Below, piece by piece: positions 1-64,000 of a DNA stretch of 64,000 bases. Position numbers and translations under genes: made by a program. Where the stretch lies: NCBI RefSeq assembly GCF_010499455.1, contig NZ_JAAGOH010000025.1:1-64000 (forward strand), written 5' to 3'. A model generated the notes under the pieces. The model was not told the origin of the DNA. It saw nothing but the letters and a program-made list of their open reading frames with translations, and did not search any database. Source of the DNA: Ideonella livida. Lineage in GTDB: Bacteria > Pseudomonadota > Gammaproteobacteria > Burkholderiales > Burkholderiaceae_C. Position 1 is the first letter of the stretch. Each line of letters opens with the position of its first letter.

Positions 1-1505
1 CCGCGCCGCCCGTCGCGCCCGCGCCCGCGCCCGCGCTGTCGCTGCAGCCCTGCCGCCTGCCGGGCCTGGCCACCGCCGTGCGCTGCGGCACCCTGGCCCG
101 CCCCCTGGATCCTGCCGATCCCCACGGCACGCAGATCACGCTGCAGGTGGCGGTGCTGCCGGCGCTGGCCCGCCAACCCCGGCCCGATCCGCTGCTGTTT
201 CTGGTGGGTGGCCCGGGACAGAGCGCGGTGGAGCTGGCCGCCACCCTGCAGGCCCTGGTCGGCCCGCTGGGCCAGCAGCGCGACCTGGTGCTGGTGGACC
301 AGCGCGGCACCGGACGCAGCGCACCGCTGCGCTGCCCGGCGCTGGAACAGCCCGCCACCGCCCCGCTGTCGCAGCAGTTGGCCGGCACCGAGGCGCAGGC
401 CCGGGCCCTGGCCGCCTGCCGCCAGGACCTGGAACGCCTGCCCGGGGGGCGGCTCACGGCCTATGGCACCGCACAGGCCGCCGCCGACCTGGAGGCCGTG
501 CGGCAGGCCCTGGGCGTGGCGCAGTGGAACGTGATCGGCGTCTCCTATGGCACGCGGCTGGCGCTGGAGTTGCTGCGCCAGCAGCCCCAGACCGTGCGGC
601 GCCTGGTGCTGGACGGTGTGGCCCCGGCGGGCATGGGCCTGCCCGACGCCGCCGAGCAGGACGCGCAGGCCGCGCTGGACGGCTGGCTGGCGGCCTGCGC
701 GGCCGACCCGGCCTGCCACCAGGCCCATCCCCGTCTGGGCGCGCGGTGGCAGGCCTGGCTGGCACGCCTGCCGCAGACCTTCACCTTGGCCCATCCACTC
801 ACCGGAACCCTGGAGCGTGTGCGCCTGGACGCCGAGCAGGTGGCCGGCCTGCTGCGCGCTCCGCTCTACCAGCCCGCGCTGGCCGCCGGCCTGCCTCGCG
901 CCATGGAGGCTGCCATGGCCGGACGGCCCGACGGCCTGCTGGGCCTGGCCGCCAGCCTGCAGGGCACGGACGGGGGGCCGGGCCTCTACCACGGCCTGCA
1001 TTACGCCGTGGTGTGCCAGGAGGACATGGCCCCCCTGCCCACTGGCGCCCGGCCCGGCCCGCTGCGCCGCCAGTACGAGACCCTGTGCCGCGGCTGGCCC
1101 ACCGGCGCCCCGCCCGCACCGCTGCCACCCAGCCCGGCGCCGGTGATGCTGTGGGCCGGCGGTGACGACCCGGTCACCCCGCCGCGGCACGCGCTGCGCG
1201 TGGCCCAGGCCCTGGGCCCCAAGGCACGGTTGGAGGTGATGACCCACGGCGGCCACGGCCTGCTGTCCCACCCCTGCGTCGCCGACCGGGTGCGCCGCTT
1301 CATCCAGGCCCCTGACGAGGCCGCCGCCCTGCGCGTCTCCGGTGCGCTGGGCGCCCCGCCAGCCGGCGGCTCGGTGCCCCTCACCGCCGTGGCCTGGGGC
1401 TCCTGCAGCCTGGGCCTGCCCCGTCCGCTCCCCCTGACAGACGGCGCCCGCCCTCGGCAGGACACGCCCCCGCCGACCCAGCCGCCTGCAGCCGCCCCGC
1501 GATGA
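1..1505 (+). CDS. Alpha/beta hydrolase, TAP-like C-terminal type (5' end outside window)
   Basis: This is a serine hydrolase of the tripeptidyl-aminopeptidase/proline-iminopeptidase-like group, a mostly exported family that removes N-terminal residues from peptides. The reading frame is open from base 3, so the start and any signal peptide lie upstream. The family's opening block (PCRLPG followed by RCGTLARPLDP) is visible at bases 45-117. The oxyanion region LVGGPGQ is near base 200. The nucleophile Ser is in GVSYG (codon 543-545), the acid Asp in GGDDPVTPP (about base 1165) and the His in HGGHG (codon 1254-1256), so the triad is complete. A Pro-rich tail of about 40 residues follows. Its stop overlaps the natA start (ATGA), which implies translational coupling to the exporter genes. 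The substrate is unknown. Confidence 0.85.
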   Translation, partial: APPVAPAPAPALSLQPCRLPGLATAVRCGTLARPLDPADPHGTQITLQVAVLPALARQPRPDPLLFLVGGPGQSAVELAATLQALVGPLGQQRDLVLVDQRGTGRSAPLRCPALEQPATAPLSQQLAGTEAQARALAACRQDLERLPGGRLTAYGTAQAAADLEAVRQALGVAQWNVIGVSYGTRLALELLRQQPQTVRRLVLDGVAPAGMGLPDAAEQDAQAALDGWLAACAADPACHQAHPRLGARWQAWLARLPQTFTLAHPLTGTLERVRLDAEQVAGLLRAPLYQPALAAGLPRAMEAAMAGRPDGLLGLAASLQGTDGGPGLYHGLHYAVVCQEDMAPLPTGARPGPLRRQYETLCRGWPTGAPPAPLPPSPAPVMLWAGGDDPVTPPRHALRVAQALGPKARLEVMTHGGHGLLSHPCVADRVRRFIQAPDEAAALRVSGALGAPPAGGSVPLTAVAWGSCSLGLPRPLPLTDGARPRQDTPPPTQPPAAAPR

Positions 1506-2332
1506 TCCAGACCGAACACCTTTGCCGCCGCTTTCCTGCGCCACGACGCCTGCGGGACTGGCGGCCCCGTGCCGGGCCCGCCCGTGCGCCCATCACCGCG
1601 GTGGCCGACGTGAGCTTCACCGCCGCCGACGGCTGCATCACCGGCTTGCTGGGGGCCAACGGCGCAGGCAAGACCACCACGCTGCGCCTGGTGGCCGGCC
1701 TGCTGGCGCCCGATGCCGGCTGGGTGCAGGTGGATGGCCTGCCGGTGCACCCCGAGCCGCGCGCCGCCCAGGCCCGGCTGGGCGTGCTGTCCGACGCCCG
1801 CGGGCTGTACCCGCGGCTGACCGCGCTGGAGAACATCATCTACCACGGCCAACTGCAGGGCATGAGCGCTGAACATGCCCATGAACGCGCCCTGGCACTG
1901 GCCCAGTGGCTGGACATGGTGCCGCTGCTGCACCGCCGGGCCGATGGCTTCAGCCAGGGCGAGCGCATGAAGACCGCCCTGGCCCGCGCCCTGGTGCACG
2001 ACCCGGCCAACATCATCCTGGACGAGCCCACCAACGGCCTGGACGTGGTGGCCACGCGTGCGCTGCGGCACTTTCTGCGCGAGCTGCGCGACCGGCAAGG
2101 CAAGTGCATCCTGGTGTCCACCCACATCATGCAAGAGGTGGAGCGCCTGTGCGACCACGTGGTGGTGGTGGCCCAGGGGCGCACGGTGGCCCAGGGCAGC
2201 GTGGCCGCGCTGCGGCAGGCCACCGGGCGGCAGGACTTCGAGGAAGCCTTCGTCGCCCTGGCCTTTGAGGACACGCCAGCCGCCGCCCCCGGGGGCCCCC
2301 TGGACGCAGGAGCCGACCATGCGCCGCGCTGA
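1502..2332 (+). CDS. natA: NatA-type ABC transporter ATP-binding protein
   Basis: This is the cytoplasmic ATPase subunit (276 aa) of an ABC exporter of the NatAB/CcmA-like group, which powers the NatB permease encoded next. Visible motifs are Walker A GANGAGKTTT (about residues 50-59), signature FSQGERMK, and Walker B IILDEPTNGLD followed by the switch HIMQEVERL. It starts at an ATG overlapping the stop of the hydrolase gene and has no obvious Shine-Dalgarno sequence of its own, which fits coupling. Its 3' end overlaps natB by 14 bp. NatAB was first described as a sodium exporter, but many homologues export other substrates, so the cargo is not settled. The NatA symbol is by family only. Confidence 0.85.
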   Translation: MIQTEHLCRRFPAPRRLRDWRPRAGPARAPITAVADVSFTAADGCITGLLGANGAGKTTTLRLVAGLLAPDAGWVQVDGLPVHPEPRAAQARLGVLSDARGLYPRLTALENIIYHGQLQGMSAEHAHERALALAQWLDMVPLLHRRADGFSQGERMKTALARALVHDPANIILDEPTNGLDVVATRALRHFLRELRDRQGKCILVSTHIMQEVERLCDHVVVVAQGRTVAQGSVAALRQATGRQDFEEAFVALAFEDTPAAAPGGPLDAGADHAPR

Positions 2333-3515
2333 CACCCCACCCGGCAGCGCCCTGGCCGGGGCCTGGGCAGTGTTCCGCAAGGAGTGGACCGACGCCCTGC
2401 GCGATCGCCGCACCCTGCTCATGGTGCTGGTCAGCGCGGTGCTGATGGGCCCCCTGGTGCTGGTGCTGCTCTCCGGCCTGGTGTCGGACATGGAGGCCCG
2501 TGCCCAGAGCCGCCAGGCCCTGGTGCAGGGCCTGGGCCGGGCCCCCACCCTGGAAAACTACCTGCTGCGCCAGGGCTGGCAGCTGCGCGAAGCCCCGCCC
2601 GAGCATGAGCGCCTGCTGCGCGAGAACCGCCTGCCCCAGGCGGTGCTGCGGGTGGAACCCGACTTCGAGCAGGCCCTGCGCGAGCGCCGCGCGCCGCGGG
2701 TGACGGTGGTGGCCGCCAGCGACAACCCGCGGGCCCAGGGGTCGGCGCAGCAGCTGCAGGCCCTGCTGCAGGGCTTTGCCCACGAACGCGCCCGCCTGGA
2801 ACTGGCCCTGCGCGGGGTGTCACCCCAGGTGCTGCAGCCCCTGCGGGTGGCCGAGGAGGATCTGGCCCACCCGGCGGCGCGCGCAGCGCGGGTCACCGGC
2901 ATGCTGCCGTTCTTCGTGCTGATGGCGGTGCTCTACGGCGCGCTGAACGCCGCACTGGACACCACCGCCGGCGAGCGTGAGCGCGGCACCCTGGAGCCGC
3001 TGCTGCTCAACCCCGTGCCCCCCTGGGCGCTGGCCCTGGGCAAGTGGGCGGCGGTGGCGGCGGTGGGCCTGCTGATCGCGGTGCTCAGCAGCCTGAGCTT
3101 CCTGCCCGGGCAATGGCTGCTGCAGAGCGAATCGCTGGCCGCCTTGTTCCGCTACGGGCCTGCCGAGGCCCTGCGCTTCATCGTGCTGCTGCTGCCGCTG
3201 GCCGCGGCCATGGCCGCGGTGCTGATGGCCGTGGCCCTGCCCTGCCGCACCGTCAAGGAAGCCCAGGCCAGCAGCACGCTGGTGGTGCTGGCAGTGCAGA
3301 TGCTGCCCATGGTCACCCTGTTCAGCCTGGAGGGCGAATCCCCCTGGCAGCGCTGGGTGCCGGGCCTGGCGCAGTTCAACCTGCTCAACCAGGTGCTCAA
3401 GGGCAGCCCGGTGGACGCCGGGGCCCTGCTGGCCTCTTGGCTCAGCTGCGGCCTGCTGAGCCTGCTGGCGCTGGCCAGCGTCGCCCGCCGGCTGCGGCGG
3501 GGCGCCGGGGGCTGA
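2319..3515 (+). CDS. natB: NatB-type ABC transporter permease
   Basis: This is a membrane permease of 398 aa (ABC-2 type, NatB/CcmB-like). The N-terminus MRRADTPPG is followed by FRKEWTDALRDRRTL, the usual cytoplasmic lead-in, and a first membrane helix at about residues 30-55. A large extracytoplasmic loop spans about 55-195, and five or six further helices fill the rest, with the family motif GERERGTLEPLLLNP near residue 220. The ATG at 2319 was chosen because it lies inside the natA 3' end and gives the standard permease N-terminus. It forms an operon with natA and the upstream hydrolase. A hydrolase plus exporter in one transcript suggests processing or detoxification of a peptide-like substrate, but this is inference. 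Confidence 0.8.
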   Translation: MRRADTPPGSALAGAWAVFRKEWTDALRDRRTLLMVLVSAVLMGPLVLVLLSGLVSDMEARAQSRQALVQGLGRAPTLENYLLRQGWQLREAPPEHERLLRENRLPQAVLRVEPDFEQALRERRAPRVTVVAASDNPRAQGSAQQLQALLQGFAHERARLELALRGVSPQVLQPLRVAEEDLAHPAARAARVTGMLPFFVLMAVLYGALNAALDTTAGERERGTLEPLLLNPVPPWALALGKWAAVAAVGLLIAVLSSLSFLPGQWLLQSESLAALFRYGPAEALRFIVLLLPLAAAMAAVLMAVALPCRTVKEAQASSTLVVLAVQMLPMVTLFSLEGESPWQRWVPGLAQFNLLNQVLKGSPVDAGALLASWLSCGLLSLLALASVARRLRRGAGG

Positions 3516-3547
3516 ACGGGCCGGCGCCGGCACGCGGCGCCCGGGCC

Positions 3548-4846
<1,299 letters not shown>

Positions 4847-5860
4847 ATGGAACATACTGAGGCGGTGATTACCCTGCCCTCCACGCCGCCCGACCAGCCC
4901 TTGCCGGCCTACCAGCTCTACGGCGAACCCGCCCCAGCACAGGGCAGTGAGCCGTGGCACCTGGAGACCATCTCGGCGCGCAGCCGACTGCACGACTGGG
5001 AGATCCGGCCGCACCGCCACGAGGGATTCCAGCAATTTCTGCACCTTCGCAGCGGCCAGGCCCAGGCCTGGCTGGACGGCCGGACCGAGCCCCTGACCGG
5101 GCCTTGCGTGGTCAGCGTGCCGCCACTGGCGGCGCACGGTTTTCGCTTCGAGCCCGGGGTGCAGGGCCATGTGCTGACGGTGCAGGCGGCCCACTTGCTG
5201 CCGCTGCTGCAGCGCCTGGGCGCGGCCGATGGAACGCTGCTGGCCCGCCTGGGCCAGCCGGCCCACCTGCCCCTGCGCCGCACCCCGGCCCTGGCGCGCA
5301 CGCTGCAGGCCCTGGTGGACGAGCTGGCGCAGGAATACACCGGCCATGCCCCCTGGCGCGCCCAGACGCTGGATGCGCTGTGGCTGCGCTGGGTGCTGGG
5401 CCTGGCGCGGGCCCTGCCCGACACGACGCCGGCGGGGGCCGCGGCCGGCCCGCCCCGGCGGGCGCACGACCATCTGGTGCGCTACCGCGCGCTGGTGGCC
5501 TCGCGCTTCCATCTGCAGCCGCGGGTGAGCGACCTGGCCGCCGAGCTGGGCCTCACGGCCACCCAGCTCAACCGGGTGTGCCGCGCCACCGCCGGCTGCA
5601 GCGCCTTGGACCTGCTGCATGCCCGCCTGCTGCTGGAGGCCCAGCGTGAGCTGGCCTACACCCGCCAGAGCATCAAGCAGATTGCCCTGGCGCTGGGCTT
5701 TGCCGACCCGGCCTACTTCTCACGCTTCTTCCAGCGCCTGTGCGGGCAGTCGCCCCAGGCCTGGCGCGAGGCGCGCCGGCCGGCCAGCACGCCGGTGGCC
5801 ACCGCCCCCGCCACCGGGGAGCCGGCGGGCTTCAGCCCACGCGGTGCAGGCGGGTCTTGA
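4847..5860 (+). CDS. pobR: AraC-family activator of pobA
   Basis: This is a transcription factor of 337 aa, AraC/XylS type. The N-terminal half is a cupin-like effector domain ([11 protein letters not shown] at about residue 50, a typical AraC sugar/aromatic-sensor motif). The C-terminal 100 residues carry the two helix-turn-helix units, including [18 protein letters not shown] and [19 protein letters not shown]. In Pseudomonas and Burkholderiales an AraC-type PobR sits next to and activates pobA in response to 4-hydroxybenzoate; the divergent arrangement here matches. This differs from the IclR-type PobR of Acinetobacter. The ATG at 4847 gives the expected length, with AGGG 11 bases upstream. 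The 3' end overlaps the convergent carbonic anhydrase gene by 29 bp. Confidence 0.88.
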
Positions 5861-6359
5861 AGCGCTGGCCGTTGGCCACGTAATGCTGGGCGCTGAGCTT
5901 CAGCCGCTCGATCTGCTCGGGGCTGAGCTCACGCTTGACCACGGCCGGGCTGCCGACGATGAGCACCCCATCGGGGAAGACCTTGCCCTCGGTGACCAGG
6001 GCGCCCGCGCCCACCAGGCAGTGGCGCCCGATGCGCGCGCCGTTGAGCACCACCGCGCCGATGCCGATGAGCGAGCCATCGCCAATGGTGCAGCCGTGCA
6101 GCGTGGCACGGTGCCCGATGGTGACGTCCTCGCCGATGGTCAGCGGCACGCCAGCGTCCGAATGCATCACCGTGGCCTCCTGCACATTGCTGCCGCGGCC
6201 GATGCGCACCGGCTCGGGCTGGTCGCCCCGGATCAGACAACCGGGCCAGACGCTCACGTCCTCGCCCAGCTCCACCCGCCCGATCACCTCAGCCGACTCG
6301 GCCACCCAGGCCGAGTCGGGCACCACGGGGGCCACACCATCGAGTTCATACAAGGCCAT
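5832..6359 (-). CDS. Gamma carbonic anhydrase family protein (YrdA/PaaY-like)
   Basis: This is a left-handed beta-helix hexapeptide-repeat protein of 175 aa. Repeats such as [27 protein letters not shown] and [14 protein letters not shown] run through residues 25-145. Three metal-ligand histidines are in place: VMHSD, then GHRATLHGC. The C-terminal helix ([20 protein letters not shown]) is typical of the YrdA subgroup. Members bind zinc as trimers and have weak or no carbonic anhydrase activity; PaaY acts as a thioesterase. The exact role here is open. The gene lies 59 bp downstream of mrcA on the same strand and could share its transcript. Confidence 0.88.
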
Positions 6360-6418
6360 GGGATCTGTCTCCAGTCGTTGAGATGTCGCGGCGGGCCGGC
6401 AGGCGGCCCGCGCCTGGT

Positions 6419-8845
6419 TCAGGGGGCCGAGGCCGGCGCGGGCGGCAGGGCCGGTGGCGGCACTGGCGTGACAGGCAAGGCGGGCGTGGCAGGTGCGGAG
6501 GCCGCCACAGGCGCCGGCCCGGTGGCGCTGGCGCCCGCCGCGGCGGAGGCCGCCGCCTCTGCCGCGCCCGGCTCCTCCAGGCCCACACCGGTGAGCCAGC
6601 CGCCCTCGGCATATTCGGCATAGCGCCAGTCGCCGCCGGCCTCCACCACGCCCTCGGGGGGCACCTGCGGAGCCACCGGCACGCCGCGCAGGGCGCGCTC
6701 CATGTAGCTGATCCAGACCGGCAGGGACAGGCCCCCGCCTGACTCGCGGCTGCCCAGGCTGCGCGGTTCGTCGTAGCCCATCCACACCACCGCGACGATG
6801 CCGGGCTGGAAGCCGGCGAACCAAGCGTCCACGGCGTCGTTGGTGGTGCCGGTCTTGCCGTAGAGGTCGGGGCGGCCCAGCTGCGCCTGGGCGCGGGCGG
6901 CGGTGCCGCTGCGGGTCACCTCATTGAGCAGGCTGTTGGTGATGAAGACGTTGCGCGCCGGCACCACGCGCAGGTCCTCGGACAGCGCCGGCGCGGGCGG
7001 GGCCTCGAACACGGTCTTGCCCTCGCCGTCGACGATGCGCTCGATCACCAGGGGGCTGACCTTGTAGCCGCCGTTGGCCAGCACCGCGTAGGCCGAGGCC
7101 AGCTGCAGCGGCGTGACGCTGCCGGCGCCCAGGGCCAGGGTGAGGTTGTCCGGGTGCTTGGCGGCTTCAAAGCCGAAGTGCCCCACCCATTCGCGCGACG
7201 GGCCCACCCCCATTTGCTGCACCAGGCGGATGCTCACCAGGTTCTTGGACTTGGCCAGGGCCCGGCGCAGGCTGATGGGGCCGTCGAACTCACCGTCGGA
7301 GTTCTGCGGGTTCCAGTCCCCCGGACCCCCGGCGCCGGGCAGCACCAGCGGGGCATCGTTGATCAGGGTCTGGGGCATCACGCCATGCTCAAGCGCCGCC
7401 GAATACAGGAAGGGCTTGAAACTGGAGCCGGGCTGGCGCCAGGCCTGGGTGACGTGGTTGAACTGCTGGCGGGTGAAGTCAAAGCCGCCCACCAGGGCGC
7501 GCACCCGCCCGGTGCCACTGTCCAGCGACACCAGGGCGCCCTGCGCCTGGGGCCACTGCGCCACCTGCCAGCCCTGCCGCTCGTGCCGGACCACCCGGAT
7601 CACCGAGCCACGGTGCACCGACAGCTCGGCCGTGGGCTTGGCCACCAGCCCCGGCTGCGCCAGGCGCAGCCCGTCGCCACCGACCGTGATGGTCTCGCCG
7701 CTGGCGAGCTGGGCGGTGATCGACTTGGGGCTGGCCTTGAGCACCAGGGCCACGCGCAGGTCCTCGTCATCGCGATGCTCCTTGAGGATCTGGGCGGCCA
7801 CGGTGTCGGCACTGTCGTCGTCGGGCAGGTCCTCCTGGGCCTCAGGGCCGCGCCAGGGCTGCTTGCGCTCGTGGTCGAGCACGCCGCGGCGCAGCGCCGC
7901 CCAGGCGGCCTGCTGGTCGGCGGCCACCAGCGAGGTGTAGACCTTGATGCCGGAGGTGTAGGCCGCTTCGCCGAACTGGTCGTACACCGCCTTGCGGGCC
8001 ATCTCGGCCACGTACTCGGCATGCACCGTGGTCTGCAGCTTGGTGCGGATCACCAGCTTCTCGGCCTTGGCGGCGGCGTACTCGGTGTCCGAGATGGTGC
8101 CGGTCTCGTGCAGCCGGGCCAGGATGACCTGCTGGCGCGCGCTGGCCCGGGCGAAGTTGGTGATGGGGTTGGCAAAGGCCGGGTTCTTGGGCAGGCCCGC
8201 CAGCATCGCGCACTCGGCGATGGACAGCTCCGCCAGCGGCTTGCCAAAGTACACCTGGGCCGCGGCGCCAAAACCGTAGGCGCGCTGGCCGAGGTAGATC
8301 TGGTTCATGTACAGCTCCAGGATCTCGTCCTTGGAGAGCTGCCCCTCGATCTTGAGGGCCAGCAGCGCTTCTTTGATCTTGCGCTCGGGCGTGCGTCGCG
8401 CCGAGAGGAAGAAATTGCGCGCCACCTGCTGGGTGATGGTGGAGGCCCCCTCCACCCGGCCGCGGGTGAAGACGTTGAACACCGCGCGCGCGATGCCCCG
8501 GAAGTCCAGCCCGCTGTGCTCGCGGAACCGGATGTCCTCCACCGTGACGATGGCGTCCTGCATGCGCCGCGGGATCTGCGCGATGGGCAGGTACTGCCGG
8601 CGCTCGGAGCCGAACTGGGCGATCTCCACCCCATCACGGGTGAAGACTTGCAGCGGCAGGCGCGGCTGGTAGTCGGTCACCCGGTCCAGCGCCGGCAGCT
8701 GCGGGAAATACACCAGGGCAGCCAGCAGCACCAGCAGCAGCCCGGCCCCCCCCGCAGCGCCCAGGACCACCACGGGCCAGAGCCAGGGCTGGGCGGCCAG
8801 CCGCGCGCGGAGTCGGGACAGCAGGGGCGGACGGTCGTCGGTCAT
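6419..8845 (-). CDS. mrcA: Penicillin-binding protein 1A (bifunctional murein synthase)
   Basis: This class A PBP (808 aa) polymerises and cross-links peptidoglycan in the periplasm while anchored in the inner membrane. There is one membrane helix at about residues 25-50. The glycosyltransferase (GT51) domain follows, with [12 protein letters not shown] and [14 protein letters not shown] at about 90-145. An OB-like insertion precedes the transpeptidase domain, which has GSSFK (Ser474 nucleophile, Lys477), the SKN triad in [11 protein letters not shown] and KTG at Lys664. The C-terminus is an Ala/Pro-rich tail of about 60 residues, probably disordered. The ATG at 8845 was chosen because 22 upstream in-frame codons carry no signal features. 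A divergent 264-bp gap separates it from the caspase-fold gene. Confidence 0.95.
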
Positions 8846-9109
8846 GTCGGACAGGAGAAAACTGCGGTGGGAGCGCGCCGGCCGGCAAGCGGGCACGCCG
8901 GGGATTATCAACAGCGGACTGTGCGGACAAGTCCGACTGCGCGTGTGGACTGTTGCCCCTCAGGGAAGACCCTGTGTTTACCATTCGACACGATCACATC
9001 GGCGCAGGATCCACGCGGTATCCGGTTCTGCCCCCAACTCCAACCAAGAGAGTCAGGGCGACCACGGGTGCCTCATCGGCCACCAGGTCGCCCATCAGGC
9101 GAGGTGTCC

Positions 9110-11491
9110 ATGATCCGATTCAAGCGCGCAGGCCGGTGCTCCCGGTCTCGGTGGTCCTGCGGACCGGTCTCGGCGTTCCTGCTGTGCGCCGCCGCCAGTG
9201 CGGGCGCCCAGTCGCCGGGCCCTAGCGCCACCACCACCGCCACGCCCGCAGGCAGTCCCGCGGCGGGCACACGCCGCACCACACCGCGGCCGACACCGGC
9301 GGCTGGCCCGCGGGCCAGCGCCACTGAAGTGGCGCCCACCGCCCAGCTGCCCGCCCCGATGCTCATGATCTGGCCCCGTTCCGCAGGCCCGGTCCCCACG
9401 GGCTCCGGCATCGCCCCGGTCGCAGAGGGCGCCCATGCCACCGAGGTCTCCCCCCGAGCACCGGCCGACGCGGCCACGCCCGGCCCGGCCGACGCCCCCC
9501 TCACCGGGGCGGCCCAGCCGGGACGCAGCGCTGGCGCGCCGGACCTGCGGCTACCACCACTGCCCGAGACTGAGCCCGACGCCCCCAGGCCCATCACCGG
9601 CCGCGGGGCCGGTACGGGCCCCCGCCCAGCCACGGCGGACGCCCGGGTGCGTCCCGCCACGGCCACCTCCGCTGCGCGCCCGACCGGTCCCGCAAGCGCC
9701 CAGGGTCAGGCCTCGCCACGCCCGGCGCCGGTCGCCGCCTCGCCCCTGGCACCAACACCCGCCGCGGGGATCCCGGGCACGACGGCGGCCCCATCCCCCG
9801 TGACGCCCCAAGCGTCCATGGCCACCACATCCCCCGCATGGACCGCGACCCCGTCCGCCACCGGGGAACCCGGGCTGGCCACGGCGGAGGGTCTGCGGCT
9901 GGCCCTGGTGATCGGCAATGGGCACTATGCGGACGCGCCGCTGGCCAACCCCACCAACGACGCCCGTGCGATTGCCGCCGCCCTGGAGGCCAGCGGATTT
10001 CGGGTGGTCCTCAAGCTCAACGCCCCCCTGCGGGAGATGCAGGCCGCCGTGCGCGACTTCGGCGACAGCCTCAAAAGCAGCGGGCGGCAGAGCACCGGCC
10101 TGTTCTACTTCGCCGGACACGGCATGCAGATCAAGGGCCGCAACTACCTGATCCCGGTGGGCGCCGAGATCCAGCGGGAAGACGAAGTGGCCTATCACGC
10201 CCTGGACGCCCAGGCGGTGCTAGACAAAATGGAGTCTGCAGGCAACAGCACGAACCTGCTGGTCTTGGACGCTTGCCGCAACAATCCCTTCGCCCGCAGC
10301 TTCCGCAGTCAGCAGCAGGGCCTGGCCCAGATGGAGGCGCCGGTGGGCACCCTGGTGGCCTTCGCCACCGCGCCCGGCTCCGTCAGCAGCGACGGGGTGG
10401 GCAGCAACGGCCTCTACACCGAACACCTGCTGCGTGCCATGCGGACCCCGGGCCTGAAAGTGGAGGACGTCTTCAAGCAAGTGCGCGCGGCGGTCCGACG
10501 GGAATCGCAAGGTCGGCAGATCCCCTGGGAGAGCACGTCCCTGGAAGGCGACTTCTACTTCCTCACCCCCATCCGCCCCGGCGGCGCCCTCGCCGCGGCC
10601 CTCCAGCCCGAGGGAGCCGCCAGCGCTGCGGCCCCGGCCAAGCCGCCCACGCCCGCCGAGGCCACCCCCCTTCCCTCGCCCGAGGCTGAACTGGACGACG
10701 CCATGTGGCAGGCGGTCAGCCGCGCCAGCCAGGCAGGCCCCCTGGAGGCCTACCTGCGGCGCTTTCCCTCGGGTCAGCATGCCCAGGAGGCGCTGCGACG
10801 CATGCTGCACTTGAGAGCGGTGGAGCAGGAGCGGTCCGCCGTGGCACCACCACCTGCCTTGAATCCCTTTGGCTACGGCGTGGGCGACCGCTGGCAGTAC
10901 CAAGTGCGGGAGGGCTGGACACAGCGCCAGCTGGGCGAATACGAGATCGTGGTCACCGCCGTACAGCCGGACGGCAGCCTGCAGGGCCAGGACAAGGCCG
11001 AGCTGCACCGCCAGGGACATCTGCGTGCGCTGGGCGCCATTCCCGGCAGGCCTGCCCAGCGGTACAGCCCCTACCGACCCATCTGGCACGAGCTCGCCCA
11101 GACCGTTCCCAATCAGCGGCTGCGCTACAGCTTGACGGAAGGCGAGGCCGACCAGGCGATCCTCTATGCGGTGGATGCCGAACTGCGGGTCGCGGGCCAG
11201 GAGTCGGTCCAAGTGCCCGCGGGCACCTTCATGGCGTACCGGGTGGACCTGCGGGAATGGGTCACGGCCAGCCGGGGCCACGAGCGCTGGCAGGAGTATT
11301 GGCTGACCACCCACTGGTACAGCCCGGAGGTGGGGGCTCCCGTCGCCTCAGAGTACAGCCGTCGGGACCAGGCGGGCAATACGTTCAAGTGGCGGCAGCG
11401 TGAGGACCTGGTCCAGTACCGCCGCGTGCACGACGGCACCGGCTCGGCCAGCCAGACGGCAGCAGAAAGCCACGCCGACGCGACAAACTGA
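9110..11491 (+). CDS. Exported caspase-fold (peptidase C14) protein
   Basis: This is a 793-aa protein. A basic N-terminus and hydrophobic segment ending ASAGAQS suggest a signal peptide of about 35 residues. Residues 35-260 are a low-complexity Pro/Ala/Thr linker. The caspase p20-like domain starts at LRLALVIGNGHY (about 262) and ends near GDFYF (about 483). The catalytic pair is intact: His337 in FAGHGMQ and Cys389 in LDACRNNPF. Next come a short helical unit with YLRRFPSGQHAQEA and a beta-rich C-terminal domain (about 585-790) I do not recognise. Such bacterial caspase homologues are diverse peptidases or stress and signalling proteins; the target here is unknown. No neighbour suggests a defence operon. 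Confidence 0.85.
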   Translation: MIRFKRAGRCSRSRWSCGPVSAFLLCAAASAGAQSPGPSATTTATPAGSPAAGTRRTTPRPTPAAGPRASATEVAPTAQLPAPMLMIWPRSAGPVPTGSGIAPVAEGAHATEVSPRAPADAATPGPADAPLTGAAQPGRSAGAPDLRLPPLPETEPDAPRPITGRGAGTGPRPATADARVRPATATSAARPTGPASAQGQASPRPAPVAASPLAPTPAAGIPGTTAAPSPVTPQASMATTSPAWTATPSATGEPGLATAEGLRLALVIGNGHYADAPLANPTNDARAIAAALEASGFRVVLKLNAPLREMQAAVRDFGDSLKSSGRQSTGLFYFAGHGMQIKGRNYLIPVGAEIQREDEVAYHALDAQAVLDKMESAGNSTNLLVLDACRNNPFARSFRSQQQGLAQMEAPVGTLVAFATAPGSVSSDGVGSNGLYTEHLLRAMRTPGLKVEDVFKQVRAAVRRESQGRQIPWESTSLEGDFYFLTPIRPGGALAAALQPEGAASAAAPAKPPTPAEATPLPSPEAELDDAMWQAVSRASQAGPLEAYLRRFPSGQHAQEALRRMLHLRAVEQERSAVAPPPALNPFGYGVGDRWQYQVREGWTQRQLGEYEIVVTAVQPDGSLQGQDKAELHRQGHLRALGAIPGRPAQRYSPYRPIWHELAQTVPNQRLRYSLTEGEADQAILYAVDAELRVAGQESVQVPAGTFMAYRVDLREWVTASRGHERWQEYWLTTHWYSPEVGAPVASEYSRRDQAGNTFKWRQREDLVQYRRVHDGTGSASQTAAESHADATN

Positions 11492-11583
11492 CGGGCTTTC
11501 GCACGGCATATCGGCCGGCCGCCCAGCCCTACAGGCCCCACCATGCAGTCCTGGGGGCCAAGGCGGCCCTCCCGGAGAGCGCC

Positions 11584-13305
11584 ATGCCCCGCTGGTTGTC
11601 ACGCCTCAACCACCTCCTGCCCCTGCGCTGGGCGACCCTGGGCCTGTGCGTCGTCTGGACGCTGGCCGGCGCGGCCGGCGCCCTGTGGGCCGGCTGGCAT
11701 CCGCTGTGGGTGCTGCCGGGCTTGGCCGGCAGCATGCTGGGCTGGCAGGACCTGCGCCAGCAGAAGCGCGCCATCCTGCGCAACTACCCGGTGATCGGGC
11801 ACCTGCGCTACCTGCTGGAATTCATCCGGCCCGAGATGCGCCAGTACTTCATCGAAAGCGACAACGAAGCCGCGCCCTTCTCGCGCCAGCAGCGCAGCCT
11901 GGTCTATCAACGGGCCAAGGGTCAGCCGGACAAGCGGCCCTTCGGCACCCAGATGGATGTGCATGCCCACGGCCATGAGTGGATCAACCACGCCATCGTG
12001 CCCACCCAGCTGGCCTCGCACGACTTCCGCATCACCATCGGTGGCGGCCGGGCCCAGCCCTACCGGGCCAGCGTGTTCAACATCTCCGCCATGAGCTTTG
12101 GGGCCCTGTCGGCCAACGCCATCCAGGCGCTCAACGGCGGCGCGCGCAAGGGCGGCTTCATGCATGACACGGGCGAGGGCTCGATCAGCGCCCACCACCG
12201 GGTGCACGGCGGCGACCTGGTCTGGGAGATCGGTTCAGGCTACTTCGGCTGCCGCGACGCGACCGGGCATTTCAGCGAGGAACGCTTCGTGGCCAACGCC
12301 ATGGACCCTCAGGTCAAGCTCATCGAGATCAAGCTCAGCCAGGGGGCCAAGCCCGGCCACGGCGGCGTGCTGCCCGGCCCCAAAGTCACGGCGGAGATCG
12401 CCGCCGCCCGCGGCGTGACGCCCGGGCAGGACTGCGTGTCACCGGCCAGCCACACGGCCTTCGCCACCCCCATCGAGCTGCTGCAGTTCGTCGACCGGCT
12501 GCGCCAGCTCTCCGGTGGCAAGCCCACCGGCTTCAAGCTCTGCGTGGGCCACCCCTGGGAGTGGTTCGCCATCGCCAAGGCCATGCGGCAGACGCGCATC
12601 CTGCCGGACTTCATCGTGGTGGATGGGGCCGAGGGCGGCACCGGCGCCGCGCCCCTGGAGTTCACCGACCACGTGGGCATGCCGCTGCAGGAGGGGCTGC
12701 TGCTGGTGCACAACACCCTGGTGGGGCTGAACCTGCGGGCCGACATCCGCCTGGGCGCCTCGGGCAAGATCGTCAGCGCCTTTGACATCGCCCGGGCCAT
12801 GGCCCTGGGGGCCGACTGGTGCAACTCGGCGCGTGGCTTCATGTTCGCCCTGGGCTGCATTCAGGCCCAAAGCTGCCACACCGGCGAATGCCCCACCGGC
12901 GTGGCGACCCAGGACCCGGTGCGCCAACGGGCCCTGGTGGTCACTGACAAGATCGAGCGGGTGGCCCATTTCCACCGCAACACCCTGCATGCGCTGCAGG
13001 AGCTGGTGCAGGCCGCAGGCCTGCACCACCCCAACCAGATCGGCCCGCAGCACATCATGCGGCGCATGGAGAGCGGCAAGGTCTGCCTGCTGACCGACCA
13101 CCTGCGCTTCATGGCCCCGGGCAGCCTGCTGGCGGCCGAGCGCGGCCAGCAACCCTGGCCGGCGGAGATCTTCGCCCGCTACTGGCCCCGGGCACGGGCA
13201 GACGCCTTCAGCCCCCGCGAAACAACAGCAGACCCGACGCCTTCAGCACGGGAGGAAACGCAGGAGTCGGCCACCCGCGGGGCGGCGAAGCAGGAGACGG
13301 CCTAG
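11584..13305 (+). CDS. FMN-binding glutamate synthase family protein, membrane-anchored
   Basis: This 573-aa protein corresponds to the FMN/Fe-S synthase domain of glutamate synthase (GltB), without the amidotransferase domain. Two hydrophobic stretches at about residues 15-60 form a likely membrane anchor. The FMN barrel includes ISAMSFGALS, GAKPGHGGVLP and VDGAEGGTGAAP. The cysteines that bind the 3Fe-4S cluster in GltB are kept: Cys425, Cys431 and Cys436 in GCIQAQSCHTGECPTG. The last 40 residues are polar and poorly conserved. Homologues are common in proteobacteria but mostly lack a proven reaction, so calling it a glutamate synthase would overstate the evidence. It stands alone, converging on the broken GST gene 12 bp downstream. 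Confidence 0.88.
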   Translation: MPRWLSRLNHLLPLRWATLGLCVVWTLAGAAGALWAGWHPLWVLPGLAGSMLGWQDLRQQKRAILRNYPVIGHLRYLLEFIRPEMRQYFIESDNEAAPFSRQQRSLVYQRAKGQPDKRPFGTQMDVHAHGHEWINHAIVPTQLASHDFRITIGGGRAQPYRASVFNISAMSFGALSANAIQALNGGARKGGFMHDTGEGSISAHHRVHGGDLVWEIGSGYFGCRDATGHFSEERFVANAMDPQVKLIEIKLSQGAKPGHGGVLPGPKVTAEIAAARGVTPGQDCVSPASHTAFATPIELLQFVDRLRQLSGGKPTGFKLCVGHPWEWFAIAKAMRQTRILPDFIVVDGAEGGTGAAPLEFTDHVGMPLQEGLLLVHNTLVGLNLRADIRLGASGKIVSAFDIARAMALGADWCNSARGFMFALGCIQAQSCHTGECPTGVATQDPVRQRALVVTDKIERVAHFHRNTLHALQELVQAAGLHHPNQIGPQHIMRRMESGKVCLLTDHLRFMAPGSLLAAERGQQPWPAEIFARYWPRARADAFSPRETTADPTPSAREETQESATRGAAKQETA

Positions 13306-13317
13306 CCGAACGCGGCC

Positions 13318-15503
<2,186 letters not shown>

Positions 15504-15544
15504 AGACCGCCGCCCCCCACGACGCCCAGAACCCGGAGCCCCCC

Positions 15545-16372
15545 ATGAACTTCACCAGCCTGCTGGACCACGTCACCCACCGCCACGAGTCCATGCTCTG
15601 CGTGGGCCTGGATCCCGAACCGGCCAAGTTCCCGGTGGGCATGAAGGGTGACGAGCGCCGGATCTTCGAGTTTTGCGCCCGCATCGTGGATGCCACCAAG
15701 GACCTGGTCTGCGCCTTCAAGCCGCAGATCGCGTACTTTGCGGCCCACCGCGCCGAGGACCAGCTCGAGCAGCTGATGGCCTACATCCGCCGCGTGGCGC
15801 CGGATGTGCCCATCATCCTGGACGCCAAACGCGGCGACATCGGCGCCACCGCCGAGCAGTACGCCCGCGAGGCCTTCGTGCGCTACCAGAGCGATGCGGT
15901 CACGCTCTCGCCCTACATGGGCTTCGACTCCATCGAGCCCTACCTGAAGTACGACGGCAAGGGCCTGATCCTGCTGTGCCGCACCTCCAACCCGGGCGGC
16001 TCGGACCTGCAGTTCCAGACCCTGGCCTCGGGCGAGAAGCTCTACGAGGAAGTGGCCCGCCTGGCCGCCGGCCCCTGGAACGCCTCCGGCCGCCTGGGCC
16101 TGGTGGTGGGGGCCACCTTCCCCGAGGAGCTCAAGCGCGTGCGCGAGCTGGCGCCCACCCTGCCGCTGCTGATTCCCGGCGTGGGCGCCCAGGGCGGAGA
16201 CGCCGCCGCCACCGTGGCCGCCGCCTGGCGGCCGGACGCGCCCATCATCGTCAACTCCTCGCGGGCCGTGCTTTACGCCAGCCAGGGCGAAGACTACGCC
16301 CTGGCCGCCCGCCAAGTGGCCCAGGCCACCCGAGAACAGCTGGCCCGCGCCCGCTTCGCCCCCGCCACCTGA
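15545..16372 (+). CDS. pyrF: Orotidine 5'-phosphate decarboxylase
   Basis: This is the last enzyme of UMP synthesis, converting OMP to UMP. It is the longer (275-aa) type 2 form. The catalytic motif DAKRGDIGATAEQYA contains the Asp-Lys-Asp network (about residues 96-110). VGLDPEPAKFP is the N-terminal strand, CRTSNPGGSD binds substrate, and GVGAQGGD near residue 218 binds phosphate. It sits 41 bp after purB. A strong hairpin begins 9 bp beyond its stop. Confidence 0.97.
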   Translation: MNFTSLLDHVTHRHESMLCVGLDPEPAKFPVGMKGDERRIFEFCARIVDATKDLVCAFKPQIAYFAAHRAEDQLEQLMAYIRRVAPDVPIILDAKRGDIGATAEQYAREAFVRYQSDAVTLSPYMGFDSIEPYLKYDGKGLILLCRTSNPGGSDLQFQTLASGEKLYEEVARLAAGPWNASGRLGLVVGATFPEELKRVRELAPTLPLLIPGVGAQGGDAAATVAAAWRPDAPIIVNSSRAVLYASQGEDYALAARQVAQATREQLARARFAPAT

Positions 16373-16380
16373 GCCGGCCG

Positions 16381-16409
16381 GCGCCGGCGCCCGGACAGGG
16401 CACCGGCGC
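16381..16409 (+). terminator. Hairpin after pyrF
   Basis: Arms GCGCCGGCGCCC (16381-16392) and GGGCACCGGCGC (16398-16409) pair over 12 bp with one mismatch around a GGACA loop. There is no U-run, so it may be a terminator helped by another factor, or a 3' mRNA-protecting stem. Confidence 0.45.
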
Positions 16410-16512
16410 TGCGCCCCCCCGGAACGAAGCACGCCACCCAAAAACAGATTACGCGCCAGCCCCAACGGGTGCACACTGACGCAGCCCTACCGCGGCACGC
16501 CCGCCACACCCC

Positions 16513-18342
16513 ATGCCCGCCCCCGCCTCGACGCCCACCGCGCCCATGCGCCTGCATGAGCTGCTGCGCATCGCGCTGGGCGCAGCCTGTGGGGCCGCCC
16601 TGGGCAGCGGCTGGTTGGGCAACCCCCTGCTGGGCGCCCTGGGGGCCAGCCTGGGCGCCGGCCTGGCGGCCCGCTGGCGGCCCGCTGCTGACCACGCCGG
16701 CGACAGCGACGGCCAGGGCGGTGCCCCTCCTGGCGGACAGGCCGCCGCCCTCGACCCGCTGGCCGATCCCCCCTGGGCCGAGGTGCTGTGCACCTACCTG
16801 CCCGATGCCTTGGTGATCACCGAGCGCGCCACCGGCCGGCTGCTGTGGGTCAACCCCGGCTTCGAGCGCATGACCGGCTGGGCGCCGCATGAGGCCCTGG
16901 GGCGCACCGCCCTGGACCTGGGCCTGTGGGTCAATCCCGCCGACCGCCTGGTCTGGATGATGGCCTTGCGGCGCGAGGGTCGCCCCCTGGCCTGGAGCGG
17001 CCGCTTCCGCCGGCATGACGGGCAGGAGATGGTGGTCCAGCTGGCTTGCCAGGTGGCCCCGCTGCAGGGCCACGAGGTGGTGCTGATCGCCGCCCGCGAC
17101 ATCACGGAAGAGGCCCGGGCCCAGCGGCTGGCCGAGAGCCAGCGCGCCGAGCAGGCCGCCGCCCAGGCCCGCGCCCTGACCGAGGCCCGTGACGCCGCCG
17201 AGGCGGCGAGCCGGGCCAAGAGCCAGTTCCTGGCGCGGGCCAGCCACGAGATCCGCACACCGCTCTCCGCCCTGCTGGGCCTGGCGGGCATGGCCCGGGA
17301 CCCCGGACTGGACGACCTGCGCCGGCGCCGCTACATCGAGCTGCTGTGCGACAGCGCCGAGGCGCTCTCGCGCATCCTCTCCAACATCCTCGACTTCAGC
17401 CGCATCGAGGCCGGCCGCCTGAGCGTGCAGCCGCAACCCTTTGACCTGCCGGCCCAGCTCGATCCGCTGGGCGGGGCCTTCAGCGCCCTGGCCGATGCGC
17501 GCGGGCTGCAGATGGAGGTGTCACTGGCGCCTCAGCTGCCGCACATCGTGGTGGGCGACTGGGACCGGCTGCGCCAGATCCTGGTCAACTTCCTGCACAA
17601 CGCACTGAAGTTCACCCGGGAGGGCGGCGTGCACTTGGTGGTGGAACCCGCTGCGGGCGACCGGGTGCGTTTCGAGGTGCACGACACCGGACCCGGCATC
17701 GACGCCGCCACCTGCGCCCGCCTGTTCCAGCCCTTCGTCCAGGCCCAGGGCCCGCAGGCGGTGCGTGCCGGTGGTTTTGGCCTGGGGTTGTCCATCTGCC
17801 GCGAGCTGGCCCAGCTCATGGGCGGCGAGGTGGGCGTGGACAGCCAGCCCGGCCAGGGCAGCTGCTTCTGGCTGGAACTGCCCCTTCCGGCGGCCGATGC
17901 GGCCACCACCCAGAGCAGCGGCCTGACCCTGATGGACGGCCAGCCCCTGCAGGGGGTGCATGTGCTGGTGGCCGAGGACAACGCGGTCAACATGCTGATC
18001 GTGGCGGCCATGCTGGAGGGTTGGGGCGCCGAGGTGACGCAGGTGGGTGATGGTGCCCAGGCGGTGGCGGCGGTCCGGGAGGCCGCGCGCCGCGGACAAC
18101 CGGTGGACCTGGTCCTGATGGACCTGCAGATGCCCGAGATGGACGGCCTGGCCGCCACCCGGCGCCTGCGCCTGGACTGGACCCACCAGCAGCTGCCCAT
18201 CGTGGCCCTGACCGCCGCCGCCCTGCAGCATGAGCAGGACGAAGCCCTGGCCGCCGGCATGGACGGCTTCCTCACCAAGCCCATCGATCCGCCCCGGACC
18301 CGGCAGATGGTGATGCGCCTGCTGGGTCTGCCCAGCCGCTGA
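16513..18342 (+). CDS. Hybrid sensor histidine kinase/response regulator
   Basis: This 609-aa protein has the following order. A Gly/Ala-rich hydrophobic stretch spans about residues 12-55 (possible membrane contact). A PAS domain (about 90-190) has VITERATGRLLWVNPGFERMTG. A coiled-coil linker covers about 195-235. The HisKA domain has the phospho-acceptor His245 in SHEIRTPLS. The HATPase domain has NFLHNALKF, DTGPGID and GFGLGLSI. A C-terminal receiver (about 480-600) has EDNAVN, phospho-acceptor Asp537 in VLMDLQMPEMDG, and FLTKP. There is no output domain, so phosphotransfer probably goes to a partner encoded elsewhere. The start could also be the ATG at 16546. The ligand is unknown. Confidence 0.9.
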   Translation: MPAPASTPTAPMRLHELLRIALGAACGAALGSGWLGNPLLGALGASLGAGLAARWRPAADHAGDSDGQGGAPPGGQAAALDPLADPPWAEVLCTYLPDALVITERATGRLLWVNPGFERMTGWAPHEALGRTALDLGLWVNPADRLVWMMALRREGRPLAWSGRFRRHDGQEMVVQLACQVAPLQGHEVVLIAARDITEEARAQRLAESQRAEQAAAQARALTEARDAAEAASRAKSQFLARASHEIRTPLSALLGLAGMARDPGLDDLRRRRYIELLCDSAEALSRILSNILDFSRIEAGRLSVQPQPFDLPAQLDPLGGAFSALADARGLQMEVSLAPQLPHIVVGDWDRLRQILVNFLHNALKFTREGGVHLVVEPAAGDRVRFEVHDTGPGIDAATCARLFQPFVQAQGPQAVRAGGFGLGLSICRELAQLMGGEVGVDSQPGQGSCFWLELPLPAADAATTQSSGLTLMDGQPLQGVHVLVAEDNAVNMLIVAAMLEGWGAEVTQVGDGAQAVAAVREAARRGQPVDLVLMDLQMPEMDGLAATRRLRLDWTHQQLPIVALTAAALQHEQDEALAAGMDGFLTKPIDPPRTRQMVMRLLGLPSR

Positions 18343-18359
18343 CGCCGCCCGGCGGCCGC

Positions 18360-19118
18360 TCAGACCGGCCGCGGCAACCCCTCGACAAAGACCCGCAGCT
18401 CGCCCGGACGCATCGCCGTCCAGGCCTCGTCGCGCGTCAGGGGCTCGGTGGCCACCAGGGCCACGCGGTCATGCGGCGTGGTGTGCTGGGCAAAGTCCAC
18501 CCGCAGGTCCTCGTCCTTGAGCGAGACGGGGCGGAAGGGGTGCTCTCGCACCACCCAATGCAGATGGGTTGAGCAGTGGGCCCACAACGCCTGCCCGTTG
18601 GACAGCAGCATGTTGAAGGTGCCGTGCCGGTGCAGACGCGGACACAGCTCGGCCAGGGTGCGGCTGAGCTCCTCCACACTGGGCACGCTGGCATGCGACT
18701 TGGCCAGCTCCTGCATCAGCCAGCAGAAGGCGCGCTCGCTGTCGGTGTCCCCCACCGGCCGGAAGGCGCCATGCAGCCGGGGGTGGAAGTCCACCAGGTT
18801 GCCGTTGTGCGCCATCACCCAGTAGCGGCCCCAGAGCTCGCGCTGGAAGGGGTGCGTGTTCTCCAACGCCACCTGGCCCTGGGTGGCCTTGCGGATGTGG
18901 GCGATCACCTGGCTGCTGCGGATGGGCCAGGTCTTGATGAGCGCCGCCACCGGCGAGCTGCGGGCGCTTTGCGCATCCACGAAGAGCCGCACGCCGCGGT
19001 CCTCGAAGAAGCCGATGCCAAAGCCGTCCTTGTGCTCCTGGGCGCGGGTGGCCAGGCCGGTGAAGCTGAACATCACGTTGGTCGGCGTGTTGGCGTTCAT
19101 GCCCAGGAGTTGGCACAT
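18360..19118 (-). CDS. Class II glutamine amidotransferase (YafJ/EgtC-like)
   Basis: This 252-aa Ntn-type hydrolase domain protein has Cys2 as the presumed nucleophile exposed by removal of Met1 (MCQLLGMN). Typical segments are HKDGFGIGFFED, AHIRKATQG, ENTHPFQRELWG, WVMAHNGNL and GDTDSERAFCW. The family includes E. coli YafJ and the EgtC gamma-glutamyl hydrolase. Nothing nearby belongs to ergothioneine synthesis, so YafJ-like is the safer label. It is convergent with the histidine kinase gene, with a 17-bp gap. Confidence 0.9.
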   Translation of the reverse strand: MCQLLGMNANTPTNVMFSFTGLATRAQEHKDGFGIGFFEDRGVRLFVDAQSARSSPVAALIKTWPIRSSQVIAHIRKATQGQVALENTHPFQRELWGRYWVMAHNGNLVDFHPRLHGAFRPVGDTDSERAFCWLMQELAKSHASVPSVEELSRTLAELCPRLHRHGTFNMLLSNGQALWAHCSTHLHWVVREHPFRPVSLKDEDLRVDFAQHTTPHDRVALVATEPLTRDEAWTAMRPGELRVFVEGLPRPV

Positions 19119-19259
19119 GTCAGGAGGGCCGGCAAGGGCGTGCAGCAGAAGGGATGGCGCCGGATTCTAGGAGGCCGGCCCAGGCTGCGGCCGGGCTTGA
19201 GACGGGTCAAGGCCCAGCCCGCGCCGCGGCGGGACCATGGCAGCACAAGGAGAAGCCTC

Positions 19260-19646
19260 ATGACCGCTCTGCCCACCTCTGAACAACGTGCCCAACTTGC
19301 CCAGCGCCTGCAGGCGCGACGCCTGCAGCTGATCGAACAGCGCCAGGCCCAGCTGCAGGGCCAGGACCGCGTGGCTTACGCCACGGAGCTGCTGCTGCAG
19401 GATGGGGACGATGCGCCGCAGCGCGACGCCGATCGGGAAGTGGCGCTGGCACGCGCCGACCGTGAGCGCCAGGAGCTCGGCCACATCGAGCAGGCGCTGA
19501 TGCGCCTGGACCATCCCGGCTTCGGCCTGTGCACCGACTGCGGCGAGCCCATCGCGCTGGCCCGCCTGCAGGCCGAGCCCTGGGCACTGCGCTGCGTGGC
19601 CTGCGAGAGCGCCCGCGAAGGCTGGCAGCCGCGCCATACCCTGTGA
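19260..19646 (+). CDS. TraR/DksA-family zinc-finger protein
   Basis: This 128-aa protein has a long coiled coil (residues 8-85, rich in Glu/Arg/Gln) followed by a compact C4 zinc finger, CTDCGEPI and CVAC (about 94-120). The DksA/TraR family binds the RNA polymerase secondary channel and modulates initiation with or without ppGpp. Acidic residues (DGDD, about residues 44-47) lie near where DksA carries its DxxDxA coiled-coil tip, but the exact motif is absent, so it may be a specialised paralogue and not the main DksA. The start is supported by AAGGAG 7 bases upstream. It converges on the ABC-fusion gene 33 bp downstream. Confidence 0.87.
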   Translation: MTALPTSEQRAQLAQRLQARRLQLIEQRQAQLQGQDRVAYATELLLQDGDDAPQRDADREVALARADRERQELGHIEQALMRLDHPGFGLCTDCGEPIALARLQAEPWALRCVACESAREGWQPRHTL

Positions 19647-19679
19647 GGGCTACCCCGCCTGACGGGGCCGTTGGGCGCC

Positions 19680-21083
19680 TCAGCGCACTGGCTCGGGCGC
19701 CCGCCCGCCCTGGCGCTTGAGCGCCGCCTCCAGCTTGATGAGCTGCCACTCCTCCTGCGCGGTGTAGCGGAAGGTGGCCTCCAGGGCCTGCGTCTGGTGC
19801 AGGGCCGAGGCCACCGAGGTGCCCTGCCGCACCAGCCAGCCCGCCGCCATCAGCGCCGCCAGACCGGCGCCCTCTTGCGCCAGCACGCAGACCACCTGCC
19901 CATGGTCCAGGCCCTCGGCCACCTGGCCGATGAGCTGGGCCAGGCCCGCGGTGCTGTGAACCGTACCGGCGTCGGCGGCGGCCCGCAGCTGCAGGCCCGC
20001 CAGAGTGGCCGACTCGGCCATGGCCGGCCCTTCCAGGCCCAGGGTGAGGACCGTGCCCACCCCCAGCTGGCGCAATGTGGTCAGGGTGCTGTCGAGCAGG
20101 CGCTGGCCCGCGGGCAGCAGCAGGCAACCCAGCCGCCCCGGCTCGACCCAGCGCATCGGCGCGGGCAGTACGGGCAGACCGGGACGAGGCGCCAGCGGCG
20201 CCGTCGGCTCGCGGGACTCCAGGAAATCCGAAGGCGCCGGCGAGGCCACGTCCCCCCAGTCGGTGGGCGGAGCCAAGGGCTCGGCGGGCCGCGGCATGGC
20301 GGCTGACACAGCCGCCGGGGTGGCGGTGGGTGAAGCCGGCAGGTACTGGCCGGTGCGCAGGAACAGCGCCACTGGCGAGTCCGCCGCCGGACGGAAGAAG
20401 GTGGTGACCGGCTCGGCGGCGCAGACCTGGCCGTGGGCCATCAGCACCACCAGCTGGCCGATGGCCCGGATGTGCTCGATCTGGCGCATCACCGCCAGCA
20501 CGGCGCGGTCCTTGGCCAACTGGCTCATCAGCGACAGCACGCTGATGGCGCCGGCGCGGGGCAGGCCCGCCGTGGGATCGTCCAGCAGCACCAGCGGTTC
20601 CCCCATGACGGCGGCCATGCCGATACCCAACCGCCGGAACTGGGCCACGCTCAGGTCGGCCAGCTCGGCCTGCTTGAGGGCCACCAGATCGCCGCAGCCA
20701 TGCCAGGCCAGGGTTTGCCAGGCCAGGTCCAGGTCCAGGATCTGACTGGGCTGCCGTGCCCGGTGGCAGCGGCGCATGAACTCCTCCACTGACAGGCGGA
20801 TGCCCGGCGGGTTGGGAAAGGCCATGAAGGGCCGGTTGCGGGGCTGGAGCGGCGCGCCATGGAACTGCGCCCGTCCGTGGTGGACCATGCGGCCGACATC
20901 GCGCGAGAGCACCGCCATGCCGCGCAGCAGCATGGACTTGCCGCCGCCGGCCGGACCGGTCAGCACCGTCACCCCGCGGGCGGGCACCCGAAGGTCGACC
21001 CGGCTGAGCAGGACGCGCTCGCCCGCCGTCAGACCGAACTGCTGCAACTCCAGAATGCTTGCACCGGGCATGCTACTGCTCAT
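19680..21083 (-). CDS. Degenerate ABC ATPase fused to a pseudophosphatase-like domain
   Basis: This 467-aa protein has an ABC-ATPase core at residues 9-245 with a good Walker A (GPAGGGKS, 43-50), but several catalytic positions differ from active transporters. The Q-loop Gln is Pro90 (AFPNPP). The signature is LSVAQ (144-148) instead of LSGGQ. The Walker B Glu is Asp169 (LLDDP), and the H-loop His is Arg200. A Pro/Ala linker (246-305) leads to a domain (306-455) whose layout resembles dual-specificity phosphatases: MRWVEPGRLG, LRQLGVGTVLTL, and a P-loop position reading LAQEGAGLA where HCxxGxGRT is expected, so the catalytic Cys (Ala402) and Arg (Leu408) are lost. No permease gene is adjacent. 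ATP binding seems possible; function is unknown. Confidence 0.8.
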   Translation of the reverse strand: MSSSMPGASILELQQFGLTAGERVLLSRVDLRVPARGVTVLTGPAGGGKSMLLRGMAVLSRDVGRMVHHGRAQFHGAPLQPRNRPFMAFPNPPGIRLSVEEFMRRCHRARQPSQILDLDLAWQTLAWHGCGDLVALKQAELADLSVAQFRRLGIGMAAVMGEPLVLLDDPTAGLPRAGAISVLSLMSQLAKDRAVLAVMRQIEHIRAIGQLVVLMAHGQVCAAEPVTTFFRPAADSPVALFLRTGQYLPASPTATPAAVSAAMPRPAEPLAPPTDWGDVASPAPSDFLESREPTAPLAPRPGLPVLPAPMRWVEPGRLGCLLLPAGQRLLDSTLTTLRQLGVGTVLTLGLEGPAMAESATLAGLQLRAAADAGTVHSTAGLAQLIGQVAEGLDHGQVVCVLAQEGAGLAALMAAGWLVRQGTSVASALHQTQALEATFRYTAQEEWQLIKLEAALKRQGGRAPEPVR

Positions 21084-21218
21084 GTCCCATAGAAGGCTTC
21101 CCTGCGGCCGGTGAATGCCAGCGCGCCGCCCAATTCGGTGCGCCCGTCGACCCAGGTGCCAACACGGAGTCTAGCGGCCCTGTCCGCCCCCGCACCCCCG
21201 TTGGCATCAATCTGTGAG

Positions 21219-22637
21219 TTATCCCCCTGACGTGGAGGCCGCCAGTGCCCGGCCGGCCAAGGCCATGGAGGCCAGCAGGGCGCTGGCGGCCCCGGTCCGC
21301 AGGGCCAGGGCCACGGGCACACGCGCGCCCAGCACCACCCCGCAGCTGGCCGCACCGGCCAGGTACTCCAGCTGCTGGGACAGCAGGTGGCCGGCCTCCA
21401 GGTCCGGCGCCAGCAGCACATCGGCCTGCCCGGCCACGGGACCGTGCAGGTCTTTCAGGCCTGCCGCCTCCATGGAGATGGCGTTGTCAAAGGCCAACGG
21501 ACCGTCCACCACCGCGCCACGGATCTGCCCGCGGTCGGCCATCTTGCACAGGGCAGCGGCGTCCAGGGTAGAGGCGATGCGCGGCGTCACCGTCTCGACG
21601 GCCGACAGCACGGCCACCCGCGGGCAGGCCACGCCCAGGGCCTGGGCCAGGTCGATGGCGTTGCGCAGGATGTCGGCCTTGGCGGCCAGGTCCGGTCGGA
21701 TGTTGACCGCCGCATCCGTCACCAGCAGGGGTCGGCCGTAGGCAGGCACCTCAAAGCGCGCCACGTGCGAGAGCCGTCGGCCGGTGGCCAGGGCCGGCTC
21801 GGCCAGCACCGCCAGCATGAGCTCCTCGGTGGACAGGCTGCCCTTGCAGAGCAGGTCGACCTCACCCCGCGCGGCCAAGGCCACGGCGGCCTGCGCCGCC
21901 GCATGGCTGTGGGGCTGGTCCACCAGGGTGCAGCCCGCCAGCGTCAGCTCCAGGCTGTCAGCCAGGGCCTGCAGCCGGGCCGCAGGTCCGAGCAGCACGG
22001 GCTGCACCAGCCCCGCGGCGGCGGCCTGCACAGCCGCGCGCAGCGACGACGCGTCACAGGGATGCACCACCGCACAGCGCGCGGGCTGCGCCGGGCGCTG
22101 CGCGGCCACCCAGGCCGCCAGCCGGGCCTCCGGGTCGAAAAGGTGCAGCGTGGGTGCGGCCAGCCGGGGCCGGCTGATCTTCTGCGACGGGGCCTTGACC
22201 AGCGCCTGGCCGCTGACCACCTGCTCGCCCACCTGGTTGACGACAGCGCAGTCCAGCCGCACGTTGCGGGTGGCCGGGTCCTTGTCCAACACGGTGACGC
22301 TGACCACCAGCGCGTCGCCCACGCGCACCGGACGGTGGAAGCGCAGGTTTTGCTCCAGGTAGATGGTGCCGGCCCCGGGGAACTCGGTGCCCAGGAGGCT
22401 GGAGACCAGCGCCCCGGCCCACATGCCGTGGGCGATGACACCGTGGAACCGGGTGGTCTCGGCCCAGGCCGCGTCCAGGTGGGCGGGGTTCACGTCCCCC
22501 GACACCGCCGCGAAGGCCTTGATGTCGTCCATGGCCAGGGTGCGGTGCAACTCGGCACGCTGGCCCGGCTGCAGTTCATCGAAGGTGTGGTTGTGCACCA
22601 CGCCGTGGGCGCCCTCGGCGCCGGCCATGCCCGTCAT
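21219..22637 (-). CDS. Bifunctional MaoC enoyl-CoA hydratase/phosphate acetyltransferase
   Basis: This 472-aa fusion has a MaoC-type (R)-hydratase domain at residues 15-150, with the hydratase motif SGDVNPAHLD and HGVIAHGMW. The C-terminal Pta-type acyltransferase domain spans about 185-470 (LLCKGSLSTEELM, VTDAAVNIRPDLAAK, GPLAFDNAIS, VLLAPDLEAGH). It would hydrate enoyl-CoA and exchange acyl-CoA with acyl-phosphate. The start has a strong AGGAGG 8 bases upstream. fabI lies immediately upstream on the same strand (39 bp), forming a two-gene operon. In many Burkholderiales an acetate kinase gene is found in this cluster; it is absent here. Confidence 0.9.
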   Translation of the reverse strand: MTGMAGAEGAHGVVHNHTFDELQPGQRAELHRTLAMDDIKAFAAVSGDVNPAHLDAAWAETTRFHGVIAHGMWAGALVSSLLGTEFPGAGTIYLEQNLRFHRPVRVGDALVVSVTVLDKDPATRNVRLDCAVVNQVGEQVVSGQALVKAPSQKISRPRLAAPTLHLFDPEARLAAWVAAQRPAQPARCAVVHPCDASSLRAAVQAAAAGLVQPVLLGPAARLQALADSLELTLAGCTLVDQPHSHAAAQAAVALAARGEVDLLCKGSLSTEELMLAVLAEPALATGRRLSHVARFEVPAYGRPLLVTDAAVNIRPDLAAKADILRNAIDLAQALGVACPRVAVLSAVETVTPRIASTLDAAALCKMADRGQIRGAVVDGPLAFDNAISMEAAGLKDLHGPVAGQADVLLAPDLEAGHLLSQQLEYLAGAASCGVVLGARVPVALALRTGAASALLASMALAGRALAASTSGG

Positions 22638-22676
22638 GTCAGGTCCTCCTTCTCAGGGGTCAGGTCCACGCCGCGC

Positions 22677-23459
22677 TCAACGCACCGCATGCTCGCCTGC
22701 ATCCACGTACAGCGTCTGGCCGGTCATGCCGGTGGCACCAGGCCCCGCCAGGAAGGCGACCAGGGCGCCCACCTCGTCCAGGGTGACCAGGCGACGCAGC
22801 GGCGCCGTGCGGGCGGCAGTGGCCATCAGGCCGTCGAAGTCGGCCAGGCCCGAAGCGGCCCGGGTGGGCATCGGGCCGGGCGAGACGGCGTGGACCCGGA
22901 TGCCCTGCGGCCCGAGCTCGGCCGCCAGGTAGCGCACCAGGGACTCCAGCGCCGCCTTGACCGGGCCCATCAGGCCGTAGTTCGGGACCGCCTCCTCGGC
23001 CCCCAGGTAACTCATGGTCACCAGGGTGCCTTGGCGGGCGGCCAGGTGGGGTTCGGCACACCGGGCCAGCTCGGCAAAGGAATGGCATGAGACCCGCATG
23101 GCCCGCGCAAAGCCCTCGGCCGTGCTGTCGGCCACCCGGCCATGCAACTCGGCCAGGGGGGCGAAGGCGATGGAATGGACCACGAAGTCCAAACCGCCCA
23201 GCTCGGCCGCCGCCGCCTCGACCAGGCCGGCGATGGCCCCCGGCGCCTCGACGTTGCACTCATGCAGGCTGGCCTGCAGCGCCTCGGCCAAGGGACTGAC
23301 CACCGCACGGGCCTTGGCATTGAGGCAACTCAGGGCCAGTCGGGCGCCTTGGGCATGGAGCTGCCGGGCACAGCCCCACGCGATGCTGGCATCGTTGGCC
23401 ACCCCCAACACCAGGCCGCGGCGACCGGCAAGGGGGGGCGGGAAAGGCGTCTGGCTCAT
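22677..23459 (-). CDS. fabI: Enoyl-ACP reductase FabI
   Basis: This 260-aa short-chain dehydrogenase-type reductase performs the last step of fatty-acid elongation, reducing enoyl-ACP with NAD(P)H. FabI hallmarks are present: GVANDASIAWGCA at the nucleotide site, SYLGAEEAVPNYGLMGPVK with the Tyr-x6-Lys catalytic pair and the extra upstream Tyr, and SPGPMPTRAASG in the flexible substrate loop. AGGAG lies about 7 bases before the ATG. Because it is paired with MaoC-Pta, it may be a second FabI serving acyl-CoA or PHB-related metabolism; the main fabI could be elsewhere. A 22-bp palindrome lies 69 bp upstream of its start. Confidence 0.88.
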   Translation of the reverse strand: MSQTPFPPPLAGRRGLVLGVANDASIAWGCARQLHAQGARLALSCLNAKARAVVSPLAEALQASLHECNVEAPGAIAGLVEAAAAELGGLDFVVHSIAFAPLAELHGRVADSTAEGFARAMRVSCHSFAELARCAEPHLAARQGTLVTMSYLGAEEAVPNYGLMGPVKAALESLVRYLAAELGPQGIRVHAVSPGPMPTRAASGLADFDGLMATAARTAPLRRLVTLDEVGALVAFLAGPGATGMTGQTLYVDAGEHAVR

Positions 23460-23527
23460 GAGCGGCTCCTGTCAGGAACCTGCGAACATGCCCGAGTTTT
23501 GTGGTGCCGCCATGAATGCCCGAGCAG

Positions 23528-23549
23528 AACCCAGGGTTAACCCTGGGTT
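23528..23549. promoter_or_regulatory. Perfect 22-bp palindrome upstream of fabI
   Basis: The half AACCCAGGGTT (23528-23538) is followed directly by its exact reverse complement, with no loop. It sits between the DUF805 gene stop and the fabI start (both minus strand). A loop-free perfect palindrome suits a dimeric repressor site better than a terminator; a terminator-like role after the DUF805 gene remains possible. Confidence 0.55.
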
Positions 23550-23569
23550 GAGGGGGATCTCCAAAGCCT

Positions 23570-25111
23570 TCATCGGTTGACCCAGGCGTGGTCAACATGC
23601 ACCAGCACACACTCGGCCGTGTAGGGCTGGCGGGCCTGCTCGCAGTGGTTCCAGGCCACCTCGACGGCCGCCGCCGGCGAGGCCCGGCCACTGGACCACC
23701 CATAGGCCCCCTGCGGCGACACGGCAAACGCGCGGTGACCGGTTTCCAGCAGGTAGTGCTGGCGGAAGGCCTCCGCGGCCTCGGACTTGCCCAGGTAGGC
23801 GTCGATCTCGGCCGCCAGCTGCGGCGGCACGTCGGCAAAGGCGGCCTCGTCGGACTGCTCGGACTGCTGGGGCAGGTCGCGCATAAAACGCTCCAAGGCC
23901 CTCAGCGCCATCTTGCTGCCGATGAGCAGCACGGCCACCAGCACCACGGCGCAGACACGCAGCACGCCCCCATGGCGATCGGCGGGCGGCGGCCCATAGT
24001 CGTTGTCACCTTCGGTGCCAGGCCAGATGGCCAGGGCGAAGCTGAAGATCTGCCCCACCGTGGGCACCAGGGTGAGCAGCAGCCACCACGCCGAGAGGTT
24101 GACGTCGTGCAACCGCAGGGCGGTCATGCGCAGGCCCATGACGCCCACAAGGACCAGCAGCACGGCGTTGAGCAGGAGCATCACGGCCCCGGGCGCCAGG
24201 GCCAGCAGCATCAGCCCGCCCAGCAGCACGGTAATGCTCAGCAAGCCGCCCGCCAGGTAGCTCTTGCGGTTGAGGCGGCCGTCGATATGGCGCCCGAAGA
24301 GGCCGGGCTCCTGGGCGTCCTGCACGGGGGCGGCCCCACCACGGTGGCCGGGCCGCGCTGCGCCCGAGGCCACGGCCTGACGGGCCTCGCGCTCGGCCTG
24401 GCGCTCCTCCTCACGGGCCGCCAGGGCCCGGGCCAGGTCGGTCACGCACTCCTGGCAAAAGGCCTGCATGCGCTGGCGGGTGCCGCATTGGGGGCAGACC
24501 ACCCAGGGCACTCCGGCCTCGGCGGCAGCAGCCGCCGAGGCAGCCACGGCCAAGGGGTCCGGCAGGGGGGCCACGGACTCCTGGGGCGCCAGGGGCACCA
24601 GGGACAAGCCGCTGCTGTCAGGGGCGCTGGCATCGGGCTCGGGTGCCCGGCGGGCCGGTGCCGGCGGCGGCACCTGAGGCAGGCTCGGCAGCGGGGCGAT
24701 GGGCGTGCGGCCCGCCGGCGGCAGGCGCAGCGCCGGCGACTCCACCCGGGCAGGCCGGTGGGCCGGGGGCATGGCGGTCGCGGTGGGAGGCACCCGTCCC
24801 GGCACCGGGACCGGGGCCGGCGCCGGCGCGGATGCCGGCGTGCGCAGGGCGGCCCCACCCGATGCCGGCACTGCCTCGGCGTGGGCCGGCTGGACCCGCA
24901 GCACCGCACCGCGCTGGGCGAAACGGTTCACCCAGGCCGCCACTTCTGCAGAGGGCACCGCGCGCTTGATGACGACAGGGCGGCCGGAAAACATCTGGTC
25001 CAGCCGCGGGGTGTCCAACTGCAGCCAGGCGCCCAGACGCTCACGCACCGCCTCGGGCGTGGCACCCGGCATCAGTTCTCCGGCAAACACCAGCCGCATC
25101 GGCGCATCCAT
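23570..25111 (-). CDS. DUF805 membrane protein with zinc ribbon
   Basis: This is a 513-aa multi-domain protein of unknown role. Residues 1-80 form a small alpha/beta domain (RLVFAGELMPGATPEAV, FSGRPVVIKRAV). A Pro/Ala-rich linker follows, then a zinc ribbon CPQCGTRQRMQAFCQEC near residue 210. The DUF805 region (about 260-375) has four predicted membrane helices, with RLNRKSYL at its start and ALRLHDVNLSAWW inside, and one more helix follows at about 390. A C-terminal extracytoplasmic domain of about 110 residues ends HVDHAWVNR. The ATG at 25111 is preferred because GGAGAG precedes it and homologues begin near here; an in-frame start 29 codons upstream is less likely. Confidence 0.8.
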   Translation of the reverse strand: MDAPMRLVFAGELMPGATPEAVRERLGAWLQLDTPRLDQMFSGRPVVIKRAVPSAEVAAWVNRFAQRGAVLRVQPAHAEAVPASGGAALRTPASAPAPAPVPVPGRVPPTATAMPPAHRPARVESPALRLPPAGRTPIAPLPSLPQVPPPAPARRAPEPDASAPDSSGLSLVPLAPQESVAPLPDPLAVAASAAAAAEAGVPWVVCPQCGTRQRMQAFCQECVTDLARALAAREEERQAEREARQAVASGAARPGHRGGAAPVQDAQEPGLFGRHIDGRLNRKSYLAGGLLSITVLLGGLMLLALAPGAVMLLLNAVLLVLVGVMGLRMTALRLHDVNLSAWWLLLTLVPTVGQIFSFALAIWPGTEGDNDYGPPPADRHGGVLRVCAVVLVAVLLIGSKMALRALERFMRDLPQQSEQSDEAAFADVPPQLAAEIDAYLGKSEAAEAFRQHYLLETGHRAFAVSPQGAYGWSSGRASPAAAVEVAWNHCEQARQPYTAECVLVHVDHAWVNR

Positions 25112-25344
25112 CACCCGCTCTCCCTCGTCCAGTCCCTTGAGATGGTCCAGACGGGTCGGTGCAGGGCACGGCGCGCCTGGGCAGGCGCGCTCCGGCATGG
25201 CCAGGGACGCGCGTGCGGGCGAGAGCCTAACGAGCCAGAAGCGATGGCGTCGCCCGTACCCGGCCGGCCGGAGGGGTCTGGGGGCCGGACGGCCGCGCCT
25301 GAAAGCCGGGCGGCCAGGCGCTGCAGGCGGAAGCCAGGGGCCGC

Positions 25345-26088
25345 TCAGGCCTCGGCGGCGTCGCGGCGCAGGGCGTCCAGCAGCACGTCCATATGGATGA
25401 GCGCATGCTTCTGGTCAGGGGCTTCCAGCACACCCTCACGCTTGAGCTGGGCCAGGGTGCGGCTGGCGGTCTCGATGGTCATGTCCAGCATGGCACTCAT
25501 CTCCAGGCGCGAGGGCAGCCACACGGCCTGGCCATCGGCGTATTCGCTCAGCTTGAGCAGCAGGCGCAGCATGCGGTGGCGGGCGGGACCGGCGCACAGC
25601 TCGGTGAGCCATTCGTCGGCGTCGTCCAGGGCACGCTGCCAGCGGCGCATCATGTCGCGGGCCAGTTCCACCTGGTCACGGGTGAGCTCGTCGACCAGGC
25701 TGCGCGGCAGGCGGCAGACCTCGACCTCGGTGCAGGCCACCGCGTCGGCGGCATAGGACTGGCCCAGCATGGCCTCCATGCCCAGGGTGTCGCCCCGCCC
25801 GCCCAGGCGCAGGATGCGGCGCTCGCCGCGTTCATTGAGGCGCTCCAGCCGCACCACACCGCTGCGCACGGTGTAGGCCGCCTGGCCAGGCGCCTGGGCG
25901 CTGTAGAGCAGTTGGCCGGGGGCCAGGCGGATGGTGGCGATCTGGACGTGGATCTGGTCCAGGGCCGTCAGGTCCAGGGCGCCGAAGAGGGCGTGCTTGC
26001 GGATGCCGCACTCGGCACAGACCCGCGCCTGCGGGTTGAACAGGGCCGGCGTGCCGGCGAGCAGGGGAATGACGTTGGCAGCGGACAT
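25345..26088 (-). CDS. Crp/Fnr-family transcriptional regulator
   Basis: This 247-aa DNA-binding regulator has a cyclic-nucleotide-fold sensor (about residues 40-140), a dimerisation helix, and a C-terminal winged helix (LEMSAMLDMTIETASRTLAQLKREG). The N-terminus has CAECGIRKHALFG, resembling FNR proteins, but the third cysteine of the FNR C-x2-C-x5-C cluster motif is Ala; two further cysteines lie near residue 120 (VACTEVEVC). An FNR-type 4Fe-4S cluster is therefore doubtful, and the signal could be redox, heme or something else. The ATG at 26088 was chosen over one six codons upstream because it aligns with the usual short N-terminus. Confidence 0.87.
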   Translation of the reverse strand: MSAANVIPLLAGTPALFNPQARVCAECGIRKHALFGALDLTALDQIHVQIATIRLAPGQLLYSAQAPGQAAYTVRSGVVRLERLNERGERRILRLGGRGDTLGMEAMLGQSYAADAVACTEVEVCRLPRSLVDELTRDQVELARDMMRRWQRALDDADEWLTELCAGPARHRMLRLLLKLSEYADGQAVWLPSRLEMSAMLDMTIETASRTLAQLKREGVLEAPDQKHALIHMDVLLDALRRDAAEA

Positions 26089-26258
26089 GGCGCGGCCAGT
26101 ATGCACAAACGCCCTGGGGGTCGCCGCGCTCCGGGCGACAGCCCGGGAAGCGGTCAGGGACTCCGCCCAACCTGGCGTGCCACCGGGGCCGCCCCCAGAC
26201 GGGCACGGGCGCCAAGGCGCCCGTGCGGGAGGGGGACGGCGGGCGGCCCCGCAGGACC

Positions 26259-26426
26259 TCAGCGCTTCTGGTCGGCCTTCTGCAGGCGCTGGGCAGCGCG
26301 GCGGTCGGCCCCGAACAGGGCGCCCGACCAGAAGGGCTCGAACTTCTGCCCCTTGTCGGACAGGCGCTCGGCGGCCTGGCGTTCAAAGCGGGCGGGCATC
26401 TTGTTGAACACGGCGGATTTCTGCAT
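26259..26426 (-). CDS. Small basic conserved-looking protein, 55 aa
   Basis: This short gene runs from ATG 26426 to TGA 26259. GGAG lies 8 bases before the start. The product begins MQKSAVFNKMPARFERQAAE and ends ADRRAAQRLQKADQKR. It is charged, with alternating Arg/Lys and Ala/Gln suggesting helix, and has a central WSGALFG. It has no membrane segment or cysteine. I do not recognise the family. The strong ribosome site, normal codon use and isolated position between fnr-like and uvrA support a real gene. A run of eight A (minus strand, 26541-26534) lies about 110 bp upstream and could be part of its promoter. Confidence 0.65.
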   Translation of the reverse strand: MQKSAVFNKMPARFERQAAERLSDKGQKFEPFWSGALFGADRRAAQRLQKADQKR

Positions 26427-26672
26427 GGCGGCAACTCCAGATCAGGTCGGCGTCTCTTGTGTCGGGGTCAGGTGATGGGCGCCGTGAGCAGACAACGCCG
26501 GCCGATGGCGGCCGGATGACAGACCGGTTCACATTTTTTTTACCCCCTGGCGCCGGGGCGTCCAACGCCGTGGCGGGCACCTGGCGTCTGGCGGGCCGCG
26601 GGGCGGGCTGGCTATCATGACCGGTTGGCCCTTTGCGGCGTTTCGCCGGCCCTGCGCCCTTCCCCTCCTGCC

Positions 26673-29558
<2,886 letters not shown>

Positions 29559-29587
29559 CCGCTCCCCCCACCGCCTGAGACCCCCCC

Positions 29588-30226
29588 ATGCTGCGCTACC
29601 ACACCGTGCCGGTCACCGGCTTCCAGCAGAACGCCTCCCTGCTCTGGTGCGACCAGACCCAGGAAGGCGTGATCGTCGATCCCGGCGGCGACCTGCCGCG
29701 CCTGAAGGCCGAGGTGGCGCGGCTGGGCATCCGGCTGGTGGCGCTGTGGCTGACCCATGCCCACATCGACCACGCCGGCGGCACCGGCACCCTGGCACGC
29801 GAGCTGGGCCTGCCCATCATCGGTCCGCACCCCGGCGACCAGTTCTGGATCGACGGCCTGCCGCAGCAGAGCCAGATGTTCGGCTTTCCACCGGCCGAGG
29901 CCTTCACGCCCACCCGCTGGCTGGCCGACGGCGACGTGCTGCAGCTGGGCCAGTCCACGGTGACGGTGCGCCACACCCCGGGGCACACCCCCGGGCATGT
30001 GGTGTTCCATGCCGCCGAGATCCAGCGCTGCTTCGTGGGCGACGTGCTGTTCGCCGGCTCCATCGGCCGCACCGACTTCCCCGGCGGCGACCACGACACC
30101 CTGATCGACAGCATCACCCAGCGCCTGTGGCCCATGGGCAATGAAACGGTGTTCATCCCCGGACACGGCCCGGAGAGCAGCTTCGGCGTCGAGCGCCGGC
30201 AGAACCCCTACGTGCGCGGCACCTGA
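29588..30226 (+). CDS. Metallo-beta-lactamase-fold hydrolase (glyoxalase II-like)
   Basis: This 212-aa single-domain protein has the metal-binding motif THAHIDHAGG (about residues 56-65), a second histidine motif GHTPGHVVF, and GDVLFAGSIGRTDFPGGD with the bridging Asp. The C-terminal GHGPES supplies the last His. This pattern fits the short GloB-like/YcbL-type group that hydrolyses thioesters such as S-lactoylglutathione, but substrate cannot be set from sequence. It starts 29 bp after uvrA, so it is probably co-transcribed with it. Confidence 0.9.
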   Translation: MLRYHTVPVTGFQQNASLLWCDQTQEGVIVDPGGDLPRLKAEVARLGIRLVALWLTHAHIDHAGGTGTLARELGLPIIGPHPGDQFWIDGLPQQSQMFGFPPAEAFTPTRWLADGDVLQLGQSTVTVRHTPGHTPGHVVFHAAEIQRCFVGDVLFAGSIGRTDFPGGDHDTLIDSITQRLWPMGNETVFIPGHGPESSFGVERRQNPYVRGT

Positions 30227-30257
30227 CGCCCCGTGGCGCGGCGCCGGATGCCGTCGA

Positions 30258-31214
30258 TCAGACCGGCGGCTGGTAGCGCTGCGTCGGCCGCGCGGCCTTG
30301 GCGTACAGCCCGTTGACCTTGGGCAGGTGGCTCTGGATCTCCTGGATCCGGGTCTTGCTGGCGGGGTGGGTGGAGAGGAACTCCGGCGGCGCCCCTTCGC
30401 TGGCTTTCATCATCTTCTGCCAGAGCGTCACGCCTGAGGCCGGGTCGTAACCGGCGCGGGCGGCCAACTCCATGCCCACCAGGTCGGCCTCGGACTCGTC
30501 CTCGCGGCTGAACTTCAGCGACAGCAGCTGCGCGCCCATGCTCAGCGCCGCATCCCCCAGGTTGCCCAGGCCCAGCAGCGAACTCAGCAGCCCGGCACCG
30601 GCCCGCGTGGCCGCCGACTTGCCCATGCGCTCACGGGCATGCTCGCGCAGGGCGTGGGCCATCTCGTGGCCCATGATCATGGCCACCTCGTCGTCGCTGA
30701 GCTGCAGGCGCTGCAGGATGCCGAAGTAGAAGGCAATCTTGCCGCCGGGCATGCAGAAGGCGTTGAGCTCCTTGGAGCCAAACAGCTGCACCTCCCACTT
30801 CCAGGCCGAGGCCCGGTTGTTCCAGGGCTGGGTGTAGGGAATGAGCCGCTGGGCAATGGCGCGCAGGCGCAGCACCTGGGGATGGTCGTCCGGGGCCAGG
30901 GCCCGCTTGCCGGCGGCCTCCTGCTTCATCTGGGTGAACTGCTGCTGCGCCGCCTGTTCCACCTCCTCGGCCGACACCAGCTTGGCAAAGCGCGAGGTGC
31001 TGCCCACCTCACCGCGCACCCCCTCCTCGGCGGCCAGGGCGCTCAGCGGCGCCAGGCCCCAGGCCCCGGCCACCGCCAGGCTGGCGCCGGCACCCAGCCG
31101 GCGGCGATGCCGGTCCACCGGCTGGTGGCAGGCGCAGGTGGCGGCACGCCGCGCCTGGACCAGCGGCGGCAGGGCGAGCTCGGCATCGGTGTGGAACGCA
31201 GGGCACGAGGTCAT
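30258..31214 (-). CDS. M48-family metallopeptidase, exported
   Basis: This 318-aa zinc peptidase has the zinc motif MGHEMAHALREH and the third ligand Glu in EDESEADLVGMEL. SLKFSREDE and YDPASGVTLWQKM are typical of periplasmic M48 proteins (BepA/LoiP-like) involved in outer-membrane quality control. The N-terminus is odd: about 32 residues, including CAC, precede DRHRRRLGAGASLAVAG...SALA, which looks like a signal peptide with a twin-Arg-like n-region. A GTG at 31118 would begin right at that signal and give 286 aa, so the true start is uncertain. ampG lies 59 bp upstream on the same strand. Confidence 0.85.
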   Translation of the reverse strand: MTSCPAFHTDAELALPPLVQARRAATCACHQPVDRHRRRLGAGASLAVAGAWGLAPLSALAAEEGVRGEVGSTSRFAKLVSAEEVEQAAQQQFTQMKQEAAGKRALAPDDHPQVLRLRAIAQRLIPYTQPWNNRASAWKWEVQLFGSKELNAFCMPGGKIAFYFGILQRLQLSDDEVAMIMGHEMAHALREHARERMGKSAATRAGAGLLSSLLGLGNLGDAALSMGAQLLSLKFSREDESEADLVGMELAARAGYDPASGVTLWQKMMKASEGAPPEFLSTHPASKTRIQEIQSHLPKVNGLYAKAARPTQRYQPPV

Positions 31215-31273
31215 GGTGATCCGGTCAAGGCTGGGGAACAGGTCCACATTCTGGCAAGGGTGGCGGCCAGGCG

Positions 31274-32857
31274 TCAGCCGGTGGGCAGCTCTAGGGCGCG
31301 GATCTCGGCCCGCAGACGCCAGAGCAGCCACAGGGCCGGCGTCGCCATGGCGGTGGACAGCACAAAGAACGCCGGCCAGCCCATGGCGGTGGACAGCACC
31401 CCGGCCAGCGGCCCCACCCAGACCCGGCCGATGGCCGAGAGCGCGCTCAACAAGGCGAACTGGGTGGCGCTGAAGCGCTGGCTGGTCAGGCTCATCAGGA
31501 AAGCCACGAAGGCCGCGGTGCCCATGCCCCCGCTCAGGTTGTCCAGGGCCACCACCGCCAGCAAGCCGGGGTCCACCGGGGTGGGCTGGGTCAGGCGCAG
31601 CACGCCCCAGTCAAAGGCCGGGATCAGCAGCGCCGCCTCGGCCGAGCGGCCGGCCACCGCCAGCCACCAGAAGCCCAGGTTGCTGAACATCTGCAACAGG
31701 CCGAAGGCCATGAGCGCGCGCCACAGCCCCAGGCGCAGCATGAGGGCGCCGCCCAGCAGAGCACCGGCCACCGTCAGCCACAGGCCGATCAGCTTGTTGA
31801 CCAGGCCCACCTCGGCCGAGGTGAAGCCCACGCCCTGCAGCAGAAAAGGCGTCATCAGCGACACCGCGAAGGCATCGCCCAGCTTGTAGAGCACCACCAG
31901 GCCCAGGAAGGCCACCGCCCCGGGCTGCTGCAGGTAACTGCCCAGGCCGTTGAGCAGGGTGTCAAAGCCCGCGCGGCGCGCCGCCCAGGCCGCCAGCGGC
32001 AGTGTGGCCGCCAGGCCCAGCAGCAGCGCCAGCAGGTCGGCCCAACGCTGGGCCAGGGGACTGAGCGCCGCGCGCCCGGCCCAGCCGCCCCCCAGGGCGG
32101 CCACCGCCAGCGGATCCAGCACATGGCGGGTGAACAGGTAGCCGGCGGCCGCGCTCAGCAGCACGGCGACGAAGCCCTGCAGGTCGCGTCGGGCCGGGGG
32201 CCTCGGCCCCTGCGGCCGGGGCAGCCGCGGCAGGATCAGCGCACTGAGCACCGCGGCACCGGCCATCAAGGCGGCGCAGAAGCGGTAGACCTCCGGCCAG
32301 GTCCACCCCCCGCCCTGGGCGACATCGGTCCAGATCAGGGTGACGCCACCGGAGAGCACCATGGCCAGCCGGTAGCCCATGACATTGAGCGAGGAGCCCA
32401 GTCCGCGCTCACGCGGCGGCAGCAGGTCGGTGCGGTAGGCGTCACAGGCCACGTCCTGTGACGCCGAGAGGAAGGCCACCCCCAGCGCCAGCCAGGGCAG
32501 GGCACCCAGGCCCTGGGCCGGGTCCTGCCGGGACAGGCCCCACAGGCCGGCGGCCAGCAGCAGCTGGCTGAGCACCAGCCAGCCCTGCCGCCGCCCCAGG
32601 CCCGGCAGGTCGAAGCGGTCCATCAGCGGCGCCCACAGGAACTTGAAGGTATAGGGCAGGCCCACCAGCGAGAGGAAGCCGATCGTCGCCAGGTCCACCC
32701 CGCTCACGCTCAGCCAGGCCTGCAAGGCCTGCCCGGTGAGCGCCAACGGCAGTCCCGAGGCCAGCCCCAGCAGGATCACCACCCCGGCGCGGTGCAGGGC
32801 CCCGAGGGGGGAACGGGGGGCCGCCGCGGGGCCGTCGGGGGGGGAGGTGAGGTGCAT
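31274..32857 (-). CDS. ampG: AmpG-family muropeptide permease
   Basis: This 527-aa major-facilitator transporter has about 12-14 membrane helices. Family blocks include GLASGLPLALTGQALQAWL, LPYTFKFLWAPLMDRF, FLSASQDVACDAYRTDLL and ERGLGSSLNVMGYRLA. AmpG imports anhydro-muropeptides released from peptidoglycan for recycling; this fits the nearby cell-envelope genes, and in some species it influences beta-lactamase induction. No Shine-Dalgarno is evident. Codons 5-7 lie in a run of eight C (32844-32837), a possible slippage site. The M48 peptidase follows on the same strand. Confidence 0.92.
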   Translation of the reverse strand: MHLTSPPDGPAAAPRSPLGALHRAGVVILLGLASGLPLALTGQALQAWLSVSGVDLATIGFLSLVGLPYTFKFLWAPLMDRFDLPGLGRRQGWLVLSQLLLAAGLWGLSRQDPAQGLGALPWLALGVAFLSASQDVACDAYRTDLLPPRERGLGSSLNVMGYRLAMVLSGGVTLIWTDVAQGGGWTWPEVYRFCAALMAGAAVLSALILPRLPRPQGPRPPARRDLQGFVAVLLSAAAGYLFTRHVLDPLAVAALGGGWAGRAALSPLAQRWADLLALLLGLAATLPLAAWAARRAGFDTLLNGLGSYLQQPGAVAFLGLVVLYKLGDAFAVSLMTPFLLQGVGFTSAEVGLVNKLIGLWLTVAGALLGGALMLRLGLWRALMAFGLLQMFSNLGFWWLAVAGRSAEAALLIPAFDWGVLRLTQPTPVDPGLLAVVALDNLSGGMGTAAFVAFLMSLTSQRFSATQFALLSALSAIGRVWVGPLAGVLSTAMGWPAFFVLSTAMATPALWLLWRLRAEIRALELPTG

Positions 32858-33035
32858 CGGGAAATTCTAGGAGCGCCACCCGCTGCCGCCGGCCCGCGCC
32901 TCATGGGGGGCGCCAGGCCCGCAAAGGCCGCGGTTGTGGCCTAATTGAGGGTTTTGATTGGGTGGCTGTCCGCGCCTGCGTGGCGGGCGACCCGCCTCAC
33001 CCGCCTCACAGCAACCGCTCGACAGGAGAAACACC

Positions 33036-33200
33036 ATGGGCAACAAGATCGTCACCGAAGCCGACCGCAAGGCCACCCCGCGTCCCGGCGCCGCCAAGGG
33101 CTCCGCCTTCACGGCCCCCACCGGCCAGCGCTGCAGCCTGGAGCGCGGTTCGCACACCCGCTCCAAGAAGAACCCGGGCAAGCGCCCGCACCAGGGCTGA
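33036..33200 (+). CDS. Small basic protein, 54 aa
   Basis: The gene begins MGNKIVTEADRKATPRPG and ends RSKKNPGKRPHQG, with AGGAG 8-9 bases before the ATG. The product is rich in Lys, Arg, Pro and Gly, with one Cys and no hydrophobic segment, as in small ribosome- or nucleic-acid-binding proteins. I do not recognise the family and did not find the bTHX ribosomal motif. It lies divergent from ampG behind an AT-richer stretch (32934-32962) that may hold its promoter. Confidence 0.65.
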   Translation: MGNKIVTEADRKATPRPGAAKGSAFTAPTGQRCSLERGSHTRSKKNPGKRPHQG

Positions 33201-33392
33201 TTCCCGGCGCCGTCAGGCGCCGCAGCTCCCAGCCGGCCCGGGCGGGCTGGCCTGACGCCCCCGCACCGGGGACACCAGGCCAGACGCCCGGGCCGCTGGC
33301 ATTCTGGCGTCGCCTGGCCGGTCCGGGCCCCGTGCGCCCTGTCTGCGCGATGACCACGCGCCCCCGATGTCACCACAGCCCCCTGCCACGCC

Positions 33393-35144
33393 ATGACCCC
33401 TGCCTCCGCCACCCCGCCAGCCCCCACCGCTGCCGCCGTGCCCCAGCGCTCGGGCGTCATCCGCATCACCGAGCTGCGCCTGCCGCTGGACCACGCACCC
33501 GAGGCCCTGCGCCCGGCCGCCTTGGCCCGGCTGGGTCTGAAGGACGCGCAGGTGCAGGACATCGAGGTCTTCAAGCGCGCCTATGACGCCCGCAAAAAGA
33601 CCGCCATCGTGCTGACCTACACGCTGGATTGCGTGTTGGCGCCGGGCGTGGACGCGGCGGCCGTGTTGGCGCGCCTGCAGGGCGACCCCCAGATCCGCCC
33701 CGCGCCGGACACCACCTACCGCTTCGTCGGCCACGCGCCGGCGGATTTCTACACCTCGGGCGAGAAACTGCGCCCGGTGGTGGTGGGCTTTGGCCCCTGC
33801 GGCATCCTGGCCGCGCTGGTACTGGCTCAGATGGGCCTGCGCCCGATCGTGCTGGAGCGCGGCAAGACCGTGCGCCAGCGCACCAAGGACACCTGGGGCC
33901 TGTGGCGCCAGAAGGTGCTCAACCCCGAGTCCAACGTGCAGTTCGGCGAAGGCGGTGCCGGCACCTTCTCCGACGGCAAGCTCTACAGCCAGATCTCCGA
34001 CCCGCGCCACCTCACCCGCAAGGTGCTGACCGAGTTCGTCAAGGCCGGCGCGCCCGAGGAGATCCTGTTTGTGGCCAAGCCGCACATCGGCACCTTCCGC
34101 CTGGTGAGCATGGTCGAGAAAATCCGTGAGGACATCGAGGCCCTGGGCGGCGAGATCCGCTTTGAGCAGCAGGTCACCGACCTGCACATCGAGACCGACA
34201 CCCACGGCGTGCGCCACTTGCGCGGCGTGACCCTGGCCAGCGGCGAGCAGATCCGCACCGACCACGTCATCCTGGCCCTGGGCCACAGCGCCCGCGACAG
34301 CTTCACCATGGCCCACGAACGTGGCGTGCAGATGGAGGCCAAGCCCTTCTCCATCGGCTACCGCATCGAGCACCCGCAAAGCGTGATCGACGCCGCCCGC
34401 TTTGGCCCCAACGCCAAGCACCCGCTGCTGGGCGCGGCGGACTACAAGCTGGTGCACCACGCCAAGAACGGCCGCTCGGTCTACAGCTTCTGCATGTGCC
34501 CGGGCGGCACCGTGGTGGCGGCCACCTCCGAGCCGAACCGCGTGGTCACCAACGGCATGAGCCAGTACTCGCGCGCCGAGCGCAATGCCAACGCCGGCAT
34601 CGTGGTGGGCATCAGCCCCGAGGACTACCGGCGCGACCCCGGCGGCAGCGGCCCGGTGAACCCGCTGGACGGCATGGCCTTCCAGCGCGTGTGGGAGAGC
34701 CGGGCCTATGAGCTGGGCGGTGGCGACTACATCGCCCCCGGCCAATTGGTGGGCGACTTCATCAAGCGCCAGAAGGGGCCGGCCAAGGGCTTTGGCTCGG
34801 TGATGCCGTCCTACAAGCCCGGCGTGCACCTGACCAACCTGAGCGAGAAGGGCCGCGAAAGCCTGCCGACCTACGCGCTGGAGGCCATCCGCGAAGCCCT
34901 GCCAGCGTTTGAGCGCCAGATCCGAGGCTTCAGCATGGCCGACGCGGTGCTCACCGGGGTGGAAACACGCACCTCCTCGCCGCTGCGCATGAACCGTGGC
35001 CGCGACTACCAGAGCCTGAACACCCGTGGGCTGTACCCTGCCGGCGAGGGCGCGGGCTATGCCGGCGGCATCATGAGCGCCGGCGTGGACGGCATCGAGG
35101 TGGCCGAGGCCCTGGCCCGCAGCCTGCTGGGCCAGGCGGCCTGA
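33393..35144 (+). CDS. FAD-dependent oxidoreductase (COG2509 family)
   Basis: This 583-aa flavoprotein has an N-terminal domain of about 100 residues, then the Rossmann FAD motif GFGPCGILAALVLAQMG with ERG at the strand end (about 131-156). NVQFGEGGAGTFSDGKLYSQ is the family block, and the C-terminal FAD contact is YPAGEGAGYAGGIMSAGVDG. COG2509 proteins are predicted dehydrogenases with unproven substrates; the family is distinct from the succinate dehydrogenase and HI0933-like groups. It stands alone, convergent with the AEC transporter gene (28 bp). Confidence 0.88.
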   Translation: MTPASATPPAPTAAAVPQRSGVIRITELRLPLDHAPEALRPAALARLGLKDAQVQDIEVFKRAYDARKKTAIVLTYTLDCVLAPGVDAAAVLARLQGDPQIRPAPDTTYRFVGHAPADFYTSGEKLRPVVVGFGPCGILAALVLAQMGLRPIVLERGKTVRQRTKDTWGLWRQKVLNPESNVQFGEGGAGTFSDGKLYSQISDPRHLTRKVLTEFVKAGAPEEILFVAKPHIGTFRLVSMVEKIREDIEALGGEIRFEQQVTDLHIETDTHGVRHLRGVTLASGEQIRTDHVILALGHSARDSFTMAHERGVQMEAKPFSIGYRIEHPQSVIDAARFGPNAKHPLLGAADYKLVHHAKNGRSVYSFCMCPGGTVVAATSEPNRVVTNGMSQYSRAERNANAGIVVGISPEDYRRDPGGSGPVNPLDGMAFQRVWESRAYELGGGDYIAPGQLVGDFIKRQKGPAKGFGSVMPSYKPGVHLTNLSEKGRESLPTYALEAIREALPAFERQIRGFSMADAVLTGVETRTSSPLRMNRGRDYQSLNTRGLYPAGEGAGYAGGIMSAGVDGIEVAEALARSLLGQAA

Positions 35145-35172
35145 ACCCGCCCGGTACCCCAGGCCGCCGCCT

Positions 35173-36150
35173 TCAGACCGTGGGCTGCGCCCCCAGGGCC
35201 CAGGCCAGCAGGGTGAAAGTCACAAAGGCCAGCGCCGTGCTGGCCAGGATGATGCGGGCCACGCGGCCGTTGTCGGCGCCATAGCGCTCGGCCAGCAGCG
35301 AGACGTTGCTGGCACTGGGCAGGGCCGCCGCCAGCACCAGCACGGTGGTCTGGAAGGCCGTCAACGGCAGGCCCAGCTGGCGCACCGCCAGGCAGCCTGC
35401 CCCCACCACCAGCGGGTGGATCAGCAGCTTGATCAGCGCCACCGGCAGGTAGCTGGAGACCGCCGCCTGGCGGCCGCTGGCCCGGTCGGACTGGCCCGAG
35501 CGCCACAGCACCGCCCCGATGGTGAACAGCGCCACCGGCGAGGCGGCATCCGCCAGCATGCCCACGATCTTGAGCAGCGGCCCAGGCAGGGGCAGGCCCA
35601 GGGCGCCCACCAGGCCGCCCGCCGCGATGGACCAGGGCAGCGGGTTGGACAGCGCGCCGCGCGCCGCCTTGAGCGCCGCCGCCCGCGGCCCCTGGCCGCT
35701 GGCCTCATGCGCCTGGGCCAAGCCCACGCACACCGAGGTGGTCACGATCATGTCGGCCAGCACGATGCAGATCACCGGCCCGGCCGCCGCCGGGCCCATC
35801 AGCGCCACCAGCAGCGGCACGCCCATGAAGCCGGTGTTGGGGAAGGTGGCCACCAGCGCGCCAAAGGCTGCGTCCTTCAGGTGCACGGTGGGCGAGAGCG
35901 TCATCGCCACCGTGAAGAACACCACCAGCGCCGCTGCCAACAGGTACAGGCCCAGCACCACCGGGTTGAGCAGCTCCAGCACAGGCGTGTTCATGCCGAA
36001 GCGGAACAGCATGGCCGGCAGCGCGAAGAACAGCACGAAGGCGTTGAGCCCCGGCACCGCGGCCTCGGGCAGGATTTGCCGGCGCGCGGCCAGCCAGCCG
36101 CCCAGCACCAGGGCGAAGAAGGGAAGGGTGACGGCGAGGACGGCCTGCAT
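35173..36150 (-). CDS. AEC-family transporter
   Basis: This 325-aa membrane protein has ten predicted helices in two inverted halves, typical of the auxin-efflux-carrier family. Markers include FALVLGGWLAARR at the start, FPNTGFMGVPLLVALMG in the discontinuous fourth helix, and LAAALPSASNVSLLAERYG in the matching helix of the second half. Bacterial members carry malate, malonate or other carboxylates. No linked metabolic gene indicates the substrate. The ATG at 36150 is where family homology begins; the frame remains open upstream without family-like sequence. Confidence 0.9.
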   Translation of the reverse strand: MQAVLAVTLPFFALVLGGWLAARRQILPEAAVPGLNAFVLFFALPAMLFRFGMNTPVLELLNPVVLGLYLLAAALVVFFTVAMTLSPTVHLKDAAFGALVATFPNTGFMGVPLLVALMGPAAAGPVICIVLADMIVTTSVCVGLAQAHEASGQGPRAAALKAARGALSNPLPWSIAAGGLVGALGLPLPGPLLKIVGMLADAASPVALFTIGAVLWRSGQSDRASGRQAAVSSYLPVALIKLLIHPLVVGAGCLAVRQLGLPLTAFQTTVLVLAAALPSASNVSLLAERYGADNGRVARIILASTALAFVTFTLLAWALGAQPTV

Positions 36151-36335
36151 GCGGGGACACGGGTGGCGGCGGCCGCGCCGGGGCCCCACGGGCCCGGGGA
36201 CCGCAGCGCGCCTGGACAGGCACGCAGTATGCGGGCACGGCTTGGCGCCGCCACCGTGGCGGAGTGTGCAGGGCTGCAAGGTCGTCGTGCGGCCCGGCAG
36301 GAAACGGTCAGCGGACAGCAGGGCCCGCCCCGGGT

Positions 36336-37163
36336 TCAGTGCATCAGCACCTCGGCCCCGGCGGTGGCCAGGCGGTGGTCGGGCAGCTGCCGCTCCAGCA
36401 GGTCAAAGTCGAGCTTGAGGTGGGCCACCAGCGCGGGATGGGTCATGCGCAGGCCATCCCCCAGGTCTTCACCGTTCTCGCGGCAGTCGGCCACCACGCT
36501 GGCCAGGCGCAGGGCCGCGCCCAGGGGCGAGAACGGTCGCACCGCCATGGGGTCGGCAGCGGCATCAAAGGCCTGCACCATGGCGCGGGGGAAATTCCAA
36601 TGCCGGGCCATTTCGGCGGTCAGCTCGGGATGGGTGCAGCCTAGGATGACGGCCTCAAAGCCGATGCGGCTGTCCAGGTCCAGGGCGTGGCGCTCCACCT
36701 CGGCGTCGTCCGAGGGGCTCTCCATGAGCATGAGCAGACGGCCGGTGCGCAGCATCAGGCCGCCGATGTAGGCGGTGTCGGGCTCGGCATCGGTCAGCGG
36801 GGCCAGCACCTGGGCGTAGGCGGCCACGGCCAGGGTGCCGCGCCAAAAGGCCATGCGGTCAAAACCAGGCAGGGGCGGAAAGACCGCCGACAACGCCGCC
36901 GACAGGGTCAGGTCCCGCAGGGTGCGCAGACCCAGGATCGCCGCTGCATCGGGCAGGGTGGCCACCGTATGGCGGGTGCTGAAGCGCGCCGAGTTGGCCA
37001 GGCGCAGCACTTTGGCCGACAGGGTCAGGTCCTGCCCGATCAGGCCGGCCAGCTCATGCAGCGAGACCTGCTCGCGCTCAAAGGACTGCAGCAGCCGGCT
37101 GGCCACCTCCGGCATGGCCGGCAGGCTGCGGGCGCGTTGGATGTAGGGGTCGGTGAGGGACAC
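36336..37163 (-). CDS. HDOD-domain signalling protein
   Basis: This 275-aa protein consists mainly of an HDOD domain (about residues 10-205): SLPAMPEVASRLLQ, LIGQDLTLSAKVLRLANSA, ILGLRTLRDLTLSAAL. The metal-binding HD pair of true phosphodiesterases is not seen, as usual for HDOD. These proteins act in regulatory networks, often with two-component or cyclic-di-GMP signalling. The start is taken as GTG 37163 because AGGAG lies 8 bases before it. It reads toward the AEC gene with a 185-bp gap, and the frcK terminator-like stem lies upstream. Confidence 0.85.
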   Translation of the reverse strand: MSLTDPYIQRARSLPAMPEVASRLLQSFEREQVSLHELAGLIGQDLTLSAKVLRLANSARFSTRHTVATLPDAAAILGLRTLRDLTLSAALSAVFPPLPGFDRMAFWRGTLAVAAYAQVLAPLTDAEPDTAYIGGLMLRTGRLLMLMESPSDDAEVERHALDLDSRIGFEAVILGCTHPELTAEMARHWNFPRAMVQAFDAAADPMAVRPFSPLGAALRLASVVADCRENGEDLGDGLRMTHPALVAHLKLDFDLLERQLPDHRLATAGAEVLMH

Positions 37164-37267
37164 GGTGCGGGCTCCTGCGGACGGCGCCGGGGCGCGCACT
37201 CGCCGCGCGTCCCTGCCCATCGTCCCGGTATCGACCGCGGCACGCAGGGTGTTGAGGCGTCACGCGC

Positions 37268-37293
37268 GCCGGCGTGGCGGAGTTCACGCCGGC
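37268..37293 (-). terminator. Hairpin after the sugar-kinase gene
   Basis: Perfect 9-bp arms GCCGGCGTG (37268-37276) and CACGCCGGC (37285-37293) flank an 8-base loop, starting 15 bases beyond the frcK stop on the minus strand. There is no U-run, so termination activity is uncertain. Confidence 0.4.
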
Positions 37294-37308
37294 CAGGGAC
37301 GGCGCGGC

Positions 37309-38235
37309 TCAGGCCACCTCGTGGCGGCGGGGCAGGTCGGCGCCGCGGCGTCCACAGGTGATGGCCGCCGCCCGGGCGGCAAAGGCCAGCACCTCGGCCC
37401 AGACCTCAGCCGGCAGCGCGCGCAGGCCGTCCGGGCTGAGGGCACCGCGCTCGGCCAGGGCCGTGAGCATGCCGGCCTGGAAGGTGTCGCCCGCGCCCAC
37501 GGTGTCCACCACCGCCACGCGCACCGGTGCCACCGGCACCTCGCCCTGGGCGTGGTAGCCGGTGGCGCCCTCACCCCCACGGGTGATGACCACCATGGCC
37601 ACGCCCGCGGCCCGCCAGCGCGCGGCCAACTCGGCATGGGCCACGCCGGGGTACAGCAGGGCCAGGTCCTCGTCGCTCACCTTGAGCAGGTGGGTGCGGG
37701 CCGCCATCCAGTCCAGGGTGTCGCGCCAGCGCGCCAGGTCCGGCTCCACGTTCAGGCGCACATTGGGGTCGTAGGCGATGACACGACGGCCATGCTCGCG
37801 CTCCACCAGGGCGCGCTGGGTGCTGGCCGTGGGGTCCACCACCATGGCGTAGCTGCCGAACTGGATGGCCTGGGTCTCGGGCGGCAGGCGGTCCAGCGCC
37901 GACAGGGGCAGCAGGCGGTCGGCGCAGCCCGCGCCATAGAAGCTGTAGGAGGGCACACCGGCCTCGTCCACCCCGATCAAGCTCAGCGTGGTGGGCGCCT
38001 CCAGCAAGGCCAGGCAGCGCTCATCCACCCCTTCCTCGCGCAGGGCGCGCAGCAGGCGCTCGCCGAGAAAACCGCGCGAGAGTCCGCCCAGGAAGGCCAC
38101 GGGCTGGCCCAGGCGCCGCAGGCCCACGGCCACATTGAACGGCGAGCCGCCGATGCGCGCATCCATCATCAGGCCGGTGGCCGTGTCGCCCGCGGCGAAC
38201 ACGTCAAACAGGGCCTCTCCACACACGACAAACAT
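37309..38235 (-). CDS. frcK: PfkB-family sugar kinase, probable fructokinase
   Basis: This 308-aa ribokinase-fold kinase phosphorylates an imported sugar. The N-terminal GEALFDVF and GGSPFNVAVGLRRLG form the sugar-binding block, and the C-terminal DTVGAGDTFQAGML carries the catalytic Asp and the anion hole. The motif set matches fructokinases. It is divergent from frcBCA, and in Sinorhizobium a fructokinase gene is part of the frc locus, which supports fructose (or related hexose) as substrate; this is inference. GGAGAGA lies upstream of the ATG at 38235. The inverted repeat at 38411-38431 probably controls both arms. Confidence 0.85.
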   Translation of the reverse strand: MFVVCGEALFDVFAAGDTATGLMMDARIGGSPFNVAVGLRRLGQPVAFLGGLSRGFLGERLLRALREEGVDERCLALLEAPTTLSLIGVDEAGVPSYSFYGAGCADRLLPLSALDRLPPETQAIQFGSYAMVVDPTASTQRALVEREHGRRVIAYDPNVRLNVEPDLARWRDTLDWMAARTHLLKVSDEDLALLYPGVAHAELAARWRAAGVAMVVITRGGEGATGYHAQGEVPVAPVRVAVVDTVGAGDTFQAGMLTALAERGALSPDGLRALPAEVWAEVLAFAARAAAITCGRRGADLPRRHEVA

Positions 38236-38410
38236 GAGTTCTCTCTCCACGACAAAGACGCCCGCCGCACGGCGGACTTGAGCCCCCGCACCGCCGGCCG
38301 ATGACCCCCAGGGCACGCCCGGCAGGGGCGGCCAAGGCCCTGACCCCCGGCAGGACGTCACGGGCTCAAGCATCGCCGCTCTGGCCGGCGGGCTGGATCG
38401 GGGTTTTCCA

Positions 38411-38431
38411 TAAATCAATCAACTTGATTTA
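38411..38431. promoter_or_regulatory. Candidate ROK operator for the frc locus
   Basis: A perfect inverted repeat of TAAATCAA (38411-38418) and TTGATTTA (38424-38431), spaced by TCAAC, lies in the only AT-rich patch between frcK and frcB. It is 100 bp before the frcB start. A ROK repressor gene is in the same cluster, and ROK proteins bind AT-rich palindromes. Confidence 0.7.
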
Positions 38432-38530
38432 ATAAAAGATCCGGGCGCAGAATCTATACCGTTCCGCTGCCGGGCGATACGCAGTTGCCTCGGGCGGGCG
38501 GACACCACTCCCAACCAGCCTGGAGACAAC

Positions 38531-39520
38531 ATGTTCAAGACCGTCCTGACCACCGTGGCCGCCTCCGTGATGCTGATGTCCGGCGCCGCGATCGCCGCCG
38601 ACCAGCCCATCATCGGCCTGATCACCAAGACCGAGACCAACCCCTTCTTCGTGAAGATGAAGGAAGGCGCGCAGGCCGAGGCCAAGAAGCTGGGGGCCAA
38701 GCTGATGACCGCCTCCGGCAAGAAGGACGGCGACACCGCAGCCCAGATCACCGCCATCGAGAACATGGTGACCGCGGGCGCCAAGACCATCCTGATCACC
38801 TCCTCCGGCGACGCCATCATCCCGGCGGTGAAGAAGGCCCAGGCCAAGGGCGTGCAGGTGATCGCGCTGGACAGCCCGTTCGACGGCGCCGACGCCCTGT
38901 TCGCCACCGACAACTACAAGGCCGGCATCCTGATCGGCCAATACGCCAAGGCCGCCCTGGGCGGCAAGCCGGCCAAGATCGCCATGCTGGACCTGTTCCC
39001 CGGCCACCCGGTGGGCGCCCAGCGCCACAACGGTTTCATGACCGGCTTCGGCCTGAAGGCCAATGACGCCAAGTCCAACGAGCTGTCGTCCACGCCTGAG
39101 ACCGTGTGCGCCGCCGACACCGACGGCAACCAGGCCAAGGGCCAGACCGCGATGGAGAACTGCCTGCAGAAGGCCCCGGACATCAACGTGGTCTACACCA
39201 TCAACGAGCCCGCCGCCGCCGGTGCCTACAACGCGCTGAAGAAGGCCGGCAAGGAGAAGGGCGTGATCATCGTCTCCGTGGACGGCGGCTGCGCCGGCGT
39301 GGCCGATGTGGGCAAGGGCGTGATCGCCGCCACCAGCCAGCAGTACCCGCTGAAGATGGCCGCCATGGGCGTGGCCGCTGGCGTGGACTACGCCAAGGGC
39401 GGCAAGAAGGCCAGCGGCTACGTCGACACCGGCGTGACCCTGATCGCCGACAAGGCCGTGGCCGGCGTCGAGAGCCAGAGCGTCAAGGTCGGCACCGACC
39501 TGTGCTGGGGCAACAAGTAA
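38531..39520 (+). CDS. frcB: Sugar ABC transporter substrate-binding protein (FrcB)
   Basis: This is a 329-aa periplasmic sugar-binding protein of the LacI-like/RbsB fold, the receptor of the fructose-type importer. The signal peptide is residues 1-22 (FKTVLTTVAASVMLMSGAAIA, cleavage near AIA-AD). PIIGLITKTETNPFFVKMKEG is the first strand block, ALDSPFDGADALFATDN the sugar-side hinge region, and VDGGCAGVADV a later ligand loop. GGAG precedes the ATG. It is the first gene of frcB-frcC-frcA-mutarotase-ROK. A strong hairpin follows its stop, consistent with higher expression than the permease genes. Confidence 0.92.
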   Translation: MFKTVLTTVAASVMLMSGAAIAADQPIIGLITKTETNPFFVKMKEGAQAEAKKLGAKLMTASGKKDGDTAAQITAIENMVTAGAKTILITSSGDAIIPAVKKAQAKGVQVIALDSPFDGADALFATDNYKAGILIGQYAKAALGGKPAKIAMLDLFPGHPVGAQRHNGFMTGFGLKANDAKSNELSSTPETVCAADTDGNQAKGQTAMENCLQKAPDINVVYTINEPAAAGAYNALKKAGKEKGVIIVSVDGGCAGVADVGKGVIAATSQQYPLKMAAMGVAAGVDYAKGGKKASGYVDTGVTLIADKAVAGVESQSVKVGTDLCWGNK

Positions 39521-39532
39521 TCAGCCGTCCCA

Positions 39533-39568
39533 GGCCCCAGGCCCGGGCACCTGCCCGGACCTGGGGCC
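39533..39568 (+). terminator. Strong intercistronic hairpin between frcB and frcC
   Basis: Arms 39533-39549 (GGCCCCAGGCCCGGGCA) and 39552-39568 pair over 17 bp with one mismatch. It begins 13 bp beyond the frcB stop and is followed by about 175 bp before frcC. Such stems after binding-protein genes commonly protect the upstream mRNA or partly terminate. There is no U-run. Confidence 0.65.
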
Positions 39569-39745
39569 GGCACCGCCGACCCCACCGGGCCGGCCCCTGA
39601 CGGACAGGGCGCGGCCCCGTCGCCGCCACCCCCTCCTGTCCCGCCGGAGTCCCCGCCGCCTGCGGGGACCCGGTCCCCAGGCCCGCCGCCGCGGGCCTGC
39701 GCCGGGATCACACCTCCCATTTCGTCACCTTCCCCGAGGTCTCCC

Positions 39746-40705
39746 GTGAACACCTTGAAAGACAAGCTGCCGCCGCTGAGCCAGCTCGGGCCCTTCATCG
39801 CGCTGGCCGTGGCCTGCGTGGTCTTCGGCCTGACCACCGACAACTTCTTCACGCCCGCCAACCTTGCCCTCATCCTGCAGCAGGTGATGGTGGTGGGCGT
39901 GATCGCCATCGGCCAGACGCTGATCATCCTGACCGCCGGCATCGACCTGTCCTGCGGCATGCTCATGGCCCTGGGCAGCATCGTGATGACCAAGTTCGCC
40001 GTGGAATACGGCCTGCCCGTGCCCCTGGCCATCCTGTGCGGCGTGGGCGTGACCACCTTGTTCGGCCTGGTCAACGGCCTGCTGGTCACGCGCATCAAGC
40101 TGCCGCCCTTCATCGTCACCCTGGGCACGATGAACGTGGCCTTTGCCATCACCCAGCTCTACTCCGACGCGCAAACCGTCTCCAACGTGCCTGAGTCCAT
40201 GACCTGGCTGGGCAACACCTTCGGTCTGGGTGACACCCAGTTCGCCTACGGCGTGGTGCTGATGGTGGCGCTGTACCTGGGCGTCTGGTACTGGCTGCGC
40301 GACACCGCCTCCGGCCGCCACGTCTACGCCGTGGGCAACAACCCCGAGGCCACCCGCCTGGTGGGCATCCCCACCGACCGCGTGCTGCTGGGCGTGTACG
40401 TGCTGGCCGGCGTGTTCTACGGCATCGCCTCGCTGCTCACCGTGGCCCGCACCAGCGTGGGCGACCCCAACGCCGGCCAGACCGAGAACCTGGACGCCAT
40501 CACCGCTGTGGTGCTGGGCGGCACCAGCCTGTTCGGCGGCCGCGGCATGGTGCTGGGCACGCTGGCCGGCGCCATCGTGGTGGGCGTGCTGCGCAACGGC
40601 CTGACGCTGATGGGCGTGTCCTCCGTCTACCAGGTGCTGATCACCGGCATCCTGGTCATCCTGGCCGTCACCGTGGACCAACTTTCTCGCAAGGGGGGCC
40701 GTTGA
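39746..40705 (+). CDS. frcC: Sugar ABC transporter permease (FrcC)
   Basis: This 319-aa inner-membrane permease of the RbsC/FrcC family has about eight to ten helices. Diagnostic blocks are ITAGIDLSCGMLMALGSIV, GLVNGLLVTRIKLPPFIVTLGTM, VGNNPEATRLVGIP (the EAA-like loop contacting the ATPase) and AVVLGGTSLFGGRGMVLGTL. It pairs with FrcA, whose ATG begins one base after the stop of this gene. It forms the membrane channel for the sugar delivered by FrcB. Confidence 0.93.
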   Translation: MNTLKDKLPPLSQLGPFIALAVACVVFGLTTDNFFTPANLALILQQVMVVGVIAIGQTLIILTAGIDLSCGMLMALGSIVMTKFAVEYGLPVPLAILCGVGVTTLFGLVNGLLVTRIKLPPFIVTLGTMNVAFAITQLYSDAQTVSNVPESMTWLGNTFGLGDTQFAYGVVLMVALYLGVWYWLRDTASGRHVYAVGNNPEATRLVGIPTDRVLLGVYVLAGVFYGIASLLTVARTSVGDPNAGQTENLDAITAVVLGGTSLFGGRGMVLGTLAGAIVVGVLRNGLTLMGVSSVYQVLITGILVILAVTVDQLSRKGGR

Positions 40706-40706
40706 G

Positions 40707-41498
40707 ATGGCCACGACGCAAATCGTGATGCAGGCCCAGGGCCTGGTGAAGCGCTACGGTCAGGTGACGGCGCTGGACGGCGTGGACTTTGAGCTGCGCG
40801 CCGGTGAGATCCTGGCCGTGATCGGCGACAACGGCGCCGGCAAGTCCAGCCTGATCAAGGCACTCTCGGGCGCGGTGGTGCCCGACGAAGGCCAGATCCT
40901 GCTCGACGGCAAGCCGGTGCAGTTCCGCACCCCCATCGACGCCCGGCGCGCCGGCATCGAGTGCTGCTACCAGGACCTGGCCGTGGCCCCAGCCATGACC
41001 ATCGCCGAGAACCTGTTCCTGGGCCGCGAGATCCGCTGCGAGGGCGTGATGGGCTCGGTGTTCCGCAAGCTCGACAAGAAGAAGATGCTGGAGACCGCCA
41101 TCGCCCGCATGGCCGACCTGAAGGTGGGCATCCGCAGCATGACGCAGGCGGTGGAGACGCTCTCCGGCGGCCAGCGCCAGTGCGTGGCCGTGGCCCGCGC
41201 CGCCGCCTTCGCCGAGCATGTGGTCATCCTGGACGAGCCCACCGCCGCCCTGGGCGTCAAGGAGGGCAACATGGTGCTGGAGCTGATCCGCCGCGTGCGC
41301 GACAAGGGCCTGGCGGTCATCCTCATCAGCCACAACATGCCGCACGTCTTCGAGATCGCCGACCGCATCCATGTGGCCCGCCTGGGCCGCCGCGCGGCAG
41401 TGCTCAACCCCAAGAAGATCAGCATGAGCGACACCGTGGCCGTGATGACCGGCGCGATGAAGCCCGAGGACATCCCGGCCGACTGCCTGGCGCACTGA
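40707..41498 (+). CDS. frcA: Sugar ABC transporter ATP-binding protein (FrcA)
   Basis: This 263-aa single-domain ATPase energises FrcC. It has Walker A GDNGAGKSS, Q-loop CCYQDLAV, signature LSGGQRQCVAVARAAA, Walker B VVILDEPTAALG and H-loop LISHNM. It is half the length of RbsA-type tandem ATPases, as expected for FrcA, which works as a homodimer. It begins directly after the frcC stop, so translation is coupled. Confidence 0.93.
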   Translation: MATTQIVMQAQGLVKRYGQVTALDGVDFELRAGEILAVIGDNGAGKSSLIKALSGAVVPDEGQILLDGKPVQFRTPIDARRAGIECCYQDLAVAPAMTIAENLFLGREIRCEGVMGSVFRKLDKKKMLETAIARMADLKVGIRSMTQAVETLSGGQRQCVAVARAAAFAEHVVILDEPTAALGVKEGNMVLELIRRVRDKGLAVILISHNMPHVFEIADRIHVARLGRRAAVLNPKKISMSDTVAVMTGAMKPEDIPADCLAH

Positions 41499-41517
41499 CC
41501 CCCCGGGAGACACCACC

Positions 41518-41985
41518 ATGCTCAAAGGCATCGACCCCCTGCTGACGCCGGACCTGCTCAAGGTGCTGGCCGAGATGGGCCACGGCGACGAGATCGTCAT
41601 CGCCGACGCCAACTTCACCGCCAAGACCCTGGCCGAGGGCCCGCACGGCCCCAAGCCGCTGATCCACCTGCCCGGGGCGGGCGTGGAGCGCGTGTCCCAG
41701 GCGGTGCTGAGCCTGCTGCCGCTGGATGCGGCGGTGGACCAGCCCGTGGCCTTCATGAAGGTCTGCGACACGCCCGAGGGCTACCTCAGCGCGCTGCAGC
41801 GCCGCATGCTGGCCCAGCTGGCCGCCGCCGGCCATGCCCAGCCCGGGCAATGCAAGGCCACTGAACGGTTTGCGTTCTACGATCGCGTCCGCCGCGCCCA
41901 AGCCATCGTGCTGACCGGGGAGTTGCAGCCGTATGGCAACTTCCTGTTCAAGAAGGGCGTGATCGGAGAAGTACTTGCCCCCTGA
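41518..41985 (+). CDS. RbsD/FucU-family sugar mutarotase
   Basis: This 155-aa protein of the RbsD/FucU family interconverts sugar anomers so that imported sugar matches the form used by the kinase. MLKGIDPLLTPDLLKVLAEMGHGDEIVIADANF is the family's opening block, with the catalytic His in MGHGDE (about residue 22). ERFAFYDRVRRAQAIVLTGE and PYGNFLFKKGV form the C-terminal active-site part. It lies in the frc operon, 19 bp after frcA, and overlaps the ROK gene start. Fructose or a related hexose is the likely substrate by context. Confidence 0.87.
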   Translation: MLKGIDPLLTPDLLKVLAEMGHGDEIVIADANFTAKTLAEGPHGPKPLIHLPGAGVERVSQAVLSLLPLDAAVDQPVAFMKVCDTPEGYLSALQRRMLAQLAAAGHAQPGQCKATERFAFYDRVRRAQAIVLTGELQPYGNFLFKKGVIGEVLAP

Positions 41986-43249
41986 CACCGTGGCCGCCCC
42001 CGCCACCCCCCTCCCCCCCTCCACCGCCCCCGCCCCCGCGCCAGCCGGCGGCCGCCGGGCGCTGCAGCCTCGTGGCTCCAGCCAAGGCGGCCTGCGCCAG
42101 TACAACGAACGCGTGGTGCTGCAGGCCATCCGCCTGCACGGCGCCCTGCCCGCGGCCGAGATTGCCCGCCTGACCCAGCTCACCGCGCAGACGGTGTCCA
42201 TGATCACCAAGCGCCTGATCGAGGACGGCCTGCTGGTCAAGGGCAGCCCGCTGCGTGGCAAGGTGGGCCAGCCCTCGGTCCCCCTGGGCCTGGACCCGGA
42301 GGGGGCCTTCTCGCTGGGGGTCAAGGTCGGCCGCCGCAGCCTGGACGTGCTGCTGATCGACTTCACCGGCCAGGTGCGCGAGCGCTCCAGCCTGGACTAC
42401 CCCCACCCCGAACCGCAGCAGGTGCTGCAGGCCATCGTGGGCACCGTGCAGGCCATGGTGGCCGGCCTGGGCACGCGGGCCAGCCGCCTGCAGGGCATCG
42501 GCATGGCCGCGCCGCTCTCGCTGGGCGGCTGGCAGCAGCTGCTGGGCTACCCCGACGACCTGGCCGAGCGCTGGCGCGACTTTGACCTGGCCGGCGAGGT
42601 GGAACGCCAGACCGGCCTGCCCACCGCCCTGCTCAAGGACACGGCCGCCGCGTGCGTGGCCGAGCTGGTGGCCGGACGCGGCCGCACCATCACCAGCTTC
42701 CTCTACATCTTCGTGGACACCTTCATCGGCGGCGGCCTGGTGCTCGACAGCCACCTGCGCGCCGGCCTGCACGGCAACGCCGGCGCGGTCGGCTCGCTGC
42801 CGCTGGGCCTGGCGGTCACGCCGCAGGGCACGCCGCCGCAGCTGCTCAGCCAGGCCTCGCTGCTCACGCTGGAGGCCCGGTACAGCGCCGCCGGCCTGGA
42901 CCCCAGCGCCCTGGGCGATGCGCGCGCCCTGCAGGACGGCTGGGCACCGGTCACCCGCGTGTGGCTGCAGGAGGCGGCCCGCGGCATCGCCCTGTGCATC
43001 AACAGCGCCGCCTGCCTGCTGGACCTGGACAGCGTGATCCTGGACGGCTCGTTCAGCCGCCCGCTGCTGCAGGCGCTGCTGGCCGAGCTGGCCACCGCGC
43101 TGCAGGCCTACAGCTGGGAAGGGGTGACCCCGCCGCAGGTGCTGCCCGGCCAGATCGGCTCGGACGCCCGCGCCCTGGGCGGCGCGCTGATCCCGCTGCA
43201 CGCCAACTTCTCCCCCGACCGCGGCCTGTTCCTCAAGGCCGCCGGCTGA
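41975..43249 (+). CDS. ROK-family transcriptional repressor of the frc locus
   Basis: This 424-aa protein has an N-terminal winged helix (about residues 40-100: AEIARLTQLTAQTVSMITKRLIEDGLL) and a ROK sugar-kinase-like sensor domain. The sensor keeps VDTFIGGGLVLDSHL and the GNAGAVG block but has VGRRSLD where kinases have an ATP-binding DxGGT, so it senses and does not phosphorylate. The CxCGxxGC zinc motif of many ROK proteins is absent. The start is TTG 41975, overlapping the mutarotase gene by 11 bp, because GGAGAA lies 5 bases before it; GTG 41990 is the alternative. It probably represses frcK and frcBCA through the repeat at 38411-38431. Confidence 0.87.
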   Translation: MPPDTVAAPATPLPPSTAPAPAPAGGRRALQPRGSSQGGLRQYNERVVLQAIRLHGALPAAEIARLTQLTAQTVSMITKRLIEDGLLVKGSPLRGKVGQPSVPLGLDPEGAFSLGVKVGRRSLDVLLIDFTGQVRERSSLDYPHPEPQQVLQAIVGTVQAMVAGLGTRASRLQGIGMAAPLSLGGWQQLLGYPDDLAERWRDFDLAGEVERQTGLPTALLKDTAAACVAELVAGRGRTITSFLYIFVDTFIGGGLVLDSHLRAGLHGNAGAVGSLPLGLAVTPQGTPPQLLSQASLLTLEARYSAAGLDPSALGDARALQDGWAPVTRVWLQEAARGIALCINSAACLLDLDSVILDGSFSRPLLQALLAELATALQAYSWEGVTPPQVLPGQIGSDARALGGALIPLHANFSPDRGLFLKAAG

Positions 43250-43275
43250 ACACGCGGCGGCCGCGGCCGCCGCGC

Positions 43276-44691
43276 TCAGCGGCGGAAGATCTTGCCCGGG
43301 TTGAGGATGTGGTCCGGGTCCAGCGCCTGCTTGACCGCGCGCATCAGGGCCACGGCGCCTTCGCCGGTCTCCTCGATCAGGAAGCCCTGCTTGTGCAGGC
43401 CGATGCCGTGCTCGCCGGTGCAGGTGCCCTGCATGGCGATGGCCCGGTGTACCACCGCCTGGTTCAGGCGCTCAGCCGTCTCGGCCTCGGCCGGCAGCGC
43501 CGGGTCGATCAGGTAGGCGATGTGGAAGTTGCCGTCGCCCACGTGCCCGACGATGAAAAAGGGCAGGCCCGAGGCCTGGGCCTCGTCGGCGGCCACCGTC
43601 ACCGCCTCGGCCAGGCGCGAGATGGGCACGCAGGTGTCGGTGGTGATGGCGCGGCAGCCGGGCTTCATCTGCAGCGCGCTGAAGTAGGCGTGGTGGCGGG
43701 CGGTCCAGAGCTTGGTGCGCTCCTCGGGCGTGGTGGCCCACTGGAAGCTCTCGCCGCCGTGCTCCAGCGCCAGCTCCTGCACCGTGGCCGCCTGCTCCTG
43801 CACGCCGGCCGGGCTGCCGTGGAACTCCATCAGCAGCATGGGCGCCTCACGCAGGCCCAGGTGGTCGTGGTGGTTCACGGCGCGCACCGCGTTGGCGTCC
43901 AGCAGCTCGCAGCGGGCGATGGGCACGCCCAGCTGGATGAGGGCGATGGTGGTGTTGACCGCCGCGCCCACGTCCGGAAAGAAGCAGATGGCCGCGGCCA
44001 CACTCTCTGGCAGGGGATGCAGCTTCAGGGTGATCTCGGTGATCACACCCAACGTGCCCTCGCTGCCCACCATCAGGCGGGTCAGGTCGTAGCCGGCGCT
44101 GCTCTTCTTGGCTCGGGTGCCCGTGTGGACGATCTCGCCCCGGGCGGTGACCACGGTCAGGGCCAGCACGTTCTCACGCATGGTGCCGTAGCGCACGGCG
44201 TTGGTGCCGCTGGCGCGGGTGGCCGTCATGCCGCCCAGGCTGGCGTCGGCGCCGGGGTCGATGGGAAAGAACAGGCCCTGGTCCTTGATCTCGCGGTTGA
44301 GCTGGCTGCGCAGCACGCCGGGCTGCACGGTCACGGTCAGGTCCTCGGCCTGCACCGCCACCACCCGGTTCATGCGCGAGAGGTCCAGGCTGACCCCGCC
44401 CTCCACCGCCAGCAGGTGACCCTCCAGCGAGCTGCCCGCCCCGTAGGGAATGACCGGCACCTTGAAGCGGGCGCACTGGGCCACGGCAAAGGCGACGTCT
44501 TCGGTGCTGTCGCAGAAGACCACCGCGTCGGGCGGCGGCACCTCGTAGGGGGACTCGTCCCGTCCGTGCAGCTCGCGCATGGCGCGGGCAGCGCTGAAGC
44601 GGTCGCCAAAGTGTGCCTGCAGGGCGGCCAGCAGTTCGGCCGGGGCGGTGCGCGGAGGCAGGAGGTCCAGGGCATGGGTGGGGGCGTTCAT
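43276..44691 (-). CDS. FAD-binding 2-hydroxyacid dehydrogenase (GlcD/D-lactate type)
   Basis: This 471-aa flavoprotein has a PCMH-type FAD domain (PVIPYGAGSSLEGHLLAVEGG at about residues 78-98, DPGADASLGGMTATRASGTN, GSEGTLGVITEITLKL) and a C-terminal FAD-oxidase domain (GHVGDGNFHIAYLID, GTCTGEHGIGLHKQGFL). The family oxidises D-lactate, glycolate or D-2-hydroxyglutarate. A complete separate GlcE/GlcF set is not adjacent, so a stand-alone D-lactate dehydrogenase (LDHD/Dld-like) is likelier than glycolate oxidase. It converges on the ROK gene with a 26-bp gap. Confidence 0.88.
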   Translation of the reverse strand: MNAPTHALDLLPPRTAPAELLAALQAHFGDRFSAARAMRELHGRDESPYEVPPPDAVVFCDSTEDVAFAVAQCARFKVPVIPYGAGSSLEGHLLAVEGGVSLDLSRMNRVVAVQAEDLTVTVQPGVLRSQLNREIKDQGLFFPIDPGADASLGGMTATRASGTNAVRYGTMRENVLALTVVTARGEIVHTGTRAKKSSAGYDLTRLMVGSEGTLGVITEITLKLHPLPESVAAAICFFPDVGAAVNTTIALIQLGVPIARCELLDANAVRAVNHHDHLGLREAPMLLMEFHGSPAGVQEQAATVQELALEHGGESFQWATTPEERTKLWTARHHAYFSALQMKPGCRAITTDTCVPISRLAEAVTVAADEAQASGLPFFIVGHVGDGNFHIAYLIDPALPAEAETAERLNQAVVHRAIAMQGTCTGEHGIGLHKQGFLIEETGEGAVALMRAVKQALDPDHILNPGKIFRR

Positions 44692-44747
44692 GCCGCCGCA
44701 TTCTGGGCCTGCCCCCGCCCGTGGCCAATGGGGGGCGATGCCGGGTG

Positions 44748-44767
44748 GGCCTGCAGGCTTGCAGGCC
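44748..44767 (-). terminator. Hairpin after the DUF3617 gene
   Basis: GGCCTGCA (44748-44755) and TGCAGGCC (44760-44767) form a perfect 8-bp stem with a GGCT loop, 19 bases beyond the DUF3617 stop on the minus strand. There is no U-run. Confidence 0.35.
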
Positions 44768-44786
44768 TGCCCGGGCGCGCGGGCCC

Positions 44787-45848
44787 TCAGCGGGCCAGGC
44801 CGCGCAATGCGTCCTTGCCGCGCTGGAGGGCCTCCTCCAGCAGCGCCCGGCGTTCGGCGGCCTTGTCGCGCTTGGCCGGCGCTGCAGGCGCGGCGGGCTC
44901 GGCCGCCGCCACCGGCAGCGCGCCGGCCGCGGCATGGGCGGCGCAGAACTCACGGTACTTCTCGGCCACGGGCAGGGAATCGCCACGGCCCACGCATTCG
45001 CGCTGCACCAGTTTCTGGCCATGGCCGCCCTCGCCCACACAGGCCTGGGCCAGGGTCTTGAGGTCCTCCGCACGTTCGGCCTCGGCGCACAGGGTCTGGC
45101 GCTGCACGCCCAGGTCCACGCCGCACACGGCGCTGGCATCGCCCAGGTCATCGGCCCCCGGCACACCCGGCTGGCGCGGCCGGCCCGCCAGGGCACGCAG
45201 GCCCTCCGGTGTGCGGGCACGGGTGCAGAAGCCGGCCTGCTGCTCGGCGCTGCACAGGCCGGGCTGCCGGAACAGGGCCGGCTGCAGGTTCAGCACCGCT
45301 TGGCCGCAGGCCTGCAGCAACGCGGCATGGGCCTGTCCCTGCGCCGCGGCAGCGGCGGCCTGCCACGGGGCCATGGGCTCGGGCAGCTCGGCGGCGCAAA
45401 CCCCCAGCCGGCGACCGCTCAGGGCCATTTGCAAGGTCTGGCCCCCCTGGACCATCTCCACCCGGCCGCTGTAGGCATCCGGGCCCTCCCGGGTGAGCTC
45501 GAAGGTGCCCCGCCCCTCGGGACACTGCAGCGTCCAGCGGGTGGTGGCACCCTGGCGCTGGGTGTCCAGCACCTGGCACTGGTGTTCCTGCAGGCCGGGG
45601 GGCCCCTGCTCTTCCACGCCACGGTCCAGGCACAGGGTGCGGGTGGACGGCGGCAGGACCCTACCCGGCACGGTCATGCTCTGGGTGACCTCCCAGCGGT
45701 CTTTGGGGGCGTTGGCCGCCTCCGCCACCGCCGGCAGCGCCAGCAAAACCAGCAGCGCGGCCCGCTTGACAGGAATCCTGCTGCGGCGGCGCGACCCGTC
45801 AACAGCCAAGGCAGAGAGGGCAGGGAGACAGGCGGAATGGAAGGACAT
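44787..45848 (-). CDS. Exported DUF3617-type protein
   Basis: This 353-aa protein is probably periplasmic. The start MSFHSACL has AGGAG 7 bases upstream. The signal sequence is long, with a basic SRRRSRIPVKR region before the hydrophobic AALLVLLALPAVAEA. Residues 55-150 follow the DUF3617 pattern (RWEVTQSMTVPGR, TLCLDRG, HQCQVLDTQRQGATTRWTLQC, YSGRVEM) with paired cysteines. The remaining 200 residues carry about nine more cysteines spaced like disulfides, and an Ala/Pro-rich end. Function is unknown. It is divergent from the PEP-CTERM gene across 280 bp that hold a run of nine C. Confidence 0.75.
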   Translation of the reverse strand: MSFHSACLPALSALAVDGSRRRSRIPVKRAALLVLLALPAVAEAANAPKDRWEVTQSMTVPGRVLPPSTRTLCLDRGVEEQGPPGLQEHQCQVLDTQRQGATTRWTLQCPEGRGTFELTREGPDAYSGRVEMVQGGQTLQMALSGRRLGVCAAELPEPMAPWQAAAAAAQGQAHAALLQACGQAVLNLQPALFRQPGLCSAEQQAGFCTRARTPEGLRALAGRPRQPGVPGADDLGDASAVCGVDLGVQRQTLCAEAERAEDLKTLAQACVGEGGHGQKLVQRECVGRGDSLPVAEKYREFCAAHAAAGALPVAAAEPAAPAAPAKRDKAAERRALLEEALQRGKDALRGLAR

Positions 45849-46128
45849 GTTGAAGCTCCTGGTCGGCATGGCGCTGGCGGCCGGTCATGGCGGCGCAGCC
45901 CGCAGCGCACCGGTCCCCCAGCCGCCGCCAGCGCGGTGGTGCCATTGGACGCCGGCCCAAGCCGCCTGCCCATCGGCCACGGCCACCAGACGCGGGGATC
46001 ACCCCCCCCCTTGTTCGTGGTGCCTGCCACGCGAGCCGCACCGTCTGCCGCCGCTGCGTAAACCGGTGAGCCGCGCAGGCCTTTCCCAGTCAGCCCTGCC
46101 GCGCGCCCCCCACGCTCCGGAGAAGTCC

Positions 46129-46803
46129 ATGCCCCTGTTGACGCACCCCTTGACCCCTTGGCCGCTGCTGGCCGGCTTGCTGCTGCCGATGACGGGCCAT
46201 GCCCTGGCCCCGATTGCGGTGCAGTCCTACAGCGGCCCCGACGGCCCCTATGGCTTCTATGGCTATGACGACCAGACCTACAGCGGGAGCCGCGCCGGCG
46301 GCCTGCTGTCCGGGGGCACCGGGGACTTGACCGACGGGGTGGTGGGCGGCTCGGTGGGCTCAGGCTACTGGAACTGGTCGCCCTATGTCATGTGGGACGG
46401 CGTCTCGCCCGTCCTGACCCTGGACCTGGGCACCGAGCACCTGGTGCAGAGCGTGCAGACCAGCCTGATCGCCTACCCCAGCGCCGCGGTCTACATCCCC
46501 ACCGAGGCGCGGCTGCGCTTCTCGACCAACGGGGTGGACTATGGGCCGGAGATCGTGCGCACCTTCAGCGCCGCCGAACGCGCGCTGGGCAACGACGCCA
46601 CGCCCACCTACGAGCTGCTGTCGAGCGGGGCCGCCAGCGGTCGCTATCTGCAGCTGACCCTGGTGAGCGCGGGCCGCTGGACGGGCCTGTCGGAGGTGAC
46701 GCTGCTGGGCAGTGCAGCGGCCGTGCCCGAGCCCACCCCACTGGCCCTGCTGGCAGCCGGGCTGTCGCTGCTGGCCTGGCGGCGCCGACGCCCGGCTGGC
46801 TAA
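46129..46803 (+). CDS. PEP-CTERM sorting domain protein
   Basis: This 224-aa secreted protein has an N-terminal signal (PLLAGLLLPMTGHALA), a beta-rich middle with a discoidin-like look (SYSGPDGPYGFYGYDDQTYSG, LDLGTEHLVQSVQTSL, RFSTNGVDYGPEIVRTF), and the C-terminal sorting tag AVPEPTPLALLAAGLSLLAW followed by RRRR. The tag is recognised by an exosortase, which must be encoded elsewhere. Such proteins are usually linked to extracellular polysaccharide or surface structures. GGAGAA precedes the ATG by 6 bases. Confidence 0.88.
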   Translation: MPLLTHPLTPWPLLAGLLLPMTGHALAPIAVQSYSGPDGPYGFYGYDDQTYSGSRAGGLLSGGTGDLTDGVVGGSVGSGYWNWSPYVMWDGVSPVLTLDLGTEHLVQSVQTSLIAYPSAAVYIPTEARLRFSTNGVDYGPEIVRTFSAAERALGNDATPTYELLSSGAASGRYLQLTLVSAGRWTGLSEVTLLGSAAAVPEPTPLALLAAGLSLLAWRRRRPAG

Positions 46804-46812
46804 CATGCCCGC

Positions 46813-47409
46813 ATGGCCAACCGACTCACACAAATTGCCACGCGCACCGGCGACGATGGCACCACCGGACTGGGTGACGGGCAGCGCGTGCCCAAGGATC
46901 ACCTGCGCATCGACGCCATGGGCGACGTGGACGAGCTGAACTCCCACCTGGGTGTGCTGTTGGCCGAACCGCTGCCCGAGGCGGTGCGCGAGCTGCTGGT
47001 GACCATCCAGCACGAGCTGTTCAACCTGGGCGGCGAGCTGTGCATGCCCGGCCACCGCCTGCTGCAGGACGAGGCCGTGCTGCGCCTGGACCAGGCCCTG
47101 GCCGAGCACAACGCGGCGCTGCCGCGGCTGATGGAGTTCATCCTGCCGGCGGGCACGCGCAGTGCATCGCTGGCGCATGTGGCGCGCACCGTGGCGCGTC
47201 GCGCCGAGCGCGCGGTGGTGCGTCTGGCCGCGCAGGAGGCGGTCCACCCCGCACCGCGGCAGTACCTCAACCGGCTCTCCGACCTGCTGTTCGTGCTGGC
47301 CCGGGTGCTCAACCGCGCCAACCTCGACGGCCTGGGCGGTGACGACGTGTACTGGCGCAGTGAGCGCCTGGCCCGTCAGCAGGCTGGCGGCGAACACACC
47401 ACGGACTGA
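46813..47409 (+). CDS. Cob(I)yrinic acid a,c-diamide adenosyltransferase, PduO type
   Basis: This 198-aa helical-bundle enzyme transfers the adenosyl group of ATP to cob(I)alamin, making coenzyme B12. The ATP loop TRTGDDGTTGLGDGQRV (about residues 8-24), GDVDELNSHLGVLLAE, SLAHVARTVARRAERAVV with the catalytic Arg residues, and YLNRLSDLLFVLARVLN are all family-standard. It begins 9 bp after the PEP-CTERM gene, but the functions are unrelated. No other cobalamin gene is nearby, so it probably serves salvage. Confidence 0.93.
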   Translation: MANRLTQIATRTGDDGTTGLGDGQRVPKDHLRIDAMGDVDELNSHLGVLLAEPLPEAVRELLVTIQHELFNLGGELCMPGHRLLQDEAVLRLDQALAEHNAALPRLMEFILPAGTRSASLAHVARTVARRAERAVVRLAAQEAVHPAPRQYLNRLSDLLFVLARVLNRANLDGLGGDDVYWRSERLARQQAGGEHTTD

Positions 47410-47501
47410 GCCGTTTGGCCGGCGGCGCCTGCGTATGCCGGTGTGAGCCCAACGCCGACTTCTCCTGTGCCACCGGACCACCCCGAAGGGCGGAACTACC
47501 C

Positions 47502-47521
47502 GCCTGCGCGCACGCGCAGGC
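47502..47521. terminator. Inverted repeat between convergent genes
   Basis: GCCTGCGCG and CGCGCAGGC are perfect 9-bp complementary arms around CA (47511-47512), in the gap between the convergent PduO and 102-aa genes. A bidirectional terminator is possible; there is no U-run on either side. Confidence 0.35.
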
Positions 47522-47535
47522 ATCGGGCCGGGCCT

Positions 47536-47844
47536 TCAGCAGGTCACCGTCATGGCGCCCACGTCCACCACCACCAGCGGGCGCGCCAGGGCGGCGCAGG
47601 CGTTCTGGGCAAAGGCCTGCCGCCAATGCTCGTCCTCAAAGCCGGACTCGCCCACCTCGCTGGCCAGGGCCAGCACCTTGTCGGCCGTGAGCACCTTGCC
47701 ACTGGCACGCAGGGGGCTGCAATCCAGGCGCACGAATTCCTGATCCAGCCAGCGGCGGGCTTCGAAGGGATCGGGCAGCGGCGCCTCCACGGCGATGTCC
47801 AGACGCTTGCGCGCGTCAAAGAGGACGGAGAGTTCGTGTCTCAT
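47536..47844 (-). CDS. Hypothetical 102-aa protein coupled to ECF sigma factor
   Basis: I do not recognise the family. The product begins MRHELSVLFDARKRLDIAVE and ends VVVDVGAMTVTC. It has no signal peptide or clear membrane helix, and a mixed alpha/beta composition. Its ATG overlaps the sigma factor's TGA (ATGA), so the two are translated together at a linked ratio. That invites the idea of an anti-sigma or accessory partner, but it lacks the usual anti-sigma zinc or membrane features. Confidence 0.7.
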   Translation of the reverse strand: MRHELSVLFDARKRLDIAVEAPLPDPFEARRWLDQEFVRLDCSPLRASGKVLTADKVLALASEVGESGFEDEHWRQAFAQNACAALARPLVVVDVGAMTVTC

Positions 47845-48464
47845 GGCGTGTCTTTTCTGGCGAGGGGGGCGGGAGACGGCGTGGCGCTCAGTTCCCGGTG
47901 CAGCCAGGCACGGGCCAGGGTCCAGTCGCGCTTGACCGTTGCCGGAGAAATGTCGAGCACCTCGGCAATCTCGTCAATCTCCAGTCCCCCGAAGAAGCGC
48001 AGCTCCACCACCTTGGCCGCGCGCGGGTCCAGCGCCTCGAAGGCCAGCAGGCATTCGTGCACCGCCAGCACGTCACGGTCGCTGGGAGCGGCCAGGTCGT
48101 CCAGGCCCGACAGCGAGAGCGCCGTCACGTCGGCGTCGCGCTTGGCCGCCCGCCGCGCCTGCTCATGGCTCACCAGGATGCGGCGCATCATGGTGGAGGC
48201 CACCGCCAGGAAGTGCGAGCGGTTGCGCCAGTGCGTGCGCGTCTGCTCGGCCATGCGGAACCAGGCCTCGTGGGTGAGCGCGGTGGCGCTCAGGGTGTGG
48301 CCCGGGTCCTCCTTGCGCATGTGGCCGCGGGCCATGCGGCGCAGCTCGTCGTACAGGGCCTCGAACAGGCGCTGGCCCGCCTGCGGATCGGGTCCGCTGA
48401 ACTGCGACAGCCAGAGCGTGAGCTCGGGATCGGCGCCGCCTTGGGCGAAGGGATCAGAAACCAT
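47841..48464 (-). CDS. ECF-type sigma-70 factor (kinase-associated)
   Basis: This 207-aa RNA polymerase sigma factor has region 2 (LFEALYDELRRMARGHMRKE, ATALTHEAWFRMAEQ, FLAVASTMMRRILVSHEQ) and region 4 (LDPRAAKVVELRFFGGLEIDEIAEVLDISPATVKRDW). This arrangement matches the TIGR02999-type ECF group, which is usually found beside a Ser/Thr protein kinase, as here across a 99-bp divergent gap. Phosphorylation by the neighbouring kinase is a reasonable control model. The ATG at 48464 aligns with the family start; a 17-bp inverted repeat sits 20 bp upstream. Confidence 0.88.
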   Translation of the reverse strand: MVSDPFAQGGADPELTLWLSQFSGPDPQAGQRLFEALYDELRRMARGHMRKEDPGHTLSATALTHEAWFRMAEQTRTHWRNRSHFLAVASTMMRRILVSHEQARRAAKRDADVTALSLSGLDDLAAPSDRDVLAVHECLLAFEALDPRAAKVVELRFFGGLEIDEIAEVLDISPATVKRDWTLARAWLHRELSATPSPAPLARKDTP

Positions 48465-48484
48465 GCACGTCACCAGGGCCCGGA

Positions 48485-48501
48485 CACATTGCAGCAATGT
48501 G
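48485..48501. promoter_or_regulatory. Inverted repeat between ECF sigma and kinase genes
   Basis: CACATTG (48485-48491), CAG, CAATGTG (48495-48501) is a perfect 7-bp inverted repeat in the 99-bp divergent gap, 20 bp from the sigma start and 62 bp from the kinase start. It could be an operator for both genes or an mRNA stem ahead of the sigma gene. Confidence 0.5.
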
Positions 48502-48563
48502 CGCGATTATGGGTGCGCACCGCTGAATCCGGCACACCCCGGCCGCGCCTGCCCGGCACGCGC

Positions 48564-51224
48564 ATGAGCCCGCCGGTCCCCCCGACGCCATCCGCACGCC
48601 CGGCCTGGGCGCAGGTCCGCGCAGCGTTCGAGGCCGCCCAGCGGCTGCCGCAGGCCGAGCGCCTGGGCTGGCTGCAGGCCCAGGTGCAGGCCGGGGACTG
48701 CAGCGCCGCCGTGGCCGACGAGGTGCGCAGCCTGCTGGCCCATGCGCCGCCGGACGACGCGCCGGACACCGGGTTCCTGCAGACCCCGGCGCGCTGGGCC
48801 GATGGGGCACCACCGCCGGACGCCCCGGCCCCGTCCGACCCGCCGCTGCAGCCCGGCCAGCGCCTGGGTGCCTGGGCGGTGGTGGACCGCCTGGGCACGG
48901 GGGGCATGGCCGAGGTCTGGCGCGTGCGGCGCGCCGACGGCGCCTGGCAGGGCGAGGCGGCGGTCAAGGTGCTCAAGCGCGGCATGGACTCCGAGGCGGT
49001 GCTGGCCCGCTTTGCCCTGGAGCAGCGGGCCCTGGCCCGGTTGCAGCACCCGCACATCGCCCGGCTGCTGGACGCCGGCCGCACCGCCGGCGGCCAGCCC
49101 TACTTCGTGATGGAGAAGGTGGACGGCCTGCCACTGGACCGCGCCACCGAGAACCTGCCGCTGGAGGCCCGTCTGGCCCTGTTCCTCCAACTGGCCGACG
49201 CGGTGGCGCATGCCCACCGCCAGCTGCTGGTGCACCGCGACCTCAAGCCTGGCAACGTGCTGGTCACCGCCGAAGGCCAGGTCAAGCTGCTGGACTTCGG
49301 CATCGCCAAGGCCCTGGACCCCACGGCCGGCGGCTGGGAAGCGGCCGACACCACCCAGGCCGGCCAGCGGCCCTTCACGCCGCATTACGCCAGCCCGGAA
49401 CAGGCGCGGGGCGAACCCATTGGCACCGGCACCGACCTCTACAGCCTGGGCGTGCTGCTCTACGTGATGCTGACCGGCCTGCGCCCCTACGGCCGCCGCG
49501 CCCGCAGCCCGCACGAGGTGCTGCGCAGCGTGCTGGAGGAGACGCCCACCCGGCCCAGCGCGCTCAGCCCCGACGAGGTGCCCGACCCGCGCTGGACCCA
49601 GCACCGCCGGCGCCTGCAGGGCGACCTGGACAACATCCTGCTCAAGGCCCTGGAGAAGCTGCCCGAACGGCGCTATGCCAGCGTGGAGGCGCTGGCGGCC
49701 GATGTGCGCGCCTTTCTGGGCGGCTTCCCTGTGCAGGCCCGCCCAGCAGGCTGGGCCTATGTGGCCCGCAAATTCCTGCGGCGCCAGTGGCTGCCCGTGG
49801 GTCTGTCGGCCCTGGCCCTGGCCAGCCTGGTCGGTGGCCTGGGCGCCGCCCGGTGGCAGGCCGAGGCAGCGGCGCAGGCCCGCGACGAGGCCCGGGCCCA
49901 GCTGGCCGCGGTCAAACGCATCACCGGCGAGCTGGTGTTCCGCTTTGGCGATGCGGTCAGCACCCTGCCCGGCGGGCCGGAAGCCCAGGCCGAGATGCTG
50001 CGCAGCACCCTGGACCAGCTCGACACCCTGGCCGGCCCGTTGCCCCAAGACAGCGGCCTTCAAGCCTTGCGCGCGGCCACCCTGGCCCGTCTGGGCGAGC
50101 TGCAAGGCAAGCGCGACATGACCGACGAGCGCCTGGTGGCCCAGGCCGAAAACACCCTGAAGCTGGCGGTGGCGCAAGGCGAAGCGGCGTGGGACGCCCA
50201 ACACGGGGACTGGCGCTTTGCCAGCTGGCACGCCCGGGCGCTCAATGCCCTGGCTCAGGTGCGGCGCCTGCAGCGCCAGCCCGGCGCCGGTCTGGAGTCG
50301 CTCACCCTGGCCGTGCTGCGCCTGGACCAGGCCCTGGCCACCGGCCCCGGAGACGAAGGCCGCGCCCACCTGCTGGGCGTGCGCGCCGGCAGCCTGCTGC
50401 TGGCCGCGCAACTGCACGACCAGCCCACCATGGCCAGCCTGCGCCAGCCCGACCAGGCCCTGGCCCTGTTTGACCGGGCCGAAGCCGATCTGCGCGCCCT
50501 GCTGGCCGAGGACCGGCTGCTGGCCACGCTGGACCGCCAGCGGGTGCCCGGCGACCCCTCGGTGCGGGTCTACCTGCGCCATGAGCTGGGCACGGTGCTG
50601 GGCGGTCGCGCCCTGGTGCACCTGGGCCGCAACGCCCTGGAGCCGGCGCGGCAAGCGGCCGAGGCCGCGCTGGCGCTGCGCCGGGAGAACCTGGTGGCCG
50701 AGCCCCACAACCTGGAATGGCGTGAAGGCCTGATGGTCGAATCCAACACCTTGGCCCTGGTGCTGCTGCGCCAGGGCCAGGGGCCGGCCGCCCTGGACGC
50801 CGCCCGCACCAGCTGGGACACCGCCGCCGCCCTGGCCCGCGACGAGGGGCCGCAGGGCCGGCACGCCCAGGCGCCGCTGTTTCTGGCGCCGCAGCTGGGG
50901 CAAGCCCTGGCCCTGAACCACCAGCATGCCCAGGCCCTGGCCGTGGTGCTGCCCGCGTACGCACGCTGGCAGGCCTTGGTGGCCGACGGCAGCAGCCCCA
51001 CCGCCCGCCGCCGCTTGGCGCAACTGGCCCTGCTGGGTGCCAACAGCCACGCCGCGCTGGGCCAAACCGCGGCAGCACGGCCCCTGCTGGCCCAGGCCCT
51101 GGACCTGCTGCCCCCTCTGCTGACCGACGCCGCCCAGGCCGAGGAAGCCGGGCGCCTGCACGCGCAAGCCCTGGCGCTGCAGGCCCGCCTGGCCCCCCGC
51201 TTGCAGACCCCACCCCGCCCGTAG
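48564..51224 (+). CDS. Membrane serine/threonine protein kinase with C-terminal repeat region
   Basis: This 886-aa protein has an N-terminal helical segment of about 90 residues. The Hanks-type kinase domain spans about 98-380: GTGGMAEV glycine loop, Lys135 in AAVKVLK, His224-Arg-Asp226 in HRDLKPGN, Asp244 in DFGIAK, and TPHYASPEQARGE in the activation/P+1 loop. All catalytic residues are present. One membrane helix follows (LPVGLSALALASLVGGLG, about 412-432). The extracytoplasmic C-terminal half (about 435-880) is helical and TPR-like, Ala/Leu/Arg-rich. Divergent from the ECF sigma factor, it probably belongs to the same signalling unit. Confidence 0.9.
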   Translation: MSPPVPPTPSARPAWAQVRAAFEAAQRLPQAERLGWLQAQVQAGDCSAAVADEVRSLLAHAPPDDAPDTGFLQTPARWADGAPPPDAPAPSDPPLQPGQRLGAWAVVDRLGTGGMAEVWRVRRADGAWQGEAAVKVLKRGMDSEAVLARFALEQRALARLQHPHIARLLDAGRTAGGQPYFVMEKVDGLPLDRATENLPLEARLALFLQLADAVAHAHRQLLVHRDLKPGNVLVTAEGQVKLLDFGIAKALDPTAGGWEAADTTQAGQRPFTPHYASPEQARGEPIGTGTDLYSLGVLLYVMLTGLRPYGRRARSPHEVLRSVLEETPTRPSALSPDEVPDPRWTQHRRRLQGDLDNILLKALEKLPERRYASVEALAADVRAFLGGFPVQARPAGWAYVARKFLRRQWLPVGLSALALASLVGGLGAARWQAEAAAQARDEARAQLAAVKRITGELVFRFGDAVSTLPGGPEAQAEMLRSTLDQLDTLAGPLPQDSGLQALRAATLARLGELQGKRDMTDERLVAQAENTLKLAVAQGEAAWDAQHGDWRFASWHARALNALAQVRRLQRQPGAGLESLTLAVLRLDQALATGPGDEGRAHLLGVRAGSLLLAAQLHDQPTMASLRQPDQALALFDRAEADLRALLAEDRLLATLDRQRVPGDPSVRVYLRHELGTVLGGRALVHLGRNALEPARQAAEAALALRRENLVAEPHNLEWREGLMVESNTLALVLLRQGQGPAALDAARTSWDTAAALARDEGPQGRHAQAPLFLAPQLGQALALNHQHAQALAVVLPAYARWQALVADGSSPTARRRLAQLALLGANSHAALGQTAAARPLLAQALDLLPPLLTDAAQAEEAGRLHAQALALQARLAPRLQTPPRP

Positions 51225-51253
51225 CCGGGCCACGGCGGGCCCTTCGGCCACGC

Positions 51254-51745
51254 CTACAGGCTCAGGTGCGTGGTGTTCTTGACCTCTTCCATCACCGCAT
51301 AGGTGCGGGTCTCGCGCACGCCCGGCAGCGACCAGATCACATCGCCGATGAAGGCCCGGTAGGCCGCCATGTCCGACACCCGCGTCTTGAGCAGGTAGTC
51401 AAAGCCGCCGGCCACCAGGTGGCACTCCAGGATCTCCGCCCGCACCTGCACCGCGGCACGGAAGCTGTCCATCACGTCCTGCACCGTGCGGTCCAGCAGC
51501 ACCTCCACGAACACCATCAGCCCGGCGCCCAGCTTGGCGGGGTTGAGCCGGGCCTCGTAGCCCAGGATGTAGTTCTCACGCGTCAGGCGCTTGACCCGCT
51601 CCAGCACCGCCGTGGGCGAGAGGTGCACCTCTTCGGCGAGCTTGAGGTTGCTGATGCGCCCGTCCTTCTGCAGCACACGCAGGATGCGCAGGTCGATCTT
51701 GTCGAGCTCACGCTCCGTCTCTGATGTATCCATGTTGGGTTTCAT
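51254..51745 (-). CDS. Lrp/AsnC-family regulator, probable putA regulator
   Basis: This 163-aa leucine-responsive-type regulator has an N-terminal helix-turn-helix (LDKIDLRILRVLQKDGRISNLKLAEEVHLSPTAVLERVKRL) and a C-terminal RAM effector domain (FVEVLLDRTVQDVMDSF, ILECHLVAGGFDYLLKTRV). It is divergent from putA with a 95-bp gap. In several proteobacteria a divergent Lrp protein activates putA in response to proline; that fits the missing DNA-binding domain of PutA here. The start may be ATG 51745 (GGAG 12 bases upstream) or 51733. Confidence 0.9.
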   Translation of the reverse strand: MKPNMDTSETERELDKIDLRILRVLQKDGRISNLKLAEEVHLSPTAVLERVKRLTRENYILGYEARLNPAKLGAGLMVFVEVLLDRTVQDVMDSFRAAVQVRAEILECHLVAGGFDYLLKTRVSDMAAYRAFIGDVIWSLPGVRETRTYAVMEEVKNTTHLSL

Positions 51746-51840
51746 GGTTTGAATAACTCCGCCGTTTGAGCAAAGTTCCGAATCTCTCTCGGCCATTGTC
51801 TCCATAAGCTGTCGATCTCTCCATCAGGGCTGCCACCACC

Positions 51841-54800
51841 ATGACCGACTCCGCCACCTTCACGCCTGCCGCGCCGCCGGTGCCCGCCGCACGCTTGCCA
51901 TTTCCGTACCAGCCCGAGGCGGCCGGTCTGACCCAGGCCCTGGCGCGCCTGCAGGGCGCGCTGGACTGGGCCGCCGTGCTGGCCCGCGCCACCCCTTGGG
52001 TGGAGGCGGTGCGCCAGCACCCTGCCCCCTTCTGGGCGCTGGACAGCCTGCTCAAGGAGTACCCCATCTCCCAGCCCGAAGGCCTGTCGCTGATGCGCCT
52101 GGCCGAGGCCCTGCTGCGCGTGCCTGACGCCGACACCGCCATCGCCCTGACCGCCGACCAGCTCGGCCGCGCCGACTTCGCCGGCGACGGCGGCGAGCAT
52201 GCCCTGCTGGCGCGCCTGTCCTCGCAGGCCATCGGGCTGGCCAAGCACTTCCTGCCCGCGGCCGAGGGGGGCCAGGGCGGCGAGCCCGGCGTGTTCCAAC
52301 GGCTGGGCGCGCGTACCGTGGTGGCCGCCACCGTGCGCGCCATCCAGTTGCTGGGCCGGCAGTTCGTGCTGGGCCGCAGCATCGAGGAGGCCATGGACGA
52401 GGCCCAGTCCCTGCGCCGCGGCCAGCCCCGGCTGCGCTTCTCCTACGACATGCTGGGCGAAGGCGCCCGCACCGAGGCCGACGCCGAGCGCTACCTGGCC
52501 GCCTACCTGCAGGCCATCGGCGCCCTGGCCGCACGGGCCCACGGGCAACCGGCCGCCGGCCCCGAGGGCAGCGACGGGATCTCGATCAAGCTCTCGGCCC
52601 TGTTCTCACGCTACGAGGCCGCGCAGCACGAGCGGGTGATGGCCGAACTGCTGCCCCGGGTGTGGCAACTGGTGCGCAAGGCCGCCGCGGCCGACTTGAA
52701 CCTGACCATCGACGCCGAGGAGGTCGACCGGCTGGAGCTGTCCCTGCTGGTGTTCGAGCGCCTGGCCGAGCGCATCGCCGCCAGCCACCCCGGCTGGCGC
52801 GGCTTTGGCCTGGCGGTCCAGGCCTACCAGACCCGCGCCTTGGCGGTGGTCGACGAGGTGGCGGCCATCGCCCGGCGCCACGGCTTGCGCTTCATGGTGC
52901 GCCTGGTCAAGGGGGCGTACTGGGATGGCGAGGTCAAGCGCGCCCAGGAGCTGGGGCTGGCCCGCTACCCGGTGTTCACCCGCAAGGAGCACACCGACGT
53001 CTCCTACCTGGCCTGCGCCCACGCCCTGCTGCAGCACCGTCAGGTGCTCTACCCGCAGTTCGCCACCCACAACGCCGGCACCATCGCCGCCATCGCCCAG
53101 CTGGCCGCCACCGCCGGCGCCCGGCCCGGCGAACACTACGAGATGCAGCGCCTGCACGGCATGGGCGAAGGGGTGTACCGCGAGGTGCTGCAGGACGGCA
53201 GCGTGGCCTGCCGCGTGTACGCCCCGGTGGGCGAGCACCGCGACCTGCTGGCCTACCTGGTGCGCCGGCTGCTGGAGAACGGCGCCAACTCCTCCTTCGT
53301 CCACCAGCTGGCCGACCCGACGGTGGCGCCGGTGGCCCTGCTGGCCTCGCCGCTGACCCTGGCCTCGGCCACCCTGACCCGTTCCAGCCAGGCGCAGGCC
53401 GTGGCCGGCGCCCCTGCCGCCGACCCTGAAGGCCTGGTGCTGCCCGGCGCGCTCTATGGCGCGGGCCGTGCCAACGCCGCCGGCTGGGACGTGAGCTGCC
53501 CGGCCCACCTGGCCCCGCTGACCCAGGCGGTGGCGCAGGCGGTGGTACCGGCCGTGGCACTGGCCACCCCGGCGACGGTGGACGCCACCATGGCCCGCCT
53601 GCACCAGGGCTTTGACGCCTGGGACGACCGGCCGCTGGCCGAGCGGGCCGCGGTGCTGCGCCGCGCCGCCGACCTGCTGGAGGCCCGCACCCCCGCCTAC
53701 TGCGGCCTGCTGGTCAAGGAAGCGCACAAGACCCTGGGCGACTGCGTGGCCGAGGTGCGCGAGGCCATCGACTTCTGCCGCTACTACGCCAGCCAGGCCG
53801 AGGAACGCCTGGGCGAGGTGGTGCTGCCGGGCCCCACCGGCGAGCGCAACACCCTGCGCTGCACCGGCCGCGGCGTGTTCGTCTGCATCAGCCCCTGGAA
53901 CTTCCCGCTGGCCATCTTCGCCGGCCAGGTGGTGGCCGCGCTGGTCACCGGCAACACCGTGGCGGCCAAGCCCGCCGAGCAGACCCCGGCGGTGGCCGCG
54001 GCCTTTGTGGCCCTGCTGCACGAGGCCGGCGTGCCGGCCGACGCCCTGGCCCTGCTGCACGGCCCGGGCGAGACCGTGGGCGCCGCCCTGGTGGCCGACC
54101 CCCGGACCGCCGGCGTGTGCTTCACCGGCTCCACCGCCGTGGCCAAGCACATCCAGCGCGCGCTGGCCGCCCAGGACGGCGCCATCGTCCCGCTGATCGC
54201 TGAGACCGGCGGCCTCAACGCCATGGTGGTCGACTCCACCGCCCTGCCCGAGCAGGTGGTGGACGCGGTGGTGCAAAGCGCCTTCCGCTCGGCCGGCCAG
54301 CGCTGCTCGGCCCTGCGCCTGCTGTGCCTGCATGAGGCCGTGGCCGACGCCATCCTGCACATGCTGGCCGGTGCCATGGCCGAGCTGCGCCTGGGCGACC
54401 CCGCCGAGCTGCGCACCGATGTGGGCCCGGTCATCGACGCCGAAGCCCACGCCGGCATCCGCGCCCAGCTCGCCCGGCTGGAGCGCGAGGCCCGCCCCAT
54501 CGCCAGCACCCCGCTGCCCGCGGAGCTGGCCGCGCGCTGGCCCACGCTGGTGGCGCCCGCCGCCTTCGAGCTGGCCCGGGTGGACCAGCTGCAGGCCGAG
54601 ATCTTCGGCCCAGTGCTGCACGTGGTGCGCTGGGGCCCGGGGCAGGCCCGCCAGGGCGGCGCGGCCGACGCCGGCGCCCTGGTGCGCCAGATCAACGCGC
54701 TGGGCTACGGCCTGACCTTTGGCGTGCAGACGCGCATCGACTCCCGCGCCCAGGCCCTGGCCCGCCAGGCCCGGGTGGGCAATGTGTACGTCAACCGCAA

Positions 54801-54972
54801 CATGATCGGCGCGGTGGTCGGGGTGCAACCCTTTGGCGGCGAGGGCCTGTCGGGCACCGGCCCCAAGGCCGGCGGCCCGCACTACCTCTACCGCTTCTGC
54901 GCCGAGCGCACGGTGACCGTCAACACCGCCGCCGCCGGGGGCAATGTGGAGCTGCTGGCCGGTCACGCCTGA
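51841..54972 (+). CDS. putA: Bifunctional proline dehydrogenase/P5C dehydrogenase
   Basis: This 1043-aa enzyme oxidises proline to glutamate in two steps with substrate channelling. The FAD-dependent proline dehydrogenase barrel is at about residues 60-480 (ISIKLSALFSRYEAAQ, RLVKGAYWDGEVKRAQ, YPQFATHNAGTI). The NAD-dependent P5C dehydrogenase domain is at about 560-1030, with Glu788 in AETGGLNAMVV, catalytic Cys822 in GQRCSALR, and SPWNFPLAIFAGQ. The N-terminal ribbon-helix-helix of E. coli PutA and the long C-terminal tail are absent, so this is the minimal type that does not repress its own gene. An Lrp regulator lies divergently upstream. Confidence 0.95.
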   Translation: MTDSATFTPAAPPVPAARLPFPYQPEAAGLTQALARLQGALDWAAVLARATPWVEAVRQHPAPFWALDSLLKEYPISQPEGLSLMRLAEALLRVPDADTAIALTADQLGRADFAGDGGEHALLARLSSQAIGLAKHFLPAAEGGQGGEPGVFQRLGARTVVAATVRAIQLLGRQFVLGRSIEEAMDEAQSLRRGQPRLRFSYDMLGEGARTEADAERYLAAYLQAIGALAARAHGQPAAGPEGSDGISIKLSALFSRYEAAQHERVMAELLPRVWQLVRKAAAADLNLTIDAEEVDRLELSLLVFERLAERIAASHPGWRGFGLAVQAYQTRALAVVDEVAAIARRHGLRFMVRLVKGAYWDGEVKRAQELGLARYPVFTRKEHTDVSYLACAHALLQHRQVLYPQFATHNAGTIAAIAQLAATAGARPGEHYEMQRLHGMGEGVYREVLQDGSVACRVYAPVGEHRDLLAYLVRRLLENGANSSFVHQLADPTVAPVALLASPLTLASATLTRSSQAQAVAGAPAADPEGLVLPGALYGAGRANAAGWDVSCPAHLAPLTQAVAQAVVPAVALATPATVDATMARLHQGFDAWDDRPLAERAAVLRRAADLLEARTPAYCGLLVKEAHKTLGDCVAEVREAIDFCRYYASQAEERLGEVVLPGPTGERNTLRCTGRGVFVCISPWNFPLAIFAGQVVAALVTGNTVAAKPAEQTPAVAAAFVALLHEAGVPADALALLHGPGETVGAALVADPRTAGVCFTGSTAVAKHIQRALAAQDGAIVPLIAETGGLNAMVVDSTALPEQVVDAVVQSAFRSAGQRCSALRLLCLHEAVADAILHMLAGAMAELRLGDPAELRTDVGPVIDAEAHAGIRAQLARLEREARPIASTPLPAELAARWPTLVAPAAFELARVDQLQAEIFGPVLHVVRWGPGQARQGGAADAGALVRQINALGYGLTFGVQTRIDSRAQALARQARVGNVYVNRNMIGAVVGVQPFGGEGLSGTGPKAGGPHYLYRFCAERTVTVNTAAAGGNVELLAGHA

Positions 54973-55152
54973 GGCCGCCCCGCACCGGGCAGGGGCCTGA
55001 AAAGCGGGGCAAATACCGAGGGATTGGCCCTTTCGGTGGATGTTTGCGGGCCGTGAACGGCTCGTAAACTGAGGTGCATCCCCACCCGAGCCACGGCCCC
55101 GCCGGTGCCCATGCGCCGGCCGCAGCCGCAGCCCCGCCAACGCCCGCCCACC

Positions 55153-56061
55153 ATGACCCTGCCCCCCCTCCCGCGGCGCGCGCTGGCCGCCGCCCTGCTC
55201 GCCCTCACCGGACTCACCGCCCAGGCGGTGGACCTGCGCCCGCAGACCAGCGCACCCGCCGACGACCGCGCCGACCGGGGCTTCTCCTACTTCCTCGGCC
55301 TGGGCCGCCAGACCATCGACTACCAGGAGAAAGCCAGCCTCTACGGCATCCGCAGCAAGGCCAAGACCAGCAGCCCCATGCTGATCTCCGGCGCGCTCTA
55401 CGTGGTGGACGAAGACCTGCTGTTCTCCATCGACAGCGCCAGCACCTTCTACCCCAGCGCCACCACCGAGCGCTGGACCACCACCGCGGCCAGCCTGCCC
55501 AGCGGCTCGGGCCCGATCCCCATCACCGACCCGCTGGTGCAGACCAACCAGTTCACCCTGTCGCAGACCCACACCCAGCTGCTGGCGCACTGGCGGCTAA
55601 GCGGCCCGGTGTTTGCCGTGGCCGGCCCGGCGGTCAACACCCAGACCTTCAAGCGCTACTCCTTCCAGCCCGGCGTGGACGATGCCGTCACCGCCCTGCC
55701 CGGCCAGGTGGTGGAGGAAACCTCGGGCGAGGTGCTGCTGATGGCCGGTCTGGCGCTGGAGTCCGAGCGCGTCAAGGGCCGCGACAGCCACCTGGGGCTG
55801 CGCGTGCTGGCCGGCGTGCCGGTGTGGCGCCGGGTGACCAACACCAACAGCCCGCAGTACGAGTTCTCGGGCACCAAGGGCTATGACGTGGCCCTGGAAG
55901 GCCGCTACAGCCGGGCCGTCTACCGGGGCCTGCACCTGGGCCTGTGGGGCAAGGCCAGCCTGTCCCAGCGCGAGCGCGAGACCGAGGGCAGCGCGGCGGA
56001 ACTGCCCGAGTCACGCACCCGGGCGATGAGCGCCGGTCTTGAGCTGCTCTGGAAGCTCTGA
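55153..56061 (+). CDS. Exported protein of unknown function, 302 aa
   Basis: I do not recognise this family. The signal peptide is clear (RRALAAALLALTGLTAQA). The mature part alternates short hydrophobic and polar strands (SPMLISGALYVVDEDLLFSI, GLHLGLWGKASLSQRE), as in outer-membrane beta-barrels or beta-sandwich periplasmic proteins, and ends LELLWKL. The ATG at 55153 is chosen because it directly precedes the signal peptide. It is the first of three consecutive exported-protein genes after putA and is separated by 119 bp from the lipoprotein gene. Confidence 0.7.
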   Translation: MTLPPLPRRALAAALLALTGLTAQAVDLRPQTSAPADDRADRGFSYFLGLGRQTIDYQEKASLYGIRSKAKTSSPMLISGALYVVDEDLLFSIDSASTFYPSATTERWTTTAASLPSGSGPIPITDPLVQTNQFTLSQTHTQLLAHWRLSGPVFAVAGPAVNTQTFKRYSFQPGVDDAVTALPGQVVEETSGEVLLMAGLALESERVKGRDSHLGLRVLAGVPVWRRVTNTNSPQYEFSGTKGYDVALEGRYSRAVYRGLHLGLWGKASLSQRERETEGSAAELPESRTRAMSAGLELLWKL

Positions 56062-56180
56062 CCCCCCCACACGGCGCCGGGGCCTGCAGGCCCGCGGCGC
56101 CTGCGCGCCGCGCGCCAGGACGGACGCGGCGGCCAGAACCAGGCCCCGGAGCGGGCCGGCAACGTGCGAGGAAGATCCTG

Positions 56181-58640
56181 ATGAACAAGCACTGGATGGT
56201 GGCCGCCCTGCTGGGCGCGGCCCTACTGTCGGGCTGCGGCAGCGGCGGCAGCAAGGAAGACGGCGGCGAAGAGCCGCCACCGGCATCGGACAAGCTCACG
56301 CTCACCGGCGTCGTCACCAAGGGCCTGATGGCCAACGCCGAGGTCAACGTCTACGCGGCCAACCCCGACGGCAGCCTCTCGACCACCCCGGTGCTGGCCT
56401 CACCCATCCTCAGTGACAGCAACGGCCTGTACCGCCTGAACTTCACCCCGACGGCCGGCCAGGTCTACGTGGTGCAGGTCAAGGCCATCACCGGCACCAC
56501 CCACCTGGATGAAGTGACCGGCGAGCGCCAGAGCCTGCCGGTGGGCTTCACCATGCGGGCGCCCTTCATCCCCAGCGGCTCGGGCACCGTCACCCTCACC
56601 CGCAACGTCACCGCCTTCACCGAGATGGCGGTCTCCGCGGCCCAGACCGGCTCCGGCGGCCTGACCAGCACCAATGTGCAGCAGGGCCTGTCCACCGTCA
56701 GCCAGCTGCTGGGCTTTGACCCCGCCCAGGTGGACGTGCAGACCACCACCACCGCCGACACCGAGAGCGAGAAGGCCCAGGCGGTGATGCTGACGGCGCT
56801 CTCGCGCATGGCGCAGGAGAACACCCTGGGTTGCAACCAGGCCAACGCCGGCGAGCGCGCCCAGTGCGTGGTGCAGACCCTGGCCGCCTCCGCCAAGCTG
56901 GACACCATCAAGCTGCAAACCAGCAGCGGCACCGACGTGTCGGCCTCGCTCAACACCGCCGTCACCTGGGTGTTTGACGAGAACCTCAACGGCAATGTGC
57001 AGCCCACCAGCTTGGCCGTGATCCAGGCCAACCTCGGCTGCGAGGGCAGCGGCTGTGACGCCGCCCCGGTGGAGACCGGCTCGCTCATCAGCGCGGCCAA
57101 GGCCCTGTTCCTGCAAATCCGCAGCGACGTGATGTCGCTGCTGACCCGCGGCGGCGCCTCCGAGCTGCAGACGGCCGGCGCGGCCAACCAGGAGGCCTAC
57201 AAGTTCCGGGCGGCCCTGGAGAACGTGCAGGCACCGGCCGACCAGTTCTCGGACATGGTTGACGGCCTGCAACATGGCCTGGACCTGTACAAGCGCTTCA
57301 AGAGCGGACTCACCACCCAGAACTACGTGCTGTGGGGCTGGTCGACCGGACCGGGGGGCGGCCAATCCTCCCGGGCCTGCTCGGTGTATGCCGACACGAC
57401 CCTGACCGTGCTGGCCACCACACCCGCCGAAGCCGTCGCCGTGGGCTGCCGGACCGCCAAGGAAAACTACCAGGTGGGCCTGGAGCTCAACAGCCTGCAA
57501 GTCCAACAGCCGCGCACCCGTACCCTGACCTACACCTACCGGATCATTCCGGACAGTGGCACCGGCTTCAGCTACACCATGAACACCGTCAAGCGGGAGA
57601 TGGTGAGCGAAAACAGCTACTGGACCTGGCTGATCAACAGCAACAACAGCAGCGAAAGGCGCGTCAACGAAACGCTCGGGACCTTGGGCGGCCAGACGGG
57701 CACCGGCACCTTCGACTGGGCAGATGGCGAGCTGCGCAGCATGAGCGTCACAGGCGGCATGCCCGCCATGCTCCAAGGCATGGCCCTCTACAACCCCAGC
57801 GGCAAGAGCACGGTCGACATGAGCGCTTCACGTGCCGTCGCCGCCGACGGCACGCTGGGCCTGGACCTGGAGACCGTGCAGGTCGCCGGGCAGATCCAGG
57901 TGTTCCGGGACGGCGGCAGCACGCTGGACAGCACGATGACCGTGGCTGCCGGGTCGAAGCTGGTGTACATCAACGACACCACCCAGGCCTCCAGCGGGGT
58001 GTCGGGTGGGCGCAGCGCCCGTCTGGACCTGACCTGGGGCAACAGTGCCTCGCAGGTGCAGGGGGTCCTCGCGCTCGACAACGGCACCCTGGACAAGTCC
58101 GGCACCCGCCTGGCCCCCACCAGCTGGAGCTTCACCGGGTCGCTGCGCAATGCGGACGCCAGCGGCGTCATGAAGGACGTGATCACCGGACGCCTGACCG
58201 TGGACGTGAGCGACTTCGCCCAGTACGACGCGGCCCTGGCCGAGGTTGAAGGTGACAGTGCCAGCAACCACTTCACCATGGGCTTCAGCTTCACCGGCAC
58301 CCTCACCGCGCCCTCGCGTCCGGTGCTGGAGGTGACCATGAGCACCTCCATGACCAGCGACCAGAGCACCGACCCGGCGGCCATGGCCCTGCAGTACCGC
58401 TCGCTGGTCAACGGCTCGCCCACGGTGGTGGTCACCATCAGCGGCACCCGGGACGCCAACACCGGCCTCTACCACTTCCAGCTTCACGAGGCCACGGCCG
58501 CCCTGCGCATGGACTGGCTGGAGGGGGCGACCACCGCCGACCTGTACGCCAGCGACACGCTGATCGGCCAGTTCGACAGCGACAGCCTGCTGATGACCTT
58601 CGTGGACCACAGCTTCATCTCGCTGGACACCGGGCTCTGA
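56181..58640 (+). CDS. Large exported lipoprotein, 819 aa
   Basis: A lipoprotein signal is plain: MNKHWMVAALLGAALLSGCG with the lipobox LSGC (Cys about residue 19), then a Gly/Ser/Glu tether (GSGGSKEDGGEEPPP). Residues 38-140 have a carboxypeptidase-regulatory/Ig-like strand pattern (LTLTGVVTKGLMANAEVNVY, SNGLYRLNFTPTAGQVYVV). The rest is rich in Thr, Ser and Gly with beta-strand character and a few cysteine pairs (LGCNQANAGERAQC, LGCEGSGC). There are no catalytic motifs I can name. No sorting-avoidance Asp follows the Cys, so an outer-membrane location is expected. Confidence 0.78.
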   Translation: MNKHWMVAALLGAALLSGCGSGGSKEDGGEEPPPASDKLTLTGVVTKGLMANAEVNVYAANPDGSLSTTPVLASPILSDSNGLYRLNFTPTAGQVYVVQVKAITGTTHLDEVTGERQSLPVGFTMRAPFIPSGSGTVTLTRNVTAFTEMAVSAAQTGSGGLTSTNVQQGLSTVSQLLGFDPAQVDVQTTTTADTESEKAQAVMLTALSRMAQENTLGCNQANAGERAQCVVQTLAASAKLDTIKLQTSSGTDVSASLNTAVTWVFDENLNGNVQPTSLAVIQANLGCEGSGCDAAPVETGSLISAAKALFLQIRSDVMSLLTRGGASELQTAGAANQEAYKFRAALENVQAPADQFSDMVDGLQHGLDLYKRFKSGLTTQNYVLWGWSTGPGGGQSSRACSVYADTTLTVLATTPAEAVAVGCRTAKENYQVGLELNSLQVQQPRTRTLTYTYRIIPDSGTGFSYTMNTVKREMVSENSYWTWLINSNNSSERRVNETLGTLGGQTGTGTFDWADGELRSMSVTGGMPAMLQGMALYNPSGKSTVDMSASRAVAADGTLGLDLETVQVAGQIQVFRDGGSTLDSTMTVAAGSKLVYINDTTQASSGVSGGRSARLDLTWGNSASQVQGVLALDNGTLDKSGTRLAPTSWSFTGSLRNADASGVMKDVITGRLTVDVSDFAQYDAALAEVEGDSASNHFTMGFSFTGTLTAPSRPVLEVTMSTSMTSDQSTDPAAMALQYRSLVNGSPTVVVTISGTRDANTGLYHFQLHEATAALRMDWLEGATTADLYASDTLIGQFDSDSLLMTFVDHSFISLDTGL

Positions 58641-58646
58641 GCCCGC

Positions 58647-58710
58647 CCGGACGGCGGCCTCAGCCGTCCGGCTCCTGTGGCACACCTCAGGCCCGGCACC
58701 GCCGGGCCTG
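58647..58710 (+). terminator. Two tandem hairpins after the lipoprotein gene
   Basis: The first stem is CCGGACGGC (58647-58655) with GCCGTCCGG (58663-58671). The second is CAGGCCCGGC (58688-58697) with GCCGGGCCTG (58701-58710), followed by CTGCTTTCC. Both are perfect. The second, with its short T-run, is the better terminator candidate; it lies just before the next gene's start. Confidence 0.55.
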
Positions 58711-58727
58711 CTGCTTTCCAGGCCCGC

Positions 58728-59906
58728 ATGCCCCTGCCCGCCGACGCTCCCCCCCCCACCCCACGCCGCCCGGCGCCACGGCGCGGCGCCCCCTGGCGGG
58801 CCGCCGCCACCCTGCTGGCGGCCTGGGCGGCCACCGCCACCGCCGCGCCGGTGTGGCAGGCCGGCCTGCAGCTGAGCAGCGACCGCCACTGCGACGCCCT
58901 GCCCTTGGCCGACCTGGGCCGCCGGCAGGACGTGCTGGCCCGGGTGGACCCGCGACAGGGTCGCAACCTCTGCTATGTGGAAGACGAGGTCCGGCTGACG
59001 GTCCGCCACGAGGGCTGGGACTGGGGCCTGCTGGCACGCCAGAGCGCCAGCCTGGTGGCCCATGCCCAGGCACTGGACCTGGCCCGCCGCGCCGAGCAGG
59101 GCCAGGCCCCGGACGCCGACCAGCACTGGCGCACCAATGCCCGCTTCCGGCAGATGACCGGCGGCGGGCTGGCACTGGGCCGGCGGCTGCAGGAGGGCCC
59201 CTGGCAAGTCCGGCTGGCCGCGCAGGGCCTGAGCCTGCACCGCTGGCGCGAGCGCGAGCTCTCCGGCACCGCGGGCTACGACGCCGACACCGGCCGCTAC
59301 AGCCTGGACATGGGGGCCTCCCGGACCGACAACGGTCTGCGCTTTCCCTTCCAGGGGCCGGTGGCCCCCCTGGGGCACGCCGTGCTGCTGCAGGCCGGCC
59401 TGGACTGGACGCAGGAGGCTTGGCGGGCCTCGGTGGCGCTGCAGGACCTGGGGTGGCTGCGCTGGCGGGGCCTGCCCGAACAGCGCATGCGCCTGGACTC
59501 CGACACCACCCGCGTGGACGAGAACGGCTTCGTGCAGTACGGCCCGCTGGTGAGCGGGCGCTACGCCCAGTCGGACCGGACGGTCTTCCGGCGCGGCCGC
59601 TGGCGCGTGGCGCTGGCCGGGGCGCTGCCGGGGGGCGGCTGGGCGGGGATCGAAGCGCAGGAGCTGCCCGGCTGGGGCTGGTTGACGGCGCTGGACTGGC
59701 GTCAGCCCCTGGCGGCGGGCCTGGACGGCCGGCTGAGTTGGCAGCACCACCAGCGCCGGCTGGTGGTGGGCCTGGGCCGCTCAGGAGGAGAGGCCGGGAC
59801 AGCCACCGGGACGGCATCGGGCTGGCAGCTGCAGTACGGAGCCGACCGCCTGGGGGGGCCGGTGCGCTCCCGCCTGTGGGGCCTGAGCTGGCTGCAGGCC
59901 TGGTGA
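58728..59906 (+). CDS. Exported, probable outer-membrane beta-barrel protein, 392 aa
   Basis: I do not recognise this family. A Pro/Arg-rich n-region precedes a signal core (WRAAATLLAAWAATATAAP). The mature part has repeated amphipathic strands and ends WGLSWLQAW with a terminal Trp, as outer-membrane barrels often do. Short strand pairs such as GWAGIEAQELPGWGWLTALDW and LDGRLSWQHHQRRLVVGLG support this. The ATG at 58728 has no good ribosome site; a GTG at 58677 is an alternative in the same frame. It converges on the uracil permease gene (25 bp). Confidence 0.72.
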   Translation: MPLPADAPPPTPRRPAPRRGAPWRAAATLLAAWAATATAAPVWQAGLQLSSDRHCDALPLADLGRRQDVLARVDPRQGRNLCYVEDEVRLTVRHEGWDWGLLARQSASLVAHAQALDLARRAEQGQAPDADQHWRTNARFRQMTGGGLALGRRLQEGPWQVRLAAQGLSLHRWRERELSGTAGYDADTGRYSLDMGASRTDNGLRFPFQGPVAPLGHAVLLQAGLDWTQEAWRASVALQDLGWLRWRGLPEQRMRLDSDTTRVDENGFVQYGPLVSGRYAQSDRTVFRRGRWRVALAGALPGGGWAGIEAQELPGWGWLTALDWRQPLAAGLDGRLSWQHHQRRLVVGLGRSGGEAGTATGTASGWQLQYGADRLGGPVRSRLWGLSWLQAW

Positions 59907-59931
59907 GCGCCGGCCCCCGTGCGGCAGCCGT

Positions 59932-61209
59932 TCAGCGCCGGCGCAGCAAGGCGTGCAGCAAGATGGCGCCAAAGGTGGCGGTCCCGATGCCCCCCAGCGC
60001 GAAGCCGCCGAACTTCAGGGTGTAGTCCCCGGTGCCCAGGACCAGGGTGACGGCGGCCACGATCAGGTTGGTGTTGTCGGTGAAGTCCACCTTGTTGTCC
60101 ACCCAGATCTTGGCGCCCGCCACCGCGATCAGGCCGAAGACCACGATGGACACCCCGCCCATCACCGCCAGCGGAATGGTCTGGATCAGCGCCCCGAACT
60201 TTGGGCTGAAGCCCAGCACGATGGCGATGAGTGCCGCCACCACGAACATGGCGGTGGAGTAGATGCGGGTGGCGGCCATGACGCCGATGTTCTCGGCGTA
60301 GGTGGTGACGCCGGTGCCGCCGCAGGCGCCGGAGACCACCGTGGCCACGCCGTCACCGATGAAGGCCCGGCCCATGAAACGGTCCAGGTCCTTGCCGGTC
60401 ATGGCGCTCACCGCCTTCACATGGCCCAGGTTCTCGGCCACCAGGATCAGCGCGACCGGGGCGATGAGCAGCATGGCATTGCCCTCGAAGCGCGGCGCGG
60501 CAAAGTTCGGCAGGCCGAACCAGGGGGCCGCAGCCAGGGCCGAGAGGTCGATGGGCTTGCCCATCCCCAGGCCGTTGGTGAGCACCGCATAGACCAGGGT
60601 GGCGGCGATCAGACCCACCAAAATCAGCAGACGCTGCACCATGCCGCGGGTGCGCACGGCCACCAGGCCCACACACAGGAAGGTGACCGCCTGCATCCAC
60701 TTGTCAAAGTCGGTGGGTGCCATGTTCTTGATGGGCACGCCCGCCAGGTTCAGGCCAATGACCGCCACCACCGCCCCGGTGACCACAGGCGGCATGAGCG
60801 ACTCGATCCAGGCCGTGCCCACGGCCTGCACCACCATGCCGATGAGCAGGTAGAGCACGCCACAGGCGATGATGCCGCCCAGGGCCAGGCCGATGTTGGC
60901 ATTGCCCCCCTGCCCACCGTAGCCGGTGGCGGCGATGACCACCCCGATGAAGGCGAAGCTCGAACCCAGGTAGCTGGGCACCTGCCCGCCCACCAGGAAG
61001 AAGAAGATCAGGGTGCCGATGCCCGACATCAGGATGGCGACGTTGGGATCGAAGCCCATCAGCAGTGGCGCCAGCACGGTGGCGCCAAACATGGCGATCA
61101 CATGTTGCACGCCCATCGCGGCGGTCTGCGGCCAGGGCAGTCGTTCATCAGGGGCGACGACGCGGCCCGCTTGTGCCGGGACCTCGCGCCAGTGGGGGAT
61201 CAAGCTCAT
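59932..61209 (-). CDS. uraA: NCS2-family uracil/xanthine permease
   Basis: This 425-aa proton-coupled nucleobase transporter of the UraA/RutG type has about 14 membrane helices. The two substrate-site glutamate motifs are present: VAENLGHVKAVSAMTG (about residue 240) and GTGVTTYAENIGVMAATR (about 285). MFGATVLAPLLMGFDPNVA and VPSYLGSSFAFIGV are N-terminal family blocks. Uracil is the likeliest substrate. No rut or pyrimidine-degradation gene is adjacent. It is divergent from the DUF4384-like gene across 237 bp. Confidence 0.9.
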   Translation of the reverse strand: MSLIPHWREVPAQAGRVVAPDERLPWPQTAAMGVQHVIAMFGATVLAPLLMGFDPNVAILMSGIGTLIFFFLVGGQVPSYLGSSFAFIGVVIAATGYGGQGGNANIGLALGGIIACGVLYLLIGMVVQAVGTAWIESLMPPVVTGAVVAVIGLNLAGVPIKNMAPTDFDKWMQAVTFLCVGLVAVRTRGMVQRLLILVGLIAATLVYAVLTNGLGMGKPIDLSALAAAPWFGLPNFAAPRFEGNAMLLIAPVALILVAENLGHVKAVSAMTGKDLDRFMGRAFIGDGVATVVSGACGGTGVTTYAENIGVMAATRIYSTAMFVVAALIAIVLGFSPKFGALIQTIPLAVMGGVSIVVFGLIAVAGAKIWVDNKVDFTDNTNLIVAAVTLVLGTGDYTLKFGGFALGGIGTATFGAILLHALLRRR

Positions 61210-61446
61210 GGGCTCTCCTCATGGTGTGGAAATGGCGGGCGCGCGAGGGCCGGGTGAGGCCTGTGCAGGCGCCCGTGGAGGGTCCTTCGTGGAGGACCAT
61301 CGGCCAGTGTAGTGCGCACGCCACGCCGCGCGCCCCAGGGCCGGCCCGGGGCGACCGGGGCCCGCGGCGCACCGCCGCGGCCCACGCCAGCCGCCACAAT
61401 CGGGCCGCACACGCCCCGGCTGCCGCCCGCCCCTTGAGGAAATTCC

Positions 61447-62310
61447 ATGTCCCGACGCCCTGCGCTGAGCCCCCTGCTGCCCCTGGTCCTGGCCCTGGCC
61501 GCCCCGCCGGCGCTGGCCCAGAAGGGCGAGCCGGTGCAGCTGCCTGAGGCCGAAGAGGCCGTCCCGGACGCCAAGGTGGCCAACCTGCTGGGCATGGTGG
61601 CCGGCCAGGTGGGCGCCCTGGCCTTCGAGGCCGCGGTGGGCGAGCCGCCCTCGGACTTCTTCCGCCGCCTGTGGCACCGCTGGGTGCGCCAGCGCGACGG
61701 CAGCCAGCCCCCCACGGCCGCGCAGGCCGCCGCCGCGGCGGCCAGCCAGGCGCCGGCCGCCGACCCGCAGCGGCTGGTGCCCGCCATCGGCTACAGCCTG
61801 GAGCAGCTCGACCCCCAGACCTTCGAGCCCCTGCGGCAGCTGCCCCTGGCGCGCAAGCCCCCGGTGCTGCGCACCGGCGACGTGTTCGTGCTGCGCTACG
61901 CCGCCAGCCTGCCCGGGCAGGTGCGGCTGGAGAACATCGACAGCACCGGCAAGATCAGCGACCTGGGCACCTACACCGTCTGGCCCGACCGCACCAACCG
62001 CCTGCCGGCAGACCGCGGCATCCGTCTGGAAGGGGCGCCGGGGCCGGAGGTCATCCGCGTGTACTTCTACCCCTGCCTGCCGGACGACGCCCAGGCGCAG
62101 CCCTGGGCCTCGGTGTTCCGGGAGCGGCTCTCGGCCTGCGGCACGGGACAGGCGGCAGCAGTGGCCGCCGCCGCCCGCGGGCTGCAGCGCAGCAAGGCCA
62201 TGGTGAGCCTGGCCCAGCCCGACCCCACGATGGCCTTCTCAGGCGCGGAGGACTACCAACGGGGTGACGTGGTCTCCACCGTGGTCATGCTGCAGCACGA
62301 GTCGCGCTGA
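61447..62310 (+). CDS. Exported DUF4384-like protein
   Basis: This 287-aa protein has a clear signal peptide (LSPLLPLVLALAAPPALA). The middle has an Ala-rich linker. The conserved-looking domain spans about residues 130-230: RTGDVFVLRYAASLPGQVRLEN, LGTYTVWPDRTNRLPADRGIRL and VIRVYFYPCLP. This resembles DUF4384, a beta-sandwich often found with caspase-like or Ser/Thr-kinase signalling proteins. The molecular role is unknown. It converges on trxC with a 9-bp gap. Confidence 0.75.
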   Translation: MSRRPALSPLLPLVLALAAPPALAQKGEPVQLPEAEEAVPDAKVANLLGMVAGQVGALAFEAAVGEPPSDFFRRLWHRWVRQRDGSQPPTAAQAAAAAASQAPAADPQRLVPAIGYSLEQLDPQTFEPLRQLPLARKPPVLRTGDVFVLRYAASLPGQVRLENIDSTGKISDLGTYTVWPDRTNRLPADRGIRLEGAPGPEVIRVYFYPCLPDDAQAQPWASVFRERLSACGTGQAAAVAAAARGLQRSKAMVSLAQPDPTMAFSGAEDYQRGDVVSTVVMLQHESR

Positions 62311-62319
62311 GGCCGCGGC

Positions 62320-62796
62320 TCAAGCCCGCGCCCAGGCCACCAGCGCCTCGGCCGGCCGCGCCCCGGTCAGCCGGTCCAGCTCCCGCCCCCCCTGCAGCTT
62401 GAGCAGGGTGGGAATGCTGCGGATGGCGTGACGCCCGGCAAAGACCGGGTTCTCATCGCTGTTGACCTTGACCAGCACCGCCTGACCCTGAAGGGCGGCG
62501 GCGGCGCGCTCGAACTGCGGCGCCATGCTGCGGCAGGGCCCGCACCAGGGCGCCCACACGTCCACGATCACCGGCAGGGTGCAGGCCTGCAGAAAGGCCG
62601 GCAAGCGGCGGTCATCCAGCTCGATCGGCTGCCCGGGCAGCAGGGCCTGGCCACAACGACCACACACCGGCGCTTCCGCCAGTCGCGCGCTGGGCACGCG
62701 GTTGACCGCGCCACAGTGGGCGCAGGGCACATGGGCGCAGGCCGCGGCCTGCGACGTGGCAGAGGAGGAAGCAGTGGCAGGGTTCATGTCCTCCAT
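62320..62796 (-). CDS. trxC: Thioredoxin 2 (TrxC)
   Basis: This 158-aa cytoplasmic disulfide reductase has an N-terminal zinc ribbon with two CxxC pairs (CAHCGAVNRV and CGRCGQ), the mark of TrxC, followed by the thioredoxin domain with active site WAPWCGPCRSM and the cis-Pro loop RSIPTLLKL. In E. coli TrxC is induced by peroxide and kept redox-sensitive by zinc. The first ATG (62796) is used; another lies three codons later. It sits 21 bp from the LysR gene, in the same direction. Confidence 0.95.
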   Translation of the reverse strand: MEDMNPATASSSATSQAAACAHVPCAHCGAVNRVPSARLAEAPVCGRCGQALLPGQPIELDDRRLPAFLQACTLPVIVDVWAPWCGPCRSMAPQFERAAAALQGQAVLVKVNSDENPVFAGRHAIRSIPTLLKLQGGRELDRLTGARPAEALVAWARA

Positions 62797-62817
62797 CTCG
62801 GTACGCCACCCGGTATT

Positions 62818-63780
62818 TCAAGCCCCCTCTGGCGGCGTCTCGGCTTCCCCAGACTCGCCGCGGCGCAGACGCTCGCTGATGGCGTCGCCCACATGGCGCA
62901 TGAACAGGCGAACACGCGTGGTGTCGCGCAGGTCCGGGTGGGTGAGCATCCACACCGGCACCTCCAGCTCGGGGATGGGGTCCGACACGGGGATCAACGA
63001 GGGGTGCCGGTCCTCCATGAAGGTGGGCAGGATGCCCACCCCAATGCCGGTGTGCAGCATGGCCGCCACGGCGTTGAAGATGTCCACCCGCACGCGGATG
63101 CTGGCCTCGGCCAGGTGCTGACGCATCCAACGGTCGTACACCCGAGACTGGGCGTCATGCTCAAAGGCCACCCAGGGCGCCTCCTTGAGCAGCACATGCA
63201 GGGGCGTCACCGTCTGGGGCAGGTCCGGCGCACCGCGCAGCGCGTAGACCCGGCAGCGGGCCGGCCCCAGGGGTCGCCCCACCAGGTGGTCGGCCACCTG
63301 CGCAGAGATGCGCACCGCCACATCGGCCTCGCGCTGCGACCAGCTGCGGGCGGAATCCGCGCTGCGCCGGGCCAGGTCAATGAGGAAAGCGTTCTCGGTC
63401 ACCTCCACCTCGATGCCCGGGTAGTGGCGCGCAAAGCTGGCCAGCGGCGCCGGCAGCAGGTGCTCCATCACGACGAAGGCGGTGGTCACCCGCAGCTGGC
63501 CGCTGGGCTCGCGGTCGCGGCCCATCACCCGTCGCTCGATCTCGTCGGCCTGGTCGGCCATGCGCCGGGCCTGCTCCAGCACCAGCTGCCCCGCCTCGGT
63601 GGGCTGGTAGCCCGTGCGGTGGCGCTCAAACAGGCGGGCGCCCAGCTGCTGCTCCAGCGCGTCCAGACGCCGCAGCACGGTGGTGTGGTTCACCCCCAGG
63701 CGCCGGGCCGCCGCCGCCAGCGAGCCACCGGTGCCAATGGCCAGCGCATATCGAAGATCACTCCAGTCCACCTGAGCCAT
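62818..63780 (-). CDS. LysR-family transcriptional regulator
   Basis: This 320-aa regulator has an N-terminal winged helix (LRYALAIGTGGSLAAAARRLGVNHTTVLRRLDALEQQLG) and the co-inducer domain (about residues 90-300: GQLRVTTAFVVMEHLLPAPL, GIGVGILPTFM). The ATG at 63780 begins the standard LysR N-terminus; 24 further upstream codons are not family-like. It is divergent from the gene starting at 63905, whose product is probably its target, with a TCAGGG/CCCTGA repeat between them. trxC lies 21 bp downstream on the same strand and may be co-transcribed. Confidence 0.92.
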   Translation of the reverse strand: MAQVDWSDLRYALAIGTGGSLAAAARRLGVNHTTVLRRLDALEQQLGARLFERHRTGYQPTEAGQLVLEQARRMADQADEIERRVMGRDREPSGQLRVTTAFVVMEHLLPAPLASFARHYPGIEVEVTENAFLIDLARRSADSARSWSQREADVAVRISAQVADHLVGRPLGPARCRVYALRGAPDLPQTVTPLHVLLKEAPWVAFEHDAQSRVYDRWMRQHLAEASIRVRVDIFNAVAAMLHTGIGVGILPTFMEDRHPSLIPVSDPIPELEVPVWMLTHPDLRDTTRVRLFMRHVGDAISERLRRGESGEAETPPEGA

Positions 63781-63878
63781 CTGCCCCCCTGCCCCGCAGG
63801 GCTTTGTGCATTCCTGCAAAACCAGGATGCGACACCCTGGGCTGGCGCGCAATTTGGCTATGAATTACGATTCAAGCA

Positions 63879-63894
63879 TCAGGGATAACCCTGA
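63879..63894. promoter_or_regulatory. Inverted repeat in the LysR divergent promoter
   Basis: TCAGGG-ATAA-CCCTGA is a perfect 6-bp inverted repeat in an AT-rich stretch, 10 bp before the partial gene's ATG. It may be the LysR binding site, but its closeness to the start would imply repression. Confidence 0.45.
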
Positions 63895-63904
63895 ATATTT
63901 CGTT

Positions 63905-64000
63905 ATGCCGACTTTCAACCCCGCCACCCTGGACGCTTTGCCCGGTGAAGCCGAGCAGCCGCCCCTGCGCCTGCTGGCCCCGGTGTGGCTGACCCGCGCC
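63905..64000 (+). CDS. Unknown gene, first 32 codons only
   Basis: The reading frame starts at ATG 63905 (MPTFNPATLDALPGEAEQ) and runs off the window. There is no signal peptide and too little sequence to assign a family. Its divergence from the LysR gene suggests it is the LysR target. There is no clear ribosome-binding site in the AT-rich leader. Confidence 0.6.
   Translation, partial: MPTFNPATLDALPGEAEQPPLRLLAPVWLTRA

Follow-up and report, generated by a model that had tools for sequence, protein, structure and literature searches.

Based on the profile, genomic and structure-prediction evidence presented here, we have identified in Ideonella livida a gene that fuses an ABC ATPase domain to a domain with the fold of dual-specificity phosphatases (DSP) and in which, as the initial annotation of this DNA had proposed, both active sites are changed. 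Of the seven catalytic positions of such fusions (QDEHDCR), this copy retains D168 alone, and gene position together with phylogeny demonstrates its orthology, at the same place, with an intact gene of a congener (genome G181). The copy is fast-changing and probably enzyme-dead, and the reading to which we incline is that a signalling ABC-phosphatase has here given rise to a scaffold that binds ATP but is catalytically dead. The gene, its domains and its neighbours are listed in Table 1.

Table 1. Features of the I. livida fusion locus; positions are counted from the first letter of the window, the whole stretch of 64,000 nucleotides that was analysed
Feature	Positions	Strand	Remarks
ABC-DSP fusion gene	19680..21083	-	1404 bases, single open frame, 467 aa
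ABC ATPase domain of the fusion	20334..21059	-	residues 9-250; Q90P, E169D, H200R; Walker A and Asp168 kept
Pro/Ala-rich linker of the fusion	20169..20333	-	residues 251-305; pLDDT <50 (low confidence)
DSP-fold pseudophosphatase domain of the fusion	19698..20168	-	residues 306-462; C402A, R408L, T409A, D372A
Pta-type bifunctional enoyl-CoA hydratase/phosphate acetyltransferase-type gene	21219..22637	-	upstream of the fusion; NCBIfam NF006045, 627 bits; 66% identical to G181
FabI-type enoyl-ACP reductase gene	22677..23459	-	NF005717; shared flank, 72% identical to G181
DksA/TraR-type zinc-finger gene	19161..19646	+	PF01258, dksA models below cut-off; start at 19161 is our choice
Class II glutamine amidotransferase gene	18360..19118	-	PF13230; far-side shared flank, 82% identical to G181

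The I. livida protein aligns over residues 4-458 with a family profile built without its own sequence (216.8 bits). Its N-terminal half matches the Pfam model ABC_tran (PF00005) over residues 26-172 with 35.6 bits, above the cut-off of 25, and the top Foldseek hits are chains of E. coli PstSCAB (PstB, to judge by length), together with other ABC ATPases. The Walker A motif is intact, GPAGGGKS being read at residues 43-50, and Asp168, the Mg-binding residue of the Walker B motif, is retained; the hydrolysis set of ABC ATPases (Q-loop Gln, catalytic Glu and H-loop His) is absent, the aligned columns being occupied by Pro90, Asp169 and Arg200. On these changed residues the initial annotation was right. 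The signature LSVAQ (residues 144-148), which it had counted among the peculiarities of the protein, is indeed present but is not special to this copy, because the whole ABC-DSP family is non-canonical at this motif.

For the C-terminal half, a resemblance to DSPs had been drawn from a pattern alignment, with a profile search and structure prediction suggested as checks, and both return a DSP fold. The I. livida sequence itself scores 17.8 bits against PF22785 (DSP-PTPase, Pfam; residues 331-421), below the cut-off of 27; the same region of five intact homologues matches PF22785 (64-81 bits) and PF22784 above cut-off in every case, and DSPc in four of the five. A profile of the DSP region finds solved DSPs with a best E value of 6.7e-40 (4.4e-29 for DUSP23); it consists of 52 rows, the I. 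livida copy included, and the same alignment was supplied to AlphaFold2, whose model of residues 306-462 reaches a pLDDT of 91 and a pTM of 0.87. The first Foldseek matches of this model are Tk-PTP (1.2e-7), ShufPTP and DUSP23 (1.1e-6). Since intact homologues stand in the alignment, the AlphaFold2 models speak for compatibility with the fold and not for actual folding of the I. livida copy. The Pfam matches of the homologues, the family profile and the predicted fold with its Foldseek matches bear out the proposed resemblance, and as far as sequence and model can tell, the C-terminal half of the fusion has the DSP fold. Its active site is altered as had been described: the HCxxGxGR(S/T) P-loop of Cys-based DSPs is not matched, residues 401-409 reading LAQEGAGLA with Ala in place of Cys402 and Leu in place of Arg408, and the general-acid column 372 holds Ala, with D371 adjoining it near a one-residue gap.

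To judge by their sequences, the full-length homologues are a conserved ABC-DSP fusion family of Beta- and Gammaproteobacteria. Searching 299 genomes of its family with the I. livida protein turned up homologues in 10 genomes besides its own; within the genus, 3 other genomes of 16 carry fusion homologues and 12 of the 16 have no family match. A small conserved protein, which we label C1, led to 79 loci of Beta- and Gammaproteobacteria (the best 79 of 188 C1 relatives), and in 75 of them the fusion adjoins the C1 gene at a distance of at most about 400 bases. In the remaining four (L049, L062, L066 and L109) the contig is short and C1 lies close to one of its ends, so that in our reading a fusion gene would lie off the contig. 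The resulting alignment has 89 rows, namely the I. livida copy, 13 sequences from the genome searches and 75 from the C1 loci, some genomes being present in both; the tree, built by a quick method, has 88 rows and 84 distinct sequences. In Comamonas testosteroni SWCO2 the fusion is split into two overlapping ORFs (L055, 5339-6969), through a frameshift or a sequencing error, and the 87 comparison rows are the alignment minus this split ORF and the I. livida copy. Another genome (G003) has two fusion genes (L025 and L030) in different settings, each adjoined by a C1 of its own.

Q90, D168, E169, H200, D372, C402 and R408 are all intact in 86 of the 87 comparison rows, the exception being L061. 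An alignment of homologues had been suggested as a means of seeing whether the altered motifs are conserved; they are not, and since nearly all homologues keep the catalytic positions, the changes are a private loss of the I. livida copy rather than a family trait. The initial annotation had also named two findings that would overturn its view: a different fold in the C-terminal region, where we find the DSP fold, and intact motifs in close homologues, which these rows indeed carry, so that its view is refuted in part. A wider survey used the family profile at E 1e-45, with four candidates scored in each listed genome and with overlapping draws from the order and the phylum. The order draw gave matches in 5 of its 399 genomes and the phylum draw in 17 of its 398 (I. 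livida counted in both), and 13 of the 17 phylum matches reach, by their aligned range, essentially the ABC part alone. Among the full-length matches the I. livida copy scores 8.7e-64 and all others 2.7e-145 or stronger; no second strongly diverged fusion copy was seen in this order and phylum survey at E 1e-45, a threshold at which weaker ones could be missed.

In G181, the gene order is glutamine amidotransferase, likely DksA-type (a counterpart inferred from an antisense-ORF match), patatin-like, C1, intact fusion, Pta-type, FabI, FNR-type regulator and UvrA. C1 and the patatin-like gene thus sit between the DksA-type counterpart and the fusion, and neither is present at the I. livida locus. 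Between the two species the fusion proteins are 31% identical and five shared neighbours 66-83%. In I. livida, positions 23570-25198, between FabI and the FNR-type regulator, encode a DUF805 protein whose N-terminal extension is long; G181 lacks it at that place. Among 13 genus loci (tblastn, about 1.5 kb of flank), the fusion stands beside the Pta-type gene in I. livida and G181 only; one of the 11 other Pta loci (L121) has a cut-off flank, and its genome has no fusion match elsewhere by profile. G181 is also the nearest tree row to the I. livida copy, whose end branch measures 3.92 changes per site in the quick tree (G181, 0.27; median, 0.19); a branch of this length cannot be placed with certainty on its own, and orthology rests on gene position. 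C1 was not found in the I. livida genome (99% complete), a profile search giving 0 matches at E values up to 10; as a control, 4 of 4 other genomes searched in this way did yield C1. GTPase or roadblock genes are likewise missing among the flanking genes searched, and scanning 19550-21400 for promoters and terminators gave no site, the lack of a promoter-like one being a point against the scaffold reading. Two paralogous GTPase-roadblock pairs are located on other I. livida contigs (L144, 5040-7754, C16; L145, 1120-3808, C24), the first of them flanked by what, on visual inspection, resemble the flagellar genes fliF/fliG on one side and fliD/fliC on the other; a scaffold could thus still have partners.

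The neighbourhoods of the intact genes suggest what the family does. Among the best 79 of 188 loci, 30 (within L033-L111) have a small P-loop GTPase gene before the fusion and, before that, a gene for an unassigned protein of about 216 residues; a roadblock-type protein is encoded in 25, one representative matching Robl_LC7 with 53.8 bits; and a ferredoxin-globin protein, in some cases with a reductase part, occurs in 23 by single-sequence search and in 12 by clustering. The term MglA-like is our own label for these GTPases, whose representatives match ATP_bind_1 above cut-off, the Ras-, Roc- and small_GTP-type models staying below cut-off. C1 has no Pfam match above cut-off. It has an NLGM-type motif in common with roadblock proteins, and HMM-HMM comparison with Robl_LC7-type neighbours gives probabilities of 32% and 46%; no roadblock structure is matched when its profile is searched against the PDB up to E 10. 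A roadblock-like nature of C1 is therefore a weakly supported lead from sequence. Tandem C1 copies are seen in one locus (L104, 6496-7396), and another (L089, 5-700) has a second C1 and the end of a further fusion gene. The intact protein may act as a switch in the cytoplasm, its phosphatase being gated by the binding of ATP to the ABC domain, and it is predicted to work with the adjacent C1 and, in many loci, with the MglA-like GTPase module.

The initial annotation had considered a transporter role unlikely for want of a permease gene, and the data agree. No permease gene is found among the flanking genes searched (15545-26106), and the relatives of the fusion mostly lie beside C1 (75 of 79 loci) and often near a GTPase gene (30 of 79). 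A phosphonate-type ABC permease gene does occur in 8 of the best 79 of 188 loci (L041-L044, L046, L037, L051 and L050, the last as a short piece near the locus start). A function as an ABC transporter subunit was nevertheless rejected as improbable, the permease loci that were checked (L043, L037 and L028) also holding a separate transport-type ATPase gene; the fusion proteins of L028 and L037 are identical. An anti-phage defence protein was likewise discarded as a candidate: PADLOC matches the ABC part only (mad3, with 2.3e-7 for the I. livida copy and 4e-17 for the intact homologue of L023), with no match to C1. Neither does a plasmid origin hold, 0 of 354 matching plasmid records covering 80% of the query.

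A second altered member of the family is encoded in a Giesbergeria metagenome-assembled genome (MAG; L061, 5693-6976). It has independently lost E169, H200 and D372 and retains the Cys and Arg of the P-loop. We defined a position as near-invariant when it is common to at least 95% of the 87 rows, which gives 47 positions (19 in the ABC and 28 in the DSP half); L061 keeps 44 of these, and the three that it has lost are all catalytic. Relative to its intact sister L036, its dN/dS is 0.25 in the ABC half and 0.17 in the DSP half, within both ranges spanned by six other pairs (0.06-0.28 and 0.02-0.32, respectively); the case is that of a single MAG, and the comparison was set up once its losses were known. 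It supports the view that catalytically reduced versions are tolerated and kept. We can only tentatively suggest a common picture, in which ABC-DSP fusions would be the ATP-gated phosphatase arm of roadblock/MglA switches, with catalytic centres silenced more than once, fully in I. livida and partly in the Giesbergeria MAG, and ATP binding or fold kept, leaving a nucleotide-loaded scaffold.

Whether the I. livida copy is maintained or drifting was approached from its near-invariant positions, of which it retains 24 of 47: the ABC half has kept 15 of its 19, the DSP half 9 of its 28. The four ABC losses are Q90P, E169D, H200R and P233A; three of them are the hydrolysis residues, and neither Walker A nor Asp168 is changed. 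That the ABC losses include all three hydrolysis residues has a chance of 0.004, a post hoc value, as altered motifs were the reason for choosing the finding. Neither the corresponding DSP test (0.30) nor a test for the retention of all binding residues (0.18) is notable; the loss of the three DSP catalytic residues is no surprise, as so few near-invariant positions of that half are left. The GC content of the gene by codon position (0.763/0.528/0.906) resembles that of its neighbours, unlike that of intergenic DNA (0.726).

Four designs of neutral-drift null were run. Drift from G181 to the observed identity leads to a GC2 of 0.60-0.78 and a mean of 2-9 stops, compared with 0.528 and none in the I. 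livida copy, whose core retention on the wider residue set lies above all 300 runs per null in both halves; on a stricter hydrophobic-core set it exceeds all runs in the ABC half only. With other members of the family as starting points (their halves 42-66% identical to those of G181), the observed ABC core is reached in 38-119 of 200 runs on the wider set and in up to 135 of 200 on the stricter one, and the DSP core, whose retention is thus moderately high, in 0-24 and 5-55 of 200 runs, respectively; drift of the ABC half is thus not rejected when the null starts from distant members (ABC 42-45% identical to G181). A further null, run to the observed identity, started from host-coded ancestors 65-75% identical to G181, which corresponds to the lower part of the identity range of the neighbours. 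Its GC3 maximum is 0.883-0.925 as against 0.930 observed, its mean number of stops is 2.9-4.4, with 0-14 of 200 runs free of stops, as the I. livida copy is, and none of 800 runs (four settings of 200 each) attains the observed ABC core retention of 46/52; for the DSP core, attained in 0-22 of 200, the outcome is borderline. Codon-position composition, the lack of stops and the retention of the hydrophobic core thus argue against long neutral decay, and we conclude that selection for a folded protein has acted through much of the divergence, with a recent relaxation possible.

The suggestion that a nucleotide-binding sensor or scaffold is the more plausible role therefore receives qualified backing, since the composition and fold-retention tests lean towards a maintained protein and one drift null does not. 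Such a protein would fold and, with Walker A and Asp168 retained, would bind ATP without turnover; it could not dephosphorylate, having lost the Cys and Arg of the P-loop, and as a nucleotide-bound scaffold or decoy it would signal through partner binding. The alternative that deserves the most attention, and that we hold to be possible though doubtful, is that the loss of the partner gene left the fusion without a task and that it is now an eroding relic, drifting without selection, in which the rarity of stops at high GC has preserved the open frame. The absence of C1 from the genome fits this course of events, as do the lack of any relative in the same altered state, the loss of 19 of the 28 near-invariant DSP positions and the 12 of 16 genus genomes without a family match. 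The long end branch is also what relaxed constraint would produce, and the nulls that start from distant family members are compatible with drift in the ABC half. Decay from G181 or host-like ancestors, however, is rejected by the host-level GC3, the low GC2, the absence of stops and the strong retention of the ABC core, and the full retention of Walker A and Asp168 also speaks against a relic.

Two further explanations seem to us highly improbable. In one, the protein would still be an enzyme by means of other residues, Asp169 supporting a slow turnover of ATP and the DSP half binding phosphate in another way. Slow ATP turnover is reported for some Glu-to-Asp changes; the replacement is conservative, Asp168 and Walker A are retained, and D371 lies one residue from the general-acid column. 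However, the Q-loop Gln and the H-loop His are lost as well, the P-loop Cys and Arg are missing, and the usual Cys-based phosphatase chemistry is impossible without these two residues. In the other, equally far-fetched in our view, the gene would belong to a deep divergent subfamily and would have been acquired by gene transfer, taking the very place of the resident gene; its altered sites would then be old and common to unsampled relatives. The 31% identity to the nearest sequence would be explained in this way, as would the lack of an intermediate among the sampled genomes (399 of the order and 398 of the phylum, overlapping, with four candidates per listed genome). The G181 flanks on both sides, a location seen in no other genus locus examined and the host-like composition by codon position nevertheless argue against a transfer.

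If the scaffold reading is true, a single polypeptide ties two widespread enzyme classes, an ABC ATPase and a Cys-based phosphatase, to the Ras-like GTPase switches of bacteria, and the natural series of intact, partly dead (L061) and fully dead (I. livida) members would make the roles of catalysis and binding separable. Either way, the I. livida gene could show a signalling enzyme turning into a scaffold, or decaying; even if it is a relic, the intact family is exposed and ready for assay. No description of an ABC-DSP fusion was found in the literature searched; a paper on the rhodanese-phosphatase superfamily may mention one. Among known systems, the MglA modules of Group 3 combine MglA with an unknown protein and with one or two MglB, and no ABC-DSP member is named in the part of the source consulted (PMC4316618). 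The likeness of our loci to these MglA/MglB modules, as far as that part of the source describes them, lies in the genes for an unassigned protein and a GTPase (30/79) and for a roadblock protein (25/79) in the best 79 of 188, whereas the I. livida fusion has none of these beside it. PstB-like, import-type ABC ATPases have the fold, Walker A and the Walker B Asp in common with the I. livida protein, which differs from them in lacking the catalytic Glu, the Q-loop Gln, the H-loop His and a canonical signature and in being fused to a DSP domain. For the other half, predicted fold and family profile agree on DUSP23/VHZ-like atypical DSPs, Tc-R-P (PF22785) and PTP-SAK (PF22784); unlike these, the I. 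livida domain has lost Cys and Arg, is changed in the general-acid column, scores below the Pfam cut-off and is fused to an ABC domain. STYX, a eukaryotic pseudophosphatase with a DSP fold that lacks the Cys, is regarded as acting by binding. The I. livida fusion may resemble it in this, but it is bacterial, is joined to an ABC domain and has lost the P-loop Arg as well.
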